This document shows positions 1 through 64,000 of a stretch of DNA of 64,000 bases, piece by piece (position 1 is the stretch's first letter; each line of letters starts with the position of its first letter). The stretch covers positions 124,001 through 188,000 of the forward strand of contig NZ_CP129968.2 in assembly GCF_030503875.2 (NCBI RefSeq). Direction: 5' to 3'. The stretch comes from Marivirga arenosa. GTDB taxonomy: Bacteria > Bacteroidota > Bacteroidia > Cytophagales > Cyclobacteriaceae. The translations under genes and the position numbers were made by a program. A model generated the notes under the pieces. It made no database searches and was not told where the DNA came from. It worked only from the letters and a program-made list of their open reading frames with translations.

Positions 1-716
1 CTATTCAGTATATCAAAATAGCCAAACTTTTTAGGGGTATTATTGGCTTTGCCGTTGTTATTAGGAAAAAAGCTTTTGATCCGTGCTGTAAAATCATCTA
101 AAAACTGTTTGTTTTTTTCATCTTGCTCAACTTCCTCTGCTGTTACTGCAATTTTTTTTTCAAAAGGTATGGCAGCATTTACATCAACAGCTATTAAAAT
201 ATCTCCGTCTACTCTTTCTACTCTATTTAAAGGGATCGGATTTAAAACCCCACCATCTACAATTTCTTCATTATTATGATAAACTGGAGTTAAAACAGTA
301 GGGATTGCACATGATGCCCTTAAAGCATCCATGAGGTTTCCTTCATTATACAACACTTCTTTTTGAGTTCGGATATTGGAGGCTACGGCAGTGAATGGAA
401 TTTCAAAATCTTCAATTTTAAACTCACCAAGTAACCGCCTCATTTCTTTAAATACTTTCTCTCCCCTAACAATTCCTTGCCAGCTTAAGGTGAAATCTAA
501 AAGTTTAAAAACGTCTATTTTATCGAAATGAGTAACCCAGTCTTTGTATTCCTGCATTTTACCAGCAGCATATAAGCCACCAATAACGGCTCCCATACTT
601 GAGCCTGCAATGGCAGAAATCTCAAAACCATTTTCCTCTAAAGCTTCAATTACGCCAATATGAGCAACTCCTCTTGCGCCCCCGCTACCTAAAACAAGTG
701 CAACTTTTTGTTTCAT
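1..716 (-). CDS. Patatin-like phospholipase (RssA/NTE type), 3' end cut by window edge
   Basis: I translated this from the ATG at 716-714; the frame stays open to base 3, so at least 238 residues are present and the C-terminus lies outside the window. The N-terminus carries the glycine-rich oxyanion-hole motif GSGGARG (residues 10-16), the nucleophile elbow G-S-S-M-G (38-42, Ser40), and a D-G-G motif (Asp154) that supplies the second residue of the patatin Ser-Asp dyad. The family hydrolyses acyl groups from lipids. No signal peptide or barrel domain is visible in the part seen, so it looks like a cytoplasmic RssA-type protein rather than a PlpD-type secreted one. It is the last gene of a leftward run; about 70 bases separate it from the small membrane protein upstream. 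Confidence 0.9.
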   Translation of the reverse strand, partial: MKQKVALVLGSGGARGVAHIGVIEALEENGFEISAIAGSSMGAVIGGLYAAGKMQEYKDWVTHFDKIDVFKLLDFTLSWQGIVRGEKVFKEMRRLLGEFKIEDFEIPFTAVASNIRTQKEVLYNEGNLMDALRASCAIPTVLTPVYHNNEEIVDGGVLNPIPLNRVERVDGDILIAVDVNAAIPFEKKIAVTAEEVEQDEKNKQFLDDFTARIKSFFPNNNGKANNTPKKFGYFDILN

Positions 717-788
717 AGTTTAAAAAATTTGGCTGAGCTCTAAGTTAGGAAAAATAAATCAAGTTATTAGGCTTATATGCCTAAGTAT

Positions 789-965
789 TCACTTCCTATT
801 TTTGACAAACTTTAAAGCGACTATTGCAAGTACAAAAACCATAAGGGGATAAATGAAAGATAATTCTAATTTATTGATATCAGCTTGATCTTTGATGTGA
901 ACTGTAAAAAAATACAAAATTGAAAGGGCGACAATCACTTGTAAAAGAATTTTGGTTGGCTTCAT
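789..965 (-). CDS. Small membrane protein, 58 aa
   Basis: An ATG-to-TGA frame encodes MKPTKILLQVIVALS... with two hydrophobic stretches (about residues 5-21 and 37-51) separated by a polar loop, and a basic end. It starts 36 bases after the stop of the KtrA-like gene on the same strand, so it is probably co-transcribed. I do not recognise the family. Spacing, strand and sensible two-helix topology support it as real. Confidence 0.55.
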   Translation of the reverse strand: MKPTKILLQVIVALSILYFFTVHIKDQADINKLELSFIYPLMVFVLAIVALKFVKNRK

Positions 966-1001
966 GTGACTCTAAAGGTTGATGAAAAAACTTATTTTGA
1001 T

Positions 1002-1694
1002 TTATTTATTCACCTCAATAAACTTATTTACATCTTTAGATTTTCCTAAGATGATCATAATATCTGTTTCTTTTAGGAAGGTATCGGCTCGCGGAACTCC
1101 TATGATGTGTTCTACTTGTTGTAGCTGCCCATCCACTTTCTCATCATATAATCTTTTTACTGTAATGAGGTTAAGGTTATATTTTTCACGTAATCCTATT
1201 TCGCTAATGGTTTGATCTACCACTCGTGTAGGGGTGTTGATCTCTACAATTTCATAGTCATCTGGTAAAGGAAGGAAAGATTTCATATTAGGATGCAGCA
1301 ACATTTCAGCCACTGTTTTCCCTACTGTTTCTTCAGGTGATAGAATCTCACTAATCCCCATCTTCTCCAAAATCATGCGTTGCTGAGCGTTGGCTGCTCT
1401 GGCGATAATTCTTTCTACTTCAAGCTCTAATAATAAAACCGTAGTTAGTAATAAGCCTTCAAAATTTTCACCTATTGCCACTACCACAGCATCCATATCC
1501 TGAATATTCTGTGCTTTTAATGCTTTCACATCTGTAGAATCTAATGCTACAGCATAAGCTACATCATCTTTTATAGCTTCAACTTTATCTAAATCAATGT
1601 CAATAGCCAGTACTTCAGCACCACTATCACTCAAAGTTCTAGCAATTGATTCTCCGAACTGTCCTAATCCTATTACTGCAAAGCGATTGGTCAT
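1002..1694 (-). CDS. Potassium channel regulatory subunit, TrkA/KtrA family (RCK)
   Basis: This 230-residue protein is a single RCK unit: a Rossmann RCK_N domain starting with GLGQFG (residues 9-14) and followed by acidic residues of the nucleotide pocket, then a RCK_C domain in the last 80 or so residues. That is the length of KtrA/KtrC, not of the doubled enterobacterial TrkA. Such subunits sit in the cytoplasm, bind nucleotides (ATP/ADP or NAD(H)) and gate a membrane TrkH/KtrB potassium channel. No channel gene is next to it here, so the partner must be elsewhere. Its ATG overlaps the stop of udk by 4 bases (1691-1694), indicating translational coupling. Confidence 0.88.
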   Translation of the reverse strand: MTNRFAVIGLGQFGESIARTLSDSGAEVLAIDIDLDKVEAIKDDVAYAVALDSTDVKALKAQNIQDMDAVVVAIGENFEGLLLTTVLLLELEVERIIARAANAQQRMILEKMGISEILSPEETVGKTVAEMLLHPNMKSFLPLPDDYEIVEINTPTRVVDQTISEIGLREKYNLNLITVKRLYDEKVDGQLQQVEHIIGVPRADTFLKETDIMIILGKSKDVNKFIEVNK

Positions 1695-2308
1695 AAGGCT
1701 TTATTTTTAAGGTAAGATACTAAAACTTCTAATCCTTTATCAAATTTATTGTTATTAGGTACTATGATATCGGCATCATATTTAAAAGGATCGATATATT
1801 TTTCGTAGGTAGGTGCTACATGCTTTTCATATCGATATAATACGTCATCCAAATCATAACCTCTTTCAGAATTATCGCGGACAATTCTTCTTTTCAACTT
1901 CACATAATCCTTAGCATCAATGAAAACTTTTAAATCCAATAATTTCGCTAATTCAGGAAAATAGAATACGAATAATCCTTCTACCACAATTATTTTAGAA
2001 GGTTTAAACTCCAGCATTTTAGGTACTACATCCGGATTATTGAAAGTATATTCTTTACGGCTGACTGACTTACCCTCCTTCAACATTTTAATGTCACGGG
2101 CATAGTCGTCAAACTCTATAGATTGAGGAGTGTCAAAATTTTCAATACCATTCTCATCTTTAGGTTGCAAATGGCGATCTTTGTAATAATTATCTTGTGA
2201 AACTAAACAGATTTCTTCTTCAGGGAAATGGTCGAGCAAGCTTTTCAAAAACATGGTTTTTCCTGAAGCGCTTCCTCCTGTTATGCCTACAATGAATGGA
2301 TTGTTCAT
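1691..2308 (-). CDS. udk: Uridine kinase
   Basis: At 205 residues this is the normal length for bacterial uridine/cytidine kinase. The N-terminus has the Walker A P-loop ITGGSASGKT (residues 9-18), followed by SQDNYYKD, which belongs to the nucleoside-binding region of the family, and FDTPQSIEFDD. The enzyme phosphorylates uridine and cytidine for pyrimidine salvage, using ATP or GTP. The ATG at 2308 is 30 bases from the end of rdgB, so both nucleotide-metabolism genes are probably on one transcript. Confidence 0.93.
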   Translation of the reverse strand: MNNPFIVGITGGSASGKTMFLKSLLDHFPEEEICLVSQDNYYKDRHLQPKDENGIENFDTPQSIEFDDYARDIKMLKEGKSVSRKEYTFNNPDVVPKMLEFKPSKIIVVEGLFVFYFPELAKLLDLKVFIDAKDYVKLKRRIVRDNSERGYDLDDVLYRYEKHVAPTYEKYIDPFKYDADIIVPNNNKFDKGLEVLVSYLKNKAL

Positions 2309-2338
2309 GAGTGCAAAACTACGTTTTTTAAACTGTTT

Positions 2339-2920
2339 TTAGGAATTTGTTTTTAAAAAATCGACCAGTTTTCTTACAGCTTTCGAACGATGAGAAATTT
2401 TGTTTTTCTCTTCCAAACTCATTTGTGCAAAAGTTTGGTCATAGCCATCCGGAATAAAGATTGGATCATAGCCGAATCCTTTATCACCACTGTGAGAAGA
2501 AGCAATTTTCCCCTCAACTATTCCTTCAAAAAAGTGCTTTTCATTATCAATATAGGCACATATTACGGTTCTAAACCTTGCTTTCCTATTTGATGATTTT
2601 TCCAAACGCTGAAGTAATAGCGCCATATTATCTTCATCAGACCTTTGAGGACCAGCATAGCGAGCAGAAAATACTCCCGGCTCATTATTCAAAGATTCAA
2701 CCTCTAAGCCGGTATCATCAGCGAAGCAATTTATATTGTAATTATTATAAACGTATGAAGCTTTTTGTTGAGCATTACCTTCTAAAGTACTCTGGTCTTC
2801 GCTAAGCTCCTCATTGCATCCAATATCTTTTAAACTAAGAAGCTCATAGTTATCACCTAACATTTGAGCTACTTCTTTAATTTTATAAGCATTATTAGTT
2901 GCAAAACAAATCTTCATCAT
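2339..2920 (-). CDS. rdgB: XTP/dITP diphosphatase (Ham1/RdgB family)
   Basis: It begins MMKICFATNNAYKIKEV; the N-terminal TNN-x-x-K motif is the Ham1 signature that binds the substrate. The central FADDTGLEVESLNNEPGVFSARYAG and the later GFGYDPIF are also diagnostic. The enzyme removes non-canonical purine nucleotides such as ITP and XTP from the pool by releasing pyrophosphate. Of two consecutive ATGs, the one at 2920 shares a base with the upstream TGA (2922-2920), the classic overlap of coupled genes; the second (2917) is equally possible. A TTG three bases further upstream extends the frame but is less likely as start. Confidence 0.93.
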   Translation of the reverse strand: MMKICFATNNAYKIKEVAQMLGDNYELLSLKDIGCNEELSEDQSTLEGNAQQKASYVYNNYNINCFADDTGLEVESLNNEPGVFSARYAGPQRSDEDNMALLLQRLEKSSNRKARFRTVICAYIDNEKHFFEGIVEGKIASSHSGDKGFGYDPIFIPDGYDQTFAQMSLEEKNKISHRSKAVRKLVDFLKTNS

Positions 2921-3417
2921 CAATATGTATTCAGACGGATTCGAAATTCTACATTACTTCCTTCAGGGATATTCCTTGGAAAAACATCACTAATACCTTT
3001 ATTGATCAACAGTTCTGCTGGGATGAAGACTCTATAATCTGCTCCCCTATTCATCAAGCTGATTGCAATTTTAAATCCTGGTACAACTGAGTTAGTACGT
3101 AAAGAGAATTCACTACCAATCGCACTAATAAAGATCTCATCGCTTCCTAGTTCGCGCCCTTCATAATCAATAGATACAGACGAACAAAAATTTGGAGATC
3201 TTCCTTCACCACTTTCTAATTCAACATATCGTATTCCAGATGAATGCGTTTGGTAATTAAGACCTTCAGCACTCAGATAAGCTTCAATTTCATTGATTTG
3301 AGATTCCAGATTAGTTTGATCTGGAGAGATATCTGGCGCCTGATCACATTGGATTTCAGATGTGCAAGAAGAAAAGATTGTAAATAATATACTTATTGAT
3401 AAAAGATATCTTATCAT
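2920..3417 (-). CDS. FKBP-like lipoprotein, degenerate
   Basis: This 165-residue protein has a lipoprotein signal (hydrophobic stretch ending FSSC, Cys18), a short helical linker, and a C-terminal domain that follows the FKBP fold: VSIDYEGRELGSDEIF matches the first strands, VVPGFKIAISLMNRG matches the 'V.G...G...M..G' region, and a final VEFRIRL strand closes it. Several aromatic residues of the active pocket found in its two neighbours (FDTS, YGPRG) are missing, so it may be a chaperone-like relative without isomerase activity. It lies 13 bases after the next FKBP gene and is probably a tandem duplicate. Confidence 0.75.
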   Translation of the reverse strand: MIRYLLSISILFTIFSSCTSEIQCDQAPDISPDQTNLESQINEIEAYLSAEGLNYQTHSSGIRYVELESGEGRSPNFCSSVSIDYEGRELGSDEIFISAIGSEFSLRTNSVVPGFKIAISLMNRGADYRVFIPAELLINKGISDVFPRNIPEGSNVEFRIRLNTY

Positions 3418-3430
3418 TCTTTCTTAAAAT

Positions 3431-3970
3431 TTAATTATTGATACTTACTAATTCTACTTCGAATAGTAAAACGGTATTAGGTGGGATGCTAGTATTTCCT
3501 CTAGGACCATATGCTAAATAGGAAGGCAAAAGTAAAGTAGCTTTTCCTCCTTCACTTAATTTTTTCATCCCAATTTCCCATCCTAAAATCACCTGACGCA
3601 AGCCTAAAGTAAATGAAAAAGGCTCATAGGTTCTTGACTCACTAAAAACACCTGCATCCTTAGCTACAGATTCAATACTGGTATCAAAAACTTCACCATC
3701 AAGAAATCGACCTACATAATTAACATTAATTTCCTGACCATTTTCAGGAAAAACCCCATTTCCTTCCTCCTCAATTATGTAAAACAAATCATAAGAAGGA
3801 TCTCTTTCGGCTTCAAGGTTATTTTCGGCTATGTAATCTTCAATTAACTTAACGTCCTTGGCCAACTGCTCTTCCGGACATTCCCCTCTTAAATTTTCAC
3901 ATTCTTCATCACAAGAAGATAGCAAGACTGCTGCTAGTCCTGCTATCATAAATACTAATATCTTCTTCAT
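3431..3970 (-). CDS. FKBP-type peptidyl-prolyl isomerase lipoprotein
   Basis: The 179-residue protein has a clear lipobox (AAVLLSSC, Cys20) and is expected to be lipid-anchored in the cell envelope. A helical linker (EEQLAKDVKLIEDYIAENNL) precedes a complete FKBP domain with INVNYVGRFLDGEVFDTS, a long loop typical of Bacteroidota FKBPs, FTLGLRQVILGWEIGMKKLSEGGKATLLLPSYLAYG, and the closing VLLFEVELVSI. The family isomerises Xaa-Pro bonds and assists folding of exported proteins. In gliding Bacteroidota a similar lipoprotein is called GldI; this copy or the next one could fill that role, but I cannot decide which from sequence alone. Confidence 0.88.
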   Translation of the reverse strand: MKKILVFMIAGLAAVLLSSCDEECENLRGECPEEQLAKDVKLIEDYIAENNLEAERDPSYDLFYIIEEEGNGVFPENGQEINVNYVGRFLDGEVFDTSIESVAKDAGVFSESRTYEPFSFTLGLRQVILGWEIGMKKLSEGGKATLLLPSYLAYGPRGNTSIPPNTVLLFEVELVSINN

Positions 3971-3971
3971 T

Positions 3972-4904
3972 TTATTTTACCTCCACTAGCTCAACATCAA
4001 AAATTAAAGATGAGTTTGCTGGAATTTTTGGTCCTGCAGCTCTTGCTCCATAAGCCATGCCAGAAGGAATATACAAAGTAGCTTCGCTTCCTTCATTTAA
4101 CAACATGATGCCTTCGTCCCATCCTCTGATTACTCTACCTTTACCAATAGGGATTTCGATTGGACCATATTCTCTCTGCTCATTATAAACACCCGATTCT
4201 TTAGCGATATCTTCGTATGAAGTATCAAAAACAGTACCATCCATAGTTCTACCTACATAGTTCACTCTTACAGTATCTCCTGCTTCAGGCTTCTCTCCTG
4301 ATGCTTCTTCGGTTACCATATAATAAAGACCTGATTCTGTTTTCTCTGCCTCAATCTCGTTTTTAGCTAAGAAATCTTGAATCAATTGATCATCAATTCC
4401 TTTTTGTGCTTCAGCATCTGCTCTTTGCTTCTGCATTGCTTCCTCTCTTTTTTGTTGCTGCCATTCCATAAAACCAGCAGTATCTAATTTCTGAAGTGCT
4501 TTTGCATATACTGTTAATCTTTCTTCAGGATCTTTATCCTGAGCAACAGGCTGTCTGAATCCTTGAGTTAAAACTTCACTCGCAGAAAGTTTAGTTTTAA
4601 TACTATCGCCAATATTCAATTCCTTTAAAATTGAAAACAATGGGCCTCTTGTTGATAATACAGAATCAATAATTTGAACTGGCAACTCACCTACTTCTTC
4701 ACTATTAATCAATACTGAATCTTCACTATCTACTAATTTTAATGAGTAGATTGCGAAATCACCTTCAGAAAATGATTCTCCATTTTCACTTTCTACTAAT
4801 ACATAATCAATACCATCTTGAGTAGTCTCTTTCTTTTCACTATCACATGCTCCTAAAAAGATGATGGATAGTAAGGCTATGGCTAAACTCTTATAATTGT
4901 TCAT
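3972..4904 (-). CDS. Two-domain FKBP-type peptidyl-prolyl isomerase lipoprotein
   Basis: At 310 residues this is longer than its two downstream paralogues. It has a lipobox (IIFLGAC, Cys20), an N-terminal region of about 120 residues that looks like a worn FKBP-like domain (GDFAIYSLKLVDSEDSVL..., LKELNIGDSIKTKL), a charged coiled-coil-like linker rich in Q/E/K, and a complete C-terminal FKBP domain (VRVNYVGRTMDGTVFDTS, GRVIRGWDEGIMLLNEGSEATLYIP, YGARAAG, LIFDVELVEV). The layout resembles FkpA/Mip, where a helical region separates dimerisation from catalysis. Its start lies 14 bases inside the end of nrnA, so it is translationally coupled to that gene. Confidence 0.88.
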   Translation of the reverse strand: MNNYKSLAIALLSIIFLGACDSEKKETTQDGIDYVLVESENGESFSEGDFAIYSLKLVDSEDSVLINSEEVGELPVQIIDSVLSTRGPLFSILKELNIGDSIKTKLSASEVLTQGFRQPVAQDKDPEERLTVYAKALQKLDTAGFMEWQQQKREEAMQKQRADAEAQKGIDDQLIQDFLAKNEIEAEKTESGLYYMVTEEASGEKPEAGDTVRVNYVGRTMDGTVFDTSYEDIAKESGVYNEQREYGPIEIPIGKGRVIRGWDEGIMLLNEGSEATLYIPSGMAYGARAAGPKIPANSSLIFDVELVEVK

Positions 4905-5934
4905 AAACTTCTATTTTTTCTCTGTTTTGTAATTGTATTGCGTATTCTCTTATAATTCTTTCAAATAAATTCACGGTCTCCTTTAAACCTAAATCAACCT
5001 TTCCACCAGCTGCATTCTTATGGCCTCCACCATTAAAATATTCTCCTGCCAGTGTGTTAACTTCAAAATCACCGATTGACCTTAAAGATAGTTTAGTACC
5101 ATCTTCTGTTTCAGTAAACAATGCCGCCATGGTAATACCATTAATAGATAAAGCATAATTTACAAGACCTTCTGTATCACCATTTTTAGAATTAAATTTT
5201 TTCAAATCTTCCAATGAAATGGCAAAATAGGCTGCATGCTCCTTTTCGAAAACTGTTAATCTTTCACTTAATGCAAAACCTAAAAATTTTAAGCGATCGA
5301 GTGAATTTGTATCATATATCAATCTTGATACTTCCGAATTGTTAGCTCCTAAACTAATTAACTCCGCTACAATTTCATGTACCTCCTGAGTAGTGTTAGG
5401 ATGTTTAAAGGAGCCGGTATCGGTCATGATTCCTGCATAAAGGCAATCTGCAATATCAGGATCAATTTGTTCTTTATCTCCAAAAAGCTTAATCATTTTA
5501 AAGATTAGCTGAGCAGTAGAAGCTGAATCCACATCATGATAAACGTATTCAGCAAATTCTTCCGGACCGCGGTGATGATCTATTAATACCTTATGCGCTT
5601 TTGATTCACCTACAGCATCTCCTAATTCATTTATTCTATGAAGATTAGAAAAATCAAGACAAAAAATTAGATCTGCCTCCGCTACTAATTGGTTTGACTT
5701 TTCCTCATTTCCATTTTCATTGTATACAATCACCTTATCATTGCCTTTCATCCAATAAAGGAATTGCGGATAGTCAGTAGGGGTAATTACTGTTGCATTA
5801 TGACCGTTTTTGATAAGATAATTATAGATTCCCAAACTACTGCCTAATGCATCAGCATCAGGTTTTTGATGGGTGGTAATTACAATATTTTGAGGTGTTT
5901 CTAATACCTCTTTTAGTTTTAAAATGTCCTGCAT
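4891..5934 (-). CDS. nrnA: DHH-family phosphoesterase: nanoRNase/pAp phosphatase (NrnA-like)
   Basis: The 347-residue protein shows the DHH motifs in order: HQKPDADALGSSLG, the metal-binding LDFS, and VLIDHH, followed by the C-terminal DHHA1 motif GGGHKNAAGG. Length and motif set match NrnA, which degrades 2-5 nucleotide RNAs from the 3' end and hydrolyses 3'-phosphoadenosine 5'-phosphate. It is the first gene of a leftward operon running through three FKBP lipoproteins to rdgB and probably udk and the KtrA-like gene. From memory, NrnA and FKBP/GldI genes are adjacent in many Bacteroidota, which fits this order. Confidence 0.92.
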   Translation of the reverse strand: MQDILKLKEVLETPQNIVITTHQKPDADALGSSLGIYNYLIKNGHNATVITPTDYPQFLYWMKGNDKVIVYNENGNEEKSNQLVAEADLIFCLDFSNLHRINELGDAVGESKAHKVLIDHHRGPEEFAEYVYHDVDSASTAQLIFKMIKLFGDKEQIDPDIADCLYAGIMTDTGSFKHPNTTQEVHEIVAELISLGANNSEVSRLIYDTNSLDRLKFLGFALSERLTVFEKEHAAYFAISLEDLKKFNSKNGDTEGLVNYALSINGITMAALFTETEDGTKLSLRSIGDFEVNTLAGEYFNGGGHKNAAGGKVDLGLKETVNLFERIIREYAIQLQNREKIEVYEQL

Positions 5935-6085
5935 GAATCAGATTAACCCTATTGGGATTAAATTGATTTGCAAAGTTGACAAGAAAATCATGAAAAACAA
6001 ACGCCTAATTGCCTGCGAGTTGACGAAAAAATTAATTTCCTGCTGAGATTAAGGAAATATAATATTTCATATCAGATTTATCCCT

Positions 6086-6093
6086 TAAATTTG
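6086..6093 (+). promoter_or_regulatory. Putative -7 element of the ndk promoter
   Basis: TAAATTTG matches the Bacteroidota -7 consensus TAnnTTTG and lies 35 bases before the ndk start. I see no good TTTG at the -33 spacing, so this is a half-supported call. Confidence 0.4.
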
Positions 6094-6128
6094 CATTTCA
6101 AAATATTCAAATCAATAAATTTAACACA

Positions 6129-6548
6129 ATGGCTGGAAACAGAACATTTACGATGATTAAGCCCGATGCAGTGGGTGAAAACAATATTGGTGCAATTACA
6201 AAAATGATTGAGGAAGGTGGATTCCGTATTGTATCAATGAAAATGACGAAATTAAGTGAAGAAAGAGCGGGTCAGTTTTATGCTGTTCACAAAGAGCGTC
6301 CTTTCTTTAAAGATTTAGTAGCATATATGTCAGGTGGCCACATTGTTGCTATGATTTTAGAAAAAGATAACGCAGTTGAAGATTTCAGAAAATTAATCGG
6401 AGCAACTAATCCAGCTGATGCTGAAGAAGGAACTATCAGAAAAATGTTTGCTAAATCAATTGAAGCAAACGCTATTCACGGTTCTGATTCTGATGAAAAT
6501 GCTCAAATCGAAGGAAGTTTCTTTTTTGCTGATATTGAGAAATTCTAA
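6129..6548 (+). CDS. ndk: Nucleoside diphosphate kinase
   Basis: The 139-residue protein begins [21 protein letters not shown], the family's N-terminal signature, and carries the phosphoacceptor histidine in NAIHGSDS (His117). It transfers the gamma-phosphate from ATP to other (d)NDPs in the cytoplasm. It stands alone, divergent from nrnA across about 195 bases and closed by a strong terminator hairpin 24 bases after its stop. Confidence 0.97.
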
Positions 6549-6571
6549 GAATTAAGAATTTTGATTACTAA

Positions 6572-6604
6572 AAAAGGCATCTGCTGGAAAGCGGATGCCT
6601 TTTC
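6572..6604. terminator. Bidirectional intrinsic terminator between ndk and the convergent gene
   Basis: A 13-bp stem (AAAAGGCATCTGC paired with GCGGATGCCTTTT, one G-U) surrounds a 6-base loop. T-rich tracts follow on both strands, so it can end ndk and the leftward gene. Confidence 0.88.
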
Positions 6605-6623
6605 TTTTTATTTAGTTTTGCTT

Positions 6624-6941
6624 CTAATTCGTTACGATTTCCGAAGCAGCTGGAGAATCAAAAATTTCTTTAAAGCTATACCTATATATAACCTGAAATA
6701 AGATGTTATATGACATTGAAGACATCGAACTTTGAGAATTCGCCTTATTATCAACGCTATCTTTTAGCATAGGCTTTTCCCTAATGTTGGCTAAAGAATC
6801 GGTTTTGCTTTTCTTCTCCGGATCTACTTCAATTGTTTTGTATTTTTCTTTTTTGTCTTCTGCGGTTTCGGCTGAAACATCAAATGCACAAAAAGCACCG
6901 AGTAATAATACTATAATACTGGTTTTTTTTAGATCAAACAT
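6624..6941 (-). CDS. Secreted protein of unknown function, 105 aa
   Basis: It starts with a signal peptide (KKTSIIVLLLGAFCAFDVSAE; likely cleavage after the ASA-like end near residue 24) followed by a highly charged, lysine/glutamate-rich segment with little predicted structure and a short C-terminal part containing YNILFQVIYRYSF. I do not recognise a family. The convergent terminator downstream and its isolation suggest a monocistronic gene. Confidence 0.7.
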   Translation of the reverse strand: MFDLKKTSIIVLLLGAFCAFDVSAETAEDKKEKYKTIEVDPEKKSKTDSLANIREKPMLKDSVDNKANSQSSMSSMSYNILFQVIYRYSFKEIFDSPAASEIVTN

Positions 6942-7127
6942 GGCTGTTTCATTTTGATGTTATCAAATATATTGAAATAATATGACATTATCCCAATAAC
7001 CTATTGATAACTATCTCTTTGCTGTAAGGTTTCAATTATTTTTTTATAAAAAAGTGAAATTTCCTTCGGTGTCTCCTATCATTCATAAATTTTGATTTAT
7101 ATTAAAGGAAAAATTAAGATCACTATT

Positions 7128-8888
7128 ATGGAACTCACTAGGCTTTTCGATTTACTATCTTATCAAAAAGAAAACCACCCAATTAAAGATACATTCTCCT
7201 ACAAATATGATGGCCGCTGGAAAAACTACAGCACAGATGATGTAATAAATATTGTAAATGCTGTATCAAGGGGCTTTCTAAAATTGGGATTAAAAAAAGA
7301 TGATAAAGTTGGAATAGTCTCTTCCAACAGACCAGAGTGGAATTTTATTGATCTTGCCTTACAACAAATTGGTGCTGTTAGTGTGCCTATGTACCCTACC
7401 ATCACCCCAAAAGATTATAAATTCATTTTTGAAGATTCAGGATTGAAATATGTTTTTGCTGAAGATCAAGAATTATATGATAAAGTTAAAAAAGCTTCAG
7501 AAGGCTTATCCTTTGTAGAAAATATTTACTCTTTTGAAAACCTGAATAATATTCCTCACTGGTCAGAATTAAGAGAAAGTGGAGAAAATGACACCACAGA
7601 TTTAGAGGAATATAAAAAAGCCGTTACTCCTGAAGATTTAGTAACACTTATTTACACTTCTGGTACAACTGGTAATCCTAAAGGTGTGATGCTTACCCAT
7701 AATAATGTATTAAGCAATGCAAAAGCTGTCTCAGAGAACTTAGATGTTGCCGGAATAAGAAAGTCTTTAAGCTTTTTGCCACTCTGCCATATATTCGAAA
7801 GAACCAGTGTTTATTTCTACTTATATAGAGGCGTTGGGGTTTATTATGCTGAAAACCTTGAAAAAATTGGAGATAATTTAAAAGAGGTACAGCCTGATAT
7901 GTTCACCACAGTTCCGAGGTTGCTTGAAAAAATCTATGATAAAATTGTTGCAAAGGGAATGGAATTAACTGGGATTAAAAAATCTCTGTTTTTCTGGGCT
8001 TTAAACTTAGGACATAAATACGACCGTAACAAAGCCCAAGGCGGGTGGTATGATTTCCAACTTAAGCTAGCTAATAAATTAATTTTTAGTAAATGGAGAG
8101 AGGCAGTTGGTGGTAATATTAAAATAATTGCTTCAGGTGGTGCTGCATTACAACCTAGATTAGCTACTATTTTCTGGTCGGCACAAATACCTGTTTTGGA
8201 AGCCTATGGTTTAACAGAAACCTCTCCAGGCATTTCTTTTAACAGATACAATAAAGAAGATATGCTTATTGGTACAGTTGGTCCTGCATTACCTGGGGTT
8301 GAAATAAAAATTGCCGAAGATGGTGAGGTTTTAGCCAAGGGGCCAAATATCATGAAAGGGTATTATAATCAGCCTGAAAAAACTGCCGAGGTAATTGATA
8401 AAGATGGTTGGTTCCATACCGGTGATATTGGAGAAATGGTGAATGGTAAATTTCTTAAAATTACAGATCGTAAAAAAGAGATGTTCAAAACATCAGGAGG
8501 GAAATATATTGCGCCACAATACATTGAAAATAAACTAAAGGAATCCACCATGATTGAGATGGCTATGGTAGTAGGTGATGGACAAAAATTCCCTGGGGCA
8601 CTTATAGTTCCAAACTTTGAAGCTCTAAAGGAATGGTGTCAACATAAAGGTTTAGCCTATACATCTGACTCTGAAATGATAAAGGATGAAAAAATTATTG
8701 AAAAATTTGACCGGGAGATAGGGAAAGCAAATGATCAATTTGCTCAGTATGAAAAAATCAAAAAGACCATTCTTCTTCCAGAAGCCTGGACTGTTGAAAA
8801 TGGTGAATTGACCGCAAAACTGAGTTTGAAGCGAAAAATAATTGAAGCAAACTATAAAGATGAAATCGCTTCTATATATAATAATTGA
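7128..8888 (+). CDS. Long-chain fatty-acid-CoA ligase (AMP-forming)
   Basis: I choose the ATG at 7128 (MELTRLFDLLSYQ, 586 aa); an in-frame TTG at 7092 would add twelve atypical residues. The protein is an ANL-superfamily enzyme with the P-loop TSGTTGNPKG (177-186), AYGLTETSPG as the A5 motif, and GWFHTGDIGE plus DRKKEMFKTSGGKYIAPQ for the hinge and C-terminal domain. It resembles the bacterial group close to eukaryotic ACSL/bubblegum enzymes, which activates long-chain fatty acids for beta-oxidation or phospholipid synthesis. No fatty-acid gene is adjacent. A 14-bp inverted repeat separates it from the next gene. Confidence 0.92.
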   Translation: MELTRLFDLLSYQKENHPIKDTFSYKYDGRWKNYSTDDVINIVNAVSRGFLKLGLKKDDKVGIVSSNRPEWNFIDLALQQIGAVSVPMYPTITPKDYKFIFEDSGLKYVFAEDQELYDKVKKASEGLSFVENIYSFENLNNIPHWSELRESGENDTTDLEEYKKAVTPEDLVTLIYTSGTTGNPKGVMLTHNNVLSNAKAVSENLDVAGIRKSLSFLPLCHIFERTSVYFYLYRGVGVYYAENLEKIGDNLKEVQPDMFTTVPRLLEKIYDKIVAKGMELTGIKKSLFFWALNLGHKYDRNKAQGGWYDFQLKLANKLIFSKWREAVGGNIKIIASGGAALQPRLATIFWSAQIPVLEAYGLTETSPGISFNRYNKEDMLIGTVGPALPGVEIKIAEDGEVLAKGPNIMKGYYNQPEKTAEVIDKDGWFHTGDIGEMVNGKFLKITDRKKEMFKTSGGKYIAPQYIENKLKESTMIEMAMVVGDGQKFPGALIVPNFEALKEWCQHKGLAYTSDSEMIKDEKIIEKFDREIGKANDQFAQYEKIKKTILLPEAWTVENGELTAKLSLKRKIIEANYKDEIASIYNN

Positions 8889-8900
8889 GATATAATTTCA

Positions 8901-8961
8901 TTTAGGTGGTTTACAATTCTTGATATAATAGTTATATTAGTGAAAGCGTAAACCACCTAAA
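8901..8961. repeat. 14-bp perfect inverted repeat with nested palindrome
   Basis: TTTAGGTGGTTTAC (8901-8914) is exactly complementary to 8948-8961. The 33-base loop contains a second palindrome, ATATAA-TAG-TTATAT (8923-8937). The left arm starts 12 bases after the acyl-CoA ligase stop; the right arm ends one base before the ATG of the next gene. There is no T-tract, so it is not a normal terminator. It may be an operator or a hairpin that covers the ribosome landing site. Confidence 0.75.
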
Positions 8962-8962
8962 T

Positions 8963-10075
8963 ATGAGAACCTTAGCTGCTCTTAAATTTCTTTCATTACT
9001 TTTTATAATTAATTTTTCATGTAATGCTGAACCTGAAAGCAATCTTAAAGATGATTTTGAGGGAGTCACTATTGCTGATGGATTAGAAAATCCTTGGGGA
9101 ATGACCTGGCTGCCCGATGGCAAAATGCTTGTTACCGAAAAAAGAGGAGAAATTTTAGTAATTGAAAATGATGCTTTTGAAGGAGTAAAATTAAAAGGAG
9201 TTCCAGAAGTTTATAATCGTGGTCAAGGCGGACTTCTTGACATTCAAGCCCATCCCAATTATGCTGAAAATGGCTGGATATATTTTAGCTATGCAAAACC
9301 AGGCAAAGGAGGTGGTAGCACAGCCATTATGAGAGCCAAACTCGATGGAAATCAATTAGTCAATAAAGAATTGATCTACGAATCCTTTCCAAAAACGAAT
9401 TCAGGCGTTCATTTTGGTTCCAGAATAGATTTTAAAGAGGGTTACATCTTTTTTAGTATTGGAGAAAGAGGGAAAATGGAAAACGCCCAATCAGTGGGAA
9501 ATCCTTTTGGTAAAATCCATCGATTGTATGAAAATGGTGATCTTCCAGAAGATAACCCTTTCGTAAAAATTCCTGATGCTGAACATAGCATTTGGAGTTA
9601 TGGTCATAGAAACCCTCAGGGCCTGCAGTTTCATCCTGAAACTGGAAATTTGTGGGAACATGAACATGGACCTAAAGGAGGAGATGAATTGAATATAGTA
9701 GAAAAGGCAAAAAATTATGGCTGGCCTGAAATCACCTATGGAATAGATTATGATGGCACTATTATTAGTAATGAAACCGAAAAGGAGGGAATGATGCAAC
9801 CTGAGCATTATTGGGATCCTTCCATTGCCCCTTGTGGGATGACTTTTGTTAGCAGCGATCGATATCCTTCCTGGAAAGGCGACCTATTATTAGGCTCGCT
9901 TAAATTTCAATATTTATGTAGAGTTAATCTGGATGATGAGGGAAAATATATTAATGAAGAAAAATTATTAAAGGGGATCGGAAGAGTTAGGCATGTTGCT
10001 GAAAGCCCGGACGGTTACATCTATGTTGCAGTTGAGGGGCCAGGAAAAATTGTCAAACTAGTTCCAAAAAAATAA
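8963..10075 (+). CDS. PQQ-dependent sugar dehydrogenase-like lipoprotein
   Basis: The 370-residue protein has a lipobox (FIINFSC, Cys20) and then a six-bladed beta-propeller of the soluble glucose/aldose dehydrogenase (YliI/GDH-B) family: LENPWGMTWLPDGKMLVTEKRGEI is the usual opening, GGLLDIQAHPNYAENGWIYFSYA follows, then the PQQ-region motif SIWSYGHRNPQGLQFHP and EHEHGPKGGDELN. These enzymes oxidise aldoses in the periplasm with PQQ and calcium. Many Bacteroidota lack PQQ biosynthesis, so cofactor would have to come from outside. The start codon directly follows an inverted repeat. Confidence 0.9.
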   Translation: MRTLAALKFLSLLFIINFSCNAEPESNLKDDFEGVTIADGLENPWGMTWLPDGKMLVTEKRGEILVIENDAFEGVKLKGVPEVYNRGQGGLLDIQAHPNYAENGWIYFSYAKPGKGGGSTAIMRAKLDGNQLVNKELIYESFPKTNSGVHFGSRIDFKEGYIFFSIGERGKMENAQSVGNPFGKIHRLYENGDLPEDNPFVKIPDAEHSIWSYGHRNPQGLQFHPETGNLWEHEHGPKGGDELNIVEKAKNYGWPEITYGIDYDGTIISNETEKEGMMQPEHYWDPSIAPCGMTFVSSDRYPSWKGDLLLGSLKFQYLCRVNLDDEGKYINEEKLLKGIGRVRHVAESPDGYIYVAVEGPGKIVKLVPKK

Positions 10076-10185
10076 AAATATTTAAGATGGTAATTTCATG
10101 GCTATCTCTCTCTATTTCCAATTTCAATTATTATTCTACCTTAAGATAATTCTTTTAGGCTGAACTAAAATTTGTAAAACTGAAT

Positions 10186-10212
10186 TACTTAGTGTAAATT
10201 AGACACTAAGTA
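10186..10212. promoter_or_regulatory. 10-bp inverted repeat upstream of gltB, candidate operator
   Basis: TACTTAGTGT (10186-10195) and ACACTAAGTA (10203-10212) are perfect complements around a 7-base spacer. No T-tract follows, and the site lies 87 bases before gltB, which suits a dimeric regulator. The rest of the 10076-10298 gap shows no gene. Confidence 0.5.
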
Positions 10213-10298
10213 TCCTTACTGATTTCCAACTTCTTTTACTTTTTTGGATTACTTATTATCAGTAAATTATACATCTCAATTGACTGACTTTCATATTT

Positions 10299-13200
10299 AT
10301 GCGTAACAATTCTTTATACAAATCTGCATTTGAACATGATGCCTGTGGAATAGGAACCATCATTAATATTAACGGCAAAAAAGAGCACCAACTTATTCAA
10401 GATGCTCTTGACATGTTGGAAAACATGGAGCACAGAGGCGGTACAGGAGCCGATAAGCAAACTGGTGATGGTGCAGGGATTATGATGCAAATCGATGAGC
10501 ATTATATTAAATGGACTGCCGATGATGCGGGCATCTCATTTAAAAAGGAAAAACCGGTAGGGACAGGAATCTTCTTCTTTCCTAAAATGCCAAAAGTTGC
10601 TGATGAATGTAAAGAAGTATTAAATAAACATGCAGAAGAACTTGAGCTAGAAATTTTAGGATACCGAAAAGTGCCAGTTAATGAAAAAGTGCCAGGATCC
10701 GGTGCCAAGCCAGTAGAGCCTTTAATTGAACAGGTATTTATTCAGTCAAAAAAGGCAATTTCTAATGAAGAGTTAGAACGTAAATTATTTGTATTAAGAA
10801 ATTACAGCACTCATTACATTGGCCATAATGTACAAGGAAACAATAAAGCCTTTTATGCCTGCAGCCTTTCTACTAATACAGTAATTTATAAAGGTCAATT
10901 AAGAACTAATCAACTTAGAGAATATTATTATGATTTAACAGACGAAAGATTTAAATCCGCTTTTGCTATTATTCACTCAAGATTCTCCACTAACACATTT
11001 CCAAATTGGAAACTTGCTCAACCTTTTAGATTCATCTCCCACAATGGAGAAATTAATACCATCAGGGGGAATGTAACCAAAATGAAATCTAAAGAAGCCA
11101 ACTTTGATTCAAAGGTTTTTACTGATGCTGATTTAGAAAAGTTACTACCGGTAACCAATCCAGAACATTCTGATTCCGCTAATCTGGATGCCATTGTTGA
11201 AATGCTAGTGCTTGATGGCCGACCATTAGAACATGTCATGATGATGATAGTGCCCGAAGCATGGCAGGATAATAACATGATGGATAAAGACAGAAAAGCT
11301 TTTTATAAGTATCATGCATCCATAATGGAGCCTTGGGATGGCCCTGCTGCTTTAATTTTTACAGATGGTAAAAAAGTAGGTGCTACATTAGATAGAAATG
11401 GATTAAGGCCTTCTCGTTTCTGCATCACCAACAATAATCGATTGATAGTTTCTTCAGAAGCAGGAGCATTGCCGGTTAAAGCAGATGAAATTATCCAGAA
11501 AGGAAGATTACAGCCTGGTAAAATGTTGATGGCTGATTTAGAACAAAACAAAATTTTATTTGATGAGGAGATCAAAAATAGCATCACAGCTAATAAATCC
11601 TATCAAGACTGGATTATTGCCCATAGAGTAAAATTAAGAAATCTGCCCGTGCCTGAAGTTAGTACAGAAAAATTATCAGGTGAGAATTTATTACAACAAC
11701 AAAAAGCTTATGGGTATACTTCAGAAGAATTAAAAGTTATACTAGCTGATATGGCGGTTAGAGGAACTGAGCCCATTGGTTCTATGGGGGCCGATACTCC
11801 ACTAGCCATTTTAAGTAAGCAAAGCCAACATATATCAAATTATTTTAAGCAGTTATTTGCCCAGGTAAGCAATCCTCCAATTGACCCCATCCGAGAAAGA
11901 ATGGTTATGTCACTTTTCACCAGAGTGGGTGAAAGTTTGAATATTTTAGAGGAATCCCCTGCGCATGCGAAACAAGTTCACATATCACAACCTGTTTTAC
12001 TGGATTCTGATATTTCTAAATTCATGTACTTAAAAGACATTGGCTTTGATTATGAGATTATTGATTGTGTATTTAAAGCTGATGGAGAGCCTGGCAGACT
12101 AGAAGAAGGACTAAATACGATTTGCGCTAAGGCAGAAGAGGCAGCAAAGAACGGAAAAGTTGTTTTAATTCTTTCCGATAGAAATATTGATCATGACCAC
12201 GCCCCTATTCCTTCTTTATTATCAACCGGAGCAGTTCACCAACATCTTGTAAAATTAAACCTTAGAACTAAAACAGGTATAGTAGTAGAAGCGGGAGATG
12301 TAAGAGAAACTCACCATTTTGCCACTATCATTGGATACGGAGCTAGTGCGATAAATCCTTACCTAGCAATTAATTCAATTGAAGAACTGCATGATAAAGG
12401 TCAATTAGAAGATGGGCTTTCAAAAGAAAAAGCAGTAGAAAATTATCAGAAAGCAATCGGATATGGCTTATTGAAGATTTTATCTAAAATGGGGATCAGC
12501 ACCTTGCAGTCCTATCAAAGTGCACAAATTTTTGAAGCATTAGGTCTTCATTCAACCGTGATTGAAAAATGCTTTACGGGTACAATCTCTCGAATTGAAG
12601 GCATTGATTTTGATGGATTAGCTAAAGAAGTTTTAGTAAGACATTTACAAGCTTATCCTTCAAATAATCAGGTTAAAAAAGGTTTAGAAGTTGGAGGCGT
12701 TTACCAATGGAAACAAAGAGGTGAAAAACACCTTTTCAATCCGGAAACAATTCATCTGCTTCAGCATTCCACTAAGACCGCTAACTTTTCACTTTATAAG
12801 AAATATGCTTCAAAAATTAATGATCAGGTAAAAGATACTTTAACCTTAAGAGGCTTATTCGACTTTAAGAAAAGAGTACCTATTTCCCTGTCTGAAGTAG
12901 AGCCCGCAGAGAAAATAATGAAACGATTTGCAACCGGAGCAATGTCTTTTGGTTCAATTTCTCATGAAGCCCACTCTACACTTGCGATTGCCATGAATAG
13001 AATTGGTGCTAAAAGTAACAGTGGTGAAGGCGGAGAAGATGAAGTGCGATTTGAAGTAAAGCCAAATGGGGATTGGGAAAGATCTGCCATAAAGCAAGTC
13101 GCTTCTGGACGATTTGGTGTAACTAGTTATTACTTAACTAATGCTGATGAACTCCAAATTAAAATGGCACAAGGCGCTAAGCCCGGTGAAGGAGGTCAAT

Positions 13201-14822
13201 TGCCAGGTCATAAGGTAGATGAATGGATAGGAAGAGTAAGGCATTCCACTCCAGGAGTAGGATTAATATCTCCTCCACCCCATCATGATATTTATTCGAT
13301 TGAGGATTTAGCCCAACTTATATACGATTTAAAAAATGCTAATCGTACAGCCAGAATTAATGTGAAATTAGTTTCACAAGCGGGTGTCGGTACTGTTGCA
13401 GCTGGAGTTTCGAAAGCAAATGCAGATGTGGTTCTAATTTCAGGTGCAGATGGAGGAACAGGTGCATCGCCTTTAAGCTCTATTCGTCATGCTGGACTTC
13501 CATGGGAATTAGGATTAGCTGAAGCCCATCAAACCTTAGTGAAAAACAATCTAAGAAGTAGGATTACAGTTCAAGCGGATGGACAAATGAGAACAGGTCG
13601 TGATTTAGCCATTGCTACTTTATTAGGAGCTGAAGAATGGGGAATCTCAACTGCTGCTTTGGTGGTCGAAGGTTGTATCATGATGCGTAAATGTCATACC
13701 AATACTTGTCCTGTAGGAGTAGCTACTCAAAATCCAGAATTAAGAAAACTCTTTACTGGAGATCCTGAGCATGTTGTGAATTTCTTTAAATTCCTAACTG
13801 AAGATTTAAGGGAAATAATGGCTCAATTAGGATTTAAAACCATTGATGAAATGGTAGGCCATTCAGAAGTATTAAAGGTTAGAAATGATGTGCCTTTCTG
13901 GAAATTAAAAGACCTTGACTTAAGCCCAATTTTATATCAAGAGCATATTGCGGAACAGGTTGGTGTTTTTAAGCAAATTGAGCAAGAGCACGAATTAGAT
14001 GAGGTATTAGATTGGCAACTATTGGAAACTGCCAAAGAAGCTTTAGAGAATAAACAAGCTGTTCGAAAAACTTTCCCAATCCGGAATATCAATAGAGCGG
14101 TGGGAGCAATTCTTTCCAATGAAATCAGTAAAAAGTATAAAGGAGAAGGGCTTCCTGAAGATACAATTCGATATAAATTTGAAGGATCAGCAGGGCAAAG
14201 CTTTGGAGCATTCCTTGCTCCAGGAGTGACCTTTGAAATTGAAGGTGAGTCTAATGACTATTACGGAAAAGGCTTATCTGGTGGTAAACTCCTCATTTAT
14301 CCTCCTAAAAACTCAAGCTTTACGGCATCTGAAAATATCATAATTGGGAATGTTGCCTTTTATGGAGCGACTTCTGGTTATGCCTACATTAACGGAATGG
14401 CTGGTGAGCGATTCTGTGTTAGAAATTCAGGAGTACATACCGTAGTTGAAGGCGTAGGGGATCATGCATGTGAATACATGACTGGTGGAAGAGTAGTAGT
14501 GCTTGGTGAAACTGGTAAAAACTTTGCAGCCGGAATGAGTGGTGGTATCGCCTATGTATTAGATGAAAATAATTCATTTGAGGAAAATTGTAATAAAGCC
14601 ATGGTAGGCATGGAAAGTCCTTCGGAAGAGGATATAAATGAGCTTAAGACCTTAATTGATTATCATGCTCAAGCCACTGGCAGCGTAAAAGCCAAAGCAA
14701 TTTTAGAGGATTTTGATCACTATTTATCAAAATTCATCAAAGTAATCCCTCACGATTATAAGCGCATTTTAGAGGCTAAAAAAGAAGAAGAACAAAAGAA
14801 TAACGAAAAAATAGTAGCATAA
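10299..14822 (+). CDS. gltB: Glutamate synthase large subunit
   Basis: At 1507 residues this has the full length of the alpha subunit. After a 15-residue propeptide, Cys16 (EHDACGIGTI) is the N-terminal nucleophile of the glutaminase domain. The central and FMN-binding synthase domains follow, with GGEGGEDEVRFE, KPGEGGQLPGHKV and GADGGTGASPLSS; the 3Fe-4S ligands are in CIMMRKCHTNTCPVG. The C-terminal GXGXG beta-helix closes the protein. The enzyme converts 2-oxoglutarate and glutamine into two glutamates. It is directly followed by gltD. Confidence 0.97.
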   Translation: MRNNSLYKSAFEHDACGIGTIININGKKEHQLIQDALDMLENMEHRGGTGADKQTGDGAGIMMQIDEHYIKWTADDAGISFKKEKPVGTGIFFFPKMPKVADECKEVLNKHAEELELEILGYRKVPVNEKVPGSGAKPVEPLIEQVFIQSKKAISNEELERKLFVLRNYSTHYIGHNVQGNNKAFYACSLSTNTVIYKGQLRTNQLREYYYDLTDERFKSAFAIIHSRFSTNTFPNWKLAQPFRFISHNGEINTIRGNVTKMKSKEANFDSKVFTDADLEKLLPVTNPEHSDSANLDAIVEMLVLDGRPLEHVMMMIVPEAWQDNNMMDKDRKAFYKYHASIMEPWDGPAALIFTDGKKVGATLDRNGLRPSRFCITNNNRLIVSSEAGALPVKADEIIQKGRLQPGKMLMADLEQNKILFDEEIKNSITANKSYQDWIIAHRVKLRNLPVPEVSTEKLSGENLLQQQKAYGYTSEELKVILADMAVRGTEPIGSMGADTPLAILSKQSQHISNYFKQLFAQVSNPPIDPIRERMVMSLFTRVGESLNILEESPAHAKQVHISQPVLLDSDISKFMYLKDIGFDYEIIDCVFKADGEPGRLEEGLNTICAKAEEAAKNGKVVLILSDRNIDHDHAPIPSLLSTGAVHQHLVKLNLRTKTGIVVEAGDVRETHHFATIIGYGASAINPYLAINSIEELHDKGQLEDGLSKEKAVENYQKAIGYGLLKILSKMGISTLQSYQSAQIFEALGLHSTVIEKCFTGTISRIEGIDFDGLAKEVLVRHLQAYPSNNQVKKGLEVGGVYQWKQRGEKHLFNPETIHLLQHSTKTANFSLYKKYASKINDQVKDTLTLRGLFDFKKRVPISLSEVEPAEKIMKRFATGAMSFGSISHEAHSTLAIAMNRIGAKSNSGEGGEDEVRFEVKPNGDWERSAIKQVASGRFGVTSYYLTNADELQIKMAQGAKPGEGGQLPGHKVDEWIGRVRHSTPGVGLISPPPHHDIYSIEDLAQLIYDLKNANRTARINVKLVSQAGVGTVAAGVSKANADVVLISGADGGTGASPLSSIRHAGLPWELGLAEAHQTLVKNNLRSRITVQADGQMRTGRDLAIATLLGAEEWGISTAALVVEGCIMMRKCHTNTCPVGVATQNPELRKLFTGDPEHVVNFFKFLTEDLREIMAQLGFKTIDEMVGHSEVLKVRNDVPFWKLKDLDLSPILYQEHIAEQVGVFKQIEQEHELDEVLDWQLLETAKEALENKQAVRKTFPIRNINRAVGAILSNEISKKYKGEGLPEDTIRYKFEGSAGQSFGAFLAPGVTFEIEGESNDYYGKGLSGGKLLIYPPKNSSFTASENIIIGNVAFYGATSGYAYINGMAGERFCVRNSGVHTVVEGVGDHACEYMTGGRVVVLGETGKNFAAGMSGGIAYVLDENNSFEENCNKAMVGMESPSEEDINELKTLIDYHAQATGSVKAKAILEDFDHYLSKFIKVIPHDYKRILEAKKEEEQKNNEKIVA

Positions 14823-16289
14823 ATGGGACAGCAAGACGGATTTTTAAAGTTTGATAGAGAATTACCAGATAGCAGACCACCTGAAAAAAGGATAGAAGAT
14901 TTTAAAGAAATCTACCAGCCTTTTCCTGAGGTGAAAACCAAAAAGCAGGCAGCAAGATGTATGGATTGTGGCATCCCGTTTTGCCATTCTGGTTGCCCTT
15001 TAGGAAATATTATTCCTGAATTTAATGATGCGGTTTATCATGAAAATTGGGAAGAAGCTGCTAAAATTCTTTATTCTACCAACAACTTTCCCGAATTCAC
15101 AGGAAGAATATGTCCCGCTCCTTGTGAGGCAAGCTGTGTATTAGGTATTAATAAACCTCCAGTGGCTATCGAGCATATTGAAAAAACAATCGCTGAAAAA
15201 GCTTATGAATTAGGGTATATAAAACCAAATCCTCCTCAAGTAAGAACCGATAAAAAAGTAGCGGTTATTGGATCAGGGCCAGCCGGATTGGCGGCAGCTG
15301 ATCAGCTTAATAAAGCAGGACATTGGGTAACTGTATTTGAACGTGAAAGCAGAATTGGCGGATTACTTCGGTATGGAATTCCAGATTTCAAATTAGAGAA
15401 GCGGTTCGTAGAGCGCAGAATTAGCATTATGGACGAAGAAGGCATCCGTTTTAAGGTGAATGCAGAAGTAGGAAAAAACATTAATCCTGATATGCTGAAG
15501 GATGACTTTGATGCCATTGTGATTTGTACTGGTTCTACAGTGGCTAGAGATCTTCCTATTCCGGGTAGGGAGCTAAAAGGCATTCACTTTGCAATGGATT
15601 TCCTTACTATGCAAAACAAAGAAGTTGCAGGAGATAAAGTTGAAAATAAAATTTCAGCTGAAGGAAAAAATGTGGTTGTAATTGGTGGTGGAGATACGGG
15701 TTCAGATTGTATTGGCACTTCGCATAGACAAAAAGCTAGTTCTGTTCTTCAATTAGAATTGATGCCAAAACCTCACCTTAAAAGAGATGATAGTGATCCT
15801 TGGCCATTATGGCCTATGACTTTACGCACTTCTTCTTCACATGAGGAAGGTGGCGAAAGAAAATGGGGAGTATTGACTAAAGAATTTAAGGGGAATGAAA
15901 AAGGAGAATTAAGTCATATTAAGTTGGTCGATATTGAGTGGGTAAACCAAGGAGGTAGACAAAGCATGCAAGAAATACAGGGGACGGAAAGAGATGTACC
16001 TTGTGAACTGGCTTTACTTGCCATTGGTTTTTCTCATCCTGAAAATCATTTGCTAGAAAATTTAGGTGTTGAAAAAACCCAAACCGGATTAGTAGGATCC
16101 AATCAATACAAAACAAATGTTGACAACATTTTTACTGCCGGTGATGCAAGAAGAGGACAATCATTAGTAGTTTGGGCCATTTCTGAAGGCAGAGAAGCTG
16201 CCAGAGAAGTGGATCAGTATTTAATGGGACGAACAGAATTACCCGCAAAAGACAGTTCGTTTTTTGACATAGCTGAATTAGAAAAGTAA
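14823..16289 (+). CDS. gltD: Glutamate synthase small subunit
   Basis: The 488-residue beta subunit begins at an ATG immediately after the gltB stop, with no gap. Its N-terminus has the cysteine clusters CMDCGIPFCHSGCP and CPAPCEASC for two 4Fe-4S centres, then an FAD Rossmann motif (VIGSGPAGLAAADQ) and an NADPH one (VIGGGDTGSDC). It feeds electrons from NADPH to the large subunit. Both subunits are complete. Confidence 0.97.
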   Translation: MGQQDGFLKFDRELPDSRPPEKRIEDFKEIYQPFPEVKTKKQAARCMDCGIPFCHSGCPLGNIIPEFNDAVYHENWEEAAKILYSTNNFPEFTGRICPAPCEASCVLGINKPPVAIEHIEKTIAEKAYELGYIKPNPPQVRTDKKVAVIGSGPAGLAAADQLNKAGHWVTVFERESRIGGLLRYGIPDFKLEKRFVERRISIMDEEGIRFKVNAEVGKNINPDMLKDDFDAIVICTGSTVARDLPIPGRELKGIHFAMDFLTMQNKEVAGDKVENKISAEGKNVVVIGGGDTGSDCIGTSHRQKASSVLQLELMPKPHLKRDDSDPWPLWPMTLRTSSSHEEGGERKWGVLTKEFKGNEKGELSHIKLVDIEWVNQGGRQSMQEIQGTERDVPCELALLAIGFSHPENHLLENLGVEKTQTGLVGSNQYKTNVDNIFTAGDARRGQSLVVWAISEGREAAREVDQYLMGRTELPAKDSSFFDIAELEK

Positions 16290-16331
16290 CACTACTTTAA
16301 ACATATTAATCAACGCATAGTTTTTAATGAA

Positions 16332-16739
16332 ATGAAAACATATGCAACAATAGATTCTTCTGAAGAATCCTTAATTAAGGTAACGTTTACTGGTGAGAAA
16401 AGTACTGATGAAAACTTTAATCAATACTTATCTGAACTTTCTAAAATTTATGATAACAGGATAAATTTATCTATAATTTTTGATGCACGAAAAGCAGGAA
16501 TCCCCAAATTATCTCACCAAAAAAAGCAAGCTACTTGGTTAAGTGAGCATTGGAAATTAATGGAAAAATATTGTAATGGAACAGCTTACGTAATATCAAA
16601 TGCTGCTATTCGAGCTGTTTTAAAAGTTATATTTTCATTCCAAAATCAGCCTGTTCCTTATAAAATATTTTCAACTATAGATGAGGCCAAAGAATGGGTT
16701 TCAACGATTGATAATAAAAAAGCTAAAAAAATAAGCTAA
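16332..16739 (+). CDS. SpoIIAA/STAS-like protein, 135 aa
   Basis: The protein has the alternating strand-helix pattern of the SpoIIAA-like family (ESLIKVTFTGEKSTDENFNQYLSEL..., LSIIFDARKAG, GTAYVISNAAIRAVLKVIF, KIFSTIDEAKEWV). The closing 'F.....AKEWV' is typical. It has no signal peptide. Such domains bind small hydrophobic ligands or serve as protein-protein modules; no partner is adjacent. It follows gltD by 42 bases. Confidence 0.65.
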   Translation: MKTYATIDSSEESLIKVTFTGEKSTDENFNQYLSELSKIYDNRINLSIIFDARKAGIPKLSHQKKQATWLSEHWKLMEKYCNGTAYVISNAAIRAVLKVIFSFQNQPVPYKIFSTIDEAKEWVSTIDNKKAKKIS

Positions 16740-16745
16740 CAGCTA

Positions 16746-17201
16746 TTATCTCGATTGATCTTGGATAGTGGTGTGTAAATAGCTTTTCAAGCTGTCAAGT
16801 TTTTGTAAAAGCTTGGCTTTCTTTTTAGCCGTTTTCAATTCAATTGTTGTACCATCTGAAAATTTAAGGAAGGCAATATATTTTTCAACATTGATAACGG
16901 AACTAGTATTTGCCCTTCCATAAAACCTTTGGCTAGTTTTTAAATTCTTAATAAATATTTTCTCAATTCCTTCATAGCCCTTCCATTCTCCAGTTTTGAT
17001 AAAGTAAAACGCATTAAACTCTCTATACTTATTCCCTTTGAATTCGATTCCAGAATATGCGGTTATAATTAAAAAACTAATCAGAAATAGTAAAATAGCT
17101 ACATATACATTAATAAATACAGCAATAAATGCCACTAAAAGTAAGCTATAGGCTAAAATCTGAAATTGTATCGGAAATAATAGTGCTTTGTAAAATCTCA
17201 T
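16746..17201 (-). CDS. Membrane protein of unknown function, 151 aa
   Basis: I start at the ATG at 17201 (MRFYKALLFPIQF); an in-frame TTG at 17213 adds four residues. Two adjacent transmembrane helices (about residues 12-55) precede a soluble domain of about 95 residues ending in a helix. The soluble part (GEWKGYEGIEKIFIKNLKTSQ..., YIAFLKFSDGTTIELKTAKKKAKLLQKLDSLKSYL) looks like the PH-like fold of bacterial membrane-anchored PH proteins. It converges on the previous gene with only six bases between stops. Confidence 0.65.
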   Translation of the reverse strand: MRFYKALLFPIQFQILAYSLLLVAFIAVFINVYVAILLFLISFLIITAYSGIEFKGNKYREFNAFYFIKTGEWKGYEGIEKIFIKNLKTSQRFYGRANTSSVINVEKYIAFLKFSDGTTIELKTAKKKAKLLQKLDSLKSYLHTTIQDQSR

Positions 17202-17336
17202 ATCTACATTCAATTATCATTCATAATATAAATGACATTTTTACCAGCCTTAAGATATACATTTGTTAATATTAAATCCCTGACATTTATCATTATTTTC
17301 GATAGTTTTCATCAAGAATCCTTAATTTGTGATTAA

Positions 17337-17344
17337 TAATTTTG
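17337..17344 (+). promoter_or_regulatory. Putative -7 element for the CoA-transferase gene
   Basis: TAATTTTG fits TAnnTTTG and lies 23 bases before the ATG at 17368. It argues against the upstream in-frame GTG at 17329 being the start. No convincing -33 element is visible. Confidence 0.45.
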
Positions 17345-17367
17345 CGACTGCAAACAAGAAAAGAATT

Positions 17368-18651
17368 ATGAAAGAATCACTAACTATAGTAACTGCCGAA
17401 GAGGCCGTTTCACACGTTAAATCTGGAAGTAGAGTATTCATTCAAGGAGCCGCCATGACTCCTTTAAAATTAGTAGATGCGCTGTCTGAAAGATACAATT
17501 CGCTAGAAGATGTAGAGCTTTTTCACTTGCATACAGAAGGTCAGGCTTTATATACTCAAGAACCTTATTATAAAGCTTTTAAAATTAATAGCGCTTTTGT
17601 AGCAGGAAATGTTCGAAAAGCCATAGCAGAAGGAAAAGGAGATTATATCCCGATTTTTTTAAGTGAAGTACACTGGCTATTCAGAAGAAATATTTTGCCT
17701 CTTGATGTGGCTTTTATCCAAATCTCAACTCCAGACCAACATGGCTATTGTTCCTTAGGGGTTTCTGTGGATGTCACTATCCCTGCAATTCAAACGGCAA
17801 AGTTGGTAATTGCTCAGGTAAATCCTAATGTGCCAAGAACTCATGGTGACGGGATTATTCACATTAGTCAAATTGATTGTGCGATTGAAGTGAATGACCC
17901 CATTAGAGTACACGATGTGGTTGTACCTACTGAGGTGGAACATAAAATTGGGGAAAATGTAGCGAGTTTAGTAGAGGATGGTGCTACACTACAAATGGGC
18001 ATTGGGGCAATCCCTAATGCTGCTTTACTAAATTTAGGAAATCATAAGGATTTAGGAGTGCATACTGAAATGTTCTCAGATGGAATATTACCGCTTGTAA
18101 AAAGTGGCGTAATCAATGGTCGTAAAAAAGAAATCAAAACGGGCAAATTAGTGACCTGTTTCGCCATGGGATCTCAAGAATTATATGATTTTATGGATGA
18201 TAATCCAGTAGTTCATATGAAAGAAGCTGCCTACACCAACGATACTGCCATCATAAGAAAAAACCCGAAGGTAACCGCTATTAACTCTGCCATTGAAATT
18301 GATTTAACCGGTCAGGTTTGCGCTGATACTATTGGGCAATATCAATACTCTGGTGTTGGAGGCCAAATGGATTTCATTAGAGGTGCATCTCTATCAGAAG
18401 GAGGAAAAGCTATTATTGCTATGCCATCTGCTACCAATAAAGGGGTTAGTAAAATTGTTCCTTTCTTAAAAGAAGGAGCAGGTGTAACCACTACTAGAGC
18501 TCACGTGCATTATATTGTAACTGAACATGGTGTCGTGAACTTATACGGTAAAAATTTAAGGGAAAGAGCAAAAGCATTGATTTCGATTTCTCATCCTGAT
18601 GCCAGAGAGGAATTAGAAAAAGCTGCTTTCGAACGATTTGGTAAATTATAA
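17368..18651 (+). CDS. Acetyl-CoA hydrolase/CoA-transferase family protein
   Basis: The ATG at 17368 gives 427 residues, normal for the Cat1/Ach1/4-hydroxybutyrate CoA-transferase family. Visible motifs are GSRVFIQGAAMTPLKL at the N-terminus, LQMGIGAIPNAAL, and VHTEMFSDG, in which Glu234 is the expected catalytic residue that forms a glutamyl-CoA thioester. The substrate cannot be read from sequence; moving CoA between acetate and succinate or butyrate-type acids is likely. It is monocistronic, with its own terminator. Confidence 0.88.
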   Translation: MKESLTIVTAEEAVSHVKSGSRVFIQGAAMTPLKLVDALSERYNSLEDVELFHLHTEGQALYTQEPYYKAFKINSAFVAGNVRKAIAEGKGDYIPIFLSEVHWLFRRNILPLDVAFIQISTPDQHGYCSLGVSVDVTIPAIQTAKLVIAQVNPNVPRTHGDGIIHISQIDCAIEVNDPIRVHDVVVPTEVEHKIGENVASLVEDGATLQMGIGAIPNAALLNLGNHKDLGVHTEMFSDGILPLVKSGVINGRKKEIKTGKLVTCFAMGSQELYDFMDDNPVVHMKEAAYTNDTAIIRKNPKVTAINSAIEIDLTGQVCADTIGQYQYSGVGGQMDFIRGASLSEGGKAIIAMPSATNKGVSKIVPFLKEGAGVTTTRAHVHYIVTEHGVVNLYGKNLRERAKALISISHPDAREELEKAAFERFGKL

Positions 18652-18663
18652 TTTACATACATT

Positions 18664-18693
18664 AAAATGTCCGATCATGAAGTCGGACATTTT
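18664..18693 (+). terminator. Intrinsic terminator after the CoA-transferase gene
   Basis: AAAATGTCCGA pairs with TCGGACATTTT over 11 bp with an 8-base loop and continues into a T-rich tract. It starts 13 bases after the stop codon. Confidence 0.88.
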
Positions 18694-18740
18694 TATTTTT
18701 TTGTGATCTTTAATAATTTTAGCCAAAAACTATCGAACCA

Positions 18741-18887
18741 ATGAAAAGAATTAACAAAAACCAGTTCATCGGATTTCTTATAGGATTATTTGCCGTATTG
18801 GGTACTGAATTTTTATCCAATACTGAAAAATATGTAGATGCATTTAAGAATGGCTATGAGATGGCCCAAAAGCCTATATCCGAATAA
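18741..18887 (+). CDS. Small membrane-anchored protein, 48 aa
   Basis: The frame encodes MKRINKNQFIGFLIGLFAVLG..., with one hydrophobic helix (about residues 9-22) and a polar tail containing NTEKYVDAFKNGYEMAQKP. It sits between the terminator of the upstream gene and the stop of the convergent outer-membrane protein, ending at the base before it. Family unknown to me; the coherent one-helix design and exact fit into the gap support it. Confidence 0.5.
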   Translation: MKRINKNQFIGFLIGLFAVLGTEFLSNTEKYVDAFKNGYEMAQKPISE

Positions 18888-20600
18888 TTAAAATAAATTC
18901 TCTCGCTTAGGAATATTCCATCTAAGATTTATTCCATAAAAACTATTCTCACTGGTATTATTACCAAATTGGCTTTCTTGATTTCTAATACTATAATTTA
19001 AATCAAGGAAGAGATTATGATACGGCATATAACTTAAGGTCATTTTCACGAATTGTAAGGTATTACGTTCTCCTTGACCAATTGTATGTCCATATTGCCA
19101 TCTGCTTCCTGTATCAGGATTGATGTGTGTATATCGAGTATTATTCGTTTTAAAAATATCACCTCCAAAATGGCCCACAGCAGTAGTATCTGTTCCAAAT
19201 TCAGCCATTACCGCTTTTGCCTGAAAATGAATTCTAGGTGTGATTTGATAACGCAAAGTAGCCACCCACTCTTCAAAATTAGCACCTAAAGGATGAGCTA
19301 ATGGTTGCTTATAATTCGCATAATTAGTGAAATTAGAATCATGCCCATAAATAAAAGGTCTTGCTACATTATATTCAGCCTGCAAATCCAAATTAGGAAT
19401 TTCAAAAGCATTGAAATACTTCAAACCCGTCTGAACCGCCCATTTATTGGCCCACCAGCCTCCTTGTCTTAAATTATCAATTAAGAATTCATCCAAAACG
19501 AGTTGACCGTATAAGCTGAACCGCTTTAAGAATAATGCCCTGAAATCCATACCCAAAAGAGCGTTACCAGAACTACCATCCTGTTGTTCTAAGGCTCTAT
19601 AAAAAATTAATGGATTGAAGTAAACCGGATCAATTGGATTTTGAGCGACTGATGAATCGCCCGACATGATGGCCTCAAAAACTCCTATGTTGATGTTATC
19701 GGTAATATTATAGCTTAAATGGTGAAGCGATAAAAATTTCCGAGGATACTGATATTGTGTACCTGATAGCTGGTTCCCTCTTAGTACAACATCTGCTGTT
19801 TGCAATCCAAATAGGTTGGTATAATTCAATTTCCAGATGCTTGTCTCAGCTTTTAAAAACAGATAGCCCGGAGAAAAATCGCTTAGAATTAACGAACGTT
19901 CTCCATTACCTATGAAAAAGCGATCATGACCAAATTGTAAATTAATACTTTTGGTAGCCTGAAATGAGATATATCCTCTAGCAGTGAAAAAATCTACCCC
20001 TTCATTATTATCACCATAAGGCTTCCAAAATCCTTCATTAGGCACTGCGCTAAAATCGCTTACATAATCATTCACATAAGACGGAAATACGACTTGATTT
20101 TCACCTACGAAAGTGTAAAACCCTAACTTTTTATTAATCAGTCCTCTTACCTCAAGCCCGCGGGTATTGGTATAAAGTCTATTATCAGAAATACTTTCTT
20201 GCCCGATTGAAAAATCTAAAACGGGGTTGATATGTAAATCAAATTCATCATTATGAACATTCAAAAAGTCTGCTTTAGTTTTATAAATGTGCCCAAATAT
20301 GCCTTTTTCATTTTTGTAATCAGCACTATCAACCCATTCCCAATTATCATTTTTCAAATAATTATGGTTGAATTTATCTTTTCGATTATAATCACCCGTA
20401 TCTAAACTATCTAAAAACTGAGCAATTTCTTTTCTATTAAATGGCTTCATGGAAGCATGAAAACCTTCAGAAAATTTCCCGCTTTTCACTTCCAGTCTCT
20501 CCAATAAATGATAATAATCGCGGTTTAGAGGAGCATTTACAGCCTGACCAAGCAAAAGTGAGGTGGAGAAAATGAAAAAGATAGTAAATAATAATCTCAT
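18888..20600 (-). CDS. Outer-membrane beta-barrel protein, Wzi/RemB-like
   Basis: The preferred start is the ATG at 20600 (MRLLFTIFFIFSTSLLLGQ, a signal peptide), giving 570 residues; an in-frame TTG at 20645 extends it without sense. The mature part opens with a helical stretch (NRDYYHLLERLEVKSGKFSEGFHASMKPFNRKEIAQFL) and continues as alternating aromatic beta strands with repeated FGHDRFFIGNGERSLILSDFSPGY-like hairpins, as in the capsule-assembly Wzi family and the Bacteroidota gliding-associated RemB proteins. It probably sits in the outer membrane and handles surface polysaccharide or adhesin attachment; the exact role is inference. Confidence 0.75.
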   Translation of the reverse strand: MRLLFTIFFIFSTSLLLGQAVNAPLNRDYYHLLERLEVKSGKFSEGFHASMKPFNRKEIAQFLDSLDTGDYNRKDKFNHNYLKNDNWEWVDSADYKNEKGIFGHIYKTKADFLNVHNDEFDLHINPVLDFSIGQESISDNRLYTNTRGLEVRGLINKKLGFYTFVGENQVVFPSYVNDYVSDFSAVPNEGFWKPYGDNNEGVDFFTARGYISFQATKSINLQFGHDRFFIGNGERSLILSDFSPGYLFLKAETSIWKLNYTNLFGLQTADVVLRGNQLSGTQYQYPRKFLSLHHLSYNITDNINIGVFEAIMSGDSSVAQNPIDPVYFNPLIFYRALEQQDGSSGNALLGMDFRALFLKRFSLYGQLVLDEFLIDNLRQGGWWANKWAVQTGLKYFNAFEIPNLDLQAEYNVARPFIYGHDSNFTNYANYKQPLAHPLGANFEEWVATLRYQITPRIHFQAKAVMAEFGTDTTAVGHFGGDIFKTNNTRYTHINPDTGSRWQYGHTIGQGERNTLQFVKMTLSYMPYHNLFLDLNYSIRNQESQFGNNTSENSFYGINLRWNIPKRENLF

Positions 20601-20659
20601 ATTGAATACTTTATGGCTTGCAAGATAATTAAAATAGTTAAGCAATAAATAAGCAGGTG

Positions 20660-20691
20660 TTTGGAAAGATTAAATGCATCTGCTATTTTTG
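20660..20691 (+). promoter_or_regulatory. Bacteroidota-type promoter of rpmE2
   Basis: TTTG (20660-20663) and TATTTTTG (20684-20691) are separated by exactly 20 bases, a textbook match to the TTTG/TAnnTTTG promoter read by the Bacteroidota primary sigma factor. Transcription would start near 20697, giving a leader of about 45 bases. Confidence 0.75.
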
Positions 20692-20740
20692 CATTCCTTT
20701 AAAAGAATTGGTTGGAAATCAATAATTTAATTTATTAGTT

Positions 20741-20989
20741 ATGAAAAAAGAAATTCATCCGGATTACAGAGAAGTTGTATTCTGGGATACTCAAGCAGAC
20801 GTGAAATTCTTAACGAGGTCTACAATGACTTCCGATGAAACTATCAAAATGGATGATGGTAAAGAATATCCGGTAGTAAAAATTGAAGTTAGTTCAGCTT
20901 CTCACCCTTTTTATACAGGAAAGAAAATTTTCTTGGATACTGCAGGTCGTGTGGAGAAGTTCAACCAAAAATACAAAAAGAAGAAATAA
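20741..20989 (+). CDS. rpmE2: Ribosomal protein L31, type B
   Basis: The 82-residue protein opens [18 protein letters not shown] and contains [24 protein letters not shown], both typical of L31B. It lacks the cysteines of the zinc-binding form, so it does not need zinc. It is monocistronic, with promoter and terminator of its own. Confidence 0.96.
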
Positions 20990-21012
20990 TTATAGATTAT
21001 CACTTCTTCAAG

Positions 21013-21046
21013 AAAGTCTCTCTGAATTTAATTTTAGAGAGACTTT
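21013..21046 (+). terminator. Intrinsic terminator after rpmE2
   Basis: AAAGTCTCTCT pairs with AGAGAGACTTT (11 bp, 12-base loop) followed by T residues, 23 bases after the stop. Confidence 0.88.
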
Positions 21047-21099
21047 TTTATTTATACACCACTCAACATTTTTGTTTCGTCCATCACAATTATAAAGCT

Positions 21100-21107
21100 T
21101 ATATTTG
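21100..21107 (+). promoter_or_regulatory. Putative -7 element of the decarboxylase gene
   Basis: TATATTTG matches TAnnTTTG and lies 22 bases upstream of the ATG at 21130. The nearest TTTG upstream is spaced about 25 bases, longer than usual. Confidence 0.45.
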
Positions 21108-21129
21108 AATGCATTGAAAATCATTCATT

Positions 21130-22545
21130 ATGGAGATAGAAGAGTTCAGAAAGCATGCCCATGCCATGGTAGATTGGATGGCCGATTATTTAGAAAATGT
21201 AGAAGAATATCCGGTCCTTTCAAAGGTTAAGCCGGGAGAAATAAAAGCTCAACTTCCAAAGCAATTTCCGGATAAGCCGGAAGAATTCAGTTCCATCTTT
21301 AAAGATTTTGAAGATAAAATCATGCCGGGCATCACCCATTGGGAAAGCCCTAACTTTTTTGCCTATTTCCCGGCTTCTAAAAGCAAGCCTTCTATATTAG
21401 GTGAGATGTTGATGTCAGTACTAGGTACTCAAGGTATGGTTTGGCTCACCTCCCCAGCTGCTACCGAATTAGAGGACCGCATGATGGAATGGATGCGTGA
21501 TTTGCTTGGCCTTTCTAAAGATTGGACTGGTTCGATTCAGGACACTGCCTCCACAGGAACATTTAATGCATTGATTACGGCAAGAGAAAAAGCCTGTAAT
21601 TTCCAAATTAATGAAAAGGGATTCCATCGAATGCCTAGCTACAGAATTTATGCTTCAGAACAAGCACATAGTTCCATTGATAAGAATGTGAAAATCGCGG
21701 GCTTTGGCATTAATAATTTAGTCAAAATTCCTGTAGATGAGAATTTCGCAATGATTCCTGAAAAGCTGGAAGAAAAAATTCAAAAAGATATAGATTCGGG
21801 CTACGAACCTCTTTTTATTTTGGGTGCATTGGGTACTACAGGAACGACTGCTGTTGATCCACTTGAAAAAATCGGACAGATTGCCAAAAAACATCATATC
21901 TGGTTTCATGTGGATGCTGCTTATTCCGGTGCCGCTTTAATTTGTCCGGAACATAGGTGGATGAGCAAAGGATTAGAATTAGCTGACAGCATGGTTTTCA
22001 ATCCGCATAAGTGGATGTTTGTGAATTTCGACTGTAGCCTTTACTATGTGAAAGAACCTGATTTATTAAAACAAACCTATAGCATAACTCCTGAATATTT
22101 AAAAACAGATGCTGATGAGCAAGTTAATAATTATAGAGACTGGCACATCCAATTGGGCAGAAGGTTCAGGGCTTTAAAATTATGGTTTGTCTTGCGCGAA
22201 TTTGGAGCCGATAAATTAAGATCCATCATTCACAATCATATTAAATGGGCTCAATGGCTGGAAAAAGAGATTGAAAATTCCCCTGATTTTGAAATGCTGG
22301 CGCCTGTTCCGGTTAACCTCTTGTGCTTCCGATTTAATAATGGAAAAATGAATGAGAATGAACTGAATCAATTCAATGAACAGCTGCTAAAACAGGTAAA
22401 TGCCACTGGGAAAATATTTATTACGCACACCAAGCTAAATGGAAAATACACTTTACGTTTAGTGGGCGGACACCCTGAATTGACTAAAGGACATTTAGAA
22501 ATAGCTTGGAAACTGATCCAGGATACTGCTCATAAAACACAGTAA
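21130..22545 (+). CDS. PLP-dependent aromatic-L-amino-acid decarboxylase family
   Basis: The 471-residue protein is a group II decarboxylase like DDC/tyrosine decarboxylase. It opens with EFRKHAHAMVDWMADYLENVEEYPV, contains HWESPNFFAYFPAS and the PLP-contacting HVDAAYSG (Asp262), and the Schiff-base lysine in FNPHKWMF (Lys294). Length and motifs are complete. Substrate is probably an aromatic amino acid (tryptophan, phenylalanine or tyrosine), but sequence alone does not tell which. It has no operon partner. Confidence 0.92.
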   Translation: MEIEEFRKHAHAMVDWMADYLENVEEYPVLSKVKPGEIKAQLPKQFPDKPEEFSSIFKDFEDKIMPGITHWESPNFFAYFPASKSKPSILGEMLMSVLGTQGMVWLTSPAATELEDRMMEWMRDLLGLSKDWTGSIQDTASTGTFNALITAREKACNFQINEKGFHRMPSYRIYASEQAHSSIDKNVKIAGFGINNLVKIPVDENFAMIPEKLEEKIQKDIDSGYEPLFILGALGTTGTTAVDPLEKIGQIAKKHHIWFHVDAAYSGAALICPEHRWMSKGLELADSMVFNPHKWMFVNFDCSLYYVKEPDLLKQTYSITPEYLKTDADEQVNNYRDWHIQLGRRFRALKLWFVLREFGADKLRSIIHNHIKWAQWLEKEIENSPDFEMLAPVPVNLLCFRFNNGKMNENELNQFNEQLLKQVNATGKIFITHTKLNGKYTLRLVGGHPELTKGHLEIAWKLIQDTAHKTQ

Positions 22546-22731
22546 GCAAGCTGTATAAAAATAGCAAATACTGAGCCGGTAGAGCAGGCTATTTCTTTGC
22601 CTTTTTTAACCGTAGATTTAAACTTTTATTAACGTTTTATTGATACCTATTTCCAAAAAACCTTCTCAATCGGTTCTATTAACATTTTATATTAACCTAA
22701 TAATTAGTAAATTGCTTTAAAGCATAATATA

Positions 22732-22757
22732 GATATGACCACATTTGTGAGCATATC
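22732..22757. promoter_or_regulatory. 26-bp imperfect palindrome upstream of the amidohydrolase gene
   Basis: GATATGACCACA and TGTGAGCATATC are complementary at 10 of 12 positions around TT. It lies 28 bases before the start at 22786 and has operator dimensions. The remainder of 22546-22785 is AT-rich and shows no other feature. Confidence 0.4.
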
Positions 22758-22785
22758 CAGATGTTGGCATCAAAGGAAATAATCA

Positions 22786-23724
22786 ATGAAAAAAATACTT
22801 CTTATTCTCTTTCTTGTGATTAACCTTGATTCTTTTGCGCAAGATCCACAATTACCCATAATCGATATTCACTTACATGCTTATCAGGGAGTACCTCCAA
22901 ACATGAAAGCTTCATGGGCAGGTGAATCTTATGCGCAAGGACTTAGTTCACCAGAAAATGCATCGACTCATCTTCAAATGGTCCTTGATGAGATTGAGAA
23001 AAACAATATCAAGCTTGCTCTGACAAGTAGTACCTCAATAAAAGCGCTTGAAACTTGGCAACAATCCCGTCCAGAATTGTTTCTGATGGGTATTCAAACA
23101 GATGATGATGGAAAACCGATTTTAAGCCCAGACTCTCTCAAACTATATTTCGATAATAACAAGGTTAACGCGCTCGGAGAATTGGGGCTTCAATATGCTG
23201 GAATTGCTCCTGATGACCCAATGATGGAGCCCTACTACAAAGTTGCGGAAGACTATGGTATTCCAGTCTGTTTACACACAGGTTTAGGTCCTCCAGGAGG
23301 CCCACACACCTTTGCCCCAAAATTCAGAACCACTCTAGGCAAACCAACACTCTTTGAACCAGTATTGGTCAAACACCCTAACATGAAAGCTTTTATAGCG
23401 CATGCAGGCTGGCCTTATATTTCAGAAACTATAGCAATGATGTACATCTATCCTAATTTGTACGCTGACATTGGGGTTTTGAACTGGGCGCTGACGAAGA
23501 AAGCTTTCTACACCGCACTTAAACAATTAATGGATGCCGGATTTGGTAAACGCATTATGTTTGGAACTGATCAGATGTTATGGCCAGAAGCAATCTCAAT
23601 TGCCATTAAGGCGGTAAAAGAAGCACATTTCTTGTCCGAAGATCAAAAAAGGGATATACTCTATAACAATGCTGCTACTTTTTTAGACCTTTCTGAAGAG
23701 ACAATTGCTAAACATCATGAATGA
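22786..23724 (+). CDS. Secreted amidohydrolase (amidohydrolase_2 family)
   Basis: The 312-residue protein has a signal peptide (KKILLILFLVINLDSFAQ) and then a TIM-barrel metal hydrolase: the metal-binding HLH (His29, His31), a mid-barrel histidine in VCLHTGLGPPGG, a further one in FIAHAGWPY, and the terminal aspartate in IMFGTDQMLWPE. These match the amidohydrolase-2 group, which includes decarboxylases and lactonases; substrate unknown. It begins a stretch of accessory character (dead gene, sigma factor), so it may have arrived by transfer, which is inference only. Confidence 0.85.
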   Translation: MKKILLILFLVINLDSFAQDPQLPIIDIHLHAYQGVPPNMKASWAGESYAQGLSSPENASTHLQMVLDEIEKNNIKLALTSSTSIKALETWQQSRPELFLMGIQTDDDGKPILSPDSLKLYFDNNKVNALGELGLQYAGIAPDDPMMEPYYKVAEDYGIPVCLHTGLGPPGGPHTFAPKFRTTLGKPTLFEPVLVKHPNMKAFIAHAGWPYISETIAMMYIYPNLYADIGVLNWALTKKAFYTALKQLMDAGFGKRIMFGTDQMLWPEAISIAIKAVKEAHFLSEDQKRDILYNNAATFLDLSEETIAKHHE

Positions 23725-23748
23725 TGACTAGAACAATAAATCCGGTGC

Positions 23749-23858
23749 TAACAATGGATAAAATGAATGCACATAATATCTTTGAGTAATCTAAGAAGTC
23801 AAATCAAAAGTCTTGTCCTTTTAGAGCGTTTAAGTAAACTCATTTTATCCAGACGTTA
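23749..23858. repeat. TAAC...GTTA inverted repeat in front of a dead gene, attC-like
   Basis: TGGATAAAATGA (23755-23766) is exactly complementary to 23840-23851. Outside the arms are TAAC (23749-23752) and CGTTA (23854-23858). The whole spans 110 bases and ends 7 bases before the start codon of the dead gene. The arrangement (AAC, arm, long centre, arm, GTT) is that of integron attC sites, but the outer boxes do not fit the RYYYAAC/GTTRRRY consensus exactly. Confidence 0.5.
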
Positions 23859-23865
23859 AAGTTGA

Positions 23866-24234
23866 ATGAAAATCGAGAACAGCAGAATGTTATCAGACTT
23901 TTTTGAAAATAAGGACAGCTCTGCATCCGTCTTTGAACAGTGGGTCTATTCAAATCCTGATTTGGAAACCGAAATTGGAGAACATATTTAATCAGAGTTT
24001 ATTTTATTAGACTTTAAAGATAATTCTATAAGGATTCAAGTCAAAGAATTAGTTGATCCATTAATAGATTATGCTCAATTACATAGAAAAGAAATAATTG
24101 CAATTTTAGACAGGCTGATTTCTCAGACAGGCAACCCACTGGACGAAATCAGAAAACTTTTCCAATTGTCTGAAAAAGGTTATATGTTTTTAGCTTCAGC
24201 TGAAATTGGCTATTTTTCGCTGCCATTCATTTAA
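23866..24234 (+). pseudogene. Hypothetical protein gene interrupted by one in-frame stop
   Basis: Starting at the ATG at 23866, 41 codons (MKIENSRMLSDFF...) are followed by TAA at 23989-23991; the same frame then runs on for another 80 codons (SEFILLDFKDNSIRIQVKEL... to LPFI) before the next TAA. The two halves read as one small helical protein of about 122 residues. I recall similar short hypothetical proteins from Bacteroidota; function unknown. A single nonsense change, not a frameshift, explains the break. A real 41-residue peptide or a sequencing error are alternatives. Confidence 0.7.
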
Positions 24235-24335
24235 GCCCGTACGCTCTGCAATAAAAATAATTGTACATTGAAAGTGTGATTTTTTGAAATTTCTGCGAAT
24301 AATAAGCTAAAGATCAAAATTCATTCAATGAAAAA

Positions 24336-24863
24336 ATGCCTTCACATAGCATGTCACCAATAGCGGATAATAAAAAAGACGAATTCTTAGCGACAATTGA
24401 TGATCATAAAAAGATCATCTATAAAGTTGTTAATTCATATTGCAGGAATAAAGAAGACAGAAAGGATTTGGAGCAAGAGATCATTATTCAGTTATGGAAC
24501 TCTTTCGACAAATACAATACTGCATACAAATACTCTACCTGGATGTATCGAATTGCGCTCAATGTTGCCATATCCTTTTATAGAAAGGAGAAAAAATGGC
24601 TAGCGATAAGTGATTTTTATAGTGAGGATTCAATCTACAGTATAGCAGAAGAAAATGAAAGCAAAACAGAATTAGACCATAATATTAAATCACTGCAAGA
24701 ATTCATTGCTAAGCTAAATGAATTAAATAAAGCCTTGATGTTATTGTATTTAGAAGAAAAGCCATACGATGAGATAGCGGACATATTGGGAATAACAAAG
24801 ACCAACGTGGCAACAAAAATTAGCAGACTTAAACTCAAATTAAAAAAAGAATTTCAAAAATAA
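24336..24863 (+). CDS. RNA polymerase sigma factor, ECF type
   Basis: The 175-residue protein has sigma region 2 (YKVVNSYCRNKEDRKDLEQEIIIQLWNSFDKYN... STWMYRIALNVAISFYRKEKK) and region 4 (LNELNKALMLLYLEEKPYDEIADILGITKTNVATKISRLKLKLKKEF, a helix-turn-helix). The linker between them is short, as in ECF factors. An ATG at 24351 is an alternative start. It stands 9 bases before a membrane protein gene, the usual arrangement of an ECF sigma factor with its membrane-bound partner. Confidence 0.88.
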   Translation: MPSHSMSPIADNKKDEFLATIDDHKKIIYKVVNSYCRNKEDRKDLEQEIIIQLWNSFDKYNTAYKYSTWMYRIALNVAISFYRKEKKWLAISDFYSEDSIYSIAEENESKTELDHNIKSLQEFIAKLNELNKALMLLYLEEKPYDEIADILGITKTNVATKISRLKLKLKKEFQK

Positions 24864-24872
24864 TATACTCTT

Positions 24873-25532
24873 ATGGAAGCTCATGAATTAAGTAAAATAA
24901 TGGAAGCTTATGATAATAAGTTGGACAAAACACTCCGCTTAAATAAGTCATCTATGGATCATTTACAGCTTGAAAAGCCTCAAAATAAAACAAAGAAAAT
25001 TCTCGTATCTAGAATCTCTGAAGTCGTGGTATTTAGTTCTTTAGCTATCTTCCTAGGATGGTATGTAGCGAATAATTTGGGGCAAACTCATTTGGTAATA
25101 AGTGGCATCATCCTTCATGTATTTACTCTGATAGCATTGATAGGCAGTATTGGTCAGCTAGTATTATTACAGCAAATCGATTTTTCAAAACCAGTTATTG
25201 AGATCAGAAAAAAAATCGAGTTAGTAAATTCACATGGATTATTGTTTCTAAAATTGATTTTTCTTTCGGCCCCAGTTTGGTGGTCATATGCAATTGTGGG
25301 ACTTGATGTATTTCTGGGTTTTGATATATATATTCATTTAGAGCAGGATTTTGTGATTCGCTATTTAGTGATCAACTTTCTTTTGATCATTCCACTTCTC
25401 TGGTTCTTAAATAAATTGTCTTATAAAAATCTCCATATAAAATGGGTACGAAATACCATCAAAATATTTACAGACCCAAAAACAAAGAAAGCCTTGGAGT
25501 TTTTAAATGATGTAGAAGAATTTGAAAATTAA
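24873..25532 (+). CDS. Four-helix membrane protein, probable partner of the ECF sigma factor
   Basis: The 219-residue protein has a cytoplasmic N-terminus of about 48 charged residues (MEAHELSKIMEAYDNKLDKTLRLNKSS) and four hydrophobic helices, at roughly 50-70, 75-100, 120-145 and 160-178, then a basic tail. I see no recognised anti-sigma zinc motif. The overlap of role with anti-sigma factors is inferred from position directly behind the sigma gene and from the N-terminal cytoplasmic helix, which could hold the sigma factor. Confidence 0.7.
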   Translation: MEAHELSKIMEAYDNKLDKTLRLNKSSMDHLQLEKPQNKTKKILVSRISEVVVFSSLAIFLGWYVANNLGQTHLVISGIILHVFTLIALIGSIGQLVLLQQIDFSKPVIEIRKKIELVNSHGLLFLKLIFLSAPVWWSYAIVGLDVFLGFDIYIHLEQDFVIRYLVINFLLIIPLLWFLNKLSYKNLHIKWVRNTIKIFTDPKTKKALEFLNDVEEFEN

Positions 25533-25558
25533 GTTTTGAAACACAAATGACTATTAAC

Positions 25559-25598
25559 CTTAAGTCCATTTACTACTAATTTTACAAATGGATTTAAG
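25559..25598. repeat. 13-bp inverted repeat after the membrane protein gene
   Basis: CTTAAGTCCATTT pairs with AAATGGATTTAAG at 12 of 13 positions (the other is G-U) around a 14-base loop. It lies 27 bases after the stop but has no T-tract, so it may be a weak terminator or an mRNA 3' end stabiliser. Confidence 0.45.
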
Positions 25599-25772
25599 AT
25601 CAAACTTGAATCGCTTTTTGTTTTTAATGAATAGCTGGTCCGATTCTTCTCATTATTTCCTAATCATTCATTGAATGAGTTATGCATTTGAGGATTATCA
25701 GAGCCAAATCTATTATCTGTCTGCCATCATTCAAATTCCTGTAGGGTGCAATCTATAATTGAATTTATCAAT

Positions 25773-28298
25773 CTACACCTCTTTCCTCAATATCTCCAAA
25801 GGTGGTTTATTCACTACTGACCGGCTATTGGTTAAACCAATGAATACGGTTAATCCTGTAATGGCTAAATAAGTGATCAATACGGCAAGCAAGTTTGGTA
25901 CAAATACCGTTTCAAAGCTGAAGTACGCTAATCCCCAGGCAGAAAGTAAAGCAATGATGATTCCGGTTAAACTAGAAATGCTCCCTAAGAAAAAGTATTC
26001 CATAAAATTTATGCGTATGATTTGTTTACGACTGGCACCTATCGTTCTTAACAATACTGCCTCTTGCATACGCTGAAACTTGCTGATATTAACCGCTCCT
26101 ATCAATACAATAATCCCGGTTATGATAGAAAAGAAAGCCATAAATTGAATCACAAAGGAGATTTTACCTAAGACCTCGTCCACTGTTTTTAAGATCAAGT
26201 CCAAATCGATAATAGAGATGTTGGGGAATTTGCTCACAACTTTTTGCTGGTATTGAGCAGACTTCTCTACCTTTTCATAACGCGTTAGCAATACATGGAA
26301 TTTTGGAGCCTGTTCTAATACACCTTCAGGGAAAACCACCAAGAAGTTTGTTTGTACACGCTGCCAATCAATTTCTCTTATGCTTCCTACATAGCACTGA
26401 ATTAATGCACCTTGTACGTTGAAAGTTAGTGGGTCACCTAGCCCAATCTTCATATCTTCCGCTAAGCCTTGATCCAGTGAAATGAAAATTGAGTCATTCG
26501 GGTTTTGTACTTTTCCTTTCCACTCCCCTTCCAAAATGGTTTCAGAATCAATTAAGCTATCTCTATATGTTACCCTATATTCTCTTCTCAATACCCAGTT
26601 ACGTACCTCTGAAGTGGTATCTTCCTTAATATCATCTGCCAATTTAGCTTTCAAACTGTGAAGCTTCATGGTTACTATGGGTACTTCTTGAATCACAGGA
26701 AGGCTATCCTTTTCAGTAATTTCAATGACCTGATCAACCTGGTCTGATTGAATATCAAAAAGTACCATATTCGGCTGATTCTCACTGCTGCTTAGCTTCA
26801 CTTTATCGAGTAGCAATTCCTGACTTAACATTAAGGTGGTAATTAATGCAGTACCCAACCCAATGGTCACAACTAATATTAAGGTCTGATTATTGGGTCG
26901 ATATAAATTCGCTAAACCTTGTCTCGTGGTGAAAGCGGTCTTTTCAGGAAAGTATTTTCTCACAGCCCAGATGATCAAGCGACTTACACCCATCAGAATT
27001 AAAGCTGCAATCAATAGAGATACCGTAAATACTGCGGCTTCCTTTAAAGATTCAAGTTGTAAATAAGAGAACCCAAATACAAAGAGTACTACTAATAGGT
27101 AGACAAATCGACTTGCTTTTGAAGTTTTACCCCAACCTAAACTTCTTAATACGTTTAAAGGCGAGACCTTCCTGATTTGCAATAGTGGTACTAAAGCAAA
27201 AAGGATACTGGCTAAAAGACCAATCAGAATGCCTTGAAGGAAGGAACTAAGGCTGAAACTCAACTCGATTTCAAAGGGTAAGAAATCAGCAAAAAGCTGC
27301 GGCAAAAAATATTGGATGCTACTTCCTATTCCTGCCCCAATGATGGAGCCTATCAATCCGATAACTGATATCTGGATCAAGAAAATGTACATCCCCTGTA
27401 AAGAAGAGGCCCCTAAGCATCTTAAAATGGCTACTGACTTTACTTTCTCCTTCACATAAACTTGCACGGAACTCGCCACACCTATACAGCCTAATAATAA
27501 GGCAATAAAAGCAGTGAGATTTAAGAAACCGGTCAGATCAGAGTAAGCATCACCTAATTCTTGTTTTCTTTCCTCCACATCATCAAAGCGTAGTTCCTCT
27601 TTTTCTAAGCGAGGTTTCAGAACCTCATTGAAATATTTTTGATCATCGATTCCATCAGGGAATTTGATGTATAATTTATAATTGATGCGACTCCCCTTTT
27701 GCATCAATCCTGTTTCTTCTAATTTGGAAAATGGAATAAATACAGGTGGGGCTACTGTAGTGGTAATGGCAGATTGGCCAGGCGTTTTATTGATCTCCCC
27801 TGCAATAGAAAAGACTGAATTTCCTATTCGAACAGAATCATTTGGATTGATATTAAACTGCAGCATTAAAGATTGATCTACTAATGCTTTTTGTGCTGCA
27901 TTATAACTATTAGCAGAGGTTAATGGGGTTGTTTCAATGGCTCCATAAAATGGATAGTTTTCTTCTACTGCTCTGACATTAATTAATCGAGTTCCTCCAT
28001 TTTTGGGGAAGTACACCATGCTGGCAAAGGCTCTTTCCTCGGAAAGTATTAAATTTTCCTCTTGAAGAAATTGATATAAAGAATCAGGAAAGGGGCTGCG
28101 ACTTTCTAATTCTACATCTGCTCCTAATAATTCTTTGGCTTCCGAATTGATTTGCTGAGTAAGATTATCTCCAAATGAATTGATGGCTACAAGTGCCGCA
28201 ATACCGAGTACAATACTACTCATAAATAGAAATAGTCGCGATCTATTTCTACGACTATCGCGCCAAGCCATTTTCAATAACCAGTTAAAATTTTGCAT
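25773..28298 (-). CDS. ABC transporter permease, FtsX/YbbP-type
   Basis: The 841-residue protein has two copies of the FtsX-like permease module. An N-terminal helix (SRLFLFMSSIVLGIAALVAINSFG) precedes a large MacB-type periplasmic domain; three helices follow near residues 255-380, then a middle set, a second periplasmic domain and three final helices. The architecture matches E. coli YbbP and other permeases that work with LolD-type ATPases on lipids or lipoproteins, usually without being import channels. It starts 11 bases after the ATPase gene and forms an operon with it. Confidence 0.88.
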   Translation of the reverse strand: MQNFNWLLKMAWRDSRRNRSRLFLFMSSIVLGIAALVAINSFGDNLTQQINSEAKELLGADVELESRSPFPDSLYQFLQEENLILSEERAFASMVYFPKNGGTRLINVRAVEENYPFYGAIETTPLTSANSYNAAQKALVDQSLMLQFNINPNDSVRIGNSVFSIAGEINKTPGQSAITTTVAPPVFIPFSKLEETGLMQKGSRINYKLYIKFPDGIDDQKYFNEVLKPRLEKEELRFDDVEERKQELGDAYSDLTGFLNLTAFIALLLGCIGVASSVQVYVKEKVKSVAILRCLGASSLQGMYIFLIQISVIGLIGSIIGAGIGSSIQYFLPQLFADFLPFEIELSFSLSSFLQGILIGLLASILFALVPLLQIRKVSPLNVLRSLGWGKTSKASRFVYLLVVLFVFGFSYLQLESLKEAAVFTVSLLIAALILMGVSRLIIWAVRKYFPEKTAFTTRQGLANLYRPNNQTLILVVTIGLGTALITTLMLSQELLLDKVKLSSSENQPNMVLFDIQSDQVDQVIEITEKDSLPVIQEVPIVTMKLHSLKAKLADDIKEDTTSEVRNWVLRREYRVTYRDSLIDSETILEGEWKGKVQNPNDSIFISLDQGLAEDMKIGLGDPLTFNVQGALIQCYVGSIREIDWQRVQTNFLVVFPEGVLEQAPKFHVLLTRYEKVEKSAQYQQKVVSKFPNISIIDLDLILKTVDEVLGKISFVIQFMAFFSIITGIIVLIGAVNISKFQRMQEAVLLRTIGASRKQIIRINFMEYFFLGSISSLTGIIIALLSAWGLAYFSFETVFVPNLLAVLITYLAITGLTVFIGLTNSRSVVNKPPLEILRKEV

Positions 28299-28309
28299 GA
28301 GAATGGGTT

Positions 28310-29008
28310 TTAAGCGTCTTGAGAAGTTGATTTAGCAGTATCCTTAATTAGTTTACCTCCTTTTAACTGCAGAATTCTGTCGGTTTTTTCTGCCAGTTCA
28401 TTGTCGTGGGTTACTAAAACTAAAGTGGTGCCTAATTCTTTATTTAGATCGAAAATCAAGGATTCAATGGTAGCTCCCGTTTCTTCATCTAGATTTCCAG
28501 TGGGCTCATCAGCAAATAATATCTTCGGTTGATTGGCAAAGGCTCTGGCAATAGAAACTCTTTGCTGTTCCCCTCCTGATAATTGAGATGCATAATGATC
28601 CATTCTATCTCCTAGTCCAACTTTTTGAAGTAAATCAATGGCTACCTCCTTCACATTCTTTTTGCCTAGTAATTCGAGCGGAACCATCACATTTTCTAAA
28701 GCCGTAAGGGTTGGCAGTAAATTAAAGCTTTGAAAAATAAAGCCCACTGCTTCATTTCGAACAGCAGCTCTTTCATCCTCTGAAAGTTTTTCTAATTGCT
28801 TTCCATTTAAGACAACGGAACCTGAGCCGGCCTCATCTAAACCTGCACATAAGCCTAATAGAGTGGTTTTCCCACTTCCTGATGGTCCGATAATAGCGCA
28901 ACTACTGCCTGCTTCAATTTCAAAATTGATATCTGACAATACGGTTAATGACTTTTCACCTGATTGGTAAGTTTTGGTCAGGTTTTGAACTGCTAATATT
29001 TGATTCAT
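28310..29008 (-). CDS. ABC transporter ATP-binding protein, LolD/YbbA-type
   Basis: The 232-residue ATPase carries Walker A GPSGSGKTTL, the Q-loop region FIFQSFNLLPTLTALENV, signature LSGGEQQR, Walker B ILFADEPTGNLDEE and the H-loop LVTHD. This pattern (SFNLLP..TA.ENV) is characteristic of the LolD/MacB/FtsE branch. It pairs with the FtsX-like permease downstream. Confidence 0.92.
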   Translation of the reverse strand: MNQILAVQNLTKTYQSGEKSLTVLSDINFEIEAGSSCAIIGPSGSGKTTLLGLCAGLDEAGSGSVVLNGKQLEKLSEDERAAVRNEAVGFIFQSFNLLPTLTALENVMVPLELLGKKNVKEVAIDLLQKVGLGDRMDHYASQLSGGEQQRVSIARAFANQPKILFADEPTGNLDEETGATIESLIFDLNKELGTTLVLVTHDNELAEKTDRILQLKGGKLIKDTAKSTSQDA

Positions 29009-29179
29009 GCTCTTGATTTACTGCTATAACTACAAAACAAACGGTTCTAGCTGTAAACAGTTTTGGGAATGTGATAGGTGGAAATGACATTTAAACCACC
29101 CATCAAAATTTGAAAGCTAAATCTTCATCTAAAAGACTTATTTATTAACTTAAGATTCCAAAAATAAACTTTATTCAAA

Positions 29180-31096
29180 ATGAAGAGATACATAGTATTA
29201 ATAATTAGCTTTTGCTTTTTGACGAGCGCTAGTCTACAAGCTCAAGAAAAAAAAGATGAAAGCAGTTATGTAAAAGAAAATTACGATAAGGAAGAAGTCT
29301 ACATCCCAATGCGTGATGGCACCAGACTTTACACTGCCATCTACACCCCAAAAGAAGAAGGTGAATATCCTATTATGATGCAAAGAACTTGTTATAGCAT
29401 TGCGCCTTATGGGCCAGATGCCTACAAGCGCTCTTTGGGGCCTTCAAAATATTTAATGGAGGATAAATTTATTTTCGTTTATCAGGATGTAAGAGGAAGA
29501 TGGATGTCGGAAGGCGAATGGACCAATATGACTCCTAACATTCCAGGTAATAAGCATAAAAAAGAGGCTGATGAAAGCTCTGATACTTATGATACTATTG
29601 AATGGTTGTTGAAATACCTTAAAGGCAAAACAAATGGAAAAGTAGGCCAATGGGGTATCAGCTACCCTGGTTTTTATACAGCTGCTGCTTTACCTGATGC
29701 TCACCCGGCATTAAAAGCTAGTTCTCCGCAAGCACCAATTGGAGATTTCTTCTTTGATGATTTTCACCATAATGGCGCTTATTTACAATCCTATACTGCT
29801 GCTTATCCAGTTTTCGGCTATCAAACAGAAGAGCCTACAACTGAATCATGGTATAGAGAAGCTTTAATGAGAATGAGAACAGCAAATGCAGCTGATGGTT
29901 ATGATTATCATTTAGAATTAGGGCCACTTAAAAATATTACAGAGAAGATTCATTTTGATAATGAGTTCTGGGAGCAAACCGTTGAGCACCCAAACTATGA
30001 TGAGTTCTGGCAGAAAAGAAGCATTATCCCTCATTTAGATGATATTGACCATGCTGTAATGGTTGTAGGTGGATGGTATGATGCGGAAGATTTATACGGT
30101 CCGCTGAACATTTATAAAACGATAGAAAAGACAAGCCCAGATGCTTACAATACCATTGTGTTTGGTCCTTGGAGTCATGGCGATTGGGCAAGAGAAAAAG
30201 GTTTTCAAGCCGTAAATCATATTTACTTTGGAGATAGCATTTCTACCTTTTATCAAAAGGAAATTGAAAGAACCTTTTTCAATCATTTCTTAAGAGATGG
30301 CAAAGGCAAACCAGATTTACCAGAAGCTTATATGTTTGATACTGGCTTAAAAGAGTGGCAAAAGTTTGACGTTTGGCCTCCTCAAATTCCAAAAACAACT
30401 TTAGGTTTTGCTAAAAATGGAAAGCTTTTAATAAACGGTGAAGGAAGCAATGATGATGAATTTAGCTATGTTTCTGATCCTGCTAAACCCGTACCTTATA
30501 CTTCATTTACTGAAGGCGTAACTTTTACTCCTCGTCCTTACATGACGGATGATCAAAGACATGCCGCCAGAAGACCAGATGTATTGGTATGGGAATCTGA
30601 CGAATTAGATGAGGATTTAACTTTAGCTGGTGAAATTGCCGCCAAATTAAAAGTGGCAATTTCTTCTACTGATGCTGATTTCATTGTTAAATTAATTGAT
30701 GTTTATCCTCCAGATCATGAGAGCTATGAACACAATCCTGATAATATTGTAATGGGAAATTATCAGCAATTAGTAAGAGCGGAAGTATTCAGAGGAAGAT
30801 TTAGAGATAGTTTTGCAAATCCTAAACCATTTGTACCAAATGAAGAGGATGAGGTGGAAATTGCATTGCAAGATATTTTACACACCTTCAAAAAAGGCCA
30901 TAAAGTGATGGTACAAATTCACTCTACTTGGTTCCCTTATATTGATAGAAATCCTCAGAAATATGTAGACAATATCTATAAAGCCAATGAAGAAGATTTC
31001 ATCAAAGCCACTATTACAGTTAAGGGAGACTCTAAAATTGAAATTGGTGAATTACAAACTACTCCCCAATCTTTACAATTAGAATTGGATAAATAA
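29180..31096 (+). CDS. CocE/NonD-family hydrolase (peptidase S15 type), secreted
   Basis: The 638-residue protein has a signal peptide ending near AQ (residue 22) and an alpha/beta-hydrolase catalytic domain with nucleophile motif G-I-S-Y-P-G (159-164, Ser161), acid region VVGGWYDAEDLYGP and histidine in GPWSHGDW. The C-terminal jelly-roll (LAGEIAAKLKVAISSTDADFIVKLIDVYPP) is the X-Pro/CocE C-domain. Such enzymes cleave N-acyl or amide bonds such as glutaryl-7-ACA or proline peptides; substrate here is unknown. It has a strong terminator and no operon partner. Confidence 0.9.
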   Translation: MKRYIVLIISFCFLTSASLQAQEKKDESSYVKENYDKEEVYIPMRDGTRLYTAIYTPKEEGEYPIMMQRTCYSIAPYGPDAYKRSLGPSKYLMEDKFIFVYQDVRGRWMSEGEWTNMTPNIPGNKHKKEADESSDTYDTIEWLLKYLKGKTNGKVGQWGISYPGFYTAAALPDAHPALKASSPQAPIGDFFFDDFHHNGAYLQSYTAAYPVFGYQTEEPTTESWYREALMRMRTANAADGYDYHLELGPLKNITEKIHFDNEFWEQTVEHPNYDEFWQKRSIIPHLDDIDHAVMVVGGWYDAEDLYGPLNIYKTIEKTSPDAYNTIVFGPWSHGDWAREKGFQAVNHIYFGDSISTFYQKEIERTFFNHFLRDGKGKPDLPEAYMFDTGLKEWQKFDVWPPQIPKTTLGFAKNGKLLINGEGSNDDEFSYVSDPAKPVPYTSFTEGVTFTPRPYMTDDQRHAARRPDVLVWESDELDEDLTLAGEIAAKLKVAISSTDADFIVKLIDVYPPDHESYEHNPDNIVMGNYQQLVRAEVFRGRFRDSFANPKPFVPNEEDEVEIALQDILHTFKKGHKVMVQIHSTWFPYIDRNPQKYVDNIYKANEEDFIKATITVKGDSKIEIGELQTTPQSLQLELDK

Positions 31097-31116
31097 ATAC
31101 TATTTGAAATGATCTG

Positions 31117-31145
31117 AAGCCTCAGTAAGTAAATTGCTGAGGCTT
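31117..31145 (+). terminator. Intrinsic terminator after the CocE-like gene
   Basis: AAGCCTCAG pairs with CTGAGGCTT (9 bp, 11-base loop), followed by a run of T, 20 bases after the stop. Confidence 0.88.
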
Positions 31146-31206
31146 TTTTTATAGCCAACCAATTATTAATTACATGTGTCTGTAAACTGGACGTTAAACC
31201 AAATCA

Positions 31207-31797
31207 ATGAAAAAACTTTTCAGCCTAATTCTATTAAGCTTTATTGGCTTATCTTATGTAAATGCGCAAAAGCATTCGGTTGGTATATCTTACGATTATA
31301 TTTGTGATGGAGGTGCTATCCGATTTGCTATGTTAGCTGGTGCTTCCTCTTATCATCATATACAAGGGAATAAAATAGGTTTGGTTTATTCCTATCAAAT
31401 GAGTGATCATTTTTCATTGAATTCAGGCTTACAATACCAACAAAACTGGATGCAAACGAGAAATATTTCCTCAACAGGAGAACTTCAGACATGGGATTTT
31501 AAAGTTGAAACCATAAATGTTCCTTTTTTACTTCATGCCAATATTTTAAAATATCTATTTGCTGAAGCCGGGCCTTTACTAAACCTTCAGACTAATGATG
31601 TTGATGCTTATGGTACAGATCAACAATCTGGTATTGGTTTTTCCTTGGCAGCAGGTATACAATATCACTATAATCAATTTAGGGTTTTAATTAAACCTCA
31701 ATCACAAATACAAAGTATAATTCCGTTTCAGAAAGAAAATTATCATAGCAGAATTATCAGCAATAGCATCTCTGTTGCATTAACTTATAGCTTTTAA
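31207..31797 (+). CDS. Outer-membrane beta-barrel protein, 196 aa
   Basis: A signal peptide (KKLFSLILLSFIGLSYVNAQ) is followed by amphipathic strands with the pattern of the PorT/OmpA-like small barrels of Bacteroidota (QMSDHFSLNSGLQYQQNW, FAEAGPLLNLQTNDV, LAAGIQYHYNQFRVLIKPQ) and a closing aromatic strand ending TYSF. Function not assignable. Confidence 0.7.
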   Translation: MKKLFSLILLSFIGLSYVNAQKHSVGISYDYICDGGAIRFAMLAGASSYHHIQGNKIGLVYSYQMSDHFSLNSGLQYQQNWMQTRNISSTGELQTWDFKVETINVPFLLHANILKYLFAEAGPLLNLQTNDVDAYGTDQQSGIGFSLAAGIQYHYNQFRVLIKPQSQIQSIIPFQKENYHSRIISNSISVALTYSF

Positions 31798-31844
31798 TCT
31801 CCGTTGGCTCTTATAATTGTGGAAAAATATATATTTTCATTTTT

Positions 31845-32723
31845 ATGAAGAGAGAGACCAGATTAAAGTGGGTGATTTTATTAAACATTATCATCACAGC
31901 TTCTCAAATAATTGGGGGTATAGTGGGAAATTCCATGGCATTGATATCCGATGCTATGCACAATTTCAGTGATGTAGCCGCTCTTATTTTAAGTTTAGTA
32001 GCCATTATTTTAGCCAGTAAGGAAGCTACCTATAGTAAATCTTTTGGCTATAAAAGAGCCGAAGTACTAGCCGCTTTTGTCAATTCAGCAGTCATCATTG
32101 CAGTAGCTATTTACATTATTGTAGAAAGTATTCAGAGGCTTCAAGTTGCACAATCATTAGAAATAAATAATGAATTGGTGATTTGGTTAGCAGCTGTAGC
32201 AATTGTAGCAAATGGATTAAGCGTTGTCTTTTTGGCTTCAGATGCAAAACACAGCATGAATATGAAATCTGCTTTTTTGCATTTATTATCCGATACTCTC
32301 TTTTCAGTAGCCGTTTTAGGGGGAGGTTTAGCCATGAAATATTATGGAATTACTTGGGTTGATAGTATTTTATCCATCCTAATTGGTATATACCTAATTG
32401 CAACTTCTTGGAAGCTTTTATGGAGTTCTGCAAAAATATTAATGCAATTTGTACCGGAAGGTGTGAATATTCCTGAGATAGTTAAGAAAGTAGAAAAGTT
32501 AACCGAAGTAAAGAATATTCATCATATTCATATCTGGCAGTTGGATGAGTATACCATTCATATGGAAGCTCATGTTGACCTCAATGATGATTTGAATGTA
32601 AGTGAAACCCATGCCATACAAGAAAAAATAGAAAATTTAATGCAAAGCCATTTTTCTATTGGTCATATCACTTTACAATTTGAGCATGGTCTGGATGATG
32701 GGAATAAGGAATTGATTCAGTAA
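31845..32723 (+). CDS. Zinc transporter, cation diffusion facilitator family
   Basis: The 292-residue protein has six transmembrane helices and a cytoplasmic C-terminal domain. The two metal-site motifs are HNFSD (His39-Asp43) in helix 2 and HLLSD in helix 5; the histidine-aspartate type is that of zinc-specific CDF exporters such as CzcD and YiiP relatives. The C-terminal part (VKNIHHIHIWQLDEYTIHMEAHVDLN) is the metal-sensing ferredoxin-like domain. It exports Zn2+ (possibly Co/Cd) from the cytoplasm against proton flow. Confidence 0.92.
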   Translation: MKRETRLKWVILLNIIITASQIIGGIVGNSMALISDAMHNFSDVAALILSLVAIILASKEATYSKSFGYKRAEVLAAFVNSAVIIAVAIYIIVESIQRLQVAQSLEINNELVIWLAAVAIVANGLSVVFLASDAKHSMNMKSAFLHLLSDTLFSVAVLGGGLAMKYYGITWVDSILSILIGIYLIATSWKLLWSSAKILMQFVPEGVNIPEIVKKVEKLTEVKNIHHIHIWQLDEYTIHMEAHVDLNDDLNVSETHAIQEKIENLMQSHFSIGHITLQFEHGLDDGNKELIQ

Positions 32724-32753
32724 AAAACCACTTCATAAAATATGCTATCTAAA

Positions 32754-32773
32754 GCACAAGCGAATGCTTGCGC
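32754..32773. repeat. REP-like palindrome, copy 1
   Basis: GCACAAGCGAATGCTTGCGC forms a stem of 8 positions (7 matching) around GAAT. The core CAAGCG...GCTTG is shared with four other intergenic copies in the window. Confidence 0.55.
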
Positions 32774-32807
32774 TATTTTAATGTTGTCTATTTCATCTTG
32801 CAGCTGA

Positions 32808-32825
32808 TTCAAGCGTCCGCTTAGA
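32808..32825. repeat. REP-like palindrome, copy 2
   Basis: TTCAAGCGTCCGCTTAGA has the inverted core AAGCG-TC-CGCTT. It lies 34 bases after copy 1. The rest of this 322-base gap holds AT-rich sequence with a 9-bp inverted repeat at 32917-32940 and no gene. Confidence 0.5.
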
Positions 32826-32998
32826 CCTATTTCAGTGGGTGGGAAAGAAAAAAATACGGGCCAGCGGTAGAATGTGGGTTGTCTGCTAGCTAGTAGCGGA
32901 TTGTCCAGATTCTTCTATCTTTTTTATCAAGAAAAAAGATTAAAAATAACAATACACCCCTAATATCCCCTCTAGGAGATAGATTAAAAACAAAAAAA

Positions 32999-33020
32999 CC
33001 ATCTCAAATAAATGAGATGG
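32999..33020 (-). terminator. Intrinsic terminator of the M1 peptidase gene
   Basis: CCATCTCA and TGAGATGG form an 8-bp stem with a 6-base loop; on the minus strand a run of seven T follows. It lies 25 bases after the stop codon at 33046. Confidence 0.82.
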
Positions 33021-33045
33021 CTTCAAATTTTAACTTAAGAGGATT

Positions 33046-35286
33046 TTACTCGCCCTTTTCTTTAAACTCATCTAATTTAGTTTTACCCTCTGCTTTAGGG
33101 AAAACATTATTAGTTTGATCTGTATCAGCTAATTCCCCTTCTGGATCAAATACTATTTTCGAAACTTCTTTATCAAGGATTAACATCTTACGAGTTTTAC
33201 CTTCATTTTTCCTCCAGATTTCCGCTGGGATATATTTCTCTTCTTTAGTTCCGTCTTTATATTCAATATTGAAGATTAATGGCGTTACAAGCCCTCCTTT
33301 ATTACTTAAAGTTACTTCATAAAAATGCTTGTCAGCGTATCTTGCTTCAATTGCTTCGTCATCAACTTTATTACGGTACTCACCATACCAGAAAGATGGC
33401 GTTTCAGAAATTGTAATGTAATCCGGACCTTCACTAAAGTCTGTTTTCATTTCTTTTTCTTCTTTTTCACCTAAATCACCTTTCGGTGCTTTAGCATTTT
33501 TCTCCATATCTGACTCATCCTGTGCGATTCGGAAGTATTTTACTTCATCAACACTTACATCAACATGGTCAGTAGTATAGAACCATCCTCTCCAAAACCA
33601 ATCTAAATCAACAGCTGATGCATCTTCCATAGTTCTAAAGAAATCTGCAGGGGTTGGGTGCTTGAACATCCATCTTTGCGCATAGGCTTTGAATGATTCA
33701 TCAAAAAGCTCAGGTCCCATGATGGTATTTCTCAATAAGTTTAAGGCTGCTGCTGGTTTAGAATAAGCATTAGGGCCCAATCTTAATACCTGCTCAGGGT
33801 TTGTCATAATGGCTCTTTGAGCATCTTTACTACTTTTCATATAACCTGTTACCGCTTGAGGAATATTATCATTGTAAGGTAAGTCAGGATAGTATTCGAA
33901 CATTACGTTTGACTCTAAGAATGAGTTCAAGCCTTCATCCATCCATGCCCACTGACGCTCATCAGAGTTCACAATCATTGGGAAGTAATTATGACCTACC
34001 TCATGCACGATTACATAAGTCATTCCTAATTGAGTTCTTACTGAATAGTCACCGTTTTCATCTGGACGACCAAAGTTAAAGCAGATCATTGGATACTCCA
34101 TACCGATAGAAGCTGCATGAACTGAAGTGGCTTGTGGATAAGGGTAATCGAAAGTTCTTTTAGAATATAGCTCTAAAGTATTTTTAACAGCCTTAGTAGA
34201 TTCCTTCTCCCATAATGGATTTCCTTCTTTAGGATAGAAAGATTGTGCAAATGGTTTTTTAGTTTCTAATTCAACCATTTGTCCATCCCAGATGAATTTT
34301 CTTGAAGCCGCAAAACCAAAGTCTCTTACATTTTCAGCTTTGAATTTCCAGGTTTCATATTTGTTAGATTTCTCTTTCTCGTTTTCAATTGCTTCTTCTT
34401 CCGTAACAATGAAAGTCTGTTCAGTAGATTTTAAAGCTTTTTCGTAACGCTTGAACTGATCTTTTGTCAATACTTCTTTCGCGTTTTGAACCATACCAGT
34501 TGCACCAACAATGAAATCATCAGGAACTGTAATTTCAACATCATAATCCCCAAAAGTTAAAGCAAACTCACCTGAGCCTATGAACTGCTTATTTTGCCAT
34601 CCTTCAACATCATTATAAACTGCCATTCTTGGGTAAAACTGAGCAATAGTATATAGCGCATTTCCATCCTTTTCGAAGAATTCATAACCACTTCTTCCTC
34701 CACCTTTCATTCTGTCATTTACGAAATAATTCCACTCAACAGAAAAAGAGATGTTTTCACCTGGCTTTAAGGCTTGCGGCAAACGAATTTTCATCATGGT
34801 TTTTTGGATTAAATAATCCATCGCTTCACCATTTGCATTTTTAACAGATTGAATGTTAAAACCACCAGGGAAATCATAAGAATTACCACCATTCGCTACA
34901 TATTGCTCTAAATATTTACCAGGAATAGTGTCATTGAAAAACGTAGCCGTACTGATTAATTCGCTATCAGATCCTTCTGCCCTCATGTTTTGGTCTAATT
35001 GTAACCAAAGGTAATTTAAAGGATGTGGTGACTGATTGTAATAGGTAACCGTTTCTGAACCTGTTACTTTATTAGATGACTCATCCAATTTAACTTTAAT
35101 AGAGTAATCCGCCTTTTGCTGCCAATAGTCTTCACCAGGAGCCCCAGATGCGGTTCTATATGAATTAGGAGTAGGCAACATAGTTCCTAATTGCTCAAAC
35201 CTTTCCTTATAATCTTGCTCTTGAGCATGCATCATAAAGGGTGCACATAGCATGATTATGATTAATAGTTTCTTCATAGTTTTCAT
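33046..35286 (-). CDS. Secreted M1-family metallopeptidase
   Basis: The 746-residue protein has a signal peptide (LLIIIMLCAPFMMHAQ), an N-terminal beta domain beginning near residue 45, and the gluzincin catalytic motif HEVGH (428-432) followed by the third zinc ligand Glu451 in WMDEGLN, the exact HExxH-x18-E spacing. A C-terminal helical part and a long charged tail follow. The GxMEN exopeptidase motif appears as SIGMEYP, so it may differ from classical aminopeptidase N in specificity. It acts in the periplasm or is secreted. A second ATG at 35277 is an equal start. Confidence 0.9.
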   Translation of the reverse strand: MKTMKKLLIIIMLCAPFMMHAQEQDYKERFEQLGTMLPTPNSYRTASGAPGEDYWQQKADYSIKVKLDESSNKVTGSETVTYYNQSPHPLNYLWLQLDQNMRAEGSDSELISTATFFNDTIPGKYLEQYVANGGNSYDFPGGFNIQSVKNANGEAMDYLIQKTMMKIRLPQALKPGENISFSVEWNYFVNDRMKGGGRSGYEFFEKDGNALYTIAQFYPRMAVYNDVEGWQNKQFIGSGEFALTFGDYDVEITVPDDFIVGATGMVQNAKEVLTKDQFKRYEKALKSTEQTFIVTEEEAIENEKEKSNKYETWKFKAENVRDFGFAASRKFIWDGQMVELETKKPFAQSFYPKEGNPLWEKESTKAVKNTLELYSKRTFDYPYPQATSVHAASIGMEYPMICFNFGRPDENGDYSVRTQLGMTYVIVHEVGHNYFPMIVNSDERQWAWMDEGLNSFLESNVMFEYYPDLPYNDNIPQAVTGYMKSSKDAQRAIMTNPEQVLRLGPNAYSKPAAALNLLRNTIMGPELFDESFKAYAQRWMFKHPTPADFFRTMEDASAVDLDWFWRGWFYTTDHVDVSVDEVKYFRIAQDESDMEKNAKAPKGDLGEKEEKEMKTDFSEGPDYITISETPSFWYGEYRNKVDDEAIEARYADKHFYEVTLSNKGGLVTPLIFNIEYKDGTKEEKYIPAEIWRKNEGKTRKMLILDKEVSKIVFDPEGELADTDQTNNVFPKAEGKTKLDEFKEKGE

Positions 35287-35497
35287 GTTTTTAATTTATT
35301 GTTTGCATTAAAACCTTAACTCGATAAGAATTATACTTTTAAAAAAACTAGTATAATACCAACTCATAGCTTTGATTTCAAAGCATTATTATCTTCAAAC
35401 CTACTAAAAAATAGTGTTTCATCCTTTCAAGAGGCGTAAAATTACATCAAAGGACAAAAGAATTTTTTAAAGGAGAGTTTTATTAACGCAACTTTTA

Positions 35498-35505
35498 TAT
35501 ATTTG
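35498..35505 (+). promoter_or_regulatory. -7 element almost touching the TonB receptor start codon
   Basis: TATATTTG fits TAnnTTTG but ends only 5 bases before the ATG at 35511. Transcription starting 5-7 bases downstream would leave no leader, unless translation begins at the second ATG at 35538. Confidence 0.4.
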
Positions 35506-35510
35506 CAACA

Positions 35511-37862
35511 ATGTTGCGTTTAGGGAAAATATTATGGATGATAAGCCTGATGTTAAGTTCGGCTACTTTGCTTTCAGCACAAGATGATTGTAAAGTTAAC
35601 TTATCGGGCAGAGTGCTCTCTGAAGGAGAACATGAAGCTATTGGTTTTGCCACCTTATATTTTCCTGAACTTAATGCTGGAACCCAAACTGATGAAAGAG
35701 GCTTTTTTAATATCAATTTGGATTGTAATAGTAGTTATGAACTTATAATAAGCCAAGTAGAGTATGAGAAAAGGAATACCCTTATTACAGTTAATTCCAC
35801 AGACATAAAACAAGATTTTTATCTTATCCCTAAAGAAAATGTATTGTCAGCTGTAAGCGTACATTCTCATAAAAGAGAACAAGTAATGCTAACAAATGTT
35901 GAGAATGTATTAACCACTCGGGAGCTTAAAAAACTGAAAGGAAAATCCCTATCAGAATCTGTAAGTACACTTCCGGGAGTAAACAATATAAAAACAGGCC
36001 CTGGAATAAATAAACCAATGATACACGGCTTATTTGGAAGCCGAATTCAAGTAGTAAATAATGAAGTTTCTCAAATGGGCCAGCAATGGGGGATAGATCA
36101 TGCACCTGAGATTGATCCTTTTGTAGCTTCCAGAATTACGGTAGTGAAAGGAGCTTCATCGGTTAAATATGGACCGAGAGCAATAGGCGGGGCATTATTA
36201 TTAGATCCAGAACCATTATTGCCTGATTCTGCTTTACATGGAAGCCTTGACTTAGTAGGCTTTACAAATGGTAGAGGCGGAATAGGATCAGCAATGCTAT
36301 CCGGAAGTATCTTTTTAAACAAAGAAGAATCCATAAATTGGAGAGTACAATCTTCTGCGAGGAAATCAGGAGATCAACACACAGCAGATTATAACCTTAC
36401 TAACACCGGTAGTGAAGAGCTTAATTTTTCAGGAGCAGCCAATTACATTAAAAAAGATTTACAGGTTGATTTATTTTACAGCAGATTTTCGACCGAAATA
36501 GGTATTTTAAGAGGAGCCCATATCGGAAATGTAGATAACTTCTTCGAAGCTTTAGATAGAAGGCCTCCTTTTTTTACAGAAGCATTTTCTTATGAAATCA
36601 ATAACCCTAAACAGCAAGTAGTACATCAATTACTAAAAGCAAAAGTCCATTTAGATAGATCCAGCTATGGGGATTTTGACTTTATATATGCTTACCAGCA
36701 AAATGCTAGAAAAGAATATGATGTAAGAAGAGGGGGAAGAAGCGAAATTGCAGCGGTTGATTTACAATTGGATAGCCATATAGCGAAGCTTCAGTTTCAT
36801 CATGACCCTATTTGGAACAATTTAAGTGGTGAAATAGGACTAGATTATGAATATCAAAACAACAAAAATGTTCCGGGTACTGGAACTACTCCCCTTATCC
36901 CTAATTATTCAAGTTTTCAAGCTGGCGCTTTCCTAAACGAATCATGGATAGAAAACAACTGGAACCTTGAAGCAGGTCTTCGTTACGACATCATTGCGCT
37001 TGATGTATTAAAATTTGATGAGAACAAGGAATTAATCAACCCTACCCATCAGTATAATATGTTTGCTGGAATAATTGGCGGTGGGTATGATTTCAGCAAA
37101 CATTTGAAGTATAAAAGTAATCTGAGCTGGAGCCAAAGAGCACCTAGCATCAATGAGCTATACAGCCAAGGCTTGCATCATAGCGTAGCGGCTATAGAAG
37201 AAGGCGATGATCAATTATTACCAGAGACTTCTTTAAAATGGATTCACAGCTTTCAGTTTAATTGGAATGAAAAACTAAAACTGAATATTGATGCCTATGC
37301 TAGTAGAATCAATAATTACATTTATTTAGAGCCAGAAGAACCTCGCTTAACTATTAGAGGAGCCTTCCCTGTATATCAATACCGTCAAACCATGGCTTCC
37401 TTATACGGTACCGATATAATTGGAAGCTATGAATTTTTTCATCATTTCAGTCTTAATTCTAAGGCTTCAATTATTAGAGGAAATGATTTAAGCAACAATT
37501 TACCATTGATTTTTATGCCTGCAGATCGATGGGAAAACAGCCTAAACTGGAGAATAACAGACCGATTAGGGTTTAGAGAAATTGATTTTAGCTTAAGCGG
37601 GCTTAAAGTATTTGAACAGTTTAGAGCTCCTATAACAGAAACTGAAGCTTATGAAAGAGGAACTGTACCCGTGCCTGAAGGCTATTTTATCAGCAATTTC
37701 TCAATTGATACTTCCAAAGAGTTTGGCGATACCCAACTTAATGTAGGCTTTAGCATTTACAATTTAATGAATGTGAATTACACAGACTACCTCAATCGAT
37801 TGCGTTTTTACGCTGCTGAAACGGGTAGAAATTTTGAATTACGAATTAATTATATCTTTTAA
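35511..37862 (+). CDS. TonB-dependent outer-membrane receptor
   Basis: The 783-residue protein has a signal peptide (ending SAQ near residue 24), a carboxypeptidase-regulatory-like N-terminal domain (VNLSGRVLSEGEHEAIGFATLYFPELNAGTQTDERGFF), a plug domain (SLSESVSTLPGVNNIKTGPGINKPMIHGLFGSRIQVVNN... GASSVKYGPRAIGG) and a barrel ending in the aromatic strand ELRINYIF. The plug segment QQWGIDHAPEIDPF is like that of receptors I associate with zinc-type uptake, but the ligand is inference. A lipoprotein gene follows after 18 bases and probably works with it. Confidence 0.9.
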   Translation: MLRLGKILWMISLMLSSATLLSAQDDCKVNLSGRVLSEGEHEAIGFATLYFPELNAGTQTDERGFFNINLDCNSSYELIISQVEYEKRNTLITVNSTDIKQDFYLIPKENVLSAVSVHSHKREQVMLTNVENVLTTRELKKLKGKSLSESVSTLPGVNNIKTGPGINKPMIHGLFGSRIQVVNNEVSQMGQQWGIDHAPEIDPFVASRITVVKGASSVKYGPRAIGGALLLDPEPLLPDSALHGSLDLVGFTNGRGGIGSAMLSGSIFLNKEESINWRVQSSARKSGDQHTADYNLTNTGSEELNFSGAANYIKKDLQVDLFYSRFSTEIGILRGAHIGNVDNFFEALDRRPPFFTEAFSYEINNPKQQVVHQLLKAKVHLDRSSYGDFDFIYAYQQNARKEYDVRRGGRSEIAAVDLQLDSHIAKLQFHHDPIWNNLSGEIGLDYEYQNNKNVPGTGTTPLIPNYSSFQAGAFLNESWIENNWNLEAGLRYDIIALDVLKFDENKELINPTHQYNMFAGIIGGGYDFSKHLKYKSNLSWSQRAPSINELYSQGLHHSVAAIEEGDDQLLPETSLKWIHSFQFNWNEKLKLNIDAYASRINNYIYLEPEEPRLTIRGAFPVYQYRQTMASLYGTDIIGSYEFFHHFSLNSKASIIRGNDLSNNLPLIFMPADRWENSLNWRITDRLGFREIDFSLSGLKVFEQFRAPITETEAYERGTVPVPEGYFISNFSIDTSKEFGDTQLNVGFSIYNLMNVNYTDYLNRLRFYAAETGRNFELRINYIF

Positions 37863-37880
37863 CCTTTAACTTTTAAACCC

Positions 37881-38447
37881 ATGATTTTACAAAATTTAAA
37901 ATTCTTAAGAAACTTTTTCCTATTAGGTGCAGTAGTGCTTTTTTCACAATGTAATACAGAAGAACCTGAACCAGAAAATGAAGAAGAACTAATCACTACT
38001 TTAGAAATGGTTTTTGAATCCGTTGATGGTAGTGAAACTGTTACTTTCAGACTTTATGATGAAGACGGAAATGGGGACATTGAACCAGTTGTTACAAATG
38101 GTTCATTATCTGCCAATACTGATTATAATGTAGAAATCGAAGTGCGAAATGATATTGAGAATGAAGATATCACTGAAGAAGTTTCTGAAGAAGCTTTAGA
38201 ACACCAATTCTTCTTTACAATTGCTAATGGATTAAATCTAGATTTTGCATATGATGATGCGGATGAAGATGGAAACCCAATAGGAATCGAATCAACTTTT
38301 AGCACAGGAGATGCAAGTAATGGTTCATTAACTGTTGAATTAAGACATGAACCTAATAAATCAGCTGCAGGAGCAGTAGATGGTGACCCAGCAAATGCAG
38401 GTGGTGAGACCGATATTCAGGCAACATTTACAGTAGTAATTGAGTAG
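37881..38447 (+). CDS. Acidic surface lipoprotein paired with the TonB receptor
   Basis: The 188-residue protein has a lipobox (AVVLFSQC, Cys24) followed by a run of Glu/Pro (EEPEPENEEE), the kind of acidic export signal that sends Bacteroidota lipoproteins to the cell surface. The rest is beta-rich with LRHEPNKSAAGAVDGDPANAGGETD near the end, a motif I recall from proteins annotated 'type 1 periplasmic binding fold superfamily'. Position directly behind a TonB receptor suggests a surface ligand-binding partner, as SusD is for SusC, though it is unrelated to SusD. Confidence 0.75.
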   Translation: MILQNLKFLRNFFLLGAVVLFSQCNTEEPEPENEEELITTLEMVFESVDGSETVTFRLYDEDGNGDIEPVVTNGSLSANTDYNVEIEVRNDIENEDITEEVSEEALEHQFFFTIANGLNLDFAYDDADEDGNPIGIESTFSTGDASNGSLTVELRHEPNKSAAGAVDGDPANAGGETDIQATFTVVIE

Positions 38448-38475
38448 TAGTTTTTTTATATTTTGGTTAGTTAAT

Positions 38476-38505
38476 AAAGCAGTAATTCGAGAGGATTGCT
38501 GCTTT
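38476..38505 (+). terminator. Terminator of the receptor-lipoprotein operon
   Basis: AAAGCAGTAAT pairs with ATTGCTGCTTT (11 positions, one G-U, 8-base loop) followed by T residues. A second, diverged copy lies at 40429-40456. Confidence 0.85.
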
Positions 38506-38633
38506 TTTTATTCAAAAACGGGAACTACTAGGCATTTGGTTTGTCGTTAGAATGATTTTTTTCAAAACTAAAACATTTACTTAAATAAAATCGTTTTGAT
38601 AGCAAAACAAATGAAACTAATAGTATTACTATC

Positions 38634-38927
38634 ATGAGGGTAATCCTAAATTACATATTAGTTACTATTCTATTAATTCCTCTTGGATTGGAGGTCTCTT
38701 TTAGTCATCAAGAAGTGGCTCCTAAGCAACTAACTGAAGAAAGTATAAGCTTTCAAGAAGAAAATATACCTCTTAAAACAGCTCGTGAAGAAAGAAAAAT
38801 ATCAATTCGAGAATGTATTGATACTAAATATGTGTACTTACCTTCCATATCAATTTTTCCTAAAGTAACTGAAGTATTTATTTGCGCTAAGCCTCGCTAC
38901 CTATTGCACCAATCCCTCCTCATATAA
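38634..38927 (+). CDS. Small secreted or membrane-anchored protein, 97 aa
   Basis: The protein begins with a hydrophobic signal or anchor (VILNYILVTILLIPLGLEVSF) and continues as a short polar chain with two cysteines (RECIDTKY, FICAKPRY). No family recognised. It lies between two copies of a duplicated terminator region. Confidence 0.5.
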   Translation: MRVILNYILVTILLIPLGLEVSFSHQEVAPKQLTEESISFQEENIPLKTAREERKISIRECIDTKYVYLPSISIFPKVTEVFICAKPRYLLHQSLLI

Positions 38928-39039
38928 TTCTTTTCTTTTTTAAAAACCAGATCGATATTTCTGGTTCTATATGCTCTATCTTATCAAAATAGATGCAGCC
39001 AATCAAATCTAAATAATTACCCTTTTAACTTTAAGAAAG

Positions 39040-39216
39040 ATGAAAATAACTATGCTTGAGTATTCCAAGATGATACTCTCAAAGGTCCGTTTCAGTAAAA
39101 AATTATTTACTAAAGAATTTAGAAAAACGAAACAATGGCTTACAGTGGATGAGCACGAAGAGTTGAAAAACTGGCTTAGAAAGGATCGATCCTACAGAAC
39201 CCCTAGTTTAAAATAA
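39040..39216 (+). CDS. Small conserved helical protein, 58 aa
   Basis: The frame MKITMLEYSKMILSKVRFSKKLFTKEFRKTKQWL... to TPSLK encodes a basic, helical protein with no signal. I recall the pattern 'MLEY.K.IL.KV.F...LF.KE.RK....L...E...L..W' as a small protein family widespread in Bacteroidota and often near unrelated genes; its function is unknown. It precedes terC by 39 bases. Confidence 0.65.
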   Translation: MKITMLEYSKMILSKVRFSKKLFTKEFRKTKQWLTVDEHEELKNWLRKDRSYRTPSLK

Positions 39217-39255
39217 AATTTCGTAATCAATAGACTATCTAACACTTAAAGTAAA

Positions 39256-40182
39256 ATGAATCAAACAACTTTATGGATCGGCTTTAATATTTTTATCGTC
39301 CTCATGCTTATTATAGATTTAGGTGTCTTTCACAAAAAATCACATGATGTATCAGTGAAAGAAGCGCTAATCTGGACCACTGTCTGGGTGACTTTGGCTT
39401 TCGCCTTTAATGTTTTCATCTATTATTATCTTGGGCAAAAAAGTGCTTACGAGTTTCTAACAGGTTATGTCATAGAAAAATCACTTTCTGTAGATAACAT
39501 TTTCGTCATAGTTCTAATATTTTCCTACTTCAAAGTACCCAATAAATACCAACACAAAGTATTATTTTGGGGAATTTTAGGTGCATTAGTAATGCGAATC
39601 ACCTTTATTTATTCAGGTGTAGAATTGATCAATAATTTTCATTGGTTGATTTATGTTTTTGGTGTTTTTCTAATTGTAACAGGAATAAGAATATTAAAAT
39701 CTGGGGATGAAGAACCTGACATGAATAAAAATATTGCGGTTCGCTTAGCTCGTAAACTCTTCAAAATAACGCCTGATTTTGAAGGGGATAAATTTTTTGT
39801 GAGGAAAAAAGGAGTACTATGGGCTACCCCTCTATTTCTAGTAGTTATTGTTGTAGAATTTACAGATCTGATATTTGCAGTTGATTCAATTCCCGCTATT
39901 TTATCTATTACAAATGATGCTTTCATCGTTTACACCTCCAATGTTTTTGCGATTTTAGGACTACGCTCCTTATACTTTGCCTTAGCGGGAGTAGAAAAAT
40001 ATTTTACCTATCTAAAGTATGGCCTTTCGGTAATCTTAGTATTTGTGGGAGTAAAAATGTGCTTAGCGGATATCTATAAAATCCCAACAGAATTGTCTCT
40101 TGGATTTATCATTTCAACATTATCAGTTGCCGTATTAGCTTCTATGGTATTACAATCAAATCGTAATGTAGAAAGAAAATAA
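39256..40182 (+). CDS. TerC/Alx-family integral membrane protein
   Basis: The 308-residue protein has nine or so hydrophobic helices and the family motifs EKSLSVDNIFVIVLIFSYF in the first half and EFTDLIFAVDSIPAIL in the second; the acidic DN and FAVDS positions are thought to bind metal. TerC/Alx proteins export or balance manganese and possibly load exoenzymes with metal. It has no tellurite-resistance genes around it. Confidence 0.9.
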   Translation: MNQTTLWIGFNIFIVLMLIIDLGVFHKKSHDVSVKEALIWTTVWVTLAFAFNVFIYYYLGQKSAYEFLTGYVIEKSLSVDNIFVIVLIFSYFKVPNKYQHKVLFWGILGALVMRITFIYSGVELINNFHWLIYVFGVFLIVTGIRILKSGDEEPDMNKNIAVRLARKLFKITPDFEGDKFFVRKKGVLWATPLFLVVIVVEFTDLIFAVDSIPAILSITNDAFIVYTSNVFAILGLRSLYFALAGVEKYFTYLKYGLSVILVFVGVKMCLADIYKIPTELSLGFIISTLSVAVLASMVLQSNRNVERK

Positions 40183-40305
40183 TGTTTAGCATGAATACCG
40201 CTTTTCATTATTAGAACTAAAGTTTAGACTGGCGAATATCTAAAATTTGAGAAGCATGAATTATTGAAAAATAATCAGTGCTTCCATTTTGATTTAGAAT
40301 GTTTC

Positions 40306-40401
40306 AGTAATAAATCTGCTACAGATGCAGTGAGTGGCGATCCAACTAATGCAGGTGGTGAAACTGATATACAAGCTACATTTACCGTAACTGTAGAATA
40401 A
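40306..40401 (+). pseudogene. Fragment of a second copy of the acidic lipoprotein gene
   Basis: In one frame, 40306-40401 reads SNKSATDAVSGDPTNAGGETD... to TVTVE and stop, aligning without gaps to the last 31 codons of the intact gene (38355-38447). The 3' flank, including 'TTTTGGTTAGTTAATA' and the terminator hairpin, is also shared. Upstream the similarity fades, with stops in frame. It is the tail of a duplicate or recombined gene. The remainder of the 40183-40552 gap has no gene. Confidence 0.8.
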
Positions 40402-40428
40402 AAGATCTTAGATTTTGGTTAGTTAATA

Positions 40429-40456
40429 TAGCAGTAGTTCGAAAGTGCTGCTGCTA
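40429..40456 (+). terminator. Diverged copy of the lipoprotein terminator
   Basis: TAGCAGTAG pairs with CTGCTGCTA (9 positions, one G-U, 10-base loop) and is followed by a run of T. It may also end terC transcription. Confidence 0.75.
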
Positions 40457-40552
40457 TTTTTTTTTGATTCAACTAATTTTTTAGTAATTGCTTTTATGAT
40501 TCAACAATTTAGGTGTATATTTTGGTTTATTCCTAATTAATAAATAATAAAC

Positions 40553-41944
40553 ATGAATCGAATCAACTTATTTTCTCTCTCTCTTTTGGTGCTAATTGCA
40601 GTAGCCTGTAGCCAACAACCAGAAAAAAAATCAACAAAAATTATTGGGCAAATTTTTAACCAAGAAGAAGGGCAAGCATCACTTGAATTAATGGATACTA
40701 CAATTTATGTTAATCTTGATTCAAGTGGCAGCTTTTCATCTGTTCTACCTATCGATACTGTTCAAAGTGTTATTTTTCATCATGGAAAAGAAATATCCAA
40801 TTTATACATAAGACCCGGTGATGATTTAAGCTTGACTGTTGATTCAAATAAATTTGATGAAACGCTAAAGTATACAGGTAAAGGTGCTAAAATCAATAAT
40901 TTTTTAGCTTCTATGGAATTGATGAATGATAGTCTTAAATCGTTGATTGAATTAACTAAATTAGAGGAAGACAGTTTTTTAGTGGCTTATCAAAGAAATT
41001 TTCAGGAAAAAGAAAATGCATTACAAAATGCTGAAGTTGATGATGAAGCATTTGTTAAGTGGTATTTAGGAAGTAATAAATGGGAATTAGCTTTTGGTCT
41101 CTTATCCTACCCTGCTTATAGATCGCAATTTCTTAAAGAAGAGTTCACACCATCAGACAAATATTTCTCTTATGAAGATTCACTAAATCTATATGATCCA
41201 TCTAACTTAATATACAAAAATTATATCCCTTATATACAAAGAAGAATTTCAAAAAATATGATGTGGCGCTTTGAAGGTAAAGGCCCACAAGATGTTAGTG
41301 TCTTTATTATGGCATCAGTAGAGGAAATAAAAGATATTCCAAATGAAGCAATAAAAGAAGAATTATTATTTCGCTTAGTCGACAGAAGCATAATTCAACT
41401 TAAAACGGAAGATAGAAATATTTTACTTACCGAATGGAAAGCGCTCAATCCATCGGAAGACCGTTTAAGAAAAGTTAAAAAGCAACTCTCATTTCTAGAT
41501 AATTTGGCAAAAGGAAGGCCTGCTCCAGGTTTTACCTATGCAAATACTGAAGGCAATACTGTAAACTTAAAAGATTTCAGAGGAAAAGTAGTTTATATAG
41601 ACGTATGGGCTACATGGTGCGGACCTTGCATTAAAGAACACCCTGATATGGAGAAGCTTCAAGCGCAATTTGAGGAGGAAGAAGTGGCATTCGTTTCCAT
41701 TAGTATTGATGAGTCACCTGAGCCTTGGATAAAAATGGTGAAAGAAAAAGGATTAGGAGGGCACCACCTTTATGCTGATGGTGCTTGGAAATCTACTATA
41801 ATTAAAGATTATGGTATTATAGGAATACCTCGTTTTATTCTAATAGATCAGAAAGGTAACATTGTGGATTCTAATGCTGAAAGACCATCAGGAGATATTG
41901 CTTCTGAAATAAGTGCGTTATTAGATTCTGGAAACGCGAGTTAA
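40553..41944 (+). CDS. TlpA-like thioredoxin-fold lipoprotein
   Basis: The 463-residue protein has a lipobox (IAVAC, Cys19), an N-terminal DUF4369-like beta domain, a helical middle region, and a C-terminal TlpA/ResA-type domain with the redox motif WCGPC (355-359; Cys356, Cys359) and the cis-proline region GIPRF. Such proteins reduce or isomerise disulfides in the periplasm. This three-part arrangement is common in Bacteroidota. Confidence 0.88.
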   Translation: MNRINLFSLSLLVLIAVACSQQPEKKSTKIIGQIFNQEEGQASLELMDTTIYVNLDSSGSFSSVLPIDTVQSVIFHHGKEISNLYIRPGDDLSLTVDSNKFDETLKYTGKGAKINNFLASMELMNDSLKSLIELTKLEEDSFLVAYQRNFQEKENALQNAEVDDEAFVKWYLGSNKWELAFGLLSYPAYRSQFLKEEFTPSDKYFSYEDSLNLYDPSNLIYKNYIPYIQRRISKNMMWRFEGKGPQDVSVFIMASVEEIKDIPNEAIKEELLFRLVDRSIIQLKTEDRNILLTEWKALNPSEDRLRKVKKQLSFLDNLAKGRPAPGFTYANTEGNTVNLKDFRGKVVYIDVWATWCGPCIKEHPDMEKLQAQFEEEEVAFVSISIDESPEPWIKMVKEKGLGGHHLYADGAWKSTIIKDYGIIGIPRFILIDQKGNIVDSNAERPSGDIASEISALLDSGNAS

Positions 41945-41968
41945 TAATCTAAAAAAATAATAACAAAT

Positions 41969-42292
41969 TCAGTCCTTCTTTCTCAACCTTAATTTATAGC
42001 CAAATAATTTTAGTAGGATTATGGAGCTATGGAAAACACGTGTTAAGGTTGGAAGATGGAAAGGGCCATAGATGATATCAAATTGAAAAGGCCAATAAAT
42101 CCATATGAAAAATGAATAAATAACGGATAAAAAAATGGTTATTATTGATATTAGAAGAAATTTACTCCAGTTAAATTGATTTGCTCTTAATACCATAAAT
42201 ATAAAAACAATACCCAGTACATAGGATATGGAACCTAGGAATAGATTTAAAAGCACTAATTCACTTAATGGCACAGGTAATTGCTCTTCCAT
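41969..42292 (-). CDS. Membrane protein of unknown function, 107 aa
   Basis: From the ATG at 42292 (MEEQLPVPLSELVLLNLFLG) the protein has three hydrophobic helices (about 12-35, 42-62 and 70-95) and a basic tail LRLRKKD. An upstream in-frame TTG at 42319 is a possible but less likely start. It is last in a three-gene leftward run. No family recognised. Confidence 0.55.
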   Translation of the reverse strand: MEEQLPVPLSELVLLNLFLGSISYVLGIVFIFMVLRANQFNWSKFLLISIITIFLSVIYSFFIWIYWPFQFDIIYGPFHLPTLTRVFHSSIILLKLFGYKLRLRKKD

Positions 42293-42334
42293 TCTTTTAC
42301 AACCTATAATGAATCTCAATCAAAATATTAGAAG

Positions 42335-42793
42335 TTATTTTATCTTAACATTATACAACTCCGGAATAAATGCATATTCTGGGTTAGAAGGCAGATAATA
42401 AATTTCCATTTTATCTCCTGTTTCCAAATGTCTCCTATAAGCTGAGCTAAAATCATACGTATAAATTTTATCATCCACCTTATAATTGAAAAAGTAATTT
42501 TTAACTACTCGGCTATTGTGTACAAAGGATGAATTTAAAATGTATGATAAATTAGCAGTTACTGAATGGCCATATCTAATAGTTTTAATTCCTCTTATTA
42601 TAGTTTTAACTTTTCTATATGTAAAATAAAAACCTACAATTAGTAAGATTATTCCAATTACCAAATTTTCTGAACTCCCTTCAACATGAATTAAAGCAGA
42701 AATACCAAAAATCAACGCTACTTCTCCAAAAATAAAAGGAGCTATACTAAAGTAAATTTTTAACCGATTGTAAAAAGAAAGCTCTCTTGGCAT
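42335..42793 (-). CDS. DUF3592-like membrane protein
   Basis: The start chosen is the ATG at 42793, four bases after the upstream stop; an earlier ATG at 42823 would overlap that gene. Two helices (FSIAPFIFGEVALIFGISALI and LVIGIILLIVGFYFTYR) precede a beta domain with VTANLSYILNS..., FFNYKVDDKIYTYDFSSAYRRHLETGDKMEIYYLPSNPEYAFIPE; the latter 'G....V.Y.P.NP..A' is typical of DUF3592. Function unknown. Confidence 0.7.
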   Translation of the reverse strand: MPRELSFYNRLKIYFSIAPFIFGEVALIFGISALIHVEGSSENLVIGIILLIVGFYFTYRKVKTIIRGIKTIRYGHSVTANLSYILNSSFVHNSRVVKNYFFNYKVDDKIYTYDFSSAYRRHLETGDKMEIYYLPSNPEYAFIPELYNVKIK

Positions 42794-42797
42794 AAGG

Positions 42798-44483
42798 TTA
42801 ATTCCAATTTTCATAAACAACATCTAAATGCTGATTTGAGCCCGTCATCTGCCAATGGCCTAATGAAATTGGAATATTTCCTATACTATTGAGAGTATCA
42901 AAGAAGTTTTTTAGCTCAAAATCATTATTCTTAAGTTCTTGAATTCTGGCATAATCCGCCATGACATCTTCCAGTAAATATTTACCGGTAATATAGCTGG
43001 TACCATAGCCTGGCTGACGCAAATAAAGGTGTTGTTCAAAAATGAGCAATTCTTTTTCAGTTTTCATCCATCCACGTGGAGTGTATTCACTATGAATGGC
43101 ACCCGCTTCTTCCATTGTCATTTCATTAGCATGAGCATATAAGGAGCCCAGACCTCTTGCTGCACGCTGCGCAATCATTATGTACACAATTTCTCGGGTT
43201 CTTGGGCTATCATCATATAAACCTGCATGCATGAACATTTCTTCAACGGCTGTTGCTGTACCCTCATTTCTTGAATCGAAAATGTTATATAACAAAGGCC
43301 CTTTTCTGATTTCACTTTGATGGGGTTCGTTATCCATTCTTGCTAACTCAAACCAATGGTAAAAATGAGAGTAAAGCGGGCGAGCATCATAATGCTCTCC
43401 GATCAAGAAAAAGTTGCGTTCTTCTTTAGGTACATATTCTCCCAAATGCTCACGCAAAGCGGGTTCCATGTAAGGCTTCACCGTTACAATATCTTGATCC
43501 TTTAAAAAAGACATTAAACTTTTGGCCGCTTCATCCGCCATTTTATCATAAGCTTCTGGTGAATCTGCTGCCTGCAGCTTCGGTAAGTTCCTATTTCTGT
43601 GTTCTTCTAATTTCAATGAAGACCAGGCACGAGCTAATTCGCGTTTTAGAATCATCACTTCATCCTCCCAGCTTAAGGGGACTAAATGAACATTTTGTAA
43701 ATACCAGCTATAATTTTCCTTTCCAATTCCAGATGGACCTGTTTTCGATTTAGATTCTGCTTCTAGCCATTTCACGAACTGATCTGTGGAAGCAATAGCC
43801 TCTTCAATAAGCTGTAAAAATTCAGCGTCATCTTTTAGGCTAGGCTCTTCCGTTAAGTCGCTAAGTTCTTTGCTTTGGTTCCGGATATCTCTAATTCCAG
43901 CAATCCATAAATCCTTAGCATTTCCAGTTAAGTTCTTTTGGGCTTGAGTATTAAGTACAGGAATTACTTTTAAATCTTGAAGCAGACTTTCTCTAGCTTC
44001 TTGAGATAAGGGAAATTCATACTTCCATATATCGATAACTGCATGATTAGTGGGACCTTCATGAGCGGGGACATCACTTCTGTAGGTCCATAGCACTTTA
44101 TAATAAGCGGGATCACGAACCCATGGTTTTAGAACTCTATGATTGAAATCATATCCATTCATTTCAGCCCATACGATCATCCAATCTACCTTATTTTCAA
44201 TTGACCAATTGCTAGTGTCAATAGAGTTTAAGCTTGATTGTAAGTCCTTAAATTCTGACCATCTCTGATTGAAAGTTTCAGCTGTATAATCAGGTGCGCC
44301 ATTCAACAGTGGGGGCTGTTCAAACTCCCTCCATTCATTAAATAATGAGACCAAATCTTGATATTTATCGCTTGTAAATTTTGGAGCTTCTGTTTGAGAA
44401 TTTACTTTGCTTTCCTTTTGATCTGATTGACAACTAAAAAGGAACATTGAAAAAAGCGAAAAGACAATTATGGTTAATCTCAT
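42798..44483 (-). CDS. DUF885-like lipoprotein, putative peptidase-related
   Basis: The 561-residue protein has a lipobox (FLFSC, Cys18) and an all-helical body of DUF885 type: [45 protein letters not shown] and [20 protein letters not shown] near the C-terminus. In classic DUF885 proteins a metallopeptidase-like HExxxG motif occurs at the equivalent place; here the histidine is replaced (EEMFM), so catalysis is doubtful. It leads a leftward operon with two small membrane proteins. Confidence 0.7.
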
Positions 44484-44594
44484 GGTGAAGGCATTTTAGT
44501 CAAATGAATTTTCTAAATATATAAAAAATAATTGCCTTCTCTATTTAATGAGATTATTACCATGAAAAGAGGTTTATAGTGATCGTTATTTTTT

Positions 44595-44723
44595 AACGGT
44601 TTGCATATGGCTTGTGGCGGTTTAGAAGCACTTTCCCTTCCAGCGAGACCAAAGCTGGCTATGGAGAGAAAGCCTTGCTGGCAGCCATTCTCCCGCCATA
44701 AGCTATATGCGTTGTTGTGCCAC
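44595..44723. repeat. Long imperfect palindrome, attC-like, left border of a two-gene unit
   Basis: The 18-base arm GCATATGGCTTGTGGCGG (44603-44620) pairs with 44693-44710 at 16 Watson-Crick and 2 G-U positions. The 72-base centre contains further stems (CCAGC/GCTGG, GAGAA/TTCTC). AACG (44595-44598) and CGTT (44710-44713) mark the ends, and the sequence then runs into GTTGTTGTGCCAC (44711-44723). The architecture is that of an attC site, though the R boxes do not match RYYYAAC/GTTRRRY. It ends 5 bases before the stop codon of the leftward gene. Confidence 0.65.
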
Positions 44724-44728
44724 GTTTT

Positions 44729-45409
44729 TTATTTTATTCTTTCGCAATATTGTATAGCCTCCTTGCATTCTATGTCTAAGAATTCGTTCATTTCGAAAAA
44801 CTGATTTCTTATTGTCCAAACAAATCGAAATTCAGATTGAACTTGATACTTGTTGTCCTTTAGATACATTAGATCGATACCATTTCCAATCATCTCGTTG
44901 GTTCGTTTAGCCATTCCTGGTCCACCAATAATAAAATTCCCTTCTTCATTCGTAAAGTCCTTCGCAGAAAGTCCTTTAATTTCCTTTTCAATTATGCGTC
45001 CATCTTGATAGTTACAAAACCCTACAAATACTTGGTCATTTCCTAAAATACTATTTGAAATAGCAGCTGCAAAGTTGATAGGGTCTTTTATTCTAAACAC
45101 TCCGTCAGTTTCAAATTCATCCATTATACTTTGAGAATGAAGAAGGCTTGTCGAAAGCATATATCCATTTTTACCTACACGAGTCATTAAATGAAAAGTA
45201 AATCCTTCTTTGTCAGATTTACCTGTTATTGAACCGCCACCTTCAGATTTATCTCCACGAATTTCATCAGGATATTTTCTAAACTTATCAAACGAGCTGA
45301 TTCGCAATTTACCTTCATCAAAGAACAAGTCAATAAACTGCTTGTCCATATACCTATAAACGATAGGAAATTTAATGTTTAATGGTTTTCCTATTTGTAG
45401 ATTTATCAT
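44729..45409 (-). CDS. Accessory protein of unknown function, second gene of the bounded unit
   Basis: The 226-residue cytoplasmic protein opens FPIVYRYMDKQFIDLFFDEGKLRISSF, continues KFRKYPDEIRGDKSEGGGS, then has mixed alpha/beta sequence. The opening (tyrosine-arginine, helix, 'L..SSF..FR...DE..GD..EG') recalls DUF2971-like proteins, a group found with mobile and defence genes, but I cannot make a firm assignment. It begins 9 bases after the nuclease-like gene and shares its borders. An ADP-ribosyltransferase-like fold is a possible reading, not shown. Confidence 0.65.
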   Translation of the reverse strand: MINLQIGKPLNIKFPIVYRYMDKQFIDLFFDEGKLRISSFDKFRKYPDEIRGDKSEGGGSITGKSDKEGFTFHLMTRVGKNGYMLSTSLLHSQSIMDEFETDGVFRIKDPINFAAAISNSILGNDQVFVGFCNYQDGRIIEKEIKGLSAKDFTNEEGNFIIGGPGMAKRTNEMIGNGIDLMYLKDNKYQVQSEFRFVWTIRNQFFEMNEFLDIECKEAIQYCERIK

Positions 45410-45418
45410 AGTTTTAAA

Positions 45419-46036
45419 TTATGCTAATAAGTTACTGAGAAGGTCAAATTGTATTCGGTCATGATATTTAATCACATATGTTATCCTATCTATATTTTTT
45501 AAGTCTGATTCTCTTCGTCTCAGATAAGGAATAAGTTTGTTTTGAAGGTAATTATTGCTATTCAGAACTTGAATAAAAATTGAATATCGAAATTGGAGTT
45601 CGTCCACGTATTTACCGAGTTTGATAATATCTTTTTTTAATTGCTTTTTACCATTTGAGTGTTCAAGGGCTCTAAGTGTTTTAATCTCGCAAGCTATTAA
45701 TTGTTGATTGAGGGTATTTTGTTGTTCATGGAGAACGAAATCTGGATAGACTTCACTTAAACTTTGGTGTCTGAGGATAGAATTATCTTTTCTTATTTCA
45801 CCATTTAAGATCAGGTTTTCATAGGTATTTGATTCTGTTATAGTTCGCCAACGGTAATAAAACTCATAAGCAAACACTCGTTCTCCCATCTGTTGATTGA
45901 TTCCATATTGCCAAATTAAATATTGCCTATCAACTTGCGTTAATGCAGTTAGAAAGTCTTTGAAATAGAAGTCATAGCCATTTAGTATTGGTAATTCCTG
46001 TCCATCTTCAATTTGTGTATTATAAATTTCATTCAT
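45419..46036 (-). CDS. Putative PD-(D/E)XK-fold nuclease, first gene of the bounded unit
   Basis: The 205-residue protein has a readable PD-(D/E)XK core: an N-terminal helix with Glu in GERVFAYEFYYRWRT, then the strand YPDFVLH, and after a 17-residue loop the strand LIACEIKT (Pro-Asp ... Glu-x-Lys). A helical C-terminal half (KKQLKKDIIKLGKYVDEL, then strand RYSIFIQVL) fits the rest of the fold. Such small nucleases occur in restriction, phage-defence and mobile-element genes. No homologue recognised by name. The start lies 16 bases beyond the core of the right palindromic element. Confidence 0.65.
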   Translation of the reverse strand: MNEIYNTQIEDGQELPILNGYDFYFKDFLTALTQVDRQYLIWQYGINQQMGERVFAYEFYYRWRTITESNTYENLILNGEIRKDNSILRHQSLSEVYPDFVLHEQQNTLNQQLIACEIKTLRALEHSNGKKQLKKDIIKLGKYVDELQFRYSIFIQVLNSNNYLQNKLIPYLRRRESDLKNIDRITYVIKYHDRIQFDLLSNLLA

Positions 46037-46051
46037 TCATTGTTTTTTAAT

Positions 46052-46138
46052 GTGGCACAACAACTGTATATGTGCACCTTTGGTGCACATATACGTCCAA
46101 TATCGGAGATATAGTTACCCCTTGGTGACGATATATCT
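46052..46138. repeat. Double-hairpin element with inverted core, right border of the two-gene unit
   Basis: GTGGCACAACAAC (46052-46064) is the exact complement of the core at 44711-44723. Next to it, GTATATGTGCACC (46066-46078) and 46082-46094 are a perfect 13-bp inverted repeat with a 3-base loop, then AGATATAGTTACC (46107-46119) pairs imperfectly with 46124-46138. Read on the coding strand, the element ends in the core just before the start of the first gene. It looks like a shortened version of the left element. Confidence 0.6.
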
Positions 46139-46241
46139 ATTATGTCCTTCTAGTTCCAAAAAAATTGTTGAATTAGGTTTTGGTTGTAGATGAACTGATA
46201 TCATAAATGTAATAAAATTATTTTGAATGTATACAAAACAA

Positions 46242-46273
46242 AAAAGCCTGTAGCGTTTCCACCACAGGCTTTT
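46242..46273 (-). terminator. Intrinsic terminator of the BNR/VPS10-like gene
   Basis: AAAAGCCTGT and ACAGGCTTTT form a 10-bp stem with a 12-base loop; six T follow on the minus strand. It lies 22 bases after the stop at 46295. Confidence 0.88.
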
Positions 46274-46294
46274 ACATCATCATTAAAATTTAAC

Positions 46295-49200
46295 TTATTC
46301 TTTTACTTCAATTGCTTCGTACTCTTCAAAAAGGGAAAGATCTAATTCGCTGATTTTCTCTTGATAGGCTTTCCAGTCTTCTGCGAAGAATTTATTAAGG
46401 GCTTCAATAGCAGGCTTTAATGCTTCCTCAGCCTGCTTTTTCAAACGCTTCTGAGTATCACCCGGTTTATCAAAGCTAGCAGCAGTATAATAATACGCAT
46501 TTCCAATTCTATCGCCTATATCTGGAATTGGAGTTCTAATAATACCTTGCTTTTCGCTAAAGTCTTCACCAACAAATGGCTCAAACAATACCTCTAGGGA
46601 ATCCTTAATAGCCTTGCTTGCTTTAATCTCTTCTTTGAAGGCTTCTTTATCTTTTTCCTTCATCCATTTGATATAGTGATCAGCAGTTTCCTTAGCTTCC
46701 AAAATTCTTTGGCTTGCCTCATAAGCCGTTACTTGCATTTCCTCAATTTCTTTGATGAAATCATAACGTGCTTGCAAGTCTGCTCTATCTACCTCTAAAC
46801 GCGGATCGAACTGAACTTCTATCTCAGTAGAATCTTTATGTTCACCAAAGTGTAAAACCAATTTGTATTTACCCGGCATTACATCTACCCCACCTGCTTC
46901 TTCTGCATCTTCTTTCGTTAATCTTCTACTAGGCCCTCTGCTTCCTGCCTCATCCATTCTCCAATACATACGATGTAAGCCATTCTCTTTAGGTGTCTTA
47001 TTTCTCAATGTACGGATCAACTCTCCATCCATAGTATAAACCTTCAACTTTAATGAGTCATAAGAAACTTTCTTCTCATCATTTTCCTCTTCTTCCTCCT
47101 TCTTATCCTCTTCCTCTTCTTTTTGCTCAGGCTTATTGATCAGATAAGAAATCATGGCATTAGAGTTTCTATTTTCTCCATTAAAAAGGGCATTCGCTCC
47201 AAAGCGAGAACCACTCGGCTGCTGGTTTACCGCCTGATAGGCTGTAGGTGGAGTAAATAGTTTTAAGGGTTGATCTAATACAGATTTACCTTCTGTAGCC
47301 AGTTCTCTTAACGGACGGATATCATCCATCACATAGATTGCTCTACCAAAAGTTCCAATTACTAAATCATGCTCTCTTGGATGAATCATCATATCACGAG
47401 TAGGTACATTAGGGTAGTCATTGGTCCATTTTTGCCAATTCTGTCCTTTGTTGATACTGAAATACAAACCTCCATCGGTTCCTAAGAACATTAAGTTAGG
47501 CTCTTCAGGATCTTGCACTACACTTAACGTATAAGTCCATACCTCATCACCTGAAGTTAAATTAGTCCAGCTTTTACCATAATTGGTAGTGTGGAATAAA
47601 TAAGGTTTGAAATCGAAATTTCTATAATTATTCACTACCACAAATGCTTCTCCAGCATTATAAGTAGAAGCTTGGATTTGAGCTACCCATGATTCAGCAG
47701 GGAATCCCTTAATATTGGTACTTACCTTATTCCATGACTGACCACCATCTTGGGTTAGTTGAATGTTACCATCATCGGTACCCACCCATATCACTTCTTC
47801 TTTCAATGAAGATGGAGCGATAGCAGTAATGGTAGTATTATTTTCAGCCCCTGTAGCATCATAGGTTAATCCCCCACTTTCAAATTGCTTTTGTTTTTCT
47901 GGATCATTGGTTGTTAAATCTGGTGAGATAATTTCCCAAGTTTGTCCCTTGTCAGTAGTCTTATGTAAAAACTGACTTCCAAAATACACTGAGCTATTAT
48001 CAAATGGATTTTGAGCAATAGCTGCATTCCAGTTGAATCTTAATAAAACATCTTTTTCAGGATGCGTTGGTCTTACAATTTGATTATTGCCAGTTTCTCT
48101 ATCGTAGCGAACTACAAAACCTTGCTGTGATTGTGCAAATCCATATCTTGAATTATCAGGATCAGGTACTACATCAAAACCATCCCCAAAGGCTAACTCC
48201 TGGAAATAAGAATTACGGATACCTTGGGCTTTCCAAACGTAAGCTGGCCCGATCCAGCTACCATTGTCCTGCATACCCCCATAAACATTATAAGGATAAT
48301 CATTATCTACATTAATATGGTAGAACTGTCCTACTGGTAGATTTTGTACAAATCTCCAGGTTTCTCCTCCGTCATAAGTGATGTTTAATCCCCCGTCATT
48401 TCCATCTAACATCATATCAGGGTTTTTCGGGTGAATATACCAAGCATGGTGATCAGGGTGAACCCCTACATCAGTACCGTAAGCTGGCATTAATTCTTTA
48501 AATGACTTTCCGCCATCTTCACTCACATTTACATAAGTGAAAATGGTATACACTCTATTTTCATTAGAGGGATCAGCATACAATTCGGCATAATAAAATG
48601 GACGGTTTCCAATTTCACCCATATCTGAGTTGATCATTTCCCACTTATAACCGCCATCAGTTGATTTATATAAAGCATTTTTCTTTGATTCCACTAAAGC
48701 ATAAACCGTTTTAGAATCTGCAGCAGAAATCGCTAATCCTATTCTTCCTAAATCTCCTTTTGGAAGACCATCTTCATCCGTTAATTCTTTCCAGTTTTCA
48801 CCTCCATCAACTGTCATGTATAAACCAGAACCTGGACCACCGGATGTAAATGTCCATGGCTTTCTTCTATGTTCCCACATTGCTGCAAATAACTTATTCG
48901 GATTATTAGGATCCATAATCAGTTCCGCAACACCTGTTTTATTATCTACAAATAAGCTTTTCGTCCAGCTTTTACCACCATCAGTGGTTTTGAAAACACC
49001 TCTTTCAGGATGCTCTCCCCAGGGTGAACCGATAGCACCTACATAAACCGTATTGGGATTGCTAGGGTCAATTCTGATTCTATGAATATTACGAGTCTTT
49101 TCTAGGCCCATCAATTTCCAGCTTTTACCACCATCCATTGATTTGTATAAGCCATAACCTCCATTAGAACTATTTCTTGGGTTACCTTCACCAGTCCCAA

Positions 49201-49522
49201 CCCAGATCACATCCGGATTATCCTGCTGAATAGCTACTGCTCCAATTGATAAAATTTGTTCTTCATCGAAGACTGGTTTCCAGTCTACTCCTCCGCTTTC
49301 TGATTTCCAAAGGCCACCAGAAGCTGAGCCTACATACATTACTTGTGGATTATCATTCACCACATCAATGGCTGTAATACGTCCACTCATACCGGCTGGT
49401 CCGATACTGCGAACATCAATGCCTTTTAATTTCTCTAAGTCTACTTGTTGAGCAACTACTGTAAAATAGCAGCAGAAGGCTAACAAGAAGCTAATCCATA
49501 GTTTTATTGAAGGTTTCCTCAT
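46295..49522 (-). CDS. Secreted beta-propeller protein with BNR/Asp-box repeats (VPS10/sortilin-like)
   Basis: The 1075-residue protein has a signal peptide (LWISFLLAFCCYFTVVAQ) and two large beta-propellers built from about eleven Asp-box hairpins of the type S-x-D-G-G-x-x-W (LYKSMDGGKSWK, VFKTTDGGKSWT, LYKSTDGGYKWE, QLTQDGGQSWNK and others). After residue 790 comes an acidic stretch (EQKEEEEDKKEEEEENDEKK) and then a Fn3-like and helical C-terminal region. Such proteins are annotated as glycosyl hydrolase/VPS10 domain proteins in Bacteroidota; a carbohydrate role is plausible but no catalytic residues are evident. Confidence 0.85.
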   Translation of the reverse strand: MRKPSIKLWISFLLAFCCYFTVVAQQVDLEKLKGIDVRSIGPAGMSGRITAIDVVNDNPQVMYVGSASGGLWKSESGGVDWKPVFDEEQILSIGAVAIQQDNPDVIWVGTGEGNPRNSSNGGYGLYKSMDGGKSWKLMGLEKTRNIHRIRIDPSNPNTVYVGAIGSPWGEHPERGVFKTTDGGKSWTKSLFVDNKTGVAELIMDPNNPNKLFAAMWEHRRKPWTFTSGGPGSGLYMTVDGGENWKELTDEDGLPKGDLGRIGLAISAADSKTVYALVESKKNALYKSTDGGYKWEMINSDMGEIGNRPFYYAELYADPSNENRVYTIFTYVNVSEDGGKSFKELMPAYGTDVGVHPDHHAWYIHPKNPDMMLDGNDGGLNITYDGGETWRFVQNLPVGQFYHINVDNDYPYNVYGGMQDNGSWIGPAYVWKAQGIRNSYFQELAFGDGFDVVPDPDNSRYGFAQSQQGFVVRYDRETGNNQIVRPTHPEKDVLLRFNWNAAIAQNPFDNSSVYFGSQFLHKTTDKGQTWEIISPDLTTNDPEKQKQFESGGLTYDATGAENNTTITAIAPSSLKEEVIWVGTDDGNIQLTQDGGQSWNKVSTNIKGFPAESWVAQIQASTYNAGEAFVVVNNYRNFDFKPYLFHTTNYGKSWTNLTSGDEVWTYTLSVVQDPEEPNLMFLGTDGGLYFSINKGQNWQKWTNDYPNVPTRDMMIHPREHDLVIGTFGRAIYVMDDIRPLRELATEGKSVLDQPLKLFTPPTAYQAVNQQPSGSRFGANALFNGENRNSNAMISYLINKPEQKEEEEDKKEEEEENDEKKVSYDSLKLKVYTMDGELIRTLRNKTPKENGLHRMYWRMDEAGSRGPSRRLTKEDAEEAGGVDVMPGKYKLVLHFGEHKDSTEIEVQFDPRLEVDRADLQARYDFIKEIEEMQVTAYEASQRILEAKETADHYIKWMKEKDKEAFKEEIKASKAIKDSLEVLFEPFVGEDFSEKQGIIRTPIPDIGDRIGNAYYYTAASFDKPGDTQKRLKKQAEEALKPAIEALNKFFAEDWKAYQEKISELDLSLFEEYEAIEVKE

Positions 49523-49626
49523 AGTAAAATTTAAGTTTGAATCAATCTCGTAAAAGCTAAGCTTAGATGCAAACGCTTTTTACGCCAAGGGTAAATATGC
49601 TTTGTGGAAGAGCATCTTAATGAGCT

Positions 49627-49650
49627 TGGTCCAAGCGGACGCTTGAACCA
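49627..49650. repeat. REP-like palindrome, copy 3
   Basis: TGGTCCAAGCG and CGCTTGAACCA pair at 10 of 11 positions around GA. It lies in the 244-base gap between the BNR protein and the divergent outer-membrane protein gene; the rest of the gap holds no gene. Confidence 0.6.
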
Positions 49651-49766
49651 AAAAAGATTGGAGATGAAATAGAAGTGTATAATTTTATGATTAATGTGAT
49701 TCAGTTCACAATTTCTGTATTAGGAAACAGTTAACTATAAAAGAAACAAGCTTAAAACATCAACCT

Positions 49767-50402
49767 ATGAAAACCACCTTAGCATTTATTCTTTTCTTGT
49801 GCTCCCCGATTATCACTAATGCACAATTGGAACCAGAGCCAGTAAAACCAGTTCAATTCGCAGCAAAAATAGGAATTGGACTCACGGCATTTCATGTGAC
49901 AGGTTATCACACAGAGAATTATCCCGCAACTGCCATTCGCCTAGGTGGTATGATCACCAAGCCTGTTATTAATGATAGATTTAAGATAGGCTTAGGATAT
50001 AATATCTTTTATCGTGATAAAAGCGAATCACCACTTGATGGAATTTATTATTATGGTCGAGGTAATCCTTTACATAGATTAGATGACACAGCTATTCAAA
50101 GACATCTTGCATTTGAGTTTCCTATTACTTTTCATTATTCATTAAGTTACAGTCAATCCGTTTCAGCAGGGTTCATGTTAAGACAGTGGGCACCTAGTAA
50201 AAAGGTGGATTTATTATCCTCACAAACGGAATATGGTATTGTAATAGGGTTTAAGCAGAATCTTGTTATGGGAATGAGTGTAGGTATTGACTTACATACG
50301 GGTTTTGATTTTTACGATGCTTTACTTGTAACACCAAGAAGAAATGGTAGAATAGGCATTAATAATCATTCGATATTATTAACTGCTGGCTATGATTTTT
50401 AA
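49767..50402 (+). CDS. Probable outer-membrane beta-barrel protein, 211 aa
   Basis: A signal peptide (TTLAFILFLCSPIITNAQ) is followed by glycine- and aromatic-rich alternating strands (FAAKIGIGLTAFHVTGYH, RFKIGLGYNIFYRDK, HLAFEFPITFHYSLSYSQSVSAGFMLRQW, VIGFKQNLVMGMSVGIDLHTGFDFYD) and a closing strand ending TAGYDF, which is suitable for insertion by BamA. No specific family recognised. Confidence 0.65.
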   Translation: MKTTLAFILFLCSPIITNAQLEPEPVKPVQFAAKIGIGLTAFHVTGYHTENYPATAIRLGGMITKPVINDRFKIGLGYNIFYRDKSESPLDGIYYYGRGNPLHRLDDTAIQRHLAFEFPITFHYSLSYSQSVSAGFMLRQWAPSKKVDLLSSQTEYGIVIGFKQNLVMGMSVGIDLHTGFDFYDALLVTPRRNGRIGINNHSILLTAGYDF

Positions 50403-50448
50403 GTCCTAATAATCAATTCAAGTAGATTCTCGGTAATCTGCCTATTAA

Positions 50449-50472
50449 TGGTCCAAGCGAACGCTTGAACCA
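50449..50472. repeat. REP-like palindrome, copy 4
   Basis: TGGTCCAAGCG and CGCTTGAACCA around AA; it differs from copy 3 only in the spacer. Confidence 0.6.
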
Positions 50473-50499
50473 ATAGAGAATGGGTTTATAAAGCACAAT

Positions 50500-50521
50500 A
50501 GTTCAAGCGTCCGCTTGGACT
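50500..50521. repeat. REP-like palindrome, copy 5
   Basis: AGTTCAAGCGTCCGCTTGGACT is copy 3/4 in the reverse orientation. It stands 27 bases after copy 4, so the two can pair with each other as a head-to-head doublet. Confidence 0.6.
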
Positions 50522-50539
50522 ATTATACTAAAGTGCTGA

Positions 50540-51016
50540 TTATCTCTTTCTATAATCCACTGCCTTCATATTTCCTTCTTCATCTATAATATGTGTTTCT
50601 TTACCGGGTACAACATCCGTATTTTGAGCTGAAGCGCAAGTCCAGTAGCCCTGCTCATTTTGATGTACAACAAAAGTGAAAATGGTATTTCGATCTTGAG
50701 CTTGAACATCATTTACATTAGTTTGTCCTTCTAGATGGACTCTGGCATTTACCACAGCTATAGAATCAGACAAGTATTTTACTTTTGATTTTCTTAAAGT
50801 TAAGGTAGAGTCTTTGAAAATGACTTTCAGGCCATAATCATGAGCTTGAAATATAGATTCTCTGTCATGCCACCATAGCCCAGTAACATTTATAAATTCT
50901 GCATCCTCATCAAAAATAGAAGCTAATTTCCTGGCATCTTTTTCATTCCAGGCATCGATGAAAGTATTGGGTATATCTTCTGGAGAATTCAATTCTAAAT
51001 GATCCATAGTATTCAT
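50540..51016 (-). CDS. SnoaL/NTF2-like protein (SgcJ/EcaC family)
   Basis: From the ATG at 51016 the protein has 158 residues (an in-frame TTG at 51034 adds six). It shows the cone-shaped SnoaL pattern: an N-terminal helix IPNTFIDAWNEKDARKLASIFDEDAEFINVTGLWWHDRESIFQAHDYGL, then curved strands SIAVVNARVHLEG and NTIFTFVVHQNEQGYWTCASAQNTDVV. Such proteins are small enzymes or ligand-binding proteins; function unassigned. It lies between the palindromic repeats and infB and is read in the same direction as infB. Confidence 0.8.
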   Translation of the reverse strand: MNTMDHLELNSPEDIPNTFIDAWNEKDARKLASIFDEDAEFINVTGLWWHDRESIFQAHDYGLKVIFKDSTLTLRKSKVKYLSDSIAVVNARVHLEGQTNVNDVQAQDRNTIFTFVVHQNEQGYWTCASAQNTDVVPGKETHIIDEEGNMKAVDYRKR

Positions 51017-51045
51017 ACGGTTTCGAATCCACAATAGATATAAAA

Positions 51046-51077
51046 AAAGCCGATTGAAAATTAATCCAATCGGCTTT
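51046..51077 (-). terminator. Intrinsic terminator of the rimP-nusA-infB operon
   Basis: AAAGCCGATTG pairs with CAATCGGCTTT (11 bp, 10-base loop); a run of seven T follows on the minus strand. It is 22 bases beyond the infB stop. Confidence 0.88.
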
Positions 51078-51098
51078 GTATATGATTTGAATTAGCTA

Positions 51099-54077
51099 TT
51101 AAAGCTTTCTTTTTACTTCTCTTTCTTCGAAACCTTCGATTATATCTCCTTCTTTGATGTCGTTATAGCCTTTTATACTAATACCACACTCATATCCTTT
51201 CTTCACTTCCTGAACATCATCTTTGAAACGCTTCAATTGATCAATTTCTCCTTCGTACTTCACAATACCTTCTCTAATTAATCTGATCTTATTATTACGC
51301 TTCACATAACCGTCTGTTACCATACAACCCGCAACAGTACCGATTTTAGAGATTTTAAAGATTTCACGAACCTCTATATTACCCGTAATTACTTCTTCAG
51401 TAGTTGGTGCCAACATACCTTCCATTGCATCTTTGATCTCATTAATCGCATCGTAGATGATAGAGTATAACCTGATTTCGATTTCTTCATTCTCTGCTAT
51501 TCTTCTAGCATTTTGAGAAGGTCGAACCTGGAAACCTAAGATAATCGCATCGGATGCAGAAGCTAATAATACATCAGATTCTGAAATCTGCCCTACAGCT
51601 TTATGGATAATGTTAACTTGAACTTCTTCAGTAGAAAGCTTCAACAATGAATCAGATAAGGCTTCGATTGAACCATCCACATCACCTTTGATGATCACAT
51701 TCAATTCCTTAAATGAACCAATTGCCAATCTACGGCCAATTTCATCAAGCGTAATATGCTTCTTAGTACGCATGCTTTGCTCACGCTGGATTTGCTCACG
51801 CTTATTCGCAATATCTCTTGCTTCACGATCACTTTCCATAACGTTAAAACGGTCACCTGCTTGTGGTGCTCCATCTAAACCAAGCATCAATACTGGTGTT
51901 GAAGGACCTGCCTCATCCACTTTTTTACCTTTGTGGTCAAACATTGCTTTCACCTTGCCGTAATGAGCACCTGCTAATACCACATCTCCTACTCTCAAGG
52001 TACCTGCTTGAACCATTATAGTAGTTACATAACCTCTACCTTTATCTAACTCAGCCTCTACTACAGTACCTACAGCAGATTTAGCTGGATTTGCTTTCAA
52101 TTCAAGTACTTCAGCTTCTAATAATACTTTCTCTAATAAGTCTTCAATACCAGCTCCTGTTTTGGCCGATACTTCCTGGCACTGGTATTTACCACCCCAG
52201 TCTTCTACTAGAATATTAATGTTTGCTAATTCTTCCTTAATTTTATCAGGGTTAGCATTTGGCTTATCTACTTTGTTAATAGCAATTACCATTGGTACGC
52301 CTGCAACCTGAGCATGGTTAATTGCCTCTTTCGTTTGAGGCATCACAGCATCATCAGCAGCTACCACTATTATGGCAACGTCAGTGATCTTAGCACCACG
52401 AGCACGCATAGCTGTAAAGGCCTCGTGACCTGGAGTATCTAAGAATGCCACTTTTTTACCAGAATCGGTCATTACATCATATGCACCAATGTGCTGTGTA
52501 ATACCACCGGCTTCACCTGCAGTTACTTTTGATTCCCTAATAAAATCTAGTAATGATGTTTTACCGTGGTCAACGTGCCCCATGATCGTAACGATCGGAG
52601 CTCTATCTGTAAGATCTTCTGGTCTATCTTCTTCTTCAACAACCTCCGTTTCATCATCTGCTTCAGTGAATTTAACATCATAGCCAAATTCATCCGCAAT
52701 TATAGTGATGGTTTCTGCATCTAATCTTTGATTAATAGAAGCAAAAATACCAAGGTTCATACATTTACCTATAACATCATTTACACTTACATCCATCAAT
52801 GATGCCAAGTCATTTGCTGATATGAACTCTGTTGTTTTAAGGATTTTAGCTTCTTGCTCTTGCTGTTGAAGATCTCCTTCTCTTTTATCAGCCTGAGTTT
52901 GACGCTTTTCCTTTCTATATTTTGATCTATTACCGCTAGCTCCTGGTGATTTACCACTCAAACGAGCCATCGTTTGTTTAATTTGCTCTTGGATTTCCTT
53001 TTCCGTAGGCTCAGCCTTTTCTACTCTACCTTTTCTACCTCTATTTCTGTCGCTTCCGCCACCTCTATTTGCGCCTTGGCCTTGACCACCACCTTTTGCT
53101 CTTGCATCTTGTGGTTTATTGCTGGCGATTCTCTTTCTAGGTCGTTTTCCTCTTCTATTTTCTTTCTTATCATCAGAAGAAGCAACTGGCTTAACGCCTT
53201 TTTTACCCTTTTTCTCTTTCTCTTTCGGTAATTCAATTTTACCTAATACAGTAAGTCCTTTAAGAGAATCTGCTTTTGCTGAAATCGTGGAATCCTTTTG
53301 TTCCTCCACTGATTTAGATTCTTTATCAGATTTCTCATCAGTTTTAGGTTTTTCAGCTTTTGGAGCTTCTTCTTTCTTCTCTTCTTTAGGAGTTTCCTTC
53401 TTTTCTTCAGCTTTAGGTTGCTCTGGCTCTTTTTCCTTTTTCTCCTCTACCTTTGGCTCTTCTTTTTCTGCCTTAGGAGCCTCAACTTTTTTATCTTCTT
53501 TTGGAGTTTCTTCTTTCTTCTCTTCACCTTTTACTTCTGGCTTTTCTTCTTTAGGTTCCTCTTTAGGCTTCTTAGGCTCTTCTTTTGGAGTTTCTTCCTT
53601 TTTCTTAGCCTTTTTATCATCTAGGTCAATTTTACCTAATACTTTGGGGCCAGAAAGTTTATGGCTTTCAGATCTGTAAACGTCATCTTCCTTTTTCTCT
53701 TCCTCTTTTTTAGCAGATGATTCTTCTACAGGCTTTTGCTCTGCTGCTGGCTTTTCTTTTGATTCACCAGCATTTTTGATCAATACTTTGTCTTCATCAT
53801 CTTCCTTTTCCGCCTCTTTGCTTTTTTCTGCCTCTGAATCGATGACCACATTGCTATTATGCTTTTTACCAATGGACAGACTGGATGCTTCCTCTTTCTC
53901 TTGTGCAGAGGAGGCAAACTCTTTTGCGAGCATACCAAATTGCTCTTCTGATATTTTGGAGTTTGGTTTACTATCCACCTCATAACCTTTTTTGCCCAAG
54001 AAGTCTGTGATTGTAGATAATCCTACATTCAATTTTCTTGCCGCAAGGCTGAGTCGCATCATTTTTTCTTCTGACAT
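51099..54077 (-). CDS. infB: Translation initiation factor IF-2
   Basis: The 992-residue protein has a short N-terminal IF2_N helical domain ([29 protein letters not shown]), then a long lysine/glutamate-rich low-complexity region (about residues 60-400, with a Gly/Arg-rich patch), a second IF2_N domain ([23 protein letters not shown]), the GTPase domain with G1 GHVDHGKT (500-507), G3 DTPGHEAF and G4 NKVDK, then domains II-IV. It places initiator tRNA on the 30S subunit. It is last in the operon; ORFs on the other strand across the K/E region are translation shadows. Confidence 0.97.
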
Positions 54078-54130
54078 AAATGCTTTGTATTCTGCTAAAA
54101 AATTATTGAGTTTGAGTAATCAATAAGATC

Positions 54131-55372
54131 TTACTCAAATTCTTGACTAAATATTTTAAATATCTCGTCTATTGTTTCTTCTTCTAAGTCAGTCATTCTA
54201 ACTAACTCTTCTCTTCCTAATTCTAACACTCTTTTGGCAGTGTCAAGCCCAACTTTCTTCAATTCTTCGATTACCCAATCTTCAAGAACATCATTGAATT
54301 CATCAATCAACACATCTTCTTCCTCCGCTTCAGATAACTCACGGAAAACATCGATTTCCATACCTACTAATTTACTAGCAAGCTTGATGTTCTGACCTCC
54401 TTTACCAATAGCCAAAGAAACTTGATCAGGTTTCAAATATACTGAAACTCGTTTATTCTCTTCATCAATTTTCATAGAACTTAACTTTGCAGGGCTTAAT
54501 GCACGCTGAATATAAAGCTCCATATTTTCAGTATAATTAATTACATCAATGTTTTCATTCTGTAATTCTCTTACTATACTGTGAATTCTTGAACCTTTCA
54601 TCCCCACACAAGCTCCTACTGGGTCAATTCTATCATCATAAGATTCCACGGCTACTTTCGCTCTTTCGCCTGGTTCTCTTACAATCTTCTTGATGGTGAT
54701 CAATTCATCATAAACCTCTGGAACTTCCTGCTCGAATAAACGCTCAAGGAAAACCGGAGAAGTTCTTGATAATATAATTTTAGGATTACCATTCTGCATT
54801 TCCACTCTGTGAACAACGGCACGAACAGAATCTCCTTTTCTAAATCTATCTTTAGGGATTTGCTCAGATTTTAGTAATACCAACTCATTCCCTTCCGCAT
54901 CTGTTAATAAAGTTTCACGGCTTAAGATTTGATATACTTCACCAGCGATAATTTCCCCTACTAATTCACTATACTTGTTAAATAAAATATCTTTTTCAAG
55001 ATCTTTTACCTTCTGAATCAATGTTTGACGAGCTGTAGTAACGGCTCTTCTTCCGAAGTGCTCTAGTTCAACCTCCTCAGCTACTTCTTCACCAATTTCA
55101 AAATCAGGCTCAATTTTTCTAGCTTCAGTTAAACTAATTTTATCATGATCCCAGATATCTTCTGAGTTATCATCAACAATTTCTCTGAAACGCCAGATTT
55201 CAAGGTCACCCTTATCGGCATTAATAATAATATCAAAATTATCGTCCGTTTCGTATTTCTTACGAATCATGGTTTTGAATACATCCTCCAAGATTCGAAT
55301 CATGGTTGGACGGTCGATATTTTTCTGCCTTGCAAAATCGGCAAACGATTCTATTAAATTTGATGTGTCCAT
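54131..55372 (-). CDS. nusA: Transcription termination/antitermination factor NusA
   Basis: The 413-residue protein contains the NusA N-terminal RNA-polymerase-binding domain (about 1-125), an S1 domain (about 130-200), two KH domains (PVGACVGMKGSRIHSIVREL and QVSLAIGKGGQNIKLASKL), and a short helix-hairpin-helix tail after residue 345 (VIEELKKVGLDTAKRVLEL). It lacks the doubled acidic repeat of the E. coli protein. It starts one base after rimP and runs 53 bases before infB. Confidence 0.96.
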   Translation of the reverse strand: MDTSNLIESFADFARQKNIDRPTMIRILEDVFKTMIRKKYETDDNFDIIINADKGDLEIWRFREIVDDNSEDIWDHDKISLTEARKIEPDFEIGEEVAEEVELEHFGRRAVTTARQTLIQKVKDLEKDILFNKYSELVGEIIAGEVYQILSRETLLTDAEGNELVLLKSEQIPKDRFRKGDSVRAVVHRVEMQNGNPKIILSRTSPVFLERLFEQEVPEVYDELITIKKIVREPGERAKVAVESYDDRIDPVGACVGMKGSRIHSIVRELQNENIDVINYTENMELYIQRALSPAKLSSMKIDEENKRVSVYLKPDQVSLAIGKGGQNIKLASKLVGMEIDVFRELSEAEEEDVLIDEFNDVLEDWVIEELKKVGLDTAKRVLELGREELVRMTDLEEETIDEIFKIFSQEFE

Positions 55373-55373
55373 G

Positions 55374-55847
55374 TTACTTAAATGAAACCAAGACTTTTGT
55401 TTTGTCTATAATGTCAAAAGGAACTTTCGTTTCCTCATGTTTAATTTTCTTTTTTCCTTTTTCCTTTATCTCTTGATTTACAAGAATAAAGTCTTCACTA
55501 ACTTCAAGTAATTCGCCTCTTATCGATTTACTTTCCTTTGTATCAACCTTTACCTTTCTTCCAATATTCTTCTGATATTGTCTAGCATTCATTAATGGAT
55601 GATCCAAACCTGGAGATGAAACTTCTAACACATAAGCCTTTTCCAACACTTCATCTTCTTCCATCTTATGACCAAGTTGTCGGCTTACGCTAGCGCAAAA
55701 ATCTATTGATACGCCATTGTCTCCATCCACCAATACAACGATTTTCAATTTATCGTTTCCACTTATCACAATATCCACAATAAAATATTCTGGCTCTGTG
55801 ATAATCTCAGCTAAATAAGATTGTATTTTTTCTTCTAAACCACTCAT
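55374..55847 (-). CDS. rimP: Ribosome maturation factor RimP
   Basis: I choose the ATG at 55847 (MSGLEEKIQSYLAEII, 157 residues, normal length); the frame is open further upstream, but that part overlaps the hairpin and promoter. The N-terminal domain holds IVVLVDGDNGVSIDFCASVSRQLGHKME and YVLEVSSPGLDHPL, the family signature; the C-terminal SH3-like barrel (GRKVKVDTKESKSIRGELLEV) follows. It helps assemble the 30S subunit. It is first in rimP-nusA-infB, the same order as in E. coli. Confidence 0.94.
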   Translation of the reverse strand: MSGLEEKIQSYLAEIITEPEYFIVDIVISGNDKLKIVVLVDGDNGVSIDFCASVSRQLGHKMEEDEVLEKAYVLEVSSPGLDHPLMNARQYQKNIGRKVKVDTKESKSIRGELLEVSEDFILVNQEIKEKGKKKIKHEETKVPFDIIDKTKVLVSFK

Positions 55848-55861
55848 TCCACGATAAAAAA

Positions 55862-55883
55862 GAGGGGACTTAAAAGCCCCCTC
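55862..55883 (-). promoter_or_regulatory. Terminator-like leader hairpin in front of rimP (candidate attenuator)
   Basis: GAGGGGACT and AGCCCCCTC form a GC-rich stem of 9 positions with one mismatch and a 4-base loop. On the minus strand six T (55861-55856) follow, and 8 bases later the rimP ATG. No gene lies upstream on this strand that could need a terminator, since cysS is divergent. With the promoter at 55910-55941 the leader is about 55 bases and consists mainly of this hairpin. Confidence 0.65.
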
Positions 55884-55909
55884 GTCATGTTGTTTTACTA
55901 ACTTTGTTG

Positions 55910-55941
55910 CAAATTTAGAGTAAATAATTGAGCAAAACAAA
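55910..55941 (-). promoter_or_regulatory. Bacteroidota-type promoter of the rimP-nusA-infB operon
   Basis: Read on the minus strand, TTTG (55941-55938), a 20-base spacer and TAAATTTG (55917-55910) match the consensus fully. Transcription would start near 55903. Confidence 0.75.
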
Positions 55942-56027
55942 TAGTGTTGGTCAACAGATTTATATATTATTAGTATAAAAATAAAAATTCAATCCTGTTT
56001 GTGTACCCAAAAAGAGAATCTTATTTA

Positions 56028-56035
56028 TAATTTTG
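56028..56035 (+). promoter_or_regulatory. -7 element directly in front of cysS
   Basis: TAATTTTG fits TAnnTTTG and ends 4 bases before the cysS ATG at 56040, so a transcript from it would be nearly or wholly leaderless. No good -33 element is visible. Confidence 0.4.
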
Positions 56036-56039
56036 CCTT

Positions 56040-57527
56040 ATGGACAAAGAACTAAAGATACAAAATTCGCTTACTAGACAGAAGGAGATATTCAAACCTA
56101 TTAATCCTCCCTTTGTAGGAATGTATGTCTGCGGCCCAACTGTTTACAGTGATGCCCACATGGGAAATGTCCGAACTTTTATGAGTTTTGATGTCGTTAA
56201 TCGCTATTTACGTCATTTAGGTTATAAAGTGCGCTACGTAAGAAATATCACGGATGTAGGCCACTTAGTTGATGATGCAGATGATGGAGAAGATAAAATT
56301 GGCAAAAAGGCAAAATTAGAAAATTTGGAGCCTATGGAAATTGTGCAAAAATATGCCAATGGATTCCATGAGGTAATGCATTTATTCAACATTTTACCAC
56401 CTGATATTGAGCCAACCGCAACGGGCCATATAGTTGAGCAGATTGAAATCAATAAAACATTATTAGAAAAAGGTTGGGCCTATGAAGTAAATGGTTCTAT
56501 CTATTTTGATGTTACTAAATATAATGAGGCGCATGAATATGGTATTTTAAGTGGTAGAAAGATTGAGGATTTATTAAGTAATACCAGAACTTTAGACGGA
56601 CAGGATGACAAAAAGAACCCTCTAGATTTTGCGACTTGGAAAAAAGCCTCAGATGAACATATTATGCGCTGGCCATCTCCTTGGGGAGAAGGTTTTCCGG
56701 GATGGCATTTAGAATGTACTGTAATGAGTACCAAATATTTAGGTGAAACTTTTGATATTCATGGTGGTGGTATGGATTTAAAATTCCCGCATCATGAATG
56801 TGAAATTGCCCAATCAGTTGGCGCAACTGGAAAATCACCAGTTAACTATTGGATACACACTAATATGTTAACAGTAAATGGCCAGAAAATGAGTAAGTCA
56901 TTAGGCAACTCATTTTTACCTACTCAATTGGTAACAGGAAATCATGAAATGTTGGAGCAAGGCTATTCGCCTATGACTGTCCGCTTTTTTATGATGCAGA
57001 CCCATTATTCAAGTACTTTAGATTTTAGCAATGAGGCTTTAAAGGCTGCTCAAAAAGGATATAGAAGACTTGCCAATGGATTAAAAACTATAAGAAGTTT
57101 AGAATTCAAAACTGATGATGGCAAGAAAAATGAAAAAGCAATTAGTCAGATAGAGCAAGCCTGTGATGCGTGTTACAAATCAATGAATGATGATTTTAAT
57201 ACCGCCAAAACAATAGCAGCTTTATTCGAATTGCTTAAAAAGATAAATTCTTTACACACTGGCCAGCTAAAATTTGGTGAATTAGGGCAGGATGTTTTTG
57301 AAAAGCTAGCTAAAACTTATCAAGACTTTATGGTTGAGATTTTAGGATTAGAGGAAGAAGCACCAACTGACCTTGAACCCATCATCAATTCATTATTACA
57401 GGTTTATAAAAAAGCGAAAGCTGATAAAAATTATGAGCAGGTAGATGAAATCAGAGCCATATTAAAATCTAACAAGCTGATTATAAAAGACCTGAAAACG
57501 GGAGTGGATTGGGGATATGAAGAATAA
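56040..57527 (+). CDS. cysS: Cysteinyl-tRNA synthetase
   Basis: The 495-residue enzyme has the zinc ligand Cys31 and HIGH-equivalent HMGN (40-43) in VCGPTVYSDAHMGN, further zinc ligands in WHLECTVMS and HHECE, and the KMSKS loop at residues 283-287. It charges tRNA-Cys in the cytoplasm. The gene is divergent from rimP and ends in a bidirectional terminator. Confidence 0.97.
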   Translation: MDKELKIQNSLTRQKEIFKPINPPFVGMYVCGPTVYSDAHMGNVRTFMSFDVVNRYLRHLGYKVRYVRNITDVGHLVDDADDGEDKIGKKAKLENLEPMEIVQKYANGFHEVMHLFNILPPDIEPTATGHIVEQIEINKTLLEKGWAYEVNGSIYFDVTKYNEAHEYGILSGRKIEDLLSNTRTLDGQDDKKNPLDFATWKKASDEHIMRWPSPWGEGFPGWHLECTVMSTKYLGETFDIHGGGMDLKFPHHECEIAQSVGATGKSPVNYWIHTNMLTVNGQKMSKSLGNSFLPTQLVTGNHEMLEQGYSPMTVRFFMMQTHYSSTLDFSNEALKAAQKGYRRLANGLKTIRSLEFKTDDGKKNEKAISQIEQACDACYKSMNDDFNTAKTIAALFELLKKINSLHTGQLKFGELGQDVFEKLAKTYQDFMVEILGLEEEAPTDLEPIINSLLQVYKKAKADKNYEQVDEIRAILKSNKLIIKDLKTGVDWGYEE

Positions 57528-57546
57528 AAAAATCTTAATTTATCAT

Positions 57547-57576
57547 AAAAAAGGCGCTGAATCAGCGCCTTTTTTA
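57547..57576. terminator. Bidirectional terminator between cysS and the peroxiredoxin gene
   Basis: AAAAAAGGCGCTGA and TCAGCGCCTTTTTT form a 14-bp stem with a 2-base loop; the A and T tracts serve both strands. Confidence 0.9.
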
Positions 57577-57589
57577 TTGAATTTTAATC

Positions 57590-58222
57590 TTACTCTGGTT
57601 GTGGAGTAGTTCTTAAATATGGCTTTATTATTTTATGTCCTTTAGGGAATTTCTCTTCAATCTCTTCATCTTTAACACCAAGACCAATAATAACATCATT
57701 ACCTGGTGTCCAATCTGCTGGAGTAGCAACTGGATATTTTGCTGATAATTGAAGCGAGTCAATTACTCTTAAAATTTCAGCAAAGTTTCTACCAGTACTA
57801 GCTGGGTAAACGATTGTTGCCTTTATCTTTTTATCAGGTCCAATAAAAAACACTGAACGAACAGTAGCGGTTTCAGAAGCATTCTCATGAATCATATCAT
57901 ATAAATTCGCTACTTTTTTATCCTCATCTCCTATAATTGGAAATTCGACAGATGTATTTTGAGTCTCATTCACATCTTTTTTCCATTCATTGTGAGATTT
58001 CACATCATCCACACTAACTACTGCTACTTTAGTATTACGCTTAGCAAATTCATCCTTTAACTGTGCTGTTCTACCAATCTCAGTAGTACATACTGGTGTA
58101 AAATCTGCCGGATGAGAATATAATATTCCCCAGCTATCACCTAACCATTCGTGAAAATCAATTTTTCCTTCTGTAGTATCCGCTTGAAAGTTTGGTGCGG
58201 TATCTCCTATTTTAAGTCCCAT
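57590..58222 (-). CDS. 1-Cys peroxiredoxin (Prx6 type)
   Basis: The 210-residue protein has the Prx6 motif HPADFTPVCTTE with the peroxidatic Cys45, no resolving cysteine in the C-terminal region, and the extended tail PATPADWTPGNDVIIG found in Prx6. It reduces peroxides in the cytoplasm. It is monocistronic. Confidence 0.93.
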   Translation of the reverse strand: MGLKIGDTAPNFQADTTEGKIDFHEWLGDSWGILYSHPADFTPVCTTEIGRTAQLKDEFAKRNTKVAVVSVDDVKSHNEWKKDVNETQNTSVEFPIIGDEDKKVANLYDMIHENASETATVRSVFFIGPDKKIKATIVYPASTGRNFAEILRVIDSLQLSAKYPVATPADWTPGNDVIIGLGVKDEEIEEKFPKGHKIIKPYLRTTPQPE

Positions 58223-58323
58223 AATTTAGTAATTTTTTATTTGTTTGAATTTTAAGATATAACGACTTGTTCAATTATGGGTTTTACATTTTCATACGAT
58301 TGTGATATAAGTTACAATACTGA

Positions 58324-59262
58324 TTAATAATATGTTATAACGCCTAATTTCCTAGCATGCTCTATTGCATCTTGAGTATTTTCCAAAAGCAATAATGGTA
58401 CTTTTCTCTTTTTGAACTCCTGAATAGTTTCTTGATCAAACTTATCCTTCTTACCAATCTTTCTAATGTAAACCGCCAAAATTCTGTCAGGATAATTGAC
58501 TAATGCTTCTCTGTAGATTTCAGTATCTCTTTGTCCACTATCCCCAATTAAAATGAATTTTAAGTGTGGAAATAATTTCATCAAACGCTTAATTTTATCT
58601 TGTTTGTGTTGATGGCTACCTCCTCCTGAGAAAATCAAATCTCGAAATCCTGATTTATATTCCTGAAGCAAAAATGGTCCTTTAGGAATTTTGCGAACAT
58701 TGAAAAAATCCTGAAGAAATTCATATAAATTCCACTCACTACTACTTACATAGAAGAAAGGATTTCCATTAGCTTTTAACTGCTGATAAAAATTAGCAAC
58801 CCCTTCAAAAGGTAGTCGCGTTTTAGCATTTTTTGTTAAAATTAACCTTAGCTTTTTGAATAATTGAGTAGCATGCGAAACCAAAATTGTATCATCAATA
58901 TCAGAAATAGTTCCAAATTCAGCTTGCTCTCCAACTATCAAAAACTCACCTTCTGTTTCACAAATTATTTCATCAGAGTCTGGTTTCCTAATTTGAAAAT
59001 TTACGGAATGCCAACCCGGTTCATAATCTATAATAGGATCTATCCAACTACTAAAATAACCATACTCGTCTGTTACAGAGTGATACACTTCACCATTTAA
59101 ATGAATCCACACTTTCATATCTGGTAAAGGACTACTTAAATAGCGAGACAACATCACTCTAAAGTTTTTCCTTCTTTTATCGGTTGCTTCTGAATAAAAT
59201 TCAGGGCGGTTTTCTACTACCCCTCCTTTAAGATAAAGAAACTCATTGGTGCCATAGCCCAT
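58324..59262 (-). CDS. App1-like phosphatidate phosphatase domain protein (DUF2183)
   Basis: The 312-residue protein has an N-terminal beta domain (FRVMLSRYLSSPLPDMKVWIHLNGEVYHSVTDEYGYF) and a C-terminal HAD-like domain with the DxDxT motif DIDDT (121-125), FFYVSSSEWNLYEFLQDFF, GSHQHKQDKIKRL and LIGDSGQRDTEIY. Yeast App1 with this domain dephosphorylates phosphatidic acid to diacylglycerol. No transmembrane segment is seen. The gene is divergent from a diacylglycerol-kinase-type gene, which catalyses the opposite step. Confidence 0.85.
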   Translation of the reverse strand: MGYGTNEFLYLKGGVVENRPEFYSEATDKRRKNFRVMLSRYLSSPLPDMKVWIHLNGEVYHSVTDEYGYFSSWIDPIIDYEPGWHSVNFQIRKPDSDEIICETEGEFLIVGEQAEFGTISDIDDTILVSHATQLFKKLRLILTKNAKTRLPFEGVANFYQQLKANGNPFFYVSSSEWNLYEFLQDFFNVRKIPKGPFLLQEYKSGFRDLIFSGGGSHQHKQDKIKRLMKLFPHLKFILIGDSGQRDTEIYREALVNYPDRILAVYIRKIGKKDKFDQETIQEFKKRKVPLLLLENTQDAIEHARKLGVITYY

Positions 59263-59367
59263 AAAAGGAACAATCTTTGGGGGAGAAATAATCCCTAATA
59301 ATCGTTTTAAATAAAGGGCAAATCGTATATTTAGAGTGCGTAAAATAATTTCTACATTTAGTTATTT

Positions 59368-60246
59368 ATGACCCCACAAAAGCTACTTTTTATAGTAAAT
59401 CCAAAATCTGGAAATAACGACAAGTCCAAACTAGAAAGAACTATAGCTAAAGCTTGTGATAAAAATAAAAAGGAATATACGCTTTTCTATACCACTGGCG
59501 AAAATGATTTAGATAAAATTAAGAAAGAACAAGACCTTTATCAAGCTGATACTTTGGTAGCATGTGGTGGAGATGGCACCGTAAATTTAGTAGCAGAATT
59601 ACTATTAAATAGTGAAATCCAATTAGGGATCATTCCTCTTGGTTCTGCTAATGGCTTAGCTTATGAATTAAAAATTGAAGAAGATATTGAATCCAGTTTG
59701 GAATTGATTTTCAGAGGAAAAACCATTTCAATGGATGTAATAAAAATAAATGACCAGCATATATGTTTACATTTAAGCGATTTGGGCTTTAATGCTAAAA
59801 TGATTAGAGATTTTGAAGAAGGTGGTGAAAGAGGAATGTTAGCCTATGCCCGCTCCTTTTTTAGCTCATTAATGGATAAAACTACTTCTGAATTTACTGT
59901 AGAGTTTAAGGGGGAAAAGAAGAATATAAAAGCAGATATGATTGTGATGGCTAATGCTTCTAGTTATGGCACTGGAGCTGTAATAAATCCTGGCAGCAAA
60001 CTAGATGATGGAAGCTTTGAACTTGTGGTTTTTAAACCTATACCAATTAGAGATTTGCTGGGTTTAACCTTAGAATCTTTTCTGGGTGATATTAAAAATT
60101 CTCCCTATGTAGAAATCTTTAGGGTAGAAAAAGTAAATATCCATTGTAAAGAGGAAGAATTACTACAAGTGGATGGTGAGCTGAAAGGCGAAAAGCAAGA
60201 GATCAATGCTGAAATTTTAAAAGGAGCCCTAAAAGTAATTTCATAA
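59368..60246 (+). CDS. Diacylglycerol kinase-family lipid kinase (YegS/BmrU type)
   Basis: The 292-residue protein has the DAGK catalytic N-terminus (FIVNPKSG, residues 8-15) and the nucleotide-binding GGDGT (67-71), then LGIIPLGSANGLA. The C-terminal half is the beta-sandwich of the YegS/DgkB fold, ending in VDGELKGEKQEIN. It phosphorylates lipids such as diacylglycerol or sphingoid bases. A 40-residue membrane-peptide frame begins right after its stop. Confidence 0.9.
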   Translation: MTPQKLLFIVNPKSGNNDKSKLERTIAKACDKNKKEYTLFYTTGENDLDKIKKEQDLYQADTLVACGGDGTVNLVAELLLNSEIQLGIIPLGSANGLAYELKIEEDIESSLELIFRGKTISMDVIKINDQHICLHLSDLGFNAKMIRDFEEGGERGMLAYARSFFSSLMDKTTSEFTVEFKGEKKNIKADMIVMANASSYGTGAVINPGSKLDDGSFELVVFKPIPIRDLLGLTLESFLGDIKNSPYVEIFRVEKVNIHCKEEELLQVDGELKGEKQEINAEILKGALKVIS

Positions 60247-60369
60247 ATGAAAAAGAAAGAAAAAACCCCTTTTAGTAAGGGGTTCGTTGCATTTCTACTA
60301 TTAATATTAGCGGTAATGGGCATTTACCAAATTATTCTTGATTTGTGGAATTATTTCAGTAATCCGTAA
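60247..60369 (+). CDS. Small membrane peptide, 40 aa
   Basis: Starting at the base after the lipid kinase stop, MKKKEKTPFSKGFVAF... encodes a basic N-terminus and a single hydrophobic helix (about residues 13-30), ending IILDLWNYFSNP. It overlaps the last 14 bases of the convergent gene. The frame also contains the hairpin that may end that gene. The exact abutment and composition favour a coupled real gene, but the case is not secure. Confidence 0.5.
   Translation: MKKKEKTPFSKGFVAFLLLILAVMGIYQIILDLWNYFSNP
60264..60284 (-). terminator. Intrinsic terminator of the leftward secreted-protein gene
   Basis: AACCCCTT and AAGGGGTT form an 8-bp stem with a 5-base loop; on the minus strand a run of T follows (complement of the A tract at 60259-60265). 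It lies within the small frame 60247-60369. Confidence 0.65.
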
Positions 60370-60907
60370 CCAATTCTTCAATCTCATTCAGTTTTTTTAA
60401 GGATGACCTCCCCGATGTTGCATATATGATCTCTCCTGCTTTATTGACTACATAAAAATAAGGCAGCTCTTTATCGTCCATATTTAATTGATCCTCATAA
60501 TCCCCCATTTTTCCGCTGTAAACAATTACATGTGGGTGTAATTTCTGATCAACATCTTCTTGCATTTTTTTCATTGCAGATCTTGATGCTCCTCTTTTAA
60601 TTCCTGTAAACATGGGGATGAAAACTACATTTACATCAGGCTTCATTACCGGAATTAATGCGTTAGGATCCTCTTCTCTAATAAATTGCTCCCAAACGGG
60701 TTGAAACCAAGTTTTTAAATCATCTTCAGCTTTTTGGCTAAAGGCTATACCCACCAAGGTCATTTTATCCTGAGTGGCGGCTGGAACAGTTACTTCATCA
60801 TTTGTTAAGCTCGTTCCTGTCATTTCAGGAAAAGCTTCTCCTACTTGAGCATTTACAAATTGATTGATTGAAAATAATATTGCGAATGTTAAGGTTAATT
60901 TTTTCAT
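60356..60907 (-). CDS. Secreted thioredoxin-like protein without redox cysteines, 183 aa
   Basis: A signal peptide (KKLTLTFAILFSINQFVNAQ) precedes a domain with thioredoxin-like layout: EAFPEMTGTSLTNDEVTVP, KMTLVGIAFSQKAEDDLKTWFQPVWEQF, PDVNVVFIPMFTGIKRGASRSAMKKMQ, and ELPYFYVVNKAGEIIYATSGRSSLKKLNEIEELV. The place of the CxxC motif has no cysteine. Function unknown; it could be a binding rather than a redox protein. Confidence 0.65.
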   Translation of the reverse strand: MKKLTLTFAILFSINQFVNAQVGEAFPEMTGTSLTNDEVTVPAATQDKMTLVGIAFSQKAEDDLKTWFQPVWEQFIREEDPNALIPVMKPDVNVVFIPMFTGIKRGASRSAMKKMQEDVDQKLHPHVIVYSGKMGDYEDQLNMDDKELPYFYVVNKAGEIIYATSGRSSLKKLNEIEELVTDY

Positions 60908-60958
60908 AAAATTGAAAACGTTGTTTTTAATATTCTGTTATTAACAAAAGTACAAAAT

Positions 60959-61138
60959 ATGATAGAGCAATTCTTTCAATGCCCACATTGTTTTCAAGAA
61001 ATAAGCATGTTGGTGGATAGTAGCATCTCTAAACAATCCTATGTTGAAGATTGTGAGGTCTGCTGTAATCCACTTCAAATTAATTTAGAAATTGAAGATG
61101 GTGAAATCTCATATTTTGAAGCAAGCCCAGCCCAATAA
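60959..61138 (+). CDS. CPXCG-type zinc-ribbon protein, 59 aa
   Basis: The frame encodes MIEQFFQCPHCFQEISMLVDSS...EDCEVCCNPLQINLEIEDGEISYFEA, with paired CPHC and CEVCC knuckles that should hold one zinc ion. This is the Cys_rich_CPXCG family, small proteins of unknown function common in Gammaproteobacteria and Bacteroidota. It is divergent from the secreted protein gene. Confidence 0.8.
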   Translation: MIEQFFQCPHCFQEISMLVDSSISKQSYVEDCEVCCNPLQINLEIEDGEISYFEASPAQ

Positions 61139-61208
61139 TTCATTTTCCAGTTCATTAGATTATATTTTTTATTAACTTGATTTTCTCTTTAACTTTTTAC
61201 TATTGATC

Positions 61209-61973
61209 ATGAAAATCGACTGTACTCATCAACACATATTAGTAACCGGAGGAACCAGAGGTATTGGCGCTGCTAATACTAGAACACTAGTAGAATGTGG
61301 TGCCAATGTTGTGGCGCAATATCACCGCCATGAAGAAGCTGCTCAAAAACTTAAGAAAGAATTGGGAAGCAGTGTTCACTTATTAAAAGCTGACTTATCC
61401 GGAGCTATGGAGGTGGCCCGCTTATTCAGTGAAACCTTAGAATATTTTGATGGAAAGCTAGATGGGGTGGTAAATAATGCAGGTATCGCCATCTCGTCTG
61501 ATATTCATAAAAATGCAGTTGAATGGACAGATGATTGGCTAAAAACCATGGATGTGAATGTAAATGCAGTTGGCTTAATCTGTAAGAGAAGTATTGTCCA
61601 ATTTGAGAAACAAAGTACGGGAGGTAGAATCGTAAATATTTCATCAAGGGCTGCTTTCAGGGGTGATACAGCTGACTACCTTGCCTATGCAGCATCAAAA
61701 GGAGCAGTAGTTTCATTAACCAAATCTATTGCAAGAGCCTTTGGTAAAAAAGACATAAAAGCTTTTACTGTAGCGCCTGGTTTTACCAGAACGGATATGG
61801 CACAACAATTTATCGATCAATACGGAGAAGATTTTGCTTTAAATGATATCGCTTTAAATCAACTAACAGAACCAAAGGATATCGCACCAACAGTTGCCAT
61901 GCTTATGTCAGGACTGATGGATCATGCCACAGGTACTACCATAGATATAAATGCCGGAAGTTATGTCCACTAA
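61209..61973 (+). CDS. Short-chain dehydrogenase/reductase family protein
   Basis: From the ATG at 61209 (a TTG at 61203 is an unlikely start) the 254-residue protein has the nucleotide-binding TGGTRGIG (13-20), NNAG (89-92), catalytic Ser146 and YAASK (Tyr160, Lys164). The C-terminal TTIDINAGSYVH resembles FabG-type enzymes. Substrate unknown. Its stop overlaps the start of the glycosylase gene by 11 bases, so the two are co-translated. Confidence 0.9.
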   Translation: MKIDCTHQHILVTGGTRGIGAANTRTLVECGANVVAQYHRHEEAAQKLKKELGSSVHLLKADLSGAMEVARLFSETLEYFDGKLDGVVNNAGIAISSDIHKNAVEWTDDWLKTMDVNVNAVGLICKRSIVQFEKQSTGGRIVNISSRAAFRGDTADYLAYAASKGAVVSLTKSIARAFGKKDIKAFTVAPGFTRTDMAQQFIDQYGEDFALNDIALNQLTEPKDIAPTVAMLMSGLMDHATGTTIDINAGSYVH

Positions 61974-62547
61974 ATTAACTGATGAAAAAGAGAGGTGTCC
62001 ATGGTGCTTAGGCTTTGACCAATACATCCGATATCATGATGAAGAATGGGGAGTACCTGTTCACGATGACCAAACACATTTTGAATTTTTAATTTTAGAA
62101 GGGGCACAAGCGGGTTTAAGCTGGTCAACTGTTTTGAAGAAAAGGGAAAATTACCGAAAGCTATTTGCTGATTTCAATGCCGAAAAAGTAGCGCAGTTTG
62201 ATCAATCTAAAATTGATGAACTTTTACAAAATCCTGGTATCATACGAAATAAATTAAAGGTTAATGGAGCGGTCACCAATGCGCAGAAATTTCTAGAAGT
62301 ACAGAAAGAATTTGGGAGCTTTGACCAGTACATATGGTCTTTTGTGAATCATAAACCGATTATCAATCAGTTAAAATCATTAGAGGAAGCACCTGCCACA
62401 TCTCCTGAATCAGATGCTTTAAGTAAAGATTTAAAAAAACGAGGTTTTAAATTTGTAGGAAGCACCATTATGTATGCGCACATGCAAGCTTGTGGATTAG
62501 TAAATGATCATTTAGTCAGCTGCTTTCGATACAAAGAAGTGATGTAG
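61963..62547 (+). CDS. tag: DNA-3-methyladenine glycosylase I
   Basis: I choose the ATG at 61963 (MSTKLTDEKERCPWC, 194 residues); an ATG at 61951 would add four residues. Motifs CPWCLGFDQYIRYHDEEWGVPVHDD, FEFLILEGAQAGLSW and the zinc-snap region near the C-terminus (MYAHMQACGLVNDHLVSC) match Tag. It removes 3-methyladenine from DNA. It is coupled to the SDR gene. Confidence 0.94.
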   Translation: MSTKLTDEKERCPWCLGFDQYIRYHDEEWGVPVHDDQTHFEFLILEGAQAGLSWSTVLKKRENYRKLFADFNAEKVAQFDQSKIDELLQNPGIIRNKLKVNGAVTNAQKFLEVQKEFGSFDQYIWSFVNHKPIINQLKSLEEAPATSPESDALSKDLKKRGFKFVGSTIMYAHMQACGLVNDHLVSCFRYKEVM

Positions 62548-62631
62548 GCAAAATTTATTCAAAGGAAATTATTAAAAACATCTTTTAATTTAAATATTAA
62601 TCCTTTAGTTTAATGTTTACTCAACTTTAAC

Positions 62632-63993
62632 ATGAAGCTTAAACTATTTACTTTATTACTTTGGACGCTTAGTTCCTATACCTTAGCCCAAACCTTATCA
62701 GGAAGATTACTTAATACAAATAAAGAACCAATCCCATATGCCCATATTCAGTTGGATAAAAGTAATTATGGGACCATCACAAATGACTCGGGATATTTTA
62801 GCTTAAAAATAAAGTCTGGTTTTACCAATATCAATTTTTCTTCTATAGGATTTGAAGGAAAAAGTCTGCCCTTATCGGACTTATCTTTTGAGGGTATTCA
62901 AATCTTTGAATTAAAAAATAGCAGAATCTCTATGAGTGAAGTAGTGGTGAAAGGCACTTTTGATTCAGCTACCTGGTATGTAGAAAAAGCAATTAAAAAC
63001 ATTCGGAAAAATTATCCTAAAAGGAAGCATTCACAGATCGCATTTTATAGAGAAGCTACGATTCGAGATACCTCTTATGCAAGAATGTTAGATGCCATAG
63101 TGCTTTTAAGTGAAAGAGGAATAAACAAGCAATCGGAAGACACCCGGTATGAAATCTTAAGAAAACGGCAAACAAAGGACAATAGAGATATAAGCTGGAG
63201 GCAGTCACTTCAAAACTGGCTATATCAGGATTTAGGACCTTATACGGTTAACAAAGCAAATCCTACCAAGCCTATGGGACCGTATAATCAAGACCAAAAT
63301 GACTTTTTATTAAGTTCAGAAATCTCAAAGATAAGAAAGGAGCGTCCTGAAAGATTGTTGTATGAGGGTTTTATTGAAGAAAATATTTTTGAAATTACCG
63401 ATCGCTTTCTAAATAATGGTAAAGAATACTTAGAAATTACTACTGATAATGATTCTTCAAAATTTCAGTATAAAAATACTATTAATCCCGTAGCCAAAAT
63501 GATTATTTCAAAGGAAGATTTTGCTATTGTGCAGTTTGAAAAGATTCAAGAGTTAGTAAAGAAAGAAGAGAAAAGCATCTTAACTGCTCAGTTAATCAGT
63601 GAGGGTATTAAATCTCATTATTTAATAAAGTGGAAGAAAAACTCTATGGATCAAAAATACTATGTTCATTATATTAGAGATGCAGCAGTAGGTAATAACG
63701 CAAGCAGAATATTTGGAGTAGCAAATATGCAGCAAGCCTATGATTCAAAATTTAAAACAGGTTTTGTAAAACAGGTGAATGAATGGTATGTGCTAGAGAA
63801 TAGAGATTATGAAAAAATTCATTGGACGCAAGGTGCTGCTCATGATTACGATATTTATGAATTAAAGCCTACAAGGCGATTAGGAATTACTTTTGAGGAT
63901 ATCAATTCAATGCCAGTTAATCCCATCAACCAAAAAATGTTAGAAGATTTAACCGAAAATAATTCTATAGATGAGCTATTTATTGAAGAGTAA
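62632..63993 (+). CDS. Carboxypeptidase-regulatory-like domain protein, secreted
   Basis: The 453-residue protein has a signal peptide (FTLLLWTLSSYTLAQ) and a CarboxypepD_reg-like domain (LSGRLLNTNKEPIPYAHIQLDKSNYGTITNDSGYFSLKI), then the linker ISMSEVVVKGTFDS, as in TonB-receptor N-termini, but no barrel follows. The rest is a mixed domain with aromatic strands (FYREATIRDTSYARMLDAIVLLSERG; KYYVHYIRDAAVG). The role is unknown; probably periplasmic or at the outer membrane. The gene is complete, ending at the window edge. Confidence 0.8.
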   Translation: MKLKLFTLLLWTLSSYTLAQTLSGRLLNTNKEPIPYAHIQLDKSNYGTITNDSGYFSLKIKSGFTNINFSSIGFEGKSLPLSDLSFEGIQIFELKNSRISMSEVVVKGTFDSATWYVEKAIKNIRKNYPKRKHSQIAFYREATIRDTSYARMLDAIVLLSERGINKQSEDTRYEILRKRQTKDNRDISWRQSLQNWLYQDLGPYTVNKANPTKPMGPYNQDQNDFLLSSEISKIRKERPERLLYEGFIEENIFEITDRFLNNGKEYLEITTDNDSSKFQYKNTINPVAKMIISKEDFAIVQFEKIQELVKKEEKSILTAQLISEGIKSHYLIKWKKNSMDQKYYVHYIRDAAVGNNASRIFGVANMQQAYDSKFKTGFVKQVNEWYVLENRDYEKIHWTQGAAHDYDIYELKPTRRLGITFEDINSMPVNPINQKMLEDLTENNSIDELFIEE

Positions 63994-64000
63994 GACAGCT

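Follow-up and report, generated by a model that had tools for sequence, protein, structure and literature searches.

Two co-directional genes of Marivirga arenosa stand between two inverted copies of a 13-bp core, an arrangement that raises the question of whether they form an ordinary operon or a unit that can be moved as a whole. The window, i.e., the whole stretch of 64,000 nucleotides that was analyzed, carries the cores at 44711–44723 (+ strand) and 46052–46064 (− strand), exactly where the earlier note had placed them, and both sit within 16-nt inverted arms that are 94% complementary. Cassette genes 1 and 2 (45419–46036 and 44729–45409, both on the − strand) lie 15 and 5 bases inside the cores, in agreement with the 5–16 bases claimed, and the neighbors on either side are minus-strand open reading frames (ORFs) of 561 and 1,075 aa. 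The exact 13-mer is found at only these two places in the 4.05-Mb genome, with one-mismatch matches at three more. When up to two mismatches are allowed, the window contains three matches, compared with a mean of 0.52 in shuffled sequence; since 2 of 100 shuffles also reach three, the core pair by itself is only moderate evidence. A search of Rfam gave no match in 44.4–46.4 kb. With a probability of roughly 85%, the two genes make up one gene cassette belonging to an integron-like capture system, whose recombinase is encoded 79 kb away and whose attI-like site is a landing pad without an integrase.

The unit obeys the cassette logic of integrons. In this grammar, the front bases of a cassette, counted from GTT, are the reverse complement of the AAC-ending box that opens its own 3′ palindrome, and the GTT closing the palindrome is the start of the next cassette. 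The window cassette comprises 1,464 bp on the − strand (44597–46060); its first base is the T that follows G^ (46061), and its last is the G of the closing GTT. Its 5′ core GTTGTGCCAC (46052–46061, −), which is R-like and would become the closing core of the site in a circle, is matched in 10 of 10 bases by the R″-like box GTGGCACAAC (44714–44723, −), its reverse complement. This box opens an attC-like palindrome of 129 bp (44595–44723, −), identified by its fold and by the pairing with its own core, in which an L″-like arm GCATATAGCTTATGGCGG (44693–44710, −) pairs with an L′-like arm CCGCCACAAGCCATATGC (44603–44620, −). These 18-nt arms pair without a gap and differ at two positions, both A against G, i.e., T.G wobbles on the + strand of the window. 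The palindrome ends in the closing GTT (44595–44597, −), the 3′ crossover point: homology of the left flank to G172, another genome of the same species, ends at 44598, and G172 closes at the corresponding GTT. The left element folds better than 200 of 200 shuffles (z −2.76) and is a complete attC-like site, as had been suspected. It recurs at three more places in the genome with 88%, 72%, and, for a 29-nt piece, 90% identity, and each copy adjoins the 3′ side of an ORF in the ORF lists.

The detector used for such units gives two alternative starts for the window cassette, 46064 and 46061. The latter is preferred because the pad motif then reads CARTTG^TT, as in the other pads of the genome, and because the 5′ spacer then has the modal length of 3 nt, with wobbles at the modal 10 and 15 nt after AAC. 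Most likely, only the inner 10 bp (46061–46052 and 44714–44723) form the true core; the outer GTT of the 13-bp repeat would then be part of the pad motif CAGTTG^TT at the right end and of the spacer AAC at the left end, and shared by coincidence. The cores had been proposed as the borders of the unit. The right core is indeed the cassette front, but the left border is the closing GTT at 44597–44595. Genes flanked by 13-bp inverted repeats could also point to a transposon- or MITE-like unit bounded by terminal inverted repeats, which is very improbable: the left border lies 114 bp outside the repeat, the repeat is specific to the cassette, with neighboring cassettes carrying other cores instead of the same ends, neither gene matches a transposase family, and the exact 13-mer is confined to the two places given above.

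On the right, a second palindromic element had been claimed. In fact, this element is the 5′ end of the cassette abutting the attI-like hairpin of a landing pad. The pad end (46061–46094, −) combines a perfect 13-bp hairpin (46066–46078/46082–46094) with CAGTTG^TT, and is preceded by a second hairpin (GATATATCGTCACC...GGTAACTATATC; 46108–46137, −) and by the core of a conserved leader, ATCAGTTCATCTACAACCAAAACCT (46175–46199, −), a putative promoter. The stretch with the hairpin outside the right core folds better than 200 of 200 shuffles (z −4.12). With up to three mismatches, the leader pattern has seven copies in the source genome, and its reversed control has none. Five copies lead to hairpins and CAGTTG^TT; in the other two, what is left of the recombinase 3′ end comes next, and then an attI of the genome's own type. 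All seven pads open into at least one cassette, and one into six; an empty pad without any cassette was not found among the seven, and no circular cassette was observed. At three of them, the core match is just 8 of 10 bases, and a walk from random window GTTs takes a first step of at least this quality in 4 of 400 trials.

The syntenic locus of G172, a comparison proposed in the earlier note, reveals that the whole block has been replaced by other cassettes and that the left border falls on the GTT that had been predicted. Between flanks with identities of 93 and 94%, G172 has 6.5 kb and the source genome 1.6 kb. The same leader is followed by four chained cassettes with other genes and core matches of 9, 9, 9, and 8 of 10 bases, and the G172 pad closes at the GTT corresponding to window position 44597; a fifth step of the walk runs into the flanking gene and was taken as false. 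Homology between the two genomes ends at 44598 in the left flank and at 46174 in the right flank; thus, the pad hairpins differ in sequence between them. Despite this difference, both genomes keep a hairpin beside the insertion point. More widely, members of the genus have a clear attI hairpin, as do L350, L352, L233, L236, and L238, and in most of the other lineages shown it is weak or absent. The first cassette near 1742781 of L215, in an integrase-less pad of G172, and that of L219, at the attI 3′ of a recombinase in another species (G003), appear alike by eye. A single cassette of the G172 pad (L215:6822–8534) contains ORFs on both strands, named by eye as peroxiredoxin-like, oxidoreductase-like, and regulator-like, which is unusual for a cassette.

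The position of the crossover is also indicated by 22 pairs of cassettes that are alike at both ends, several of them not letter for letter in the interior. Twenty of these pairs have different upstream flanks, which are common for just 0–3 nt to the left of GTT, and 17 have different downstream flanks, common for just 3–5 nt counted from the G of GTT. A cassette of 1,015 bp is identical in genomes of two families (L160 in G164 and L166 in G129) with different flanks, which is evidence of transfer. L160 itself gave no chained hits in the 40-locus detector run described below.

The absence of an integrase from the window, as reported earlier, was confirmed by a search for the integron-integrase family (E ≤ 1), but the genome does contain a recombinase 79 kb away. 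This tyrosine recombinase of 378 aa (C1:248838–249974) has an intact frame and is the genome's best match to the integron-integrase model, among several tyrosine recombinases matching it. The catalytic R, K, HxxR, H, and Y residues are invariant in 13 aligned members. Starting 41 bp after its stop codon and running in the same direction are 15 chained detector hits; a stepwise walk of this array stops after five cassettes, with a jump to a nearby G[TC]T, and the detector continues. Neighboring cassettes have differing cores, and a cassette of 853 bp is present three times in identical form, at 250016, 254543, and 258790. In this system, an attI site adjoins the recombinase gene: the first junction lies 41–53 bp after the recombinase at 6 of 8 loci of the genus (one is at 2,417 bp and one contig is too short), and 47–109 bp after it at 7 of 9 array-positive loci on long contigs. 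Just upstream of the recombinase, a divergent ORF of 124 aa with CxxC-type cysteines was observed (L106:8366–8740, −), and similar sequence precedes the recombinase at most of the genus loci shown. Elsewhere in the genome, at C1:2558210–2582612, two kinds of tyrosine recombinase match recur four times, 7,746 bases apart, suggesting an element in four tandem copies.

The window unit is single, lies 79 kb from the recombinase, and has the opposite orientation, and the two pads with a recombinase 3′ remnant before attI look as if a recombinase gene had been deleted there. The unit may accordingly be viewed as a relic, the one immobile cassette left by an array that lost its integrase. This reading is rather unlikely. 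Pad content is wholly different between two genomes of one species, the core pairing is complete, and the 18-nt arms differ by nothing more than two wobbles. Furthermore, the different contents of the seven pads argue for repeated use, and the recombinase available in trans has an intact reading frame.

An ordinary integron cassette, moved by a canonical IntI and with sites that have drifted, would likewise show the cassette logic, site size, and bottom-strand bias known from integrons, and the recombinase does pass NF040815 (site-specific tyrosine recombinase/integron integrase), by 4 bits (224 versus a cut-off of 220). Against three other models, it remains below the cut-off (TIGR02249, 209/265; NF011946, 136/435; XerD, 193/330). 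Its alignment to Vibrio cholerae IntI4 (2a3v) breaks at the I2 insertion, and an integrase with the IntI-specific I2 domain is thus missing from this system. The spacing from K to HxxR is 64 in the source recombinase and 64–69 in 34 of 35 array-linked rows (two of which, L184 on a contig that ends 395 bp after the gene and L190, are without a demonstrated array), versus 106 in 3 of 3 true IntI proteins. The exceptional value of 232 (L182) was taken as an artefact of the pattern. The Xer-like enzyme of the genome has a spacing of 70, and 14 of 15 relatives without arrays have 62–73, the remaining one giving no reading; since these relatives also lack the insertion, its absence is a trait of the wider family and not of the array-linked members alone. 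No protein of the source genome or of 148 genomes of the order passes the IntI cut-off, in a search that found IntI in 2 of 14 other genomes as a positive control and gave no match in the control genomes of the order search itself. In the tree, IntI proteins form a separate group (support 100/99), and the deeper branching among the others is not settled; the array-linked state needs nine changes, so a single origin is not settled either, and some branches are very long (L297, 10; Xer row, 4.68).

The sites, too, differ from canonical attC. The set contains 211 sites from 38 sources, 210 of them distinct, with a median inner length of 118 nt (range 39–344); it includes register duplicates, among them the window site, and probably a few false sites, and its figures are counts rather than probabilities because related sites are not independent. 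The closing core fits GTTRK in 172 of 210 sites and GTTRRRY in 28; the RYYYAAC box is found in 25, and both canonical boxes in 5. The attC boxes are therefore not those of this system, and the window core GTTGTGC does not fit them either, as the earlier note had remarked of its outer boxes. Given these box counts, the K-to-HxxR spacing, and the lack of any protein passing the integron-integrase model in the order, movement by a canonical IntI is improbable.

The sites are also polar. The bottom strand gives the better fold at 169 sites and the top strand at 38, with 3 ties. By far the commonest difference between the arms is A in the 5′ arm versus G in the complement of the 3′ arm (217 cases, against 24 of the reverse). 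When the sites are grouped into 146 clusters, the wobbles lean toward the bottom strand in 113, toward the top strand in 4, and are equal in 29, and the A/G difference falls 12–17 nt after AAC in 124 of 136 clusters, with a main peak at 15 and a smaller one at 10. Among 405 control hairpins from viral DNA, A/G occurs in 137 cases and the reverse in 142. At a lower gap penalty, the arms align gap-free in 92 of 145 clusters; 31 clusters show a base present only in the 5′ arm and 26 one present only in the 3′ arm, with 4 showing both kinds, and the wobble occurs in 134. Extrahelical bases on the R″–L″ arm are hence not characteristic of these sites. One canonical site, from a class 1 integron region, has single extra bases and no such wobble; that site and the literature constitute the canonical yardstick, as no recognizable attC was found at true IntI loci and no convincing attC on two environmental plasmids. 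Judged from these comparisons, T.G wobbles at fixed positions contribute more to marking strand polarity than extrahelical bases do.

How widely the grammar occurs was assessed with a detector that demands 8 exactly matching core bases and an arm score of 9 or more. Hits count as chained if the end of one is the start of another, and because overlapping hits are counted, there are more hits than cassettes. At 40 recombinase loci of the order, picked by score and contig, not randomly, from 60 non-source matches, 146 chained hits were found in 404,026 bases; 20 of the 40 had at least two. Viral DNA served as the control. Its 74 stretches carrying the core plus two bases show no common element by eye in the 60 bases preceding and the 30 bases following each match; they were regarded as chance matches and therefore used as control DNA, which yielded 6 chained hits in 1,244,390 bases, at 3 locus-strands, when read on both strands. 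The antisense strand is unusable for this purpose because the grammar is symmetric (112 chained hits vs 146). Five mononucleotide shuffles of the 40-kb source region gave 1–4 hits each, and when the 40 order loci were shuffled once apiece, 2 chained hits appeared altogether.

Relatives of the recombinase (E ≤ 1e-70) are present in 112 of 395 sampled Bacteroidota genomes, the source genome included. Among the best 80 of at least 588 relatives in named genomes, chained cassettes are located downstream at 16 loci (15 of Bacteroidota and one of a Chitinivibrionales MAG) and upstream at none. Forty of these 80 loci have at least 3 kb of downstream sequence, and 15 of them are positive (14/25 of Bacteroidota and 1/15 of others). 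At the one positive locus outside Bacteroidota, L298, where the contig may have been misbinned, two chained hits begin 131 bp past the recombinase match, and a strong hairpin (z −7.6) precedes them. In a sample of 20 chosen matches on long contigs, one per genome, with positives defined by at least three downstream junctions, arrays occur downstream at 9 loci, upstream (4 kb) at none, and in one shuffle of each locus at none. Within the genus, the recombinase is found in 8 of 10 genomes, including the source, and arrays accompany it at 7 of 8 loci, the contig of the eighth ending after 395 bp. Tandem cassettes in which the front core pairs with the box of the cassette's own 3′ palindrome are thus a regular feature of these loci. 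Loci without an array by this detector (11/20 on long contigs and 64/80 in named genomes) are explained partly by contig ends and perhaps partly by recombinases with other work. Many contigs of draft genomes stop a few hundred bases 3′ of the recombinase, as if repeated cassettes had broken the assemblies.

Intergenic hairpins are common, and the core pair alone would be only moderately unlikely, so that regulatory or terminator hairpins around an ordinary two-gene operon might resemble a cassette by chance. This explanation is hardly credible: the rule repeats in chained arrays with clean upstream controls, the block is replaced within a species, and both results refute it unless the control loci are unrepresentative. 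The earlier inference of a mobile or cassette-like module that uses an unusual recombination element is thus supported by the grammar, seen at cassette borders in many genomes and with palindromes of the same type 3′ of ORFs in the source genome, and by the exchange of content within a species.

The cargo gives few clues to its role. The product of cassette gene 1 (205 aa) has a PD...EIK motif, whose PD and EIK residues are invariant in 12 aligned members, i.e., the protein and its 11 relatives, and may be a PD-(D/E)xK nuclease; the structural model has low confidence in the motif region, and the protein reaches the cut-off of no Pfam family and matches no PDB fold significantly. Cassette gene 2 (226 aa) has 87 relatives and no Pfam family at cut-off, and although its structure is modeled with confidence, no fold in the PDB matches it significantly. 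Of 394 other sampled Bacteroidota genomes, one contains it at E ≤ 1e-20, with 33% identity. A suspected resemblance to DUF2971 was not borne out. Although a role of the two genes in defense is possible, neither matches PADLOC.

These observations suggest the following mechanism. The attC-like palindrome would be the recombination site of the cassette, split between the 5′ core and the 3′ palindrome when the cassette is inserted. The recombinase at C1:248838–249974 most likely acts at G^TT, and would join the palindrome to an attI-like site, probably as a folded bottom strand recognized by its fixed T.G wobbles; a single-strand route is consistent with the strand bias. Here, the attI-like site would be the integrase-less landing pad with its conserved leader and hairpin, so that the two genes lie co-directionally behind a presumed promoter. 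Cassette grammar, GTT borders, arrays beside the recombinase, pad exchange within a species, the absence of the IntI insertion, and the wobble bias are each documented at the level of sequence, and from them we infer that this recombinase moved the window cassette.

Several known systems resemble the one described here. In the parts of PMC2727003 and PMC9024848 that concern them, integrons, including sedentary chromosomal integrons, CALINs, and single attC sites, have, like the present system, arrays of short cassettes linked to an integrase, palindromic sites of similar length with boxes ending in AAC or starting with GTT, spacers of some 3 and 5 nt that stay unpaired, and a bottom-strand bias, and cassette-less and integrase-less forms exist. 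In contrast, the present recombinase has no I2, the cores are GTTRK and not GTTRRRY, and wobbles occupy fixed positions where canonical sites have extrahelical bases. In addition, the arrays start at the 3′ end of the recombinase gene and follow its direction; in the class 1 integron region used for comparison, the cassette genes lie on the strand opposite to intI1. Because the unit lacks the I2, R-box, and extrahelical-base features, it is filed as an integron-like system of Bacteroidota and not as a canonical integron. Dimer-resolution Xer recombinases act at dif. XerA, XerC, and XerD share with the present enzyme the length between catalytic residues, and the latter passes an XerA-type NCBI model, but it heads cassette arrays, and the members in the genus have about 100 extra N-terminal residues before the SAM-like domain. 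CTXphi integration by the host XerCD, as described in part of PMC4792948, offers a precedent: a folded single strand is used there by a recombinase without an I2-like domain, and the stem has no extrahelical bases; CTXphi, however, has neither gene cassettes nor an integrase of its own.

According to PMC9024848, IntegronFinder 2 detected one complete integron in Salinibacter, and earlier work had found Bacteroidetes integrases only without cassettes; a passage of PMC8618304 includes Bacteroidota among the integron-bearing phyla. In the relevant portions of PMC2426708 and PMC9668308, the additional domain is used as the criterion for IntI. Extrahelical bases and the choice of the attC strand are treated in part of PMC2727003, and the I2 domain of integron integrases, in the part of PMC4792948 on this subject, accommodates these bases. 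The joint origin of the domain and the sites was presented there by Escudero et al. (2016) as a chicken-and-egg paradox. Open-access full text, a scope outside which preprints and most subscription papers lie, gave no description of such Bacteroidota arrays with a recombinase without the IntI domain.

The integron-integrase model stays below its cut-off on the present recombinase, and few of the sites fit the canonical boxes. Since relatives of this enzyme occur in 112 of 395 genomes and arrays at 9 of 20 loci, a route of gene flow in a major phylum may have been overlooked. It is somewhat probable that Bacteroidota carry a second, widespread kind of integron, in which an Xer-like recombinase without I2 would capture cassettes, two fixed T.G wobbles would provide polarity, and integrase-less pads with a leader would let one recombinase feed several expression sites. 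A cassette system that lacks I2, with sites mostly free of extrahelical bases, makes the question of the origin of domain and sites testable, and raises the questions of whether a plain Xer-like architecture suffices for capture and what would then block the second strand exchange. Such a system may have arrived at the integron principle independently, or may be a surviving representative of the stage that preceded I2.
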